34,775 nt of DNA from positions 1 through 34,775 of the forward strand of contig JAFZMV010000007.1 in the NCBI GenBank assembly GCA_017553205.1, given 5' to 3'. This document shows, one piece after another, positions 1 to 34,775 of the stretch. This stretch comes from Selenomonadaceae bacterium. GTDB lineage: Bacteria > Bacillota > Negativicutes > Selenomonadales > Selenomonadaceae. The notes under the pieces were generated by a model that had not been told where the DNA came from, made no database searches, and was given only the letters and a program-made list of their open reading frames with translations. Each line of letters starts with the position of its first letter. Position 1 is the stretch's first letter. Made by a program: the position numbers and the translations under genes.

Positions 1-74
1 TTCTTTGCATTTTCCAAGTCCGGACGAATTATTTCAAATTGTTCTCGCGAAATATCGCTCGGATAATTATGCAT
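1..74 (-). CDS. IS5-family transposase, N-terminal 24 residues only (partial)
   Basis: The minus strand opens with ATG at 74 and reads MHNYPSDISREQFEIIRPDL and onward until the window ends. This matches the start of IS4/IS5-type transposases, where a Y-P-S-D-(L/I) opening is followed by an E-Q-(W/F)-x-x-I segment (DUF4096-like N-terminal domain). An AGGAGAG ribosome site sits about eight bases before the ATG, so the start is good. The DDE catalytic domain would lie beyond the left edge. Whether the full gene is intact cannot be judged. Confidence 0.6.
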   Translation of the reverse strand, partial: MHNYPSDISREQFEIIRPDLENAK

Positions 75-138
75 TTTGTTTCTCTCCTATGATATTTTTC
101 TTTCATTTTATCACTTTTTTTAGTTTTTAGACAGGTTC
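1..138 (-). mobile_element. End of an IS5-type insertion sequence (runs off the left edge)
   Basis: The minus strand from 138 begins GAACCTGTCTAAAAAC, which I take as the terminal inverted repeat; the transposase start lies 64 bases further in. The three bases just outside (139-141) read TCA on the minus strand, fitting the TNA target preference of the ISL2/IS1031 groups of IS5. The opposite end is outside the window, so the boundary is inferred. The element lies inside the last codons of the flagellin gene. Confidence 0.55.
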
Positions 139-1098
139 TGACGCATTTTGATTTGCTTGAGCCAAAACCGACTGGGACGCTTGAACCAAAAATTTATTTT
201 TTGCAAAACCGAGCATGGAGTCCGCCATATCAGAATCACGGATATTACTTTCGGCGGCTTGAATATTTTCTTCAGTAGTCAGGACGTTGTTATAATTATG
301 CTGAAGTCTTTGCTGATATGCTCCGATTGTCGTAGCCTCACCAAGTGCAGTTTCCAACGCTCCTTCAAGAACACGAATTGCGACGCGGGATTTAATGTTG
401 TTGCTCAGTGAAATATCTCCGACCGTCATGCCGTCAGCTTCTTCCAAAATTTTTTCAAGTTCAGTTTGTTTTTCTTTGTTGTCGGCGTAGGCTTGAAGGT
501 CTGCTAAATCCTGTTTGTTTATAAATGCTCCATGTTCATCTAAAATTTTTCCTTTGAGAGTTTCGGTTTTCATGCTTTCGATAAACAACCAAATATGTTG
601 ACCGCTTTCAGTACCATGATGAACCGTCAAAGGTTTGCCGGTGACTTCGCCTGTGTCAGAAAGTTTTCTTGAAAAACTTCCGTCAATCAGAGCCATACCG
701 TTATACTCGGTATTTTTGGCTATGACATCAATATTTCCGATACGTTCTTGAAGTTCTTTCTGAATACTCATGTGGTCGCGTTCTGTGTTGGTATCATTTG
801 CGGCAGTAATTGCAAGTTTTTTCAGTGAGCGGAGTTCTTCGACAACATTATTTATTGCGTCCGCCGCCACTGCCAAAAGTGCGTTACCGTCTTGAAGATT
901 TATTTTGTCATGATTGAGTCCGTGAAGTTGTACTCTCATTTTTTCGCTGATAGAGTAGCCCGACGCATCGTCAGCCGCAGATTTTATTTTTGCACCTGTA
1001 ACGACTTGATTAAAAAATTTATCAAAGTTCGTCATGTTCTTTTTTAGCATGCTGTACGATTTAATCATGGACTCATCATTTCTGATTGTCATAGCCAT
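127..1098 (-). CDS. Flagellin, C-terminus probably rewritten by an IS
   Basis: Flagellins are the helical filament subunits exported by the flagellar type III apparatus. The N-terminal D0/D1 region carries the diagnostic A-A-D-D-A-S-G-Y-S-I-S-E-K-M-R motif (about residues 41-55), and the C-terminal D1/D0 region carries the S-x-I-R-D-S-D-M-A and Q-A-S-Q-S-V-L-A-Q-A-N-Q motifs. The central variable part is short (about 100 residues), giving 323 residues in all. I start at 1098 because AAGGAG lies nine bases upstream; an upstream ATG at 1128 has no such site. The opening residues (TIRNDESMIKSYSMLKKN) differ from the usual N-H-N-x-x-A-L-N pattern, so this may be a divergent paralogue. The protein ends NASEPV instead of the usual hydrophobic Q-G-V-L-x-L-L tail; the last residues seem to come from the adjacent IS. 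No sigma-28-like promoter was recognised. Confidence 0.88.
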   Translation of the reverse strand: MAMTIRNDESMIKSYSMLKKNMTNFDKFFNQVVTGAKIKSAADDASGYSISEKMRVQLHGLNHDKINLQDGNALLAVAADAINNVVEELRSLKKLAITAANDTNTERDHMSIQKELQERIGNIDVIAKNTEYNGMALIDGSFSRKLSDTGEVTGKPLTVHHGTESGQHIWLFIESMKTETLKGKILDEHGAFINKQDLADLQAYADNKEKQTELEKILEEADGMTVGDISLSNNIKSRVAIRVLEGALETALGEATTIGAYQQRLQHNYNNVLTTEENIQAAESNIRDSDMADSMLGFAKNKFLVQASQSVLAQANQNASEPV

Positions 1099-1173
1099 TA
1101 GAATCACTCCTTGTGTTTCATAAAGCAAAAAAATTCATAGCATCCCTACCATTGTATAACGAGAAAAAATTTT

Positions 1174-2298
1174 TTATTTCATTTTGACGAGTTCATATTC
1201 ACGAGTGCCGAGACCAATTTTTTCGGCATGTTCCAAAGTTTCCTTCCAGTGAACATTAGGATTGCTGTCCATAAAATGATCGTGATGATGTTGCCAATCT
1301 GATTTTTCAAGATTGTCAGAAAGTTGACTGTTAGGCATTGGAGTTTGTTTTTGAGCCATATCGACACAGGCTTGATCTATTGCAACAGGATCGAATGATG
1401 CAAACATTCCCATATCAGGCAAAATAGGAGCGTCATTTTCTCCATGACAATCGCAGTTCGGGGAAATATCCATAGCCATATTGATATGGAAACAGGGACG
1501 ATCTTGGCAGACAGCTTGAGCATATTCAGCCATTCTTCTGTCGAGTAAATCTCCCGCATCCCAATTTTTATTACTTATCGCGTCAAATGCACAGGCACCG
1601 ATACAACGACCGCAACCTTTGCAAATTTCAGGATTGATATGGGCTTTTTTATTTTCGTAAGTAATTGCACCTGAGCCGCACTCTTTTGCACAACGACGAC
1701 AGCCGCGACAAAGTTCCTCATTGACTGTAACTTTTCCTGAACAATGTTGTTCCATTTTTCCTGCACGAGAACCGCAGCCCATACCGATATTTTTAATTGC
1801 TCCGCCGAATCCCGTCATCTCATGACCTTTGAAATGTGCAAAACTGATAAAAATATCTGCGTCCATAATTGCACGACCGATTTTTGCTTTTTCTACGTAT
1901 TCGCCATTTTTAACGGGAACTTCAGCCTCATCAGTTCCGCGAAGTCCGTCACCGATAATAATTTGACATCCCGTTGTAGTTGTGTTGAATCCGTTGAAAT
2001 TTGCACAGTCCATATGTTCAAGTGCATGCTTACGGCTACCGGGATAGAGAGTATTGCAGTCTGTGATGAAAGGAATACCGCCCTGCTCTCTGACCAAATC
2101 CGCAATAACTTTGACATACTGCGGACGAATGAAAGCCAAATTTCCCAACTCTCCGAAGTGCATTTTGATAGCCACAAATTTTCCTTCCATGTCGATTTTT
2201 TTAAAACCGGCTTTAATGCAAAGATTTTTAAGTTTGTCCAAAAGACTTGTGCCGACTTCCACGCGAAAATCTGTAAAATAAACTTTCGATTTTTCCAT
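1174..2298 (-). CDS. DUF362 protein with two 4Fe-4S clusters
   Basis: This 374-residue protein matches the DUF362 family across its first 180 residues and then carries a ferredoxin-type insert. Two CxxCxxCxxxC motifs are visible: C197, C200, C203, C207 and C226, C229, C232, C236. These would bind two 4Fe-4S clusters. A histidine-rich stretch (WQHHHDHF, about 335-342) lies near the C-terminus. There is no signal peptide, so a cytoplasmic redox or iron-sulfur role is likely; the substrate is unknown for the family. The ATG at 2298 is preceded by GAGGTG. A promoter is placed at 2347-2375, so it is probably transcribed alone or with the flagellin 75 bases downstream. Confidence 0.82.
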   Translation of the reverse strand: MEKSKVYFTDFRVEVGTSLLDKLKNLCIKAGFKKIDMEGKFVAIKMHFGELGNLAFIRPQYVKVIADLVREQGGIPFITDCNTLYPGSRKHALEHMDCANFNGFNTTTTGCQIIIGDGLRGTDEAEVPVKNGEYVEKAKIGRAIMDADIFISFAHFKGHEMTGFGGAIKNIGMGCGSRAGKMEQHCSGKVTVNEELCRGCRRCAKECGSGAITYENKKAHINPEICKGCGRCIGACAFDAISNKNWDAGDLLDRRMAEYAQAVCQDRPCFHINMAMDISPNCDCHGENDAPILPDMGMFASFDPVAIDQACVDMAQKQTPMPNSQLSDNLEKSDWQHHHDHFMDSNPNVHWKETLEHAEKIGLGTREYELVKMK

Positions 2299-2346
2299 GA
2301 TAAAACACCTCTCAAAAATTTTAATACGCTTTAACAGAATAAGTGT

Positions 2347-2375
2347 ATTTTACATTTAAATTCTTTTATTGTCTA
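2347..2375 (-). promoter_or_regulatory. Promoter of the DUF362 gene
   Basis: On the minus strand TAGACA (2370-2375) and TAAAAT (2347-2352) are separated by exactly 17 bases, each one mismatch from consensus. It lies about 50 bases upstream of the start codon. Confidence 0.5.
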
Positions 2376-2404
2376 TAAATTTGACACTACGCGAACATTA
2401 AATC

Positions 2405-2956
2405 TTAATGTGACCACAAATTAAATTTATAACAGCGTACCGCCAAAAATGCCGCTGCCGCACAAAGTAAACCGTCAGGAACTACTTGAAGAATAAAACT
2501 GTAGAAAAACATTGTCCAAAATGCAATAGGTGCATCAATTACAAAATTTGAAACGATATAAAACCAAGCCATTCCCAAAACATAAACTATCAACATTCCG
2601 CCGAAATTTATCAGCAACAAATTTTTAAAATTTATGTCAGAAATTTTTCTTGAAAATTTTCCGCAAAACCATGCCTGCAAAATAAATCCGAGCAAATATC
2701 CGAAAGTCGGCTGAAATAAATATCCGATTCCCCCGCCCGATGCAAAAACAGGTATTCCGATAAGTCCCATTAAAACATACGCCGCAACCGATAAAGTTCC
2801 GAATTTTTCTCCCAAAACTAAACCTGCCAGCAGTGTGAATAAAAATTGCAAAGTGTAAAAATCTCCGCCGACAGGTATTCTTATGAAAGTTCCAACAGTT
2901 ATTAAAGCAACGAACATTGCCGCAAAAACCATTTCACGCAATTTAATTTTTTCCAT
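2405..2956 (-). CDS. bioY: Biotin transporter BioY (ECF S-component)
   Basis: BioY is the membrane substrate-binding component of biotin ECF transporters and captures biotin at the cytoplasmic membrane. The 183-residue protein is almost wholly hydrophobic, with about six helices. It shows the family's R-I-P-V-G-G-D-F-Y-T-L-Q segment near residues 26-37 and the G-x-G-Y-L-F-Q-P-T-F-G-Y-L-L-G-F segment near 76-91. GGAGG lies seven bases before the ATG. No EcfA or EcfT gene is nearby, so it either works alone or shares a general energising module. A promoter overlapped by an inverted repeat lies just upstream. The other biotin gene, bioD, is about 23 kb away in this window. Confidence 0.93.
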   Translation of the reverse strand: MEKIKLREMVFAAMFVALITVGTFIRIPVGGDFYTLQFLFTLLAGLVLGEKFGTLSVAAYVLMGLIGIPVFASGGGIGYLFQPTFGYLLGFILQAWFCGKFSRKISDINFKNLLLINFGGMLIVYVLGMAWFYIVSNFVIDAPIAFWTMFFYSFILQVVPDGLLCAAAAFLAVRCYKFNLWSH

Positions 2957-2980
2957 AAAAAAACCTCCGATAATTTTTTA

Positions 2981-3018
2981 TGCTGACAGAATATATTTTT
3001 GCTTTTAATCTGTCAACA
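2981..3018 (-). promoter_or_regulatory. bioY promoter overlapped by an operator-like inverted repeat
   Basis: Minus-strand TTGACA (3011-3016) and TATTCT (2988-2993) are 17 bases apart. The same bases form an inverted repeat: TGTTGACAGA (3009-3018) and TCTGTCAGCA (2981-2990) around an 18-base spacer, with one arm mismatch. A dimeric repressor bound here would cover both promoter boxes. The outer arm, preceded by T, reads TTGTTGAC, resembling a BirA half-site (TTGTTAAC type), so biotin-responsive BirA is the first candidate; that assignment is inference. Confidence 0.6.
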
Positions 3019-3058
3019 AAATAATTTTATCGAAGTTTACAAACGTATAGAAAAATTT

Positions 3059-3973
3059 TTACTTCACGTTGAAAAGTGCGTCGGCAAATTCTTTTGCGTT
3101 GAATGGTCTTAAATCGTCCAAACCTTCTCCGACTCCGACCCATTTTACGGGAATATTTAATTCCTCTTTTATTCCGATAATCATTCCGCCTTTTGCAGTG
3201 CCGTCAAGTTTCGTTAAAACAATTCCGGTAATTTCTGCGGACTTTGAAAATAATTCTGCCTGCCGAAGTGCGTTTTGTCCTGTAGTTGCATCAAGAACCA
3301 GCAAAACTTCATGAGGTGCGTCCGGGATTCCTTTACCTATAATTCTGTTGATTTTTTTCAGTTCTTCCATTAAATTAAATTTGTTTTGAAGTCGTCCCGC
3401 AGTATCGACAATTAAAACGTCCATTTTTTTTGCGACGGCTGAACGTGCGGCATCAAGTGCAACTGATGAAGGATTTGAGCCTTCACTGTGTTTAATAATT
3501 TCCGCACCTGTTCTATTTGCCCAAACTTCCAACTGATCAATGGCACCCGCTCGAAAAGTATCGGCGGCGGCGACCATAACTTTTTTTCCCTGCTCTTTGT
3601 AATATGCGGCAAGTTTTCCGATAGTCGTAGTTTTTCCTGCACCGTTTACTCCAATCATCAGAATGACTTTAGGCGGAGAAACATTTATAATTTCGCTTTC
3701 TTCGCCGATTAAAATTTCCCTTATCTGATTCGACAAAAATTTTTTCACGTCGTCAGTAGAATTTATTTCGGCTTTTCTGATACCTTTCCGCAAACCTTCC
3801 ATCAATTTTTCTGTGGTTTTTGTTCCAACATCTGACATTATCAAAGTTTCTTCCAGTTCGTCCAAAAGTTCATCGTCAATTTTTGTTGAACCGTGCAAAA
3901 TTTCATCAATCTTATCGGCAAGTTTTTCGCGGGTTTTAGTAAGTCCCGCTTTCAATCTGTCGAAAAATCCCAT
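3059..3973 (-). CDS. ftsY: Signal recognition particle receptor FtsY
   Basis: FtsY is the membrane-associated GTPase that receives SRP-ribosome complexes for co-translational membrane insertion. The 304-residue form has a short N-terminal region, a four-helix N domain (about 1-100) and the GTPase G domain. G1 is GVNGAGKTT (108-116), G3 is DTAGR (190-194) and G4 is TKLDG (254-258), followed by the G-x-G-E motif near 281-284. I start at 3973 (MGFFDRLK) because GGGAGA precedes it by eight bases; an in-frame ATG at 4000 lacks a ribosome site. The acidic A domain of E. coli FtsY is absent, as in most Firmicutes. It diverges from gmk. Confidence 0.96.
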   Translation of the reverse strand: MGFFDRLKAGLTKTREKLADKIDEILHGSTKIDDELLDELEETLIMSDVGTKTTEKLMEGLRKGIRKAEINSTDDVKKFLSNQIREILIGEESEIINVSPPKVILMIGVNGAGKTTTIGKLAAYYKEQGKKVMVAAADTFRAGAIDQLEVWANRTGAEIIKHSEGSNPSSVALDAARSAVAKKMDVLIVDTAGRLQNKFNLMEELKKINRIIGKGIPDAPHEVLLVLDATTGQNALRQAELFSKSAEITGIVLTKLDGTAKGGMIIGIKEELNIPVKWVGVGEGLDDLRPFNAKEFADALFNVK

Positions 3974-4073
3974 AAAAAAATCTCCCTTCAAAATTTTCAA
4001 AATGTCTTTTCGCCGTCATGAAATTTAAACCTGCACGGAATAAATATAAAAATTTTTCGTCTGCAAAAAAAAA

Positions 4074-4082
4074 TGTTATAAT
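4074..4082 (+). promoter_or_regulatory. Extended -10 promoter of gmk
   Basis: TGTTATAAT is a perfect TATAAT (4077-4082) preceded by the TGn extension. No good -35 box is visible at the right distance. The gmk start codon is 25 bases downstream, leaving a very short leader. Confidence 0.55.
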
Positions 4083-4106
4083 TCACCAAAAGAGAGGTAA
4101 GAATGT

Positions 4107-4730
4107 ATGAGCAAAGGTTTATTAATTTTAATATCGGGAGCAAGCGGAACAGGAAAAGGAACTGTCTGCAAAAAAATTTTGGCGGATATGCCGGAAATTT
4201 TTTATTCTATTTCCGCAACCACAAGACAGCCAAGAACAGGAGAAACTGACGGAGTTGAATATTTTTTCATCACGCATGAAGAGTTTAAAAAATGGATCGC
4301 CGAAGACAAATTTTTGGAATATGCGGAAGTCTACGGAAATTTTTACGGCACTCCTTTGAATAAAATTGAAGAGCGTTTAAATCGCGGTGAAAATGTTCTT
4401 CTGGAAATTGATACTCAAGGTGCGTTAAATGTCATGAAAAAAATTCCTGACGGAGTTTATATTTTTCTTCTGCCGCCGTCTTTGGAAGAACTTGAAAAAA
4501 GAATTAAAATTCGCGGCTCTGAATCTCCCGAAAGTTTAAAACGTCGTATCAATTCCGCAAAGGCTGAAATTTCTTTGGGCAGAAAATATCAGTACGTTGT
4601 CGTAAATGATTCTGTAGAAAACGCAGTTGAAAAAATTAAATCTATCATTTCTGCCGAAATTTGCAGAGTTTCCAGAAATAAAAAAATTCTTGACGAATTA
4701 ACGGGCGAAGACTTTCTAATTGAGAATTAA
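4107..4730 (+). CDS. gmk: Guanylate kinase
   Basis: Guanylate kinase phosphorylates GMP to GDP with ATP, an essential purine salvage step. The 207-residue length is normal. The P-loop GASGTGKG lies at residues 11-18. The GMP-binding stretch follows, with S-x-x-T-R-Q-P-R (about 35-43), the Y-F-F segment (about 52-54) and E-Y-A-E-V-Y-G-N-F-Y-G-T (about 71-82). The R-G-S-E-S-P-E-S-L lid region is near 135-143. A GAGAGG site precedes the ATG. In many Firmicutes gmk sits with yicC, remA or rpoZ; none of these is next to it here. Confidence 0.96.
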   Translation: MSKGLLILISGASGTGKGTVCKKILADMPEIFYSISATTRQPRTGETDGVEYFFITHEEFKKWIAEDKFLEYAEVYGNFYGTPLNKIEERLNRGENVLLEIDTQGALNVMKKIPDGVYIFLLPPSLEELEKRIKIRGSESPESLKRRINSAKAEISLGRKYQYVVVNDSVENAVEKIKSIISAEICRVSRNKKILDELTGEDFLIEN

Positions 4731-4799
4731 AAATGAAGAATTATAAAGGTGTCAAAAAAATTTTTTATAAAAGATTTATGATTTTAATCTGAAAATTTG

Positions 4800-4828
4800 T
4801 TGACACAACACTTTTAAACTGATATATT
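4800..4828 (+). promoter_or_regulatory. Promoter of the mlaD-tolC pair
   Basis: TTGACA (4800-4805) and TATATT (4823-4828) are 17 bases apart, about 75 bases before the mlaD start. It is among the strongest promoter matches in the window. Confidence 0.65.
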
Positions 4829-4901
4829 TTCCGAAGTAGATTTTTGGAAAATGTTTTTTTGTTGTTCAGTGTGAATTTTTAAAATAACTGGGGGTGGTTG
4901 T

Positions 4902-6203
4902 TTGTCGGCTGAGGCAAAAGTCGGAGCATTTGCAGTCGGTGGACTTATGGCTTTAAGTTCGGCGATGTATGCCGTAGGAGATTTTAATTTCGGTAACAGC
5001 GATGATTTGACGGTTTACGCAGGTTTTAAACAAGTTGTCGGATTGGAAAAACAATCAGCTGTCAGATTAAGCGGTGTTCCCGTCGGAAATGTTGCCGAAA
5101 TAAAAAATGACGGTGGCGGCGTTACGGTTACTCTGAATATAAAACCTGATTTAAAAATTCCAAAGGCTTCTCAAGTCAGCGTGTCCAGCAGCGGTGTTAT
5201 GGGAGAAAAATTTATTAACATAATGCCCGGCAAAGACAACGGAAATTATTTAGAAAACGGCGATTACGTTTACGGCGTTGAAGAAACTGACATGAATACG
5301 ATGTTTGACGGAATGAATAATGTCATGGTGAAAGTTGAAGACCTTTTAAAAGATGTTCAAACAGTTTTGGGGGATAAGACTTTTCAAACTTCTGTTGTTG
5401 AGATGAGCAAAAATCTTAAATCTGCATCGGGGCATGTAGACGAATTTACCGCCGCTCTTGAAAGAATGGCTGTCGGAAATGAAGGAAACGTCGCACAAAT
5501 GGCGGGGCAGATGAATGAAATTTTGGCGGGAATGAACAGGAGCATGGCAAATGTTGAAAATATGACTGCGAATATGAATAAATTTGCAGGCGATCCCAAA
5601 ACCGTCGAAGAACTGCAGACTACTTTAAAAAATATTTCCGATACTTCAAAAAATATTGCGAATATGGCGGAGAATATCAACAAAGTTGCGGGCGATCCAA
5701 AAGTCGCCGAAGACATGAAAGACACAATCCACAACGCCAAAAATTTGACTGAACGTGCAGATAAAATTTTAACTAAGGTTCAAGGTGCGTCAGATAAATT
5801 TTCTAAAATCGAAGTTACTCCGTCCGTTGATGTTCTGTACAGCGGAAAAAATTCTGACTGGAATACAAATTTTAATTTAGATATAAATTCCGGCTCGACT
5901 GAATTTAAAATCGGTGCGGAAAATATCGGAGAACGCACAAAATTAAATGCACAAGTCGGAAAAAGATTTGATGATGTCGGAGCAAGAGCGGGAATTATTG
6001 CAGGAAAGCCGGGTATAGCACTTGACGCATATGCAGGAAAAAATGTAAAATTCTCCGCCGAAGCATACGACCCTAATGATGCAAAACTGCGTTTGAAATC
6101 TCAATTCAAAGTTGCAGATTCTACATATATTTTAGGAGAATGGCACGATGTAACCCATAAAGACAGCCGAGCGGCTTATTTTGGAGTTAAGCGTGAATTT
6201 TAG
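4902..6203 (+). CDS. mlaD: MCE/MlaD-type lipid transport protein with C-terminal barrel-like domain
   Basis: MCE proteins carry phospholipids between the two membranes of diderm bacteria. Residues 5-27 form one membrane segment, 35-115 the MCE domain (with the GVMGEKFINI signature near 98-107), 130-300 a long helical region, and about 303-433 an alternating beta pattern ending in phenylalanine. This architecture matches the MlaD described for the diderm Firmicute Veillonella parvula, where helix and barrel are proposed to bridge the whole envelope. Within the helical region a 34-residue unit recurs (AGDPKTVEEL at 229-238, AGDPKVAEDM at 263-272). The TTG start is supported by GGGGGTGG at 4890-4897. 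No mlaE or mlaF is adjacent; tolC follows after 37 bases. Confidence 0.85.
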   Translation: MSAEAKVGAFAVGGLMALSSAMYAVGDFNFGNSDDLTVYAGFKQVVGLEKQSAVRLSGVPVGNVAEIKNDGGGVTVTLNIKPDLKIPKASQVSVSSSGVMGEKFINIMPGKDNGNYLENGDYVYGVEETDMNTMFDGMNNVMVKVEDLLKDVQTVLGDKTFQTSVVEMSKNLKSASGHVDEFTAALERMAVGNEGNVAQMAGQMNEILAGMNRSMANVENMTANMNKFAGDPKTVEELQTTLKNISDTSKNIANMAENINKVAGDPKVAEDMKDTIHNAKNLTERADKILTKVQGASDKFSKIEVTPSVDVLYSGKNSDWNTNFNLDINSGSTEFKIGAENIGERTKLNAQVGKRFDDVGARAGIIAGKPGIALDAYAGKNVKFSAEAYDPNDAKLRLKSQFKVADSTYILGEWHDVTHKDSRAAYFGVKREF

Positions 6204-6240
6204 AAGGTTAGTTAATTGCTAACGAAAGAAGGAGAAAGTT

Positions 6241-7737
6241 TTGAGATTTTCTAAAAGTATCAAGAAAAAATTTTACTCAAAAAGATTAGCGGCGGCAGTT
6301 GTCGCAGGAATGTTGACATTTTCAATTTTCACGGGAGTCGGACAAGCTACCGATATTAGAAATATGGATCTTGATGAGGCTGTTCAGCTGGCACTTGTCA
6401 ACAACCGTTCTATTAAACAATCGATAGCAGATCGCGAACATGCCCGCTGGAAATTGAGCGAAGCACGCAGAAAAAGCGGTCCGACTTTAAGCTGGTCAAG
6501 TCAAGCTCAAGCTATCGGCGGAAAATATTACGACAGCTATGACAAGAAAAGATTATTTACAAACAATCTTGAGGCAAAAATTTCAATTTATGACGGCGGA
6601 AGTTTAAAAGAAGGAAGAACTTCTGCAAGATACGGATTGAACGCCGCAGACCTTGAACTTGAAAACACTCTGCAGACTGTCCGTTATCAGGCTACTGATT
6701 ATTACTACAGAATTTTGCAGACTGCCGATCAAGTCGAAGTCAGCGAAGATCAAGTTAAAACTCTGCAGGAACATTTAAGAATCGTTAATGCACAATTTAA
6801 AGCGGGTACTGTTGCGAAAGCTGACGTTTTATCAACTGAAGTCCGCCTTGCAAATGCTCAACAAAGTTTAATCAGCTACAGAAATAATCATGATATTGCT
6901 ATGGCTACTCTTTGCAATTATCTTTTGTTGCCCGTTGATACAGTTATTCGCCCTCCTGAACAGCTTACATATAACAAATATAATTTGGATTTGACAGACT
7001 GCACCGCTTATGCTCTGGAAAATCGTCCTGATGTGGCGGCTGCTGATTATGCAGTTAAACAAGCTGAATCTGCAAAACGTGCGGCAAAAGCCGGTACACG
7101 TCCTCAAGTGAACGGAGTTGCAACCGGAGGAATCACAGGGGATAAACCTTTTGATAATAACAGAAGTGATTCATGGACAGCGGGCGTAAGTGCAACTTGG
7201 AATATTTTTGACAACGGAGTAACCAAAGCACAAGTGCACGAGGCTGATGCCGGTTTGATAAAAGCTCAGGAAACTGCGTCAGCGGCAAAAGAAAAAGTTC
7301 AGCTTGATGTCCGCAGTGCTTATTTATCACTCCAAGCCGCTGAAAAAAATATCGCTACAACAAAAGTTGCTATCGCCAGTGCGGACGAAGATTACAGAAT
7401 TTCTCAAGTTCGTTATGCGGCGGGCGTAGGTACTAACTTAGACGTTATGGACGCATCGGACAAACTTACTCAAGCAAAAATGAATTATTACAGTGCACTT
7501 TACGAATATAATACGGCAAAAGCTGCCCTCGATAAAGCTATGGGTATTCCGATTGAAATTGATGTTCCCAGATATATTACTGCCGAATCCGAAGAAAAGA
7601 AAACTGCCGAAGAGGCAAGAATGGAAGCGGCTATAAGTGAAGATGTTGCAGCAGAGCCGAAAGCTCAAGAACCTGCTCCGGTTGTCACGATAGATTTGTC
7701 GGACTCGAAACCGATTGATCCTAAATTTGGAAATTGA
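6241..7737 (+). CDS. tolC: TolC-family outer membrane protein
   Basis: TolC-type proteins are trimeric outer-membrane channels serving type I secretion and efflux pumps. The 498-residue protein starts at TTG with GAAGGAG upstream, has a lysine-rich signal peptide (cleavage probably after GQA, about residue 35), and contains two outer-membrane efflux repeats, each helical with an N-x-A-A-D-x-E or A-G-V-G-T-N-L-D-type stretch. The last 60 residues form an acidic, alanine/proline-rich tail. It is co-transcribed with mlaD. No periplasmic adaptor or ABC exporter gene is adjacent, so the partner is unknown. The RTX-type protein at 21812-24028 would need a type I exporter, and this channel could serve it; that link is inference. 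Confidence 0.9.
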   Translation: MRFSKSIKKKFYSKRLAAAVVAGMLTFSIFTGVGQATDIRNMDLDEAVQLALVNNRSIKQSIADREHARWKLSEARRKSGPTLSWSSQAQAIGGKYYDSYDKKRLFTNNLEAKISIYDGGSLKEGRTSARYGLNAADLELENTLQTVRYQATDYYYRILQTADQVEVSEDQVKTLQEHLRIVNAQFKAGTVAKADVLSTEVRLANAQQSLISYRNNHDIAMATLCNYLLLPVDTVIRPPEQLTYNKYNLDLTDCTAYALENRPDVAAADYAVKQAESAKRAAKAGTRPQVNGVATGGITGDKPFDNNRSDSWTAGVSATWNIFDNGVTKAQVHEADAGLIKAQETASAAKEKVQLDVRSAYLSLQAAEKNIATTKVAIASADEDYRISQVRYAAGVGTNLDVMDASDKLTQAKMNYYSALYEYNTAKAALDKAMGIPIEIDVPRYITAESEEKKTAEEARMEAAISEDVAAEPKAQEPAPVVTIDLSDSKPIDPKFGN

Positions 7738-7777
7738 AAAACTTTTTTGCAATTTGCGAATAAAAATTCTAATTTTT

Positions 7778-7808
7778 AAGATGTTTCGTTTTGAACATCT
7801 TTTTTTTT
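7778..7808 (+). terminator. Rho-independent terminator of mlaD-tolC
   Basis: AAGATGTT (7778-7785) pairs perfectly with AACATCTT (7794-7801) around an eight-base loop, followed by a run of Ts to 7808. It lies 40 bases after the tolC stop codon. Confidence 0.8.
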
Positions 7809-7889
7809 GAAAATTTTTTTATCCAAAAGCGGTGTGATACCTCCTGCTTTAGATGTGTAGATATAAGTTGCGATTTTTAATTGAATAAG

Positions 7890-7919
7890 TTGACATAACC
7901 GCACAAACTAAAATAAAAT
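7890..7919 (+). promoter_or_regulatory. Promoter of the S41 protease gene
   Basis: TTGACA (7890-7895) and TAAAAT (7914-7919) are 18 bases apart. The start codon is 37 bases further on. Confidence 0.55.
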
Positions 7920-7956
7920 ACGCCTAATTATTAAGAAAGGCAGATGTTTTTTTTAC

Positions 7957-9144
7957 ATGAAGAAAAAAATTTTTTTCGGCGTAATAATTACAGCAATTAT
8001 CAGTTCGGTTTTAACAATTTCCGGACTTTGTATACTTCTTCGACTTGATTCAAAAAGTTTATTAAATCTCGGCAGATTTGTCGGTGCAATGAATTTTATA
8101 GAATCTCATTATGTTCAGGAAGTTGAAAAAGATAAATTGATTGACGGGGCAATTAACGGAATGGTTCATTCACTCGGTGATCCGCACTCGATTTATCTTG
8201 AGCCGAAACTTTACAGCCAGCTTAAAGCAGATACAAGCGGAAGTTTTGGCGGCATCGGAGTTTACATGGGATTTAAAGAAAATGGAGTTTTTGTTTTGAG
8301 CGTTATCCCTGACAGCCCGGGCGAAAAAGTCGGACTGATGGCAGGTGATTCCATTATCGCGGTAAATTCTCAGCCGGTCAGCGAAATTGAACCAAGTGAA
8401 GTAGCTTTGAAAATTCGCGGAGAAGTCGGAAGCGACGTAGAACTTTTAATCCGTCGTGAAGGCGAAGAAGATAAAACTTATACGATTCAGCGAGAAATTA
8501 TCAAAGTGCAGACTGTTTCAAGTAAAATGATTGATGACAGACTTGGCTACATTAGAATTTCAAACTTCAGCGAAAACACCGGTGCAGAATTTAAAACAGC
8601 CGTTTCCAATCTTGAAAAACAAAATATGAAAGGTTTTATTTTAGACCTCAGACAAAATCCCGGCGGAGTCATTACAAGCTGTGTAGAGATTGCAAAAGAA
8701 ATTGTTCCTGCAGGGACTATAGTTTCAGTTGTTCAGCGTGACGGACAAAAAGAAGTTTTTACTTCAGACCTTCCGCAGGCAAAATATCCGATTGTTGTTT
8801 TGTTAGATCATAACAGTGCAAGTGCATCAGAACTTTTATCGGGAGCGTTGCAAGATACAAAAGCCGCTTTAATCGTCGGTGAAAAATCTTACGGAAAAGG
8901 CTCTGTACAAACTGTCATTCCGATGTTTCAAAATGACGGCTTGAAATTGACAATCGCAAAATATTACACTCCGAGCGGCAGAAGTATCGACGGCACGGGA
9001 ATACAACCCGATGTTGAAGTTAAACTGGAAAAGCCGATAATGATTCCACGCGAACCCGATACAAATTCCGCTGAAGATTTACAGTTACAAAAAGCTAAAG
9101 AACTTTTAACCGAGCAAGTAAATTCAGGAAAAATTTTATTTTAA
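7957..9144 (+). CDS. C-terminal processing peptidase (S41, CtpA/CtpB type)
   Basis: S41 C-terminal processing proteases trim or degrade proteins in the envelope. The 395-residue protein has an N-terminal membrane anchor (residues 5-28), a PDZ domain (about 95-170) and the peptidase core. In the active site the N-S-A-S-A-S-E motif gives Ser289 and the Y-G-K-G-S-V-Q motif gives Lys314, the 25-residue spacing known from Prc. The GxGIGVYMG segment at 98-105 is the usual PDZ edge. It has its own promoter and terminator, so it appears to be monocistronic. Its substrate cannot be deduced; no regulatory partner such as a TPR lipoprotein is next to it. Confidence 0.92.
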   Translation: MKKKIFFGVIITAIISSVLTISGLCILLRLDSKSLLNLGRFVGAMNFIESHYVQEVEKDKLIDGAINGMVHSLGDPHSIYLEPKLYSQLKADTSGSFGGIGVYMGFKENGVFVLSVIPDSPGEKVGLMAGDSIIAVNSQPVSEIEPSEVALKIRGEVGSDVELLIRREGEEDKTYTIQREIIKVQTVSSKMIDDRLGYIRISNFSENTGAEFKTAVSNLEKQNMKGFILDLRQNPGGVITSCVEIAKEIVPAGTIVSVVQRDGQKEVFTSDLPQAKYPIVVLLDHNSASASELLSGALQDTKAALIVGEKSYGKGSVQTVIPMFQNDGLKLTIAKYYTPSGRSIDGTGIQPDVEVKLEKPIMIPREPDTNSAEDLQLQKAKELLTEQVNSGKILF

Positions 9145-9151
9145 AAAAAAG

Positions 9152-9192
9152 CAGACGAGGAAATTTTTTAAGGTTTCTTCGTCTGTTTTTTT
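9152..9192 (+). terminator. Terminator of the S41 protease gene
   Basis: CAGACGAGGAAA (9152-9163) pairs with TTTCTTCGTCTG (9174-9185), with one G-U pair, followed by a T-run to 9192. The right arm and T-run recur as a direct repeat inside the 3' end of panF (9229-9249). Confidence 0.8.
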
Positions 9193-9206
9193 GTGTGAAA
9201 AATTTA

Positions 9207-10697
9207 TTAAGCGAAAAATTTTTTCAAAGTTTCTTCGTCTGTTTTTTTGCCGAAATACGAGCCGATTAAAAATAAAATCAGTGAACAAGTTATTCCGATT
9301 GTAATTTGATGAAGATTTAAAATTTTAAATCCTGCCGCTTGTGTCGCACAATAAATTATTGTTCCGCCGATCATTGAAAGTTCGGCACCAAATTTATTTG
9401 CACCTTTCCAAAATAATCCAAGTAACAAAGTCCAGAAAAATGCCGTTTCAAGTCCGCCGAATGCAAACATATTTATCAGCCAGATTAAACTTGGCGGAGT
9501 CAGTGCAATAAAGAAAACTATTCCGCCGATAACTGCAGTTGTTGCCATTGATAAAATTTTCAGCTTGGAACTTTCGACAGTTTGAGATTTTTTTTGTTTA
9601 TAGTGCATGTAAACGTCCTTGACAATCGCACTTGACGCAACAATTAAAAGTCCCGAAATTGTAGAAATTGATGCGGCAAGCGGTCCGATAATCGCAAAGC
9701 CGACCAATTCTTTCGGCATGGCTGTAACAATGGCAGTAGGAATTATATTATCAACTCCGCCGTAATCTGCAGCCGTACCCGGCAAAATACCATGTGCCAA
9801 AATTCCAGTGAAATTTATTCCGATATTCATGAAACCGACTACAACAGTTCCGATTAACATTGCGTCATGAAGTCCGCGAGTATCTTTGTAAGAAATTCCG
9901 CGAACAACTGACTGCGGGAGAGCGATTGTACAAATTCCGACCAAAAGCCACTGAGTGAAATAAATTGTCCATGGCATATTTCCAAAACTGAACGGCTCAA
10001 ACATTTCAGGATTATTTTGTTCAAGCGTCATCATGATATTTTCGTAGCCGCCACCCGCTTTTAAAACGTAATGCAAAATTAAAACTATTCCCGCCATCAT
10101 AATCAACGCACATAAAGTATCGGTCAAAGCAACTGCACGAAATCCTCCGATTGATGTATAAATTACGACGACCAAACCGAATAAAATTAAACCTGCCTCA
10201 TAATTGTAACCAGTTACTGCCGCAAATAATTTTGCTCCGCCGACAAATTGTGCCGTCATTGTTCCGCAGAAAAATAAAACTATCACGAATGCAGAAACCG
10301 CCGCCAAAAAATCTGACTGAAATCTTTCGCGAATTATATCGACAACCGTCACCGCGTTAAATTTTCTTGCCAGAAGTGCAACTCTTTTTCCGAAAATTCC
10401 CAGCACCAAAAAAATTGCCGTCACTTGAACGACTGCCATATAAATCCAGCCGAATCCGATTTGATAAGCCATGCCAGGTCCTCCGACAAATGAACTGACT
10501 GAACTGTAAGTTGCAACTGTCGTCATCGCCAAAACAAATCCGCCAAGTTCACGATTGCCGACAAAATAACTGCTGACAAAATTTTTTCCCGCCTGTTTAT
10601 GTCGTACAAAAATACTTATTCCAACCATAATCGCCATGAAAATTATCAGCGGAAGAAGTAAAATAAGAGAATGAAGGGCATAAAAATTATTTTCCAT
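9207..10697 (-). CDS. panF: Sodium/pantothenate symporter
   Basis: PanF imports pantothenate, the coenzyme A precursor, with sodium. The 496-residue protein belongs to the sodium:solute symporter family and has about 13 membrane segments. The opening Y-F-V-G-N-R-E-L-G-G-F segment and the following T-T-V-A-T-Y-S-S-V-S-S-F-V-G-G-P-G sequence are typical of the PanF branch. I start at 10697 (MENNFYAL) because GGAGGGC lies nine bases upstream; a further in-frame ATG at 10724 is inside yhdT. The start overlaps the end of yhdT by 11 bases, implying translational coupling, and the yhdT-panF order is the same as in E. coli. Confidence 0.92.
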   Translation of the reverse strand: MENNFYALHSLILLLPLIIFMAIMVGISIFVRHKQAGKNFVSSYFVGNRELGGFVLAMTTVATYSSVSSFVGGPGMAYQIGFGWIYMAVVQVTAIFLVLGIFGKRVALLARKFNAVTVVDIIRERFQSDFLAAVSAFVIVLFFCGTMTAQFVGGAKLFAAVTGYNYEAGLILFGLVVVIYTSIGGFRAVALTDTLCALIMMAGIVLILHYVLKAGGGYENIMMTLEQNNPEMFEPFSFGNMPWTIYFTQWLLVGICTIALPQSVVRGISYKDTRGLHDAMLIGTVVVGFMNIGINFTGILAHGILPGTAADYGGVDNIIPTAIVTAMPKELVGFAIIGPLAASISTISGLLIVASSAIVKDVYMHYKQKKSQTVESSKLKILSMATTAVIGGIVFFIALTPPSLIWLINMFAFGGLETAFFWTLLLGLFWKGANKFGAELSMIGGTIIYCATQAAGFKILNLHQITIGITCSLILFLIGSYFGKKTDEETLKKFFA

Positions 10698-10953
10698 CGT
10701 CTTTGCCCTCCAAATCCACATCACGGAAAAGTTTTTTGCTCAAAATAAAGCTGATAAAAATTGCAAAAAACCAAACTCCGATTGAACCGAGAAAAGCCCA
10801 CAAAGGAAGATGAAAAATTTTTTCTTCGATTGATGCAGTTCCAAAACCGACAATCAACCAAAAAATAATCAGCCCGACAAGTGCAAGCCCTGTATAAATT
10901 GCCTCACGCTTGACCAGACTGAATTTTTCTGCGTCCGATAATTTTTCTTTCAT
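10687..10953 (-). CDS. yhdT: YhdT family (DUF997) small membrane protein
   Basis: This 88-residue protein has two membrane segments (about 24-43 and 55-75) and a charged C-terminus, and sits immediately before panF. Both features fit the YhdT/DUF997 family, which accompanies sodium:solute symporters and probably acts as an accessory subunit. I start at 10953 because AGGAGG lies seven bases before the ATG; the longer upstream frame has no such site and overlaps a leader hairpin. Position and topology make the family call strong; its biochemical function is not established. Confidence 0.85.
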   Translation of the reverse strand: MKEKLSDAEKFSLVKREAIYTGLALVGLIIFWLIVGFGTASIEEKIFHLPLWAFLGSIGVWFFAIFISFILSKKLFRDVDLEGKDDGK

Positions 10954-10992
10954 TAAAATTCCTCCTGTCTTGTTCATGAAAGATACAAGCCG

Positions 10993-11070
10993 AAAAATAA
11001 AAAAACACGAGTTAAAAAATTTTTTCTGCATGCCGTCAAAAAGTACGGCTGCAAATTTTTCAACCCGCGT
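10993..11070 (-). promoter_or_regulatory. Leader hairpin with U-run upstream of yhdT-panF (candidate attenuator)
   Basis: On the minus strand ACGCGGGTT (11062-11070) pairs with AACTCGTGT (11005-11013), using two G-U pairs. An inner GCCGT/ACGGC stem lies near 11032-11050. A T-rich run follows (10993-11005), so it has the form of an intrinsic terminator, placed about 40-50 bases before the yhdT start. The pairing was found by eye and no fold was computed. Confidence 0.4.
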
Positions 11071-11099
11071 ATTATATGTATTTTGCAGAACTTTGGCAA
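11071..11099 (-). promoter_or_regulatory. Promoter of yhdT-panF
   Basis: Minus-strand TTGCCA (11094-11099) and a perfect TATAAT (11071-11076) are 17 bases apart. Transcription would start near 11064, inside the outer arm of the leader hairpin. Confidence 0.5.
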
Positions 11100-11142
11100 A
11101 TTTTTGATTTTCATATTTTTTTTATGCAAATAAAAAACAATC

Positions 11143-11151
11143 TGCTATAAT
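11143..11151 (+). promoter_or_regulatory. Extended -10 promoter of the LCP gene
   Basis: TGCTATAAT is a perfect -10 box with the TGn extension, 47 bases before the chosen start. No good -35 box is seen. Confidence 0.55.
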
Positions 11152-11197
11152 ACGTTTCAATGAATATTCGATTGATGAATTTTGAAAGGTGAATTTT

Positions 11198-12301
11198 ATG
11201 ATTAGAGAAAGATTGGAAGAACGCAGAAAGGAAATTCGTACCAAGTTAAAGAAAAAATTTTTTGTTTCTGCACTTTGTTTTGTTGTTGCAGTAGCTTTTG
11301 CAGGACTGTATGCGGGATTTAATTTTAGTTTCATACGCAATAATTTGGATTTGAATGATCCCAAAAATATTTCAGAAAAAACTTCTTCCGCAGTTCTTCC
11401 AACGATTCAAGATAATATGACGATAATGTTGCTCGGAGTAGATGAAAGAAATGAAGATGTTGGACGCAGTGACACTCTCATGCTTTTAAATTTATCTGAT
11501 GACAAAGTTTCTCTGCTGTCAATTCCTCGCGATACAAGAGTTTATGTGGAGCGTCACGGCTACCAAAAAATAAATGCCGCTTATGCTCACGGCGGAGAAA
11601 AATTAACTCGTTCAACTCTTGAAGATTTTCTGGGAATTGACGTTGACAGATATGTCAAAATAAATACTTCGGAATTTGTGAAACTTATCGACGTTATCGG
11701 CGGAATTGATATTTTTGTAGAAAAGCCCATGCATTATGAAGACCCTTGGGACGATGACGGCGGACTTTATATTCACCTTGACGAAGGACTTCAACACTTG
11801 GACGGAAAAGGAGCTGTAAAATTTGTTCGTTTCCGTGATGATGAAGGCGACGCAGGAAGAGTACGCAGGCAGCAGACTTTCATGAAAGCATGTGCCGACA
11901 GATTGAGTGATCCTTCAATACTTTTAAAACTTCCCGAAATTTTCAGCGTAGTTACAAATGCCGTTGAAACAGATTTGACTTCTTCTGAAATGCTTTCTAT
12001 CGCGGGAACTTTAAAAGCCGCAGAAAATTCTCATCATGTAAAAACCGGAGTCGTGCCGGGATATTGGCAGTATATTGACGGAGTAAGTTATCTTGTTCCC
12101 GATTCTCTTCGACTTGGTGAGATTATGACGCAGAATCTGGGAATTGACGCTGATAAAAAACATTTTGAAAAACTTTCTTCAGAATATGGAAGAGGTTTGG
12201 CGGCAGATTTATACGACGTGAACCCGAATTTTGAAAGAGATTTGAGAATTATGGACGCGGTTGAGCGTGAAAAATGGGATTTGTCGGAAAATAATTTATA
12301 A
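11198..12301 (+). CDS. LytR-CpsA-Psr (LCP) family glycopolymer transferase
   Basis: LCP enzymes transfer lipid-linked glycopolymers onto peptidoglycan or related acceptors outside the cytoplasmic membrane. The 367-residue protein has a basic N-terminus, one membrane helix (about 22-42) and the LCP core. The core shows L-L-G-V-D-E-R near residue 78, G-R-S-D-T-L-M near 88-94, S-I-P-R-D-T-R near 108-114, and the R-F-R-D-D-E-G-D-A-G-R-V-R-R-Q-Q signature near 209-224. These arginines and aspartates bind the pyrophosphate lipid and magnesium. I start at the ATG at 11198, preceded by AAAGGTG, rather than the GTG at 11189. In a diderm Firmicute the substrate is uncertain because classical teichoic acids are usually absent. 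Confidence 0.9.
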   Translation: MIRERLEERRKEIRTKLKKKFFVSALCFVVAVAFAGLYAGFNFSFIRNNLDLNDPKNISEKTSSAVLPTIQDNMTIMLLGVDERNEDVGRSDTLMLLNLSDDKVSLLSIPRDTRVYVERHGYQKINAAYAHGGEKLTRSTLEDFLGIDVDRYVKINTSEFVKLIDVIGGIDIFVEKPMHYEDPWDDDGGLYIHLDEGLQHLDGKGAVKFVRFRDDEGDAGRVRRQQTFMKACADRLSDPSILLKLPEIFSVVTNAVETDLTSSEMLSIAGTLKAAENSHHVKTGVVPGYWQYIDGVSYLVPDSLRLGEIMTQNLGIDADKKHFEKLSSEYGRGLAADLYDVNPNFERDLRIMDAVEREKWDLSENNL

Positions 12302-12309
12302 CGTTTAAA

Positions 12310-12552
12310 TCATTTCAAAAATTTCAAGAAAATGACAAGTCCTATTATGCCCGGTACTCCAAAAACTCCGACTATCAGGCAATGAATGAAAGTTATCTTT
12401 ATCGTAAAAATTCCTATGAAATTAAAAATGTAGAGCATTATCGCTCCGATGACGCTGTTTTTAAAAAGCCAGAACGGAAGAGAAATTATTTTTATCAACG
12501 CATAAATAATTAATACTCCGATAATAGGCCCTACTAAAACTGAAAGATCCAT
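12310..12552 (-). CDS. BofA-like small membrane protein
   Basis: The 80-residue protein is wholly hydrophobic, with two to three membrane segments, and ends in the I-V-G-x-x-G-V-P-G-x-x-G-L-V-I-F-L pattern that defines the pro-sigma-K processing inhibitor BofA family. AGGAGG lies upstream of the ATG. In Bacillus, BofA inhibits the SpoIVFB protease during sporulation. No sporulation gene is visible here, so the role in this organism is open. It converges with the LCP gene, with only eight bases between stop codons. Confidence 0.75.
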   Translation of the reverse strand: MDLSVLVGPIIGVLIIYALIKIISLPFWLFKNSVIGAIMLYIFNFIGIFTIKITFIHCLIVGVFGVPGIIGLVIFLKFLK

Positions 12553-12610
12553 AAAAAATTTTCCTCCTGTTAAATTCCCTCGACGGGAGATTTTTTATTT
12601 TGCAAACAAT

Positions 12611-12644
12611 TTAAAAATGGAGTACTACTCTCAGATAGTACTCC
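12611..12644 (-). terminator. Terminator of the dctP-diguanylate cyclase operon
   Basis: GGAGTACTA (12619-12627) and TAGTACTCC (12636-12644) form a perfect nine-base stem around eight bases. On the minus strand it is followed by ATTTTTAA (12611-12618). It lies about 20 bases after the cyclase stop. Confidence 0.75.
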
Positions 12645-12662
12645 AAAAATTTAAGAAATTTT

Positions 12663-15038
12663 TTATCGTACGTCTTCGCCGTATCTTGCTTTAATTGCCG
12701 CTTTATGATTGTACATAGCGACATCAGCTTTTTTCGCTACTGTAGAGAACTCCATGCCCTGTTCATAAGTTCCAAGCCCGTAAGCTACGGAAACATTCAG
12801 CATGTCATCGCCTGCTTGAAAACGTTCTTCAGCCAATTTTACATCAAAAAGTTTGAGAAGTGCTTTTCTGTTGTCATAGTCTTGACCTTCCAAAACCGCC
12901 GCAAATTCATCTCCGCCGATTCTGTAAACAGGACTGTTTTCAAAAACTTCTTGAATTACTTTGGCGGCATGTTTAAGAAGTTCGTTGCCTGCCTCGTGTC
13001 CGTATTTGTCATTAACTTTTTTCAAGAAGTTTGCATCAAATATAATTACTCCGTAAGCTAAATCCGAAACAATTTTACTTTGTGCATCGAGTTCAGTCGC
13101 TTTTCCGATATAAGCCGCCGCGTTTCTTAGTCCCGTCAATTTATCGCGGTAAACATAAATTTCTAATTTTGTAGCCATTTCGCTGATACTTCTTACTAAA
13201 ATTCCAAGCTCGTTGCCGGAGTCATAAGAAATTTTTACATTCAAGTCGCCTGATGCAATACGTTTTGCTGCCTCTGTCATACCTGCAAGCGGTTTAACGG
13301 CTTTTGATGCAAAAGTTATACTGAGTATAGAAATTAACATTGCAACAAATATAATCGCCGCGATTAAGTGCATTAAAATAGAGTTGCGATCTCTGTTAAC
13401 ATCAATTAAAGGAGTTGAAATTCCCAGCCACATTCCGTTTGTCAAATAAACTTCCATTTCTTGATATTCGGGATTAGGTTGGAAAATTTCTCCCTGTGCC
13501 TGATTTCTGTGATAAAGTATAACGTTGTTTCTGTTCATTACATAGACATAACCGTAATTGTATATTGACATTCTACGCAGTTCTTGAATAATGAAACCGA
13601 AATCTATATCCATTCCGACTACGCCTATAAATTTTCCTTCAACATATAACGGTGCAACATAAGAAACAACATAATTTTTTGTCAAAGGATCTAAATAAGG
13701 TTCAATCCATGTCGAAGTTCTGCTTCTCATCGGAGTATAAAACCAGCCGACATTTTGAAGATCGTCGGAAGAATATAAAGAAAGATCCACAGGTTGACGT
13801 TCTTTAAACGGTGAAAGCGTTCCTTCCCAGCGGGCGTTTTCTCTGCCCATAGAAAAACCGCCTTTAGGTCCTGCAATTTCCGGCGTTAATCTCAAATAGA
13901 AGGCAATACTTCCGTCCATTTCCGATGCGATGAAGTTAAAATTTTTCTTCATTTCAGCAAGACGGCTGTTTCTGTAAGCCTCATCTTTCGTCAATTTTTC
14001 GTAACTGTCAATCATACTTGTTGCTTGAAGTCTCATGCCGTCTACTGCCTGACGAACAGAAAAGAAAGTTCTGTACAATCTTTCACGGCAAATAACACTC
14101 ATCGCCCGCAGTGAATCTTCTGTATGATCGTTTACAAGTTCACTCATAGCCAATGAACTTCCCAAGCCCAAGACCGACGCAGAAAAAAATACTGACTGTG
14201 TTACCAAAAATACAACTTCCAACATTATGGAACGTCGATAACGAAGCAGCAAATAAAGCATTAAGACAAGATAAATATCAGTCATGGAAACACATTCCAA
14301 AATAAAGTGCATCCAAGTTTCTATGTTGTCCATTCCGTAAATTTGATATTTTTCAAAATATGCAAGAGCTACAGGAAAGGGAATATAAAATCCCAATGCA
14401 ATTCTCCATGCTTTGCTTGTTTCGTTTGAAGGTTCATGCTGTGACAGTGAAGCATTATGAAATTGAAATTTTCTGCTGACCAAAAAGAAAAACCATGCCA
14501 AGTCAAAAAATATTACCGTGAAAAAATCATTCGCAAAGCAAGTCAGAGCATAAGCTAAAACTGCTGAAGATTTTCCCAAGCCGAACATGCCGATAACTGT
14601 TTCAAAATCCGACGCAGGTGCCATCAACGTTCTAAATATTGAAGTAATGGCGAAAGTGATAGCAATTACTATAAGAAATTTTCGGAGGGTATGCACAGAG
14701 AGGAAAAAATTTTTTTCGAAGTCAATCCAATTTTTATGCCAAAGATAATAAGGAAGGTACGCGGCAAGAAATATCCACAACATCCACACGAAATACATCA
14801 ATTTTTCCGTGAAGTCGAGTTCTGCCAAAAAGAAAGTATTCATAGACGGAATTACCAAAAGTCCGCCGAAGTATACGCCAAATGCCGCCACAGGTCCCCA
14901 CATAAGACCGAGCATCGGCGGTATAAATGACGCGATACTTATAATTTTTTCAGGGATTTCCAGCACATGCCCTGCAAAAGTTGCGACGAACCAATACAGA
15001 AAAGCCGATGCTAAAAATCTTGAGAATTTGCTGTTCAC
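12663..15038 (-). CDS. Membrane diguanylate cyclase: multi-TM, Cache, HAMP, GGDEF
   Basis: Diguanylate cyclases make cyclic di-GMP from two GTP. Residues 1-320 contain about eight membrane helices; about 330-550 is an extracytoplasmic Cache-type sensor, including a G-V-V-G-M-D-I-D-F segment; a membrane helix follows; HAMP is at about 576-626; and the GGDEF domain fills the C-terminus with an intact GGDEF at 708-712. The RxxD inhibitory site that normally precedes GGDEF is absent (FENS at that place), so product inhibition is probably lacking. The gene starts 14 bases after a TRAP-type binding lipoprotein gene. A periplasmic ligand handed over to the sensor is a reasonable inference. Confidence 0.9.
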   Translation of the reverse strand: MNSKFSRFLASAFLYWFVATFAGHVLEIPEKIISIASFIPPMLGLMWGPVAAFGVYFGGLLVIPSMNTFFLAELDFTEKLMYFVWMLWIFLAAYLPYYLWHKNWIDFEKNFFLSVHTLRKFLIVIAITFAITSIFRTLMAPASDFETVIGMFGLGKSSAVLAYALTCFANDFFTVIFFDLAWFFFLVSRKFQFHNASLSQHEPSNETSKAWRIALGFYIPFPVALAYFEKYQIYGMDNIETWMHFILECVSMTDIYLVLMLYLLLRYRRSIMLEVVFLVTQSVFFSASVLGLGSSLAMSELVNDHTEDSLRAMSVICRERLYRTFFSVRQAVDGMRLQATSMIDSYEKLTKDEAYRNSRLAEMKKNFNFIASEMDGSIAFYLRLTPEIAGPKGGFSMGRENARWEGTLSPFKERQPVDLSLYSSDDLQNVGWFYTPMRSRTSTWIEPYLDPLTKNYVVSYVAPLYVEGKFIGVVGMDIDFGFIIQELRRMSIYNYGYVYVMNRNNVILYHRNQAQGEIFQPNPEYQEMEVYLTNGMWLGISTPLIDVNRDRNSILMHLIAAIIFVAMLISILSITFASKAVKPLAGMTEAAKRIASGDLNVKISYDSGNELGILVRSISEMATKLEIYVYRDKLTGLRNAAAYIGKATELDAQSKIVSDLAYGVIIFDANFLKKVNDKYGHEAGNELLKHAAKVIQEVFENSPVYRIGGDEFAAVLEGQDYDNRKALLKLFDVKLAEERFQAGDDMLNVSVAYGLGTYEQGMEFSTVAKKADVAMYNHKAAIKARYGEDVR

Positions 15039-15052
15039 TTCCTACCCTCCTT

Positions 15053-16093
15053 TTAAAAATTTTTATCCATGTCTATGCGAAATGCTTTACACGCCTCCGC
15101 ACCGTATTTTTTCTTAAGTTGTTCGCGAAGAGGAGCAACCTTTTTTTTGAAAACTTCCAATTCTTCGGGAGTCAGGTCTATAATTTCTAAACCGTCTTTG
15201 GCAAATTGTACTCTGATTTTTGCTTCTTCCGCCTCTAAATAATCTCTGCCCCATTCGCAGGCTTCTCTCATTTTTACGCGGAGAAGAGTTCTTGTTTTCG
15301 GTTCAAGCTGTTCAAAAGTTTTCCGATTGATAACAAAAAGATAATTTTCATAAAGGTAATTCCAAACCGTCATATATTTTTGGATTTTATCAAGATTTCC
15401 CGATCTCATCAGAAAAAATCCGTTTTCCTGTCCTTCGATAACATTTTGACGAATGGCAATATTTAATTCGCTCCAGCCAAGCGGTATCGGATCTGCTCCG
15501 AGTGTAGAAAAGAAAAGTCTGTAAACTTCTCCGCCAAGTACACGAATTTTCATGCCTTGAAGGTCTTGAGGACTTCTCATGGGGTTGCGGTTGCTTGTAA
15601 GTTGTCGCATGGCGTTATGAGTTGAGCCGAGATAAATTAAACCATATTCAGACAAAATTTTTGCGTAATAATCTCCGCCCGTTTCGTCAATAACTTTTCT
15701 TGCCTCTTGATAACTTGAAAATGACCAAGGAATTGTCGCAACTTCCAAACGCGAATCTAAAAGCGACATAGTTCCGGAAACATAAGCACCCATATCGACT
15801 GCACCTTCTGTAAGAGATTTTACAGCCTCGTTTGTATTGCCGCCTGTCAATTCGTCGTTGGGATAAAATTCAATTTGAACATTACCGCCTGACGCATCTT
15901 TTACCAGCTTTGCAAAACGTCTTGCAGTCAATGTTTCGATTCCTATATCCGTACCGTTTGCTGTCATTACCAGCCGAACTTTTTGATATTCTTCCCCGTG
16001 TTTTGATGATTCGTCATTATGTTGCGTTGAACAGCCGCTCAAGAAAAACATCATCACCAATGACAAAAAAACAGAAAACGCCCGAAACCGCAT
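15053..16093 (-). CDS. TRAP-type (DctP) solute-binding lipoprotein
   Basis: DctP proteins bind organic acids outside the cytoplasmic membrane and deliver them to DctQM membrane proteins. The 346-residue protein has a lipoprotein signal (LSGC, Cys21) and the DctP core, with the conserved L-Q-G-M-K-I-R-V segment around residue 168 and the G-x-x-E-G-Q-E-N-G region around 205-215. The arginine that grips the carboxylate is normally in the K-I-R segment. I start at 16093 because GGGAGG lies ten bases upstream; the longer frame to 16135 has no ribosome site. No DctQ or DctM gene is present. Instead it precedes a Cache-GGDEF protein by 14 bases, so it probably serves as a sensor subunit rather than for import. 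Confidence 0.88.
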   Translation of the reverse strand: MRFRAFSVFLSLVMMFFLSGCSTQHNDESSKHGEEYQKVRLVMTANGTDIGIETLTARRFAKLVKDASGGNVQIEFYPNDELTGGNTNEAVKSLTEGAVDMGAYVSGTMSLLDSRLEVATIPWSFSSYQEARKVIDETGGDYYAKILSEYGLIYLGSTHNAMRQLTSNRNPMRSPQDLQGMKIRVLGGEVYRLFFSTLGADPIPLGWSELNIAIRQNVIEGQENGFFLMRSGNLDKIQKYMTVWNYLYENYLFVINRKTFEQLEPKTRTLLRVKMREACEWGRDYLEAEEAKIRVQFAKDGLEIIDLTPEELEVFKKKVAPLREQLKKKYGAEACKAFRIDMDKNF

Positions 16094-16271
16094 TACATTT
16101 TTTCCTCCCGTCCATATCAAGAGAATTTTCAACAAATTTATCTGCTTTTATATTCTGCAGAAAATTCTTCATTAAACAGCCGTAAAAAAATTGACTTCAC
16201 ATACTCTAAAATTTCTTATCAAGATTAAAGGGAATATTACCATAAAAATCTGAAAATTAATAGAGTACATT
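16094..16271. other. dctP leader region, no gene
   Basis: No coding frame is convincing here. A nine-base inverted repeat, AGAATTTTC (16122-16130) and GAAAATTCT (16160-16168), lies 30 to 75 bases upstream of dctP, with a TTCTGCAGAA palindrome at its inner edge. It could be an operator or leader hairpin. No clear promoter was found. Confidence 0.3.
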
Positions 16272-16281
16272 AGCGGAACTT
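16272..16281 (+). repeat. Target-site duplication, left copy
   Basis: AGCGGAACTT directly abuts the left end of the element at 16282 and is repeated exactly at 16495-16504. Confidence 0.75.
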
Positions 16282-16494
16282 CACGGGCGTTTCATAAATT
16301 AGTCAAAGTGGGTTGACTTTTAAAAATTTGGATTGCTTTTTCACGAATTTCAAAATTTGCTACAAATTTTTTAAGATGGTATGAAAAAATTTTAAAAAAA
16401 TCGGCAAATAAATTTCAAAAAAGTTATACATTCCACCATTTTTATAAAAATTTTTCTTCATTCCGAGAGAAAAAAATTTTATGAAACGCCCGTG
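16282..16494. mobile_element. 213-bp MITE-like element with 17-bp inverted ends
   Basis: The left end CACGGGCGTTTCATAAA (16282-16298) is the exact reverse complement of the right end (16478-16494). The flanks carry an exact ten-base direct repeat, AGCGGAACTT, as expected of a target-site duplication. The interior is very AT-rich, encodes nothing recognisable, and contains a subterminal hairpin (AGTCAA/TTGACT, 16301-16318). The GC-rich tips stand out against this background. It is best explained as a non-autonomous element mobilised by a transposase elsewhere. Duplications of 10-12 bases are known in the IS4/IS231 group; I cannot assign the family from the ends alone. Confidence 0.8.
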
Positions 16495-16504
16495 AGCGGA
16501 ACTT
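16495..16504 (+). repeat. Target-site duplication, right copy
   Basis: Exact copy of the ten bases at 16272-16281, directly abutting the right inverted end. Confidence 0.75.
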
Positions 16505-16552
16505 GTATTTGCAAATTTCATGAGTCAGAAATTATTTTTTTTCTAAATTTTT

Positions 16553-16936
16553 TCAAGCAAGTTTTCTGATACTTCTTGAACGAACTGCACTGGAATTTAT
16601 TTCTTCAAGATTTTTATTCAGCTGTGACTCTACCGCCGCAATAAAAGTTCCTTCAGCAAGTGGGCAGTCAAGAATTTTCAAATTAAAATTTTTCAAAATT
16701 TCTACAGCCATTTCAGCCGATAAAATTGAACTTCCAATATCAGCAATAATTGCAACTCCGTCATCTGAATAAATTTTTTTTATTGCATTTATAATTTTTC
16801 TGCAACTTGTCCCCGTGCTACCGTCGTCCATTCCTCCCGCCGCAATCATAGGAACATCAGGAGCAGTCATTCTTGCAACCTCAACAACTCCTTCAGCAAG
16901 TTTTCTGCTGTGTGAAACTACAACTATTCCAACCAT
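16553..16936 (-). CDS. dhaM: DhaM-type phosphotransferase subunit (EIIA-Man fold), orphan
   Basis: DhaM relays phosphate from the PTS protein HPr to ADP bound on DhaL for dihydroxyacetone phosphorylation. The 127-residue protein matches the DhaM EIIA domain: V-V-V-S-H-S-R-K-L-A-E-G-V places the phosphorylated histidine at residue 9, and A-A-G-G-M-D-D-G-S-T-G-T-S and A-D-I-G-S-S-I-L-S-A-E follow. I start at the ATG at 16936 with GGGAG nine bases upstream, rather than at the TTG one codon earlier. DhaK and DhaL are not adjacent, unlike in most operons; the carbonic anhydrase gene lies 77 bases upstream. The MITE lies just downstream and may have separated it from former neighbours. Confidence 0.82.
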   Translation of the reverse strand: MVGIVVVSHSRKLAEGVVEVARMTAPDVPMIAAGGMDDGSTGTSCRKIINAIKKIYSDDGVAIIADIGSSILSAEMAVEILKNFNLKILDCPLAEGTFIAAVESQLNKNLEEINSSAVRSRSIRKLA

Positions 16937-17013
16937 CAAAAAAATCTCCCAGCAAGTTTTTTATTTTCAACTGCCATTAATACGATGAAAAACGATGATA
17001 ATCTGAGTTTAAT

Positions 17014-17568
17014 TTAAAGGTCTTCAAAATTGTCCTGCCACTGACTTTTTACAATATACTGAACGTATTCCATAGCACATTCGTGATATTTCATTGCAGA
17101 TGCTCTAAGTGCCTCCATTTCATCATCACGAATGGCACGCATAATTTTTGCAGGATTTCCGAAAACCAAAGAATTTCTCGGAATTTTTTTGTACTGCGTC
17201 AAAAGAGTTCCCGCACCGATAATACAATTTTCTCCAATTTCGGAATAGCCCAAAATTATTGAACCCATTCCAACTAAACAATTATCCGCAATTTTTCTGC
17301 AATGAATAATTGCATTATGACCGACCGTCACATAATTTCCGATTTCAGTCGGTACGTCACCCATAACATGAACAGTTGAATTATCTTGAATATTTGTAAA
17401 TGCTCCAATTTTTACCGGCTGTAAATCTCCGCGAACCGTAACACCAAACCAAATACTTGATCCCGTTCCAATTTCAACATCACCGATAACTGACGCAGTA
17501 GGAGCAACAAAAACATTTTCCGCGATTTTCGGCTGTTTCCCTTTGTATGAAAGTACAATACCCTGCAT
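17014..17568 (-). CDS. Gamma-class carbonic anhydrase-like hexapeptide protein
   Basis: The 184-residue protein is a left-handed beta-helix of hexapeptide repeats, such as IGDVEIG, IGAFTNI and IGENCIIGAG. Three histidines in the gamma carbonic anhydrase positions (H67, H84, H89) would bind the metal, and R46, D48 and Q61 also fit the family pattern. Such proteins (YrdA/PaaY/CaiE type) hydrate carbon dioxide or act as uncharacterised metalloenzymes. I start at 17568 because GGGAGG precedes it; the longer frame to 17646 has no ribosome site and reaches a terminator. A zinc- or iron-dependent activity is expected but not shown. Confidence 0.88.
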   Translation of the reverse strand: MQGIVLSYKGKQPKIAENVFVAPTASVIGDVEIGTGSSIWFGVTVRGDLQPVKIGAFTNIQDNSTVHVMGDVPTEIGNYVTVGHNAIIHCRKIADNCLVGMGSIILGYSEIGENCIIGAGTLLTQYKKIPRNSLVFGNPAKIMRAIRDDEMEALRASAMKYHECAMEYVQYIVKSQWQDNFEDL

Positions 17569-17644
17569 TTTTTTTAACCTCCCAAAATTTTTGTGACTGA
17601 AATAAATTCTGCAGTATAAAAATTTTTCCTGTAAATTAAGCAAC

Positions 17645-17683
17645 AAAAAACTCCCTGTCCGAAATTTTATTCAGAAGAGAGTT
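17645..17683 (-). terminator. Terminator of the beta-glucosidase gene
   Basis: On the minus strand AACTCTCT (17676-17683) pairs with AGGGAGTT (17649-17656), one pair being G-U, followed by a T-run (17645-17650). It lies 25 bases after the stop codon. Confidence 0.6.
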
Positions 17684-17707
17684 TTTTTTAAAGTTTCAAA
17701 TAATTTT

Positions 17708-19177
<1,470 letters not shown>

Positions 19178-19209
19178 TTAGAAAACCTCCTCTTACAATG
19201 TAAACTTAA

Positions 19210-19228
19210 TATATTTTAGGAAAATATA
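19210..19228. promoter_or_regulatory. Perfect palindrome upstream of the beta-glucosidase gene
   Basis: TATATTTTAGGAAAATATA has eight-base perfect arms around three bases and lies 33 bases before the start codon in the 62-base gap after the HD gene. It may be a repressor site or a leader hairpin; the bound protein is unknown. Confidence 0.4.
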
Positions 19229-19239
19229 TCCTTATTCTT

Positions 19240-19797
19240 TCATAAAAGTTCTTCTGCATGTTCCTGCATGCCTTTTATGCAAAGTTCCATGAGTAAATTT
19301 AAATCCATTCCCAAATCTTCCGCACCTTTTGTAATAACTTCGCGGTTACATTTTGCGGCAAAACGTTTATCTTTAAATTTTTTCTTCAAACTTTTTACGC
19401 TCATTCCGTCAAATTTTTCGGGACGCATTAAAGAATAAGCATGAACAATTCCCGTCAGCTCATCGACTGCGAACAAAGATTTTTGACAATTAGTTTCAGG
19501 TTTAACGTCGCTTTTCGTCAAGCCGTAACCATGAGAAATTATTGTGTCAATGTCATCTTTTGAAATTCCTTCAGGTTCAAGAAGTTCTCTGACATGTCCG
19601 CAATGTTCTTCGGGAAATTTTTCAAAGTCAACGTCATGCAAATAGCCTATTGCCTGCCAATGTTCTTTATCTTCGCCGAAATGTTCAGCCATTGCTCCCA
19701 TCGCCGCACTTACCGCCGCCGCATGAATAAATAAATGTTCTTCCGTCGTATGTTTCTTTAAAATTTCTTTCGCTTTTTCCAAAGTCAAATTTTCCAT
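19240..19797 (-). CDS. HD-domain hydrolase
   Basis: HD-domain proteins are metal-dependent phosphohydrolases, often acting on nucleotides. The 185-residue protein has a candidate metal ligand H25, the HD pair at H54-D55 in Y-L-H-D-V-D-F, a further conserved histidine at H89 and aspartate at D112 (A-V-D-E-L-T-G). This spacing fits the small HDIG-type proteins, but no substrate can be named. GGAGG precedes the ATG. It follows the GntR gene by 18 bases, giving an ispE-gntR-HD operon. Confidence 0.82.
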   Translation of the reverse strand: MENLTLEKAKEILKKHTTEEHLFIHAAAVSAAMGAMAEHFGEDKEHWQAIGYLHDVDFEKFPEEHCGHVRELLEPEGISKDDIDTIISHGYGLTKSDVKPETNCQKSLFAVDELTGIVHAYSLMRPEKFDGMSVKSLKKKFKDKRFAAKCNREVITKGAEDLGMDLNLLMELCIKGMQEHAEELL

Positions 19798-19815
19798 TCT
19801 TAAACCTCCGAAAAA

Positions 19816-20496
19816 TTATTTCTTGTGAAATTTTCTCATGGCTTTTAACAAAGTTTCTTCTGCTCGTTCCATATGATGTTCCGCCGCATCTCTTGCCGCA
19901 CTTACATCACCGTTTGCAATAGCCTCGACCATTTCGGAATGTTCGTTAAAAGTTTCTTCAAGTCTGCCGGGATAAGACATTGAAAGAGTTCTGAAACGTG
20001 CAAGCTGTTCTTTCAAATTATTTATGATTCCGACAAGGCGGGAATTTCTGCTGACTTGATACAAAAGCCCATGAAATTTTATATCGGTTTCAACAATTTT
20101 TTCCATGTTGTTTTCTTTCATGTAACCTTCGATTTCATTCAGCAAATTTTGAAGTTCTTCAAGCTCGTCCTGTTCAATTCTTCTTGCCGCCAATCCCGTC
20201 GCCAAAGATTCCAAAGCCGAACGAATTTCAAAAATTTCTTTTACGTCTATTTCCGAAACGTCTGCTACATAAGTCCCGCGTCTTGGCATCATAATAACAT
20301 AGCCTTCCTGTTCAAGTTTGCGAATCGCCTCGCGGACAGGAGTACGACTGATTCCCAATTCGTCGGCAAGCTGAACTTCCATAAGTCTTTCGCCGGGTTC
20401 CAAGATACCTTTTTTAATTGCGTCGCGTAAATTTTCGCAGACAATTTCTCTCAACGGCTGATAACTGTCAAAATTTATCGGCTGTAATTTTCTCAT
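19816..20496 (-). CDS. GntR-family regulator, FadR/FCD subfamily
   Basis: The 226-residue protein has an N-terminal winged helix (about 12-80, with the E-L-G-I-S-R-T-P-V-R-E-A recognition region near 46-57) and a C-terminal all-helical FCD ligand domain (about 85-215). FCD domains commonly bind small organic acids through a metal held by histidines; H126, H175 and H198 are candidates. The gene lies between ispE (14 bases upstream) and the HD hydrolase. AAGGGGA precedes the ATG. No TNGTNNNACNA-type operator was recognised nearby, so its target and ligand remain open. Confidence 0.9.
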   Translation of the reverse strand: MRKLQPINFDSYQPLREIVCENLRDAIKKGILEPGERLMEVQLADELGISRTPVREAIRKLEQEGYVIMMPRRGTYVADVSEIDVKEIFEIRSALESLATGLAARRIEQDELEELQNLLNEIEGYMKENNMEKIVETDIKFHGLLYQVSRNSRLVGIINNLKEQLARFRTLSMSYPGRLEETFNEHSEMVEAIANGDVSAARDAAEHHMERAEETLLKAMRKFHKK

Positions 20497-20510
20497 AAAA
20501 AATCCCCTTA

Positions 20511-21368
20511 TTAAAAAATTTTAGTTTTAAAAATTTGTGCGTCGAAATTTTTCACGCTGTCAAAAACTTTTTCTGAATTTTTTTCTTCAACAAGTGCAAA
20601 AACTGTCGGACCGCTCCCAGTCATCAAAGAAATTTCTGCTCCCGCGTCAATCATTTTATTTTTGTAAATTTCAATTTCAGGAAATTTTTGAACTGCAACA
20701 GGTTCAAGCACGTTAGAAAATTTTTGGAAAGCGTCAGAATATTTTTCGGCGTTTAAAAGTTCAATAATTTTTTCAGTTTGCGGGTGAATAACTTTTTCTT
20801 CGGGCATTTCGTCAAAAGTTTTGTACGACCAAGCAGTTGAAATTTCTCCGCGAGGTTTAATCAGAATCACGGAAAATTTTTTTATTTCGTCAAGTTTCGT
20901 TAAAATTTCTCCGCGACCTTCAGCCAAACAAATTCCGCCGATTATGCAAAAAGGAATGTCAGAGCCGATTTTTTCTCCGATCTCGCAAAGTTCATCAGTT
21001 GAAAAATTTAAGTCGAAAAGTTTATTCATTCCCCGCAAAACCGCCGCCGCGTCACTTGAACCGCCTGCAAGACCTGCCGCCGAAGGAATTTTTTTCTTTA
21101 AATTTATTTCAACGTCAAATTTTTCTCCGCAAAATTTTTCTAATTCCAAAACTGCACGATAAGCCAAATTTTTTTCGTCAGTCGGAATATTTTCATCAGA
21201 TTCTACATGAAAAATAATTCCTCCGGAACTTTTTGACAATTCCACAATGTCGGCAAGTTCCAAAGTCTGCATAATCATTTTAACTTCATGAAAATTATCT
21301 TCGCGTTTTCCCAAAATATCCAGAGTCAAATTTATTTTCGCCCTTGCAAATTCCGTTATCAAGTTCAT
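20511..21368 (-). CDS. ispE: 4-diphosphocytidyl-2-C-methyl-D-erythritol kinase
   Basis: IspE phosphorylates CDP-methylerythritol in the non-mevalonate isoprenoid pathway. The 285-residue length is normal for this GHMP kinase. The N-terminal A-R-A-K-I-N-L-T-L substrate segment is at about 8-16, the ATP-binding loop P-S-A-A-G-L-A-G-G-S-S-D-A-A at 95-108, and the third GHMP motif M-T-G-S-G-P-T-V-F-A near 254-263. GAGGTGG precedes the ATG. It heads the operon with gntR and the HD hydrolase, and its promoter lies only 18 bases from the end of an IS605-type remnant. Confidence 0.96.
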   Translation of the reverse strand: MNLITEFARAKINLTLDILGKREDNFHEVKMIMQTLELADIVELSKSSGGIIFHVESDENIPTDEKNLAYRAVLELEKFCGEKFDVEINLKKKIPSAAGLAGGSSDAAAVLRGMNKLFDLNFSTDELCEIGEKIGSDIPFCIIGGICLAEGRGEILTKLDEIKKFSVILIKPRGEISTAWSYKTFDEMPEEKVIHPQTEKIIELLNAEKYSDAFQKFSNVLEPVAVQKFPEIEIYKNKMIDAGAEISLMTGSGPTVFALVEEKNSEKVFDSVKNFDAQIFKTKIF

Positions 21369-21383
21369 TCCACCTCGAAAAAA

Positions 21384-21412
21384 ATTTTAACATTCTTTCA
21401 AAATGTTGGCAA
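21384..21412 (-). promoter_or_regulatory. Promoter of ispE
   Basis: Minus-strand TTGCCA (21407-21412) and TAAAAT (21384-21389) are 17 bases apart, and the -10 box carries a TGn extension. The ATG is 16 bases after the -10 box, so the leader is very short. Confidence 0.6.
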
Positions 21413-21429
21413 TGTGAGGAACTTATTCT

Positions 21430-21560
21430 GTCAACTACCCACGGCTAAAGTCGCGGGCTTGTAACTGCCCTGTGGTTCGTTACTAACTTCCACATTTTAT
21501 CGGTGTGACTTTCGTGGCGTTACATCGTAGGGTGATTGACCGCACCCTTTACAAACGAGT
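21430..21560 (-). mobile_element. IS605-type right end with terminal hairpin (possible omega-RNA remnant)
   Basis: The minus strand ends in CCCGCGAC-TTTA-GCCGTGGG followed by TAGTTGAC, the usual layout of an IS200/IS605 right end downstream of tnpB: a hairpin with a short loop near the terminus. The stem pairs fully only on the minus strand, apart from one A-C mismatch, since it uses a G-U pair. An end with the same TTTA loop and the same terminal GGTAGTTGAC occurs at 34603. In intact elements this region and the tnpB tail encode the guide RNA scaffold. Confidence 0.6.
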
Positions 21561-21827
21561 TTACTCGCCTGTAACTGTACTTGAGTACTCAATTTCCTTA
21601 CGGTACAGATTCACTGCTCCGATTCTATCGTCATTTGAGTGATAGTAACAATTCTTACATACAAAGATGTGCTTCTTCTTATCACGATTTGCTCTTTCAG
21701 TGTGACCACATATCGGACAAGTTTGACTTGTATATCTTGGATCAAAGACTTTGACTTTGCTACCATGTTTCCAAACCTTGTAAGTAAGTTTCTGCCTGAA
21801 ATCATGAATTTTTATTTTGAATCCCAC
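21561..21827 (-). pseudogene. TnpB C-terminal remnant
   Basis: Only the last 70-80 residues of a TnpB nuclease remain. The zinc finger is clear: T-S-Q-T-C-P-I-C-G-H, then after 16 residues C-K-N-C. It is followed by the N-D-D-R-I-G-A-V-N-L segment holding the last RuvC acidic residue. The bulk of the protein, including the first RuvC motifs, is gone; the upstream sequence runs directly into the end of the RTX-type gene. It therefore cannot be active. Orientation and position relative to the right end at 21430 are as in a normal IS605-type element. Confidence 0.8.
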
Positions 21828-24028
21828 GATAATGTTTCGTGATTGGCGGAGTATTTTGAACCGTCGGCAAGTTGATATGTAACGTCAGAACGTCCTTCAA
21901 CATAAACAGAGCCGCCGTCATTAAGATAAATGCTGACAGAATAGGGAGTAATTTGAGTGCTGACAATTTGATCCAAAGAAATATCGGAAAAAATAATTTC
22001 ATCGTCGTTATTTGTTCCGCGAATTGTATCGTTGCCGTTGCCCGAATAATAACGGAAAATATTTTTTGAATCTCCGCCTACAAGAATATCATTTGCAGAT
22101 AACGAACCGCCCCAAAGATTAGCGTTTCCGCTGCCGCCAATTATTGTATCGCTTTTTTCAGAGCCGGTAATAGTCGTATCACCTGCACCGCCGACTATCG
22201 AATGAATATTATTTACCCAAAAATTAACGTCAGGTATTTCATACTCTGTATTTAATGTAACGTTGAGCGGTTCACTGATATTACTGAAATTTATTCCTTG
22301 ATTTGGTGTGGCACTTGCACCGACAAAATAAGTTTCTTTTTTTGTGTCATCGGCAGTATTTTCATCATCAAAGAAATCTCCTTCCTCAACTGTATACCAT
22401 GCGTCGGAAGGCAGAAAAACTGCTTTAACAATTTTATTTTCTTTTTCATAGTAGAAATTTAATTTCGTTGTATTGTGATCACCTGCAAAAGTCAAACTGC
22501 TGTAATTATCTTGCCCGTTTTCGCCATAAAGAGTAAAACCTTCGTCTTTAAAATCACACGCGGGAGCATTATTTTTGAAGTAAACAGTATCCGCACCTTC
22601 ACCGAATCCGAAATTAAATCCTTCAATAGTTGTCTGACCATCAAAAATAATATACTGACCTTGCGTATCATTTCTTTCAGTTGCCAACTGTATTAAATTA
22701 TTTCCTTTTCCGCCGTCAATAGTAGAATTTTTTCCGTTTGTGATAATTGTATCGTTACCTGCTCCGCCATCGATTGAAGAATCATTTGTATAGCCTGTAT
22801 TGATATAATCGTCACCGTTTCCGCCGAGAATTGTCGCGTAACCGCCCATAGCCCAGTCACTTCCGCTGCTATTGGCGAATTGTCCGATAATTATATCGTT
22901 GCCTTCTCCGCCGTCTGCAAAAGTTTTATGTCCGCGACTTACAGCAATAGAATCGTTACCTTCTCCGCCATAAATTGTCGGGTTATAAGTGTGATGATTA
23001 TAAATTGTGTCGTCACCTGTACCGGCATAAATTAAATTTCCAAATTCTGCCGCAGTAACTGTGCTGTCAGCATTATTTACAATTAAATCATTTCCGCCGA
23101 GTGCGTCGATTGTAACCGAAGTTGCTTTATTTAAAATTGCGTCGGCATTTTCAGTTCCAATTACCAAAGAACTATTATTAAAACCGTTGTCAATGTTATT
23201 TTCACTTGCAACCCAAGCAGTTCCGTCAGATTTTCCGACAATAATATCTCCGGCATTTGCATAAATCGAAGTCGAATTCACAATATAATTTCCTGCCTCA
23301 GAAACTTGCAAACCTGCCCCAATGTCAAGCCCGCGAATTTCAAAATAATTTTCGTCGGCAACAATATCAATATCAGTGTCGTTAAAAATTTTCATTGCTC
23401 CGCTGTTGCTGATTTTAAATTCTCCGCCGCTGAAATCTCCGCTTATTGTGCCGTTTAAATCGCTGATTTTGCTAGCGTAAGAATCATTGTCTTCAAATCT
23501 TGCTCTGATTCTGACATTTGAATCGCCGACAACTTTATAAGCTCTTTTGTCAATCGTGAAATTTCCTTCGGCATCCGTAATTAAATCATAATAACTGAAA
23601 GTATTTTCATCGCCGAGAGTTGCTCCGCCAATTACTGTTACGCCGTCAGAAACTCCGATAACTTCTTCCAATCCGATCGAATCAGTTTTTATCGTGTAAT
23701 TATCATCGCCTAACGAAATAAATTTTTCCGTGGAAATTTTTCCAATGTCAGGTGAATCGTAGTAACCGAGATATTCTTCGCTTTCTTTTGTAATTTCTCT
23801 GCTGAAAATAAATCCGTTTTCTGCTCCAGTGACTGTAATTTTTGTCGGAATATTTTCAAGTGCGTCAAGTTCAAAAATTTTTGAATCTACAGTAACATTT
23901 CCGCTTTCCGCCAAAATAAATGATTCGCCTTCGCCAAAACCTTTTGCATTGACTTCCGAACCCAACACAACGCCTTCATTTGAAAGACTTACATTTCCTG
24001 AACCGTCAAAAAAAATAAAATTTTCCAC
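21812..24028 (-). CDS. RTX/hemolysin-type calcium-binding repeat protein
   Basis: This 738-residue acidic protein contains two blocks of glycine/aspartate nonapeptides of the GGxGxDxxx type, at about residues 308-445 (such as GGEGNDSI, GGNGDDYI, GGAGNDTI) and 610-680. These fold into calcium-filled beta rolls outside the cell. There is no N-terminal signal peptide, as expected for type I secretion with a C-terminal signal. I start at the GTG at 24028 because GGAGG lies seven bases before it; the TTG at 24067 has no such site. The C-terminus (Q-L-A-D-G-S-K-Y-S-x-N-H-E-T) looks like a natural end, with only the last few residues touching the TnpB remnant. Function could be adhesin or surface layer; no toxin or enzyme domain is recognised. 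Confidence 0.8.
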   Translation of the reverse strand: MENFIFFDGSGNVSLSNEGVVLGSEVNAKGFGEGESFILAESGNVTVDSKIFELDALENIPTKITVTGAENGFIFSREITKESEEYLGYYDSPDIGKISTEKFISLGDDNYTIKTDSIGLEEVIGVSDGVTVIGGATLGDENTFSYYDLITDAEGNFTIDKRAYKVVGDSNVRIRARFEDNDSYASKISDLNGTISGDFSGGEFKISNSGAMKIFNDTDIDIVADENYFEIRGLDIGAGLQVSEAGNYIVNSTSIYANAGDIIVGKSDGTAWVASENNIDNGFNNSSLVIGTENADAILNKATSVTIDALGGNDLIVNNADSTVTAAEFGNLIYAGTGDDTIYNHHTYNPTIYGGEGNDSIAVSRGHKTFADGGEGNDIIIGQFANSSGSDWAMGGYATILGGNGDDYINTGYTNDSSIDGGAGNDTIITNGKNSTIDGGKGNNLIQLATERNDTQGQYIIFDGQTTIEGFNFGFGEGADTVYFKNNAPACDFKDEGFTLYGENGQDNYSSLTFAGDHNTTKLNFYYEKENKIVKAVFLPSDAWYTVEEGDFFDDENTADDTKKETYFVGASATPNQGINFSNISEPLNVTLNTEYEIPDVNFWVNNIHSIVGGAGDTTITGSEKSDTIIGGSGNANLWGGSLSANDILVGGDSKNIFRYYSGNGNDTIRGTNNDDEIIFSDISLDQIVSTQITPYSVSIYLNDGGSVYVEGRSDVTYQLADGSKYSANHETLSWDSK

Positions 24029-24131
24029 AAAATCGCCTCCAAAAAAAATTTCAGAAAATAATTTCAACTTGAAAATTTATTTTCCTGCCAAAAAAGCCCG
24101 AAAAGGCGGAGAATATGTACTGACAATAAAA

Positions 24132-24515
24132 TTATCCGTTAATGGCTTTTCTTTTCATGACGTAATTCCAAATTGTGACGATAACAGTTGCACCGAGTTT
24201 TGCAAGCATGTAATGCAGACCGATTATCTCCACAAAAAAATACATGCAAACTTGATTTAAACCTAAACCGACTACACTGGAGCCGATAAAAATCGTTGCT
24301 TGTTTTGTCGTTTGTTTTTTTGCGTCTTTGAAAACGTAAGCGACACACAGCCAATAATTAAAAATTACCGACGCTGTAAAAGAAATTCCCGCCGAGTAAA
24401 GATAATGCACACCAAAAAAATCTGTTAAAGCGTACAAAATTCCGCAGTCAACAATTAAACTCAATCCGCCAACAATACAAAAGCGGACAATTTCTAAAAA
24501 TCTTTCTTTCTTCAT
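24132..24515 (-). CDS. GtrA-like membrane protein
   Basis: The 127-residue protein has four membrane helices and the GtrA signature: R-F-C-I-V-G-G-L-S-L-I-V-D near residues 11-23 and F-N-Y-W-L-C-V-A-Y-V-F near 52-62. GtrA proteins are thought to flip lipid-linked sugars for decoration of surface polysaccharides. It overlaps the ChbG/HpnK-like gene by four bases (ATGA), so the two are translationally coupled. The glycosyltransferase usually found with this pair is not present; an IS graveyard starts just upstream. Confidence 0.85.
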   Translation of the reverse strand: MKKERFLEIVRFCIVGGLSLIVDCGILYALTDFFGVHYLYSAGISFTASVIFNYWLCVAYVFKDAKKQTTKQATIFIGSSVVGLGLNQVCMYFFVEIIGLHYMLAKLGATVIVTIWNYVMKRKAING

Positions 24516-25363
24516 AATTTCCCGCCCAAACTTTTAAAATTTATCACCGAAATATTTTTTTCTTCAAGCAGTTTTAAAATTTTCGGAGAAGTTACCGCCT
24601 TTAATTCCTCTTCAAAATCATGCTCCCATTCGCAAAAATCTTTCAAAACTTTGTTGTCCGTGCCGGGATGTAACATAACTTCAGTTGTTCCTTCCTGCAA
24701 ATTCAAAATTAAATTTTCCATGAAATTTTCGCTAACTGATTCTCCCGCCACAATTCCCGCAAAATGTTCAGGAGTGGAGAAATTTTTTTTGCGTGCTTTA
24801 TCCGCCGCGAATTTTGCCAGCGAACTCAAACCTAGTCGCCCGATAAATTTTCCGATGCTGTCAAGTCTGCCATCAAAAATTTTTGAATTTGACGCACGCA
24901 TTTTAAAAATTTTCGCACTCTCCGCCAATTCCAAAACTATTTCGATAATGCCGGGAAAATGATGTAAATGTTGATGGCTGTCGAAGTGAGTCAAATTTAT
25001 TCTTGCCCGCTGAACTTTTTCAAGCTGTGCGGCGAGTTCAGATTTTATTTCATCGTGAGAAATTTTTCCCTGCAGAAATTTTTTCAAAAAGACAACATAA
25101 TTTTCATGAAAAACTCCCTCTTCATTGACGAGCGAAGGAATTTTTTCAGGCGGTAAAACCGGAAAACCATTCGCCAAAGTGAAATGTATTCCTACACCAA
25201 GAGAAGGAATTTTTTTAGAAATTTTTACTGCGTCGTCAAAAAATTTTCCTCCCGCCATAATTGTCGCAGACTTTAAACAGCCTTCATTAAATGCTTTTTC
25301 AACTGCACGGTTAATAAGTTCATGCCGTCCGAAGTCGTCAGCGTTAATAATTAAATTTTTCAT
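24512..25363 (-). CDS. ChbG/HpnK (YdjC-like) carbohydrate deacetylase
   Basis: ChbG/HpnK enzymes are metal-dependent deacetylases of N-acetylated sugars or sugar lipids. The 283-residue protein shows the metal-binding N-A-D-D-F-G (7-12), the H-F-D-S-H-Q-H-L-H segment (about 126-134) and the late H-P-G motif (about 232-234). Coupling to GtrA suggests a role in modifying a lipid-linked sugar. The nearest GGAGG lies 16 bases before the ATG, too far to be optimal; the leader may have been altered by the neighbouring IS scar. Confidence 0.88.
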   Translation of the reverse strand: MKNLIINADDFGRHELINRAVEKAFNEGCLKSATIMAGGKFFDDAVKISKKIPSLGVGIHFTLANGFPVLPPEKIPSLVNEEGVFHENYVVFLKKFLQGKISHDEIKSELAAQLEKVQRARINLTHFDSHQHLHHFPGIIEIVLELAESAKIFKMRASNSKIFDGRLDSIGKFIGRLGLSSLAKFAADKARKKNFSTPEHFAGIVAGESVSENFMENLILNLQEGTTEVMLHPGTDNKVLKDFCEWEHDFEEELKAVTSPKILKLLEEKNISVINFKSLGGKL

Positions 25364-25561
25364 CAGTTTTATTCTTCAACCTCCGTTATGTAAAGACTTG
25401 TCAAGTGTGTTCGAGGATATGGGAAAAGAACTTTAGAAAAACAGCTCTCGGCTTTCACTCTGTTATTCGCGGATTGGTTACCTCAGTGGAATGGTTCGCC
25501 GCGAGTCCTGACTACCTAATCAATACACTCAAATTCTTGACTTTAATTTTATCCTCGAAAA
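25364..25561. other. Non-coding flank of the IS110 remnant
   Basis: No gene is recognised. An inverted repeat TCGCGG (25467-25472) and CCGCGA (25499-25504) encloses 26 bases; the local GC content is above its surroundings. As this lies directly downstream of an IS110 transposase remnant it may be the element's non-coding end. The true IS boundary was not identified. Confidence 0.3.
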
Positions 25562-25920
25562 TTATTTTGTGTTTTCCTTCATCATCCCCAAATAAAACAG
25601 GCAAGTTCGCGAGCAACTGCAGTTTTTGCCACATTGTGTGCCTTCCCCTCCAAAATCATCTTGTAAAACTTACGACGCAACCTTTCATTTGCACGATCAG
25701 CGTAATGGACAATTTCCCGCCTTCGCAAATCTCTTAAAATCTCCGGTTTCAACTATCATCGACATCGCCGTGTGCGTTTTGATTCCCGAAAAACATCTCA
25801 GCCTTTTGACTTTTTCCGCGAAGCTTTCCAAAAGTTTGCAGTAAGTCAATCTTTGACCGCCAAATCTTCTTTCGTCGGGACATAAACCGCTCCGTAGCTG
25901 TTCGTCGCAAAATTTTTGTT
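25562..25920 (-). pseudogene. IS110-family transposase remnant, frameshifted and deleted
   Basis: Pieces of an IS110/IS1111 transposase appear in order on the minus strand in different frames. Near 25860-25900 a frame reads V-Y-V-P-T-K-E-D-L-A-V-K-D. Near 25725-25800 another reads F-S-G-I-K-T-H-T-A-M-S-M-I-V-E-T-G-D-F-K-R-F, the Transposase_20 core. From about 25695 to the stop at 25562 comes R-L-R-R-K-F-Y-K-M-I-L-E-G-K, then V-A-R-E-L-A-C-F-I-W, the usual C-terminus. The conserved stretch between the last two pieces is missing. The N-terminal DEDD nuclease part is absent. Confidence 0.7.
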
Positions 25921-26079
25921 ATTATACTTTTCGTTGCAGACCTTCCATTGTATGTGATAATCCCGTTTATTTTATCGGTAAATCTTCGTTTTGCAATTCG
26001 AGGTTCTTTATATTTTATCTAATCTAGAATTTCACTTGTTTTATTATACCATTTTTTGTATTTTTATTTATGAAAACTG

Positions 26080-26202
26080 TTATAACTTTACAGAATCAGG
26101 AGCAATTTTTTTGTATAAGTCGTCGGTCAAAACAAAAAACAACAAAATAAAATCTTCAAAGGACTGATTTTCTATGGTATAATTTTTTTGAAACTCCAAC
26201 AT
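26080..26202 (-). pseudogene. IS982-type transposase, N-terminal 40 residues
   Basis: From ATG at 26202, preceded by AGGAGG, the minus strand reads a 40-residue peptide and then stops at 26080. The segment F-I-L-L-F-F-V-L-T-D-D-L-Y-K-K-I-A-P resembles the start of IS982-family transposases. The DDE domain is missing; the sequence beyond is unrelated. The family call is strengthened by the tail fragment at 29894-30073 and by matching ends. Confidence 0.6.
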
Positions 26203-26293
26203 TGTTTGTACCTCCTACATTTTGGGTTCTATTTTGTAGTTTAGCACATTCGATTTGAAGTTTCTTTATTTATCTGCTAGCTCAACGAGTTAA
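26200..26293 (-). repeat. IS982-type left end, copy 1
   Basis: The 94 bases match 34509-34602 on the opposite strand with only six differences. They run from the outer tip (TTAACTCGTTGAGCTAGCA) to the transposase start codon. The outer tip resembles, as an inverted repeat, the end at 30078-30094. Confidence 0.75.
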
Positions 26294-26320
26294 AAATATT
26301 TGATTGGGAGTTAGAATTTT

Positions 26321-26989
26321 ATGGGGAAAAAAATTTTTGTGACGGGAACAGGAACTGATGTCGGAAAAACTTTTGTGACTGCTTTAATCGTAAAAAAATT
26401 TTGCGACGCGGGATTTTCCGCAGGATATTTTAAAGTGGCTGCATCAGGTGACGAAATTGAAAATATTCCGGCAGATGCTTTTCAAGTAAAAAAAATTTCC
26501 GGATTGAAATATGACATGAAAAATGCCGTGCCGTATTCTTTTAAAAATTCTTTTTCGCCTCATTTAGCCGCAAAAATCGAAAATAAAAAAATAGACTTTT
26601 CAGTAATTGAAAAAAATTTCAGGGAGGCAGAAAAAAATTTTGATTTTCTGACAGTCGAAGGGAGCGGCGGAATAATTTGCCCGTTGAGATTCGATGAAAA
26701 AATTTTAATGCTCGACGATATTGTAAAAAAATTTAATCTCCCCGTGATTGTCGTTGTTGATTCAAAACTCGGCGAAATAAATTCTGCCGTGCTGACAGTT
26801 GAACATTTACGCACAAAAAAAATATCTGTTAAAGGTTTTATTTTTAACAGATACGACGAAAAAAATATTTTGCATATTGACAACAAAAACGTGATAGAAA
26901 AAATTACAAATCTGCCGACAATTACGACGGTAAAAAAAAATGCGTCCGATCTTGAAATTTCAGTCGAAAAATTGGCGGAATATTTTTAA
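26321..26989 (+). CDS. bioD: Dethiobiotin synthetase
   Basis: BioD closes the ureido ring of dethiobiotin from diaminopelargonate, carbon dioxide and ATP. The 222-residue length is normal. The P-loop T-G-T-G-T-D-V-G-K-T is at 8-17, and the conserved V-E-G-S-G-G motif is near 112-117. The K-V-A-A-S-G-D segment near 38-44 aligns with the K-P-V-x-S-G substrate region, with a change at the usual proline. GGGAG lies upstream of the ATG. No bioA, bioB or bioF is adjacent. The leader begins only 27 bases from the tip of an IS982-type left end. It converges with DUF445, overlapping stop codons. Confidence 0.93.
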   Translation: MGKKIFVTGTGTDVGKTFVTALIVKKFCDAGFSAGYFKVAASGDEIENIPADAFQVKKISGLKYDMKNAVPYSFKNSFSPHLAAKIENKKIDFSVIEKNFREAEKNFDFLTVEGSGGIICPLRFDEKILMLDDIVKKFNLPVIVVVDSKLGEINSAVLTVEHLRTKKISVKGFIFNRYDEKNILHIDNKNVIEKITNLPTITTVKKNASDLEISVEKLAEYF

Positions 26990-28365
26990 CCGATAATTTT
27001 TTCAATGACTAGAGAAACGATATATAAAAACATTCCCGCCGCCGCTCCGCAAACAGAACCGTTAATACGAATCATTTGCAAATCGTCTGAAACTTTTCCT
27101 TCAACAAATTTTGTCAATTCGTCATCGCTGAGTTTATCAAGTCTTTCACGAATCAACGCGGGAATTTGATCATGATATTCTTTCAAAATTTTTTCTATGA
27201 AATTTTTTATAATGTCGTCAAGTTTTTTCTGAAGTTCTTCACTGTTTATAAACTCGTCAATTTTATCATCAATCAGCTTATCAAGAGGAGCATGCCAGAC
27301 AGGTTCATTTCTTTCAACTTCCATAATTCGCCCGTGATTGGGAGTCGCTCGAATTTCCAGTTGAATTTTTTCAAGCATTTCGGGATCGTCATTGCCTTTA
27401 ATATTCACGTCAATCCAAGTTTTCATGTAGTCGGCGGTGTTGAATTTATTTGAGAAAACTTTTTGAAATTCAGTCTGAACTTTTCCTACGTTCAAATTTG
27501 CGGCAGAATTTTTCACAAAGCCTGAAAAAGTATCCATCAAATTTTTCAATTTATCGGCGGTTTCAGAATCAACCATGCCCGTAATATTTAAAATTTTCTC
27601 AGTTTCTGAAATTTTTCTTTCAACATTTTCATTTAAGACGGAAAGAATTTTTTCATCAGTCAAATTTAACGACGATAAAACCAAAGACCGCCCCGCCGAA
27701 TCTCCTTCATAAACCGCAAGAAGTTCAGAAATTTTTTCGCGAAGTGCCTCCTGCATGTGTTCAGACTTCAAAATTTTTTCTCCCGCAGAAAGAAAAGCCG
27801 TCAAAATTTTTCTGCTGTGTCTTTCGTCCGAAACAATTTTTACAGCCGCGTCAATAATTTTTTCTGCCTCAAAACTTTTTATTTCTTTATCAAGAATCGG
27901 AGCAACTAATTTTGAAATTTTCCCGCTGTCAGTTTCTGAAAAAATTTCTTTTAAAACTTCGCGGAAAAGTTCATGAGTTTTTGCTCTGCCCTGATGATTT
28001 TCAAAAAATTCTATTAGAAGAGCGGCGGTATTTTCTTCCCGCACTGCAGCCATAATATTTTCCGTATTCAATAAATCTTTTTCAACATATTCAATAATCG
28101 CGTCGGTAATTCTTGCACGATTTCTTTTTAAAATTTCGGTGCGGTAACTTATTCCCAGCGGTTTTCTGAAAAGAGCCGTCACCGCGAACCAGTCGGCAAG
28201 CCCGCCGATTGTCGCCGCAACAAAACCATGATTCAAAAAACCTAAAATAATTCCGCCTGTTTGTGTCGTCACAAGATTTGCCAGCGGAGAAAATCCCGGC
28301 AGAGTTCCCGCCGCCAAAACCGCACTCGCCGCCAATGCCGCATGAGCTTTTGTTTTATTCTGCAA
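26986..28365 (-). CDS. DUF445 family membrane protein
   Basis: DUF445 proteins have a membrane region at each end and a long helical extracytoplasmic or peripheral middle; their function is unknown. Here the N-terminal hydrophobic stretch includes the family's G-G-L-A-D-W-F-A-V-T-A-L-F-R-K-P-L-G segment, the middle 300 residues are helical and charged, and the last 25 residues form a membrane helix. GGGAGG (28377-28382) lies 11 bases before the TTG at 28365, giving 459 residues; a GTG at 28416 has no ribosome site. Its stop codon overlaps that of bioD on the other strand by three bases. Confidence 0.8.
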   Translation of the reverse strand: MQNKTKAHAALAASAVLAAGTLPGFSPLANLVTTQTGGIILGFLNHGFVAATIGGLADWFAVTALFRKPLGISYRTEILKRNRARITDAIIEYVEKDLLNTENIMAAVREENTAALLIEFFENHQGRAKTHELFREVLKEIFSETDSGKISKLVAPILDKEIKSFEAEKIIDAAVKIVSDERHSRKILTAFLSAGEKILKSEHMQEALREKISELLAVYEGDSAGRSLVLSSLNLTDEKILSVLNENVERKISETEKILNITGMVDSETADKLKNLMDTFSGFVKNSAANLNVGKVQTEFQKVFSNKFNTADYMKTWIDVNIKGNDDPEMLEKIQLEIRATPNHGRIMEVERNEPVWHAPLDKLIDDKIDEFINSEELQKKLDDIIKNFIEKILKEYHDQIPALIRERLDKLSDDELTKFVEGKVSDDLQMIRINGSVCGAAAGMFLYIVSLVIEKIIG

Positions 28366-28432
28366 GTTACAAAAAACCTCCCAAAAATTTTTGTGTATTA
28401 TATCAGATTTTTTCACATGAGGGGAAAATTTT

Positions 28433-28462
28433 TTTACAGGGAAAATTTTTTTGTCATAGAAT
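28433..28462 (+). promoter_or_regulatory. Promoter of rluD
   Basis: TTTACA (28433-28438) and TAGAAT (28457-28462) are 18 bases apart, 31 bases before the start codon. Confidence 0.4.
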
Positions 28463-28492
28463 TGTTTAAAAAATTTTTAAGGAGATGTCTTA

Positions 28493-29422
28493 ATGACGCA
28501 AAATTTTCAAGTTGAAGAAGATAAAAAAAATTTGAGATTAGATATTTTTTTGAGTGAAAAATTTTCGGACTTTTCTCGCTCTCATATTCAAAAAATAATT
28601 TCTGACGGACTTGTTAAAGTTGACGGAAAAATTTTGAAAGCAAGTTATAAACTTTCAGGCGGAGAAAATATTTTTGTCGAAGAAAATTCCCCAGTCGAAA
28701 CGGATTATCTTCCAGAAAATATTCCGCTGGATATTTTGTACGAGGACGCAGATATAATTGTTATAAATAAAATTCGCGGAATGACTGTTCACCCTGCCGA
28801 AACTGTTCACTCAGGAACGCTTGTAAACGCTCTTTTGTATCACTGTAAAGATTTGTCGGGGATTAACGGTGTAAAACGTCCCGGAATTGTTCACAGGCTC
28901 GACAAGGACACTTCAGGCGTTATGGTTGCCGCCAAAAATGATTTTGCCCATTTGAATCTTGCCGAACAAATTCAAAAAAAAATCGCCGTGAGAAAATATC
29001 TTGCGATTGTTCACGGCGAAATTTCCGATAATTTTGGAATTATTACAGGTTCTATTGGTCGCGATAAATCTGACAGAAAAAAAATGTCCGTCACTCTCGA
29101 TGGAAAACCTGCTGTCACTGAATTTAAAGTTCTGGAACGTTTTAAAAATTTCACTTATGTTGAATGTAAACTTCAAACGGGCAGAACTCATCAAATCAGA
29201 GTCCACATGAAAGAAATCGGTCACCCTTTAGTTGGTGATACAAAATACACTTCGCGAAAAAATATTTTTGACATCAGCGGGCAGGCTCTTCATTCGCACA
29301 CTTTGAAATTATTTCACCCGAAAACTAATCAAGAAATGAATTTTACTGCTCCGCTCCCAGACGACATGAAAAAAATTTTACAGGAGTTAGACGCTGGAAA
29401 ATTTCTAACTACTAACAACTAA
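28493..29422 (+). CDS. rluD: 23S rRNA pseudouridine synthase, RluD family
   Basis: RluD-family enzymes convert uridines of 23S rRNA helix 69 or similar sites to pseudouridine. The 309-residue protein has an N-terminal S4 RNA-binding domain (about 13-65) and the catalytic domain with H-R-L-D-K-D-T-S-G at 134-142, where D137 is the nucleophile. The G-R-T-H-Q-I-R-V-H motif is near 229-237. AAGGAG precedes the ATG. RluD is the likely family member, but RluA/RluC-type specificity cannot be excluded from the sequence alone. It converges with rpiB, sharing four bases at the stops. Confidence 0.92.
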   Translation: MTQNFQVEEDKKNLRLDIFLSEKFSDFSRSHIQKIISDGLVKVDGKILKASYKLSGGENIFVEENSPVETDYLPENIPLDILYEDADIIVINKIRGMTVHPAETVHSGTLVNALLYHCKDLSGINGVKRPGIVHRLDKDTSGVMVAAKNDFAHLNLAEQIQKKIAVRKYLAIVHGEISDNFGIITGSIGRDKSDRKKMSVTLDGKPAVTEFKVLERFKNFTYVECKLQTGRTHQIRVHMKEIGHPLVGDTKYTSRKNIFDISGQALHSHTLKLFHPKTNQEMNFTAPLPDDMKKILQELDAGKFLTTNN

Positions 29423-29859
29423 CTCTCCAACGCGGTAATTTTTCCGATTCTTCTGTTGTGGCGTTCATCTCCGCTAAATTCCGTTTCAATCCACGCTTTA
29501 ACAATTTCAACAGCAGGACCAAAACCGAGAACCCTGCCGCCCATCGCCAAAACATTTGCGTTATTGTGTTCACGGCTCATTTTCGCGGAATAAACATCAT
29601 TACAAAGTGCACAGCGAATCCCTTTAATTTTATTCGCCGCAATGGAAATTCCGATACCGGTTCCGCAAAGAACAATCCCGCGTTCCGATTTTCCGCTCAA
29701 AATATCCGAACAAACTTTTTCAGCAATATCAGGATAATCTACCGATTCATTCCCGAAAGTTCCAACGTCCTGCACGTCAATTTTTGACTCCTGCAGGAAT
29801 TTTTTTATTTCTTCTTTGAGATCAACTGCACCGTGATCACTGCCGATTGTTATTTTCAT
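29419..29859 (-). CDS. rpiB: Ribose-5-phosphate isomerase B
   Basis: RpiB interconverts ribose 5-phosphate and ribulose 5-phosphate in the pentose phosphate pathway. The 146-residue protein shows the phosphate-binding S-D-H-G-A (7-11), the catalytic cysteine C65 in G-I-V-L-C-G-T-G-I-G and the R-E-H-N-N-A-N motif near 97-103. I start at 29859 because GGAGGGAG precedes it; the frame extends to 29877 without a ribosome site. Directly upstream lies the tail of an IS982-type element, so its original promoter may have been lost or replaced. Confidence 0.95.
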   Translation of the reverse strand: MKITIGSDHGAVDLKEEIKKFLQESKIDVQDVGTFGNESVDYPDIAEKVCSDILSGKSERGIVLCGTGIGISIAANKIKGIRCALCNDVYSAKMSREHNNANVLAMGGRVLGFGPAVEIVKAWIETEFSGDERHNRRIGKITALES

Positions 29860-29893
29860 AAATCTCCCTCCATTCAAAAATTTATCGTCTTAA

Positions 29894-30073
29894 AATCCTT
29901 TAAACATAAGCAACAAAAAAACTGAACAGCTAAATATTGAGCGTGTCCGTGCTAAAACTTTTCGCGGTCTTTCTGTTCGGCTCTTAACTAAATTGCTTGC
30001 TTTTAATTTTTGTCTTTTTGTGAATAAAATTTTCTATCTCGATTTTTATACCGTTAAATCTTTGGTATTTTAA
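29894..30073 (+). pseudogene. IS982-type transposase, C-terminal 59 residues
   Basis: The plus strand holds one open frame from 29894 to a TAA at 30071-30073, with no start. It contains T-E-Q-L-N-I-E-R-V-R-A-K-T-F-R-G-L and then L-L-T-K-L-L-A-F-N-F-C-L-F-V-N-K, which matches the tail of IS982-family transposases (E-Q-x-x-I-E-x-x-x-A-K-S-x-x-G then K-I-x-A-x-x-x-x-x-x-x-N-K). The rest of the gene is absent. The IS end follows five bases after the stop codon. Confidence 0.65.
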
Positions 30074-30077
30074 TTTT

Positions 30078-30094
30078 TGTTAGCACAATGTGTT
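30078..30094 (+). repeat. IS982-type right end
   Basis: TGTTAGCACAATGTGTT, read in reverse complement (AACACATTGTGCTAACA), matches the left tip AACCCGTTGTGCTAGCA at 34511-34527 at 14 of 17 positions. It touches the stop codon of the DUF4405 gene at 30093-30095. Confidence 0.6.
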
Positions 30095-30725
30095 ATTTAA
30101 AAGTTTCGTCGATGTAAAAAGTTATCACAGCGTACATTCCGATTATTGCAAAAGTCAAAATTAAAAATATTGGGAAAGGAAAATCTGTTGCCGGTGTTGC
30201 AAAGATATGTTTCATCAAAATTCTGTCGCCAACTTGATCCATAAATGATCCGTAAATTCCCGTACAGACTATCAACACCGCCAAAATTTTATTGACTAAA
30301 GAATTTGTCATAAAACTGAAAAATTTTCCTTTAATCTCCCGCCAATGCAATCCGAGATGACAGCCTACAAAAATCATAAGTACATACGGCAGAGAAACGT
30401 GCAACTGATGCATAAAAAAATTGCGACGAATTTCAAGAGGAATTAAATCATGGAAAAGATAATTTGAAATGAAAATTCCGGTCACCATGATTATCAAAAA
30501 AATTATCGGCATTAAAAAATTTATCAGAAGTGAAAAAATTTTTCTTGCCGTTTTTTTTCCGCGAAGTGAATAAAAAAATTGACGGCGGTTTATGAATAAG
30601 TGAACTGCAACCGCCGCCGTCATCATTATTCCGAAAATTTCATGCCAGATTCTTGGTAAAAAATGAAAACTCATAACCAGTAAAAATATAATGAACAAGA
30701 TCACATTTAAAAGTTTTCGTTTCAT
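30093..30725 (-). CDS. DUF4405 family membrane protein (cytochrome b-like)
   Basis: The 210-residue protein has about six membrane helices. Histidines sit within or at helix ends: H28 in W-H-E-I-F-G, H42, H105 and H109 in F-M-H-Q-L-H, and H123/H127 in C-H-L-G-L-H-W-R-E. This layout fits DUF4405 proteins, which resemble haem-binding cytochrome b subunits. No partner oxidoreductase is adjacent. GGAG precedes the ATG. It follows the heptose kinase gene by five bases, so it is the last gene of the minus-strand operon. Its stop codon lies on the tip of an IS982 end, so its C-terminus may be altered. Confidence 0.72.
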   Translation of the reverse strand: MKRKLLNVILFIIFLLVMSFHFLPRIWHEIFGIMMTAAVAVHLFINRRQFFYSLRGKKTARKIFSLLINFLMPIIFLIIMVTGIFISNYLFHDLIPLEIRRNFFMHQLHVSLPYVLMIFVGCHLGLHWREIKGKFFSFMTNSLVNKILAVLIVCTGIYGSFMDQVGDRILMKHIFATPATDFPFPIFLILTFAIIGMYAVITFYIDETFK

Positions 30726-30730
30726 GAGAT

Positions 30731-31705
30731 TTACTCCAAAATTTTTAAAAGTTCTTCGCTGTCAACCGCATAAGTTCCGACCTTCGCCACGACAACTCCC
30801 GCCGCCGCGTTTGCAAGATAAGCCGCACGAGCCGAATCAAGTCCGCCCGCCAAAGCCAGTGCGAAAACTGAAATTACAGTATCGCCCGCTCCTGAAACGT
30901 CAAAAACTTCTTGAGCCTTCGCCTTTATGTGAGAAATTTTTTCTCCGTCAATTAAAGTTAAACCTTTTGCAGAGCGGGTAACCACTAAGCCGCTCAAATT
31001 AAATTTCTCGATAATATTTTTTGCCGCCGTTTCAATTTCAAAATCAACGTTAGAAATTTTTTTCGGCAGAACTAAATTAAATTCTTTCAAATTCGGAGTG
31101 ATAAAATTTGCACCTGAATATTTCTGCCATTCGTCGCCTTTCGGATCGACTATGACAAATTTTTTTTCAGTTCGGCAGGTCGAAATAATTTCACTGCAAA
31201 TTTTTTCCGTGCAAATTCCTTTTCCATAGTCAGAAATTATTACGCCGTCAACATTTTTTATTTTTGCAAAAAAGTTTTCTAAAAGTTTTGTTTCTTCATC
31301 TCCAAAAATTTCTGTTGTGTCCTCAAAATCCAATCTCAACATTTGCTGATGACCGCTGATAATTCTGATTTTTGTGGTTGTCGGCTTGTCAGTCTGAAAA
31401 ATTCCGCTCGTATCAATTTTACGGGAATTCATTTTTTTCAGCAAAGTTTCTCCGTGATTTCCTCTGCCGATTCTGGAAATTAAAAAAGTTTTACAGCCGA
31501 GCAAAGCCAAATTATGAGCAACGTTAGCCGCCCCGCCCAAAGTTTCTTTGACTTCGATAACTTTGTTAATAGGTACGGGAGCCTCAGGAGAAATTCGCGT
31601 GACTTCTCCAAAATAATATTTGTCAAGCATGACATCACCGACGACTAAAATTTTGCAGTTTTTAGCCTCGTCAGCCACAAATTTTTTTAGATCATCATTT
31701 TTCAT
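30731..31705 (-). CDS. hldA: D-glycero-beta-D-manno-heptose-7-phosphate kinase (HldE domain I)
   Basis: This PfkB-family kinase makes heptose 1,7-bisphosphate for the LPS inner core. The 324-residue protein matches only the first domain of HldE (RfaE): G-D-V-M-L-D-K-Y near 23-30, T-R-I-S-P-E-A-P-V-P near 36-45, the P-N-x-x-E substrate-side region near 204-208 and the catalytic G-A-G-D at 272-275 (D275). The cytidylyltransferase domain must be a separate gene elsewhere. Its start overlaps the end of tmk by four bases. The gene implies heptose-containing LPS and thus an outer membrane. Confidence 0.9.
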   Translation of the reverse strand: MKNDDLKKFVADEAKNCKILVVGDVMLDKYYFGEVTRISPEAPVPINKVIEVKETLGGAANVAHNLALLGCKTFLISRIGRGNHGETLLKKMNSRKIDTSGIFQTDKPTTTKIRIISGHQQMLRLDFEDTTEIFGDEETKLLENFFAKIKNVDGVIISDYGKGICTEKICSEIISTCRTEKKFVIVDPKGDEWQKYSGANFITPNLKEFNLVLPKKISNVDFEIETAAKNIIEKFNLSGLVVTRSAKGLTLIDGEKISHIKAKAQEVFDVSGAGDTVISVFALALAGGLDSARAAYLANAAAGVVVAKVGTYAVDSEELLKILE

Positions 31706-32364
31706 GATTCGTTACCAATCAGCATAGACTCAATTACACTAAAAATTTCTTCGTGAATATCGACGGGACTTTTTGTAAAATTTCCCTCCGCACAGTCAAT
31801 AGTTTTCCAGTCAAATTTTTTGGAAATTTCTTTGTAAGCGTTGTAAGCTCTGGTCATGTAAGCCGCGTCAGATTCATGAATATCTTCCCTGCCGCGTTTT
31901 TTTCTTAGCATTGCGGCGATTGCCGGAGGCATATCCAAAAAAAATGTCAAGTCAGGTCTGGGCAGTTGAAGTCTTTTAAATTCAAAATCGTCCACCCAAT
32001 TTAAAAATTTTTCTCTGTCAACCTTTCTTTTGAATTTTGCGGATTGATGAGCCATATTTGAGCCGACATATCTGTCAGCCAAAACTATTCCGTCACCTTC
32101 GTAAAAACTTTTCCAATTTTGGAAACTTGCAAATCTGTCTACAGCATAAAAAGTTGACGCGGCATAAGGATTGACAGCTTCTGCGGTTTCTCCGAAATCT
32201 CCACGCAGATACATTTTGATAAGTGCGGAAGATTCTGACTCGTAATTTGGAAAACTTACACGCATGACATTTACACGCAAATTTTGAAGTCTTTCAAAAA
32301 GTCTTGTTGTCTGTGTTGCTTTTCCTGAACCGTCCGAGCCTTCAAGTACAATCAACTTGCCCAT
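31702..32364 (-). CDS. tmk: Thymidylate kinase
   Basis: Tmk phosphorylates dTMP to dTDP. The 220-residue protein has the P-loop G-S-D-G-S-G-K-A-T-Q (9-18), in which alanine replaces the first threonine of the common G-K-T-T-Q, the A-D-R-Y-V-G-S-N motif at 96-103 and a lid segment rich in R and K (about 153-160). GGAGG lies upstream of the ATG. It overlaps hldA by four bases (ATGA). Its slightly long form and substituted loop fit a known Firmicute branch of dTMP kinase-like proteins, so another nucleotide monophosphate substrate is possible. Confidence 0.85.
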   Translation of the reverse strand: MGKLIVLEGSDGSGKATQTTRLFERLQNLRVNVMRVSFPNYESESSALIKMYLRGDFGETAEAVNPYAASTFYAVDRFASFQNWKSFYEGDGIVLADRYVGSNMAHQSAKFKRKVDREKFLNWVDDFEFKRLQLPRPDLTFFLDMPPAIAAMLRKKRGREDIHESDAAYMTRAYNAYKEISKKFDWKTIDCAEGNFTKSPVDIHEEIFSVIESMLIGNES

Positions 32365-32406
32365 GATACACCTCCGATTTTTTAGAATTTAGTTAATTCC
32401 CAAAAA

Positions 32407-32434
32407 ATTCCTAATTCCTAATTCCTAACTCCTA
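32407..32434 (+). repeat. Heptamer tandem repeat (ATTCCTA)4
   Basis: Four head-to-tail copies of ATTCCTA, the last with one change (ACTCCTA), fill part of the gap between tmk and the YdcF-like gene. Looser copies (ATTCCTC, ATTCCCA) occur at 33237-33250 in the next gap. Confidence 0.7.
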
Positions 32435-32441
32435 ATTGAAT

Positions 32442-33206
32442 TCACTTTCCTGTTATTTCTGTCACGAAAGTTCTTAAAATTTCCTGCATAACCGTTACAT
32501 TTAATAAAAGTGCCGCTGCCTGTGGTCTCAGACTTATATAATGAAATTTTGATTTTTTAGGAACGGTGAAATTTGTAGGATAAGGAATTATCTCCAAACC
32601 CTGCCGCGAAAAATTCAAAACTGCACGACGCATATGAAAAGCCGAAGTCACTACAAGCGGTCTTTTAAAATTTTTTTCTCGAATTATTTCAGCCGAATAA
32701 ACTGCATTTTGAGTAGTGTTTATACTTTTTGTTTCAAGTAAAATTTTATCTGCAGGAACGTCAAGAGATTGCAAAATCCTTCCCGCAATAACTGCCTCTT
32801 CCCCTGAATCGCTGTAAAGCTGTCCGCCACTCAAAATAATCGGAACGTCCAAAAGTCTTTGAATTCTGACCGCCGTCAAAAGTCTGCTGGACGCACTGGA
32901 AGTCAACCCGCCTTCCCCGTCAACGTCCTGAACATCTTTTATTGCTCCTCCGCCGAGAAAAACAATTACATCTGCTCCACATTCCTCAAGATTTTCGGGC
33001 GGTGAATATTCATGCTCAAGTTTCCCCATGAAACAATCCGCAACAATTCCCGTGCAGAGCAGATAAAAAATAAATGTTCCTGCTCCGACAAAATACGCAA
33101 GTTTTCTATTTAATTTAGTAAGCCGATAAGTAAGCACGAACATTAAAATAATAAAAATTCCGGGCGGCAGTAACCAGCTTGCTCCGAATTTTAAAAAAGC
33201 TACCAA
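32442..33206 (-). CDS. YdcF/SanA/ElyC-like DUF218 membrane protein
   Basis: The 254-residue protein has two N-terminal membrane helices (about 8-28 and 36-56) and a DUF218 domain. The domain shows the V-I-V-F-L-G-G-G segment near 80-87, the S-G-G-Q motif near 124-127, E-x-x-S-x-x-T-x-x-N-A around 158-168, and S-A-F-H-M-R-R near 187-193. E. coli ElyC and SanA act in envelope integrity; the reaction is not known. The TTG start at 33206 has only a weak ribosome site (GAAGTGA). Confidence 0.85.
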   Translation of the reverse strand: MVAFLKFGASWLLPPGIFIILMFVLTYRLTKLNRKLAYFVGAGTFIFYLLCTGIVADCFMGKLEHEYSPPENLEECGADVIVFLGGGAIKDVQDVDGEGGLTSSASSRLLTAVRIQRLLDVPIILSGGQLYSDSGEEAVIAGRILQSLDVPADKILLETKSINTTQNAVYSAEIIREKNFKRPLVVTSAFHMRRAVLNFSRQGLEIIPYPTNFTVPKKSKFHYISLRPQAAALLLNVTVMQEILRTFVTEITGK

Positions 33207-33261
33207 AAAAATTCACTTCTTAAATCAGAAATTTTAATTCCTCATTCCCAACTTCAAATTA

Positions 33262-33984
33262 TTATTGTCTTTCCAATTCTGCTACTCCGGGATCTTTCAA
33301 TGCCCAGTGATTTCTTTCGTCAACAGTGAAAATTGCAGGAGCCTTGACGATATATTTTTTGTAAATTCCGTTTTGAAAATTCATCGCGAAAATAGATTTC
33401 ATTCCGCTTTCTTCGTAAAGTTCTCCCGTGCATGGTTTCAGAGGATTGGGGACAACGGCATAACTTTTTGCGTCAGGCATTTTCCACGCCCACAAATTAC
33501 TGTCGCCGACAGTTACGGCGGGTAAAAAGTTCCCGGTAAATCCAAATTTTATTGTGCTTAAGTCGTTTTCGTCCACAAATTTTTGACAGGCTTTTTCCTG
33601 CCCGGGAACCATCATGCTTGCCGCAATATAATTAAAATCATTAACAAATTTTGACCAGACCTGCGAACCGCTGGGAATTTTCGGTGCAGGAGGTGCGGCA
33701 GCATCTTTCTTCTTGTTAAAATTAAATCCAAACGGTTCAGGCTCAGGAACAGTTTCAACTTTTTTGGGTGTTTTCAGTTCTTGAAATCTTTCTTCAAGTA
33801 ATTTTAAATCGTTGGAAAGTTTTTTTACTTTGTCTTTGAGTTGAGAAATTTCTCCCGTTTGATGCCGCGTCGTCCAAAGATACGCGAAGGCGAAAAGCAG
33901 AATGACATTCAAAGCAATATTCAAAAACAAAAGTGAGTCCGACAATACAGGGGATATAATTCCCTGCGCCGCCGTTTCTGTCAT
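33262..33984 (-). CDS. Unrecognised membrane-anchored coiled-coil protein
   Basis: I do not recognise this 240-residue protein. One membrane helix lies at about 18-38, followed by a charged coiled coil (about 45-72, K-x-x-K-K-L-S-N-D-L-K-L-L-E-E-R-F), a proline/alanine-rich linker (about 75-103) and a globular C-terminal domain of about 135 residues with several tryptophans and a F-T-G-N-F-L-P-A-V segment. The helix orientation by charge suggests that the C-terminal part is cytoplasmic. GGGAGG precedes the ATG. It begins 37 bases after the HPt gene, so a shared role in signalling or cell-envelope control is possible but unproven. Confidence 0.75.
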   Translation of the reverse strand: MTETAAQGIISPVLSDSLLFLNIALNVILLFAFAYLWTTRHQTGEISQLKDKVKKLSNDLKLLEERFQELKTPKKVETVPEPEPFGFNFNKKKDAAAPPAPKIPSGSQVWSKFVNDFNYIAASMMVPGQEKACQKFVDENDLSTIKFGFTGNFLPAVTVGDSNLWAWKMPDAKSYAVVPNPLKPCTGELYEESGMKSIFAMNFQNGIYKKYIVKAPAIFTVDERNHWALKDPGVAELERQ

Positions 33985-34021
33985 AGAAATTTCCTCCCGA
34001 AAAATTTTTTTCAGCCGTCAG

Positions 34022-34360
34022 TTAAACCAACGCCAAAAGTTTATTGCGAAGTTCCAAAACAGGCTTGTAAATTTCTACATAGTCGGCGGCTCTTCTTGCA
34101 CGGAGCATTTCAGTAATTTCTGCAATCGGAGTATAAAGAGGAGTGATCGCCAAATTTCCCAAAACGCCCTTCAAAGCATGAGCGGATTCAAAAGCGTCCT
34201 CAAGATTTCCCGCAGTGACTGCAGACTCCAATTTTTCAAAACTGTCGTTGGCGAGTCCCATTTTCAGCATTTTGAAATAGAAAGTCTGATTGTTCATGCA
34301 ACGCGTCAAACCTTCTTTGGTATTCACCCCGAATTCTTCAAGCTGTTCAATTGTCAACAT
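34022..34360 (-). CDS. HPt (histidine phosphotransfer) domain protein
   Basis: HPt proteins carry phosphate between receiver domains in phosphorelays. The 112-residue protein is a single helical HPt domain, with the phosphorylated histidine H61 in S-A-H-A-L-K-G-V-L-G-N-L and the downstream M-L-R-A-R-R-A region on the next helix. GGGGGA lies upstream of the ATG. No histidine kinase or response regulator is in the window, so its partners are unknown. It is the first gene of the run leading to the coiled-coil protein, YdcF-like, tmk, hldA and the DUF4405 gene. Confidence 0.85.
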   Translation of the reverse strand: MLTIEQLEEFGVNTKEGLTRCMNNQTFYFKMLKMGLANDSFEKLESAVTAGNLEDAFESAHALKGVLGNLAITPLYTPIAEITEMLRARRAADYVEIYKPVLELRNKLLALV

Positions 34361-34443
34361 AATTTTTCCCCCTAAATTTTTTTCATGAGAAAGTCGAATT
34401 AAAAACTGCTAATTCTATGCAAACCCAAATTTTTCCTACAAGA

Positions 34444-34474
34444 CAAAAAAACTCCGATAAAATTTTTATCGGAG
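34444..34474 (-). terminator. Strong terminator without its gene
   Basis: CTCCGATAAA (34452-34461) and TTTATCGGAG (34465-34474) form a perfect ten-base stem with three loop bases. On the minus strand it is followed by seven Ts (34445-34451). It should end a minus-strand gene lying to the right, but that side now holds IS ends. Confidence 0.75.
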
Positions 34475-34508
34475 AAAATTTTTTAACTTACCCTTCAATG
34501 GCATTAAC

Positions 34509-34602
34509 TTAACCCGTTGTGCTAGCAGATAAATGAAGAAACTTCAAATCGAATGTGCTAAACTACAAAATAGAACCCAAAATGTAGGGGTTACAAACGA
34601 TG
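34509..34602 (+). repeat. IS982-type left end, copy 2
   Basis: The 94 bases match copy 1 (26200-26293, opposite strand) at 88 positions and end at the same transposase ATG (34600-34602). The ribosome site is altered (AGGGGT against AGGAGG). No transposase codons follow; another element starts immediately. Confidence 0.75.
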
Positions 34603-34775
34603 GTCAACTACCAGCGAATAAATTCGCTAGCTTGGGGGAGTGAAACCCCAAATTGCTTAGATACGGCTGACTTGCTCCAAACTTTTCAGTCGGAGTAGAG
34701 GTCTGCTAATTACCAAAGCCATTTAAGTCCGCAAGTTGTCAAACGGACTGCACTCATCAAGAGTGGCTTACAAAA
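34603..34775 (-). mobile_element. IS605-type right end (runs off the right edge)
   Basis: The minus strand ends in the perfect hairpin AGCGAA-TTTA-TTCGCT followed by GGTAGTTGAC, the same terminal layout as at 21430. A second stem (TTGGGG/CCCCAA, 34634-34653) lies further inside. No tnpB codons could be read with confidence up to 34775; the coding part, if present, lies beyond. The structured region would be the guide RNA scaffold of such an element. Confidence 0.6.

Follow-up and report, generated by a model that had tools for sequence, protein, structure and literature searches.

The 213-bp element lying between dhaM and dctP in the window, that is, in the whole stretch of 34,775 nucleotides of Selenomonadaceae DNA that was analysed, is an ISAs1-type MITE. 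Very probably it is moved in trans by an insertion sequence (IS) with the same ends, and the family of the two shows a preference for insertion 17–20 bp upstream of the −35 box of promoters, probably under guidance by RNA polymerase. As a MITE the element is ordinary; what seems to be new, and is well supported by sequence, is the target rule of the family to which it belongs.

The Element and Its Surroundings

The element occupies positions 16282–16494 (plus strand), as read directly from the window sequence. Its ends are formed by the inverted repeat CACGGGCGTTTCATAAA, present at 16282–16298 (plus strand) and, with a 17/17 match, at 16478–16494 (minus strand); the terminal inverted repeat reaches 18 bp once the adjoining T/A of the duplication is included. 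On both sides it is bordered by the exact 10-bp direct repeat AGCGGAACTT, an unstranded target-site duplication with its left copy at 16272–16281 and the identical right copy at 16495–16504. A subterminal hairpin, AGTCAA-AGTGGG-TTGACT, is located at 16301–16318 (plus strand), within a left subterminal block of about 45 bp that is conserved in sister MITEs according to their alignment, and no other notable inverted-repeat feature is present in the element. The RNA of the element folds far better than its shuffled versions (z −6.0 and −5.2), chiefly by means of the end-to-end stem. No credible open reading frame was found, the longest mechanical ORF overlapping the 213 bp having 53 codons, and an Rfam scan of positions 15000–18000 gave no family apart from one chance-level match. 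The first-pass annotation of this DNA had described exact 17-base inverted ends, an exact ten-base flanking direct repeat, a subterminal hairpin and a non-coding interior, all of which are confirmed, and its proposal of a MITE with an intact target duplication is borne out by the sister copies and by a full IS with the same ends, both presented below.

The same annotation correctly placed the element between dhaM and dctP. The gene downstream of the insertion, dctP (15053–16135, minus strand), encodes a TRAP transporter solute-binding protein (PF03480, E = 1.8e-61), and its neighbour on the other side is dhaM (16553–16939, minus strand; TIGR02364, E = 2e-34). The adjacency of the two genes (window 16234–16535) seems peculiar to this genome, since the best matches of dhaM and dctP are found on separate contigs in the congeners examined; in 65 congeners nothing matches the DNA between dhaM and dctP. 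At 16234–16262, on the minus strand, there are weak promoter-like boxes oriented towards dctP (TATTAA at 16262–16257, N17, TAATAT at 16239–16234; 6/12). At the register described below for the family, the window copy scores 6/12 on the dctP side and 6/12 on the dhaM side, neither above chance; the target rule is therefore claimed for the family and not for the window copy. An effect of the element on dctP is a matter of speculation.

The Parent Insertion Sequence

The first-pass annotation had proposed a search for a full IS with the same ends, and such an IS, complete and 1168 bp long, is located on contig 99 of the home genome (G000:C99:8264-9431). It contains an intact ORF of 359 aa, whose product matches the ISAs1-family transposase model NF033564 with E 1.8e-91 and 306.6 bits against a cut-off of 70, as well as the Pfam models DDE_Tnp_1 and DDE_Tnp_1_assoc, while the IS4 model yields 30.9 bits against a cut-off of 115. 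Residues D102, D165 and E289, which presumably constitute the DDE triad, are each found in 12 or 13 of the 13 family members aligned, which range as far as cyanobacteria and gammaproteobacteria. Some 40 contigs end in fragments of the transposase gene, as would be expected for a repeat whose many copies break up an assembly. Homology between the MITE and the IS is confined to about 19–22 terminal bp, plus an 18-bp AT-rich match; as they share so little past the terminal 19–22 bp, the MITE did not arise simply by a recent deletion within the contig 99 IS.

Copies of the Element and Its Sisters

In the 2.39-Mb home genome the 17-mer end occurs 123 times (at most 3 mismatches) versus 15 times for the reversed control, a copy number far beyond chance. 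The census of ends comprises about 20 left and about 20 right IS ends near-identical to those of the contig 99 copy (the assembly is a 171-contig draft, in which most full IS copies are known from their ends alone), as well as, for the main 213-bp MITE subfamily with its near-identical copies, about 8 left and about 8 right ends. Diverged MITEs of 93–213 bp are also present in the home genome, the 93- and 97-bp sisters retaining just the two subterminal blocks. The window element combines a length of 213 bp and the lack of a gene with 17/17 repeats, several dispersed copies and ends matching those of an autonomous IS of its home genome. Other copies, for which the first-pass annotation had likewise proposed to look, are present both in the home genome and in the congener G057, and the MITE reading stands.

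The window MITE is 70–73% identical to two assembled 212–213-bp sisters and to a 203-bp element in G057. Its sole close relative in the assembly is the copy on contig 137, 98% identical over 154 bp, with a partly decayed end. The insertion had been regarded as fairly recent, and the duplication is indeed intact, but in view of its 70–73% identity to the assembled sisters the window MITE represents an older or separate subfamily, outside the recent burst. The 9–10-bp duplications of the sister MITEs differ in sequence (ATTTTTAGT, ACGATGTTGA, and TTCTATACAA in G057).

The termite-gut bacterium Lactococcus hodotermopsidis (G154; loci L102, L116, L301, L309, and L316) likewise has a family of MITEs in which these 17-bp ends are combined with 9–10-bp duplications, in the form of five 241–242-bp elements with the duplications AACTACAGG, ATGGCAAGG, ATAATTTTC, AGTTTTGGAC, and CACGTTGTAT; this suggests that either the parent IS has spread horizontally or the ends have been conserved.

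It is also worth noting that the home genome contains a second family of small repeats, with the ends TTACTCCGACGA...TCGTCGGAGTAA and TA targets, seen at L142 (G000:C36:26000-27478), at L135 (G000:C5:1-3000) and at dozens of further sites; by their target only, these repeats look IS630/mariner-like. A 323-bp element on contig 36 is a 213-bp ISAs1-type MITE with a TTACTCCGACGA repeat nested inside, the MITE on contig 145 representing the empty site. At L135:4-377 (G000:C5:4-377) there is a 374-bp element in which a copy of the TTACTCCGACGA repeat is enclosed by two IS left ends in inverted orientation, which match the IS with 97% identity over 126–143 bp.

Insertion Upstream of Promoters in the Home Genome

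When the flanks of 79 isolated ends are stacked and read outward, enriched bases appear at positions 20–25 and 43–48, and these correspond to TTGACA-N17-TAAAAT/TATAAT, directed away from the element. The outward order is the 9–10-bp duplication, about 9 bp, and then a sigma70/sigmaA promoter (TTGACA-N17-TATAAT) with its −35 box starting at base 18–21. Promoter scoring at every register reveals a single sharp peak, again with the −35 start at base 18–21. A promoter of at least 8/12 is found there at 49 of the 79 isolated ends versus a control rate of 8.5%, and one of at least 10/12 at 30 of the 79 versus 0.46%; the binomial p values, about 1e-32 and about 1e-49 to 3e-49, respectively, refer to pooled control registers and treat the ends as independent, which is true only roughly as there are two ends per element. 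Any other four-base register has 3–10 ends with at least 8/12 and 0–1 with at least 10/12, and in shuffled flanks the number of ends with at least 10/12 averages 0.25 and never exceeds 3.

The peak is contributed by IS left ends (14/21) and IS right ends (17/22), thus by 31 of 43 IS ends, and by 13 of 27 MITE ends, a figure that pools all MITE end classes; its presence at IS and MITE ends alike is as expected if one transposase moves both. Either end of an element can face a promoter in the home genome. About 38% of the isolated ends are without a good promoter, a proportion that could reach about 50% if each element had a single promoter. An extended −10 motif, TGn, is present in 21 of the 41 best sites, and the outward ORF starts at a median distance of 90 bp from the end. 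In promoter coordinates the element edge is located near −56 and the duplication at about −55 to −46; the positional spread of the −35 and −10 boxes is similar (sd 1.6 and 1.9). The contig 137 copy, the 98% sister of the window MITE, sits at the register as well: TTTATTTCTG AAATTTCC TTGACA N17 TATACA, with the −35 box at base 19.

Repeated Insertion at One Promoter

Element ends facing each other at close range form 10 junctions in the home genome, and the spacer in each of them is 9–11 bp; no junction spacer of another size was found there in the range from −5 to 60 bp. In the nine traceable junctions the outer flank of one element bears the same 9–10-bp word, and in all nine a promoter of at least 9/12 follows this duplication at base 19–20. 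The simplest history would be one of stacking, from T-promoter (T, the duplicated target) through element-T-promoter to element-T-element-T-promoter: the duplication and the promoter survive the insertion, therefore the same site can be used again. An origin of the tandem elements as IS-circle or dimer products was set aside because the spacers are identical to the flanking duplication and the elements joined by them are of different types. Insertion at the element's own TTCATA box, located at the register, was also considered as a source of the tandems and explains them less well than re-use of the outer promoter (9/9 traceable).

The Target Rule in Other Genomes

With the register kept as fixed in the home genome, other genomes that contain the 17-mer were tested, namely at least three Selenomonadaceae assemblies, one Ruminococcaceae assembly and L. 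hodotermopsidis. In these genomes 42 of 89 ends have a promoter of at least 8/12 (control 10%) and 25 of 89 one of at least 10/12 (control 0.7%; p about 3e-33).

The nearly closed genome G194, from the same family and a different genus, contains six complete ISAs1 copies of 1242 bp, with 18/18 ends and 9–10-bp duplications. On the left side of these copies a TTG-type −35 box or TGGACA is found at base 19–20 in 6/6, three of the sites scoring at least 8 and one 12/12. The left end is thus turned towards the −35-like box in all six (L353, L355, and L357–L360), unlike in the home genome, which suggests that insertion of ISAs1 in G194 is oriented. In G496, a distant member of the phylum, a 1624-bp IS with the ends CAGGGCAAAATCATTTAA and a transposase of 31% identity has promoters of 12, 11, 10, and 8 of 12 at base 19–20 in four of its five copies. 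For ISAs1 elements of Firmicutes, with two types of ends, the target rule is thus secure. ISAs1 copies in G553, G439, and G570, the bounds of which were not delimited, were left out.

The same 17-mer ends are also present in alphaproteobacterial assemblies, at L380 (G643) and L068–L119 (Alphaproteobacteria PG1894), and one alphaproteobacterial genome with this 17-mer encodes an ISAs1 transposase of 54% identity. The register signal at the alphaproteobacterial ends is 0/12. Among gammaproteobacterial ISAs1 elements the signal is weak or absent, 3 of 16 ends having at least 8/12 versus 0–2 per control register. A dependence of targeting on the host, alphaproteobacteria versus Firmicutes, would be informative.

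Mechanism and Alternative Explanations

The anatomy of the MITE, the ends it shares with the IS, the intact transposase, the promoter register and the repeated hits appear in the DNA itself; mobilisation of the MITE in trans by the ISAs1-family transposase is suggested by the shared ends, duplication length and target register. In the proposed mechanism, the gene-less MITE would be moved by the transposase of the 1168-bp IS, which has about 20 near-identical copies. IS and MITE would be inserted alike, with a 9–10-bp duplication and the element edge 17–20 bp upstream of a −35 box, the targeted sigma70/sigmaA promoter pointing away from the element and the duplication covering about −55 to −46. 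Both the promoter and the duplicated target would outlast the insertion, and a renewed hit would give head-to-tail elements with one copy of the duplication between them. The transposase would be guided by RNA polymerase bound at the promoter instead of by DNA alone. In a broader form, it is somewhat more probable than the contrary that ISAs1, at least in Firmicutes, is a second branch of bacterial DDE transposases, unrelated to the first, in which promoter-guided insertion evolved independently, probably by docking on the holoenzyme at about −50, that their MITEs inherit this behaviour and that promoters collect stacks of elements.

The alternative with the strongest claim, though a less probable one, is that the transposase reads the −35/−10 DNA or its shape directly, with no role for RNA polymerase. 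The −35 box is indeed the closer and better-placed part of the target, the six G194 copies all have a TTG-type −35 box at base 19–20 and only one of them a perfect −10 box, and the element's own end has TTCATA at the same register. However, the enriched signal comprises the two boxes at their 17-bp spacing together with the extended −10 motif and reaches about 48 bp from the insertion; this counts against direct reading, being far for a transposase that duplicates 9–10 bp. Very unlikely is an explanation without any targeting, by which insertion is random and selection keeps only the copies upstream of promoters. In a gene-dense genome insertions in coding DNA are lost, as this explanation holds, yet selection would not prefer base 19–20 to base 30 or 40, the register holds to within about ±1 bp with neighbouring registers in the same intergenic DNA at background, and repeat insertions reuse exactly the same 9–11-bp target.

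From the ten-base duplication the first-pass annotation had drawn a hint at the IS4/IS231 type, and it had considered that the element may act as a terminator. That the element is an IS4/IS231-type MITE, perhaps a terminator or regulator of dctP, is highly improbable. A 10-bp duplication fits several families, and 146 bp separate the element from the annotated start of dctP downstream of it, and 48 bp from dhaM, which it follows. The family hint is nevertheless wrong because the IS that shares these ends has a transposase of the ISAs1 family; membership in IS4/IS231 was rejected with this transposase far under the IS4 cut-off, and no IS4/IS231-type IS with CACGGGCGTTTCATAAA ends was seen in the home genome. 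As for the terminator, no terminator-like site was found in the region and no T-run follows the terminal stem, while promoter-like sites are as numerous in the region as in the average shuffle. Scarcely credible is movement of the MITE by a promoter-targeting Mutator-type transposase, ISLre2/ISKra4-like, that recognises the same ends: those families do insert at a similar place (PMC3942029), but the transposase of the full IS with CACGGGCGTTTCATAAA ends is of the ISAs1 type and the target register is found for this IS as well, and the complete ISAs1 copies with duplications in G194 and G496 likewise combine an ISAs1 transposase with the register.

Significance and Comparison with Known Elements

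The landing site of a mobile element decides whether a gene is killed or rewired. Insertion at a fixed point shortly before the −35 box leaves the gene and its core promoter intact but replaces the region bound by activators and by the alpha subunit of RNA polymerase. If this is true for ISAs1, promoter guidance arose more than once in bacteria and becomes testable with a small and common IS, and in little-studied genomes ISAs1 elements would conveniently mark real promoters. No report of promoter targeting by ISAs1 was found in the literature searched, with subscription papers mostly outside it, which is weak evidence of absence.

The elements presented here resemble other prokaryotic MITEs in being shorter than 500 bp and in having inverted ends, an AT-rich interior and, in young copies, direct repeats (PMC10969869); they differ in that the parent IS is known in the same genome, the target rule is defined and targets are reused. 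With the IS231/IS4 family they share an overlapping duplication length. The ISAs1 family is described as having 14–22-bp ends that begin with CAGGG and 10-bp repeats (PMC11946415), and the 17-bp ends starting with CA and the 9–10-bp duplications fit this description, as they do a range of 8–10 bp for the duplication, while the transposase scores as ISAs1 by NF033564; 10-bp duplications were also found at six plasmid ISAs1 copies. Unlike the published ends, those found here start with CACGG, and CACG ends recur in the second complete ISAs1 IS, that of G194, so it is the published CAGGG motif that seems too narrow, and not the IS that falls outside the family. The strong promoter-upstream register is a further difference from the family as described.

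The closest parallel is offered by TnGBS/ISLre2 (p-MULT 3) and ISKra4 (p-MULT 4) elements, whose insertions likewise lie at a constant distance upstream of sigmaA promoters. Guerillot et al. in 2014 reported their insertion 15–17 bp upstream of such promoters, considered it unique to two lineages of the Mutator superfamily, and proposed that the transposase contacts the RNA polymerase initiation complex (PMC3942029). In those elements the −35 box starts about 15–17 bp past the end of the right repeat, and in the ISAs1 elements analysed here at base 18–21. Elements with symmetric ends have promoters on both sides (PMC3942029); this is seen in ISKra4-group ISs with near-symmetric repeats, as in the near-symmetric IS described here. 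By model, however, the transposase of the latter (NF033564, DDE_Tnp_1, DDE_Tnp_1_assoc) is unrelated to theirs: the ISAs1 elements share the behaviour of the Mutator elements, not their membership.
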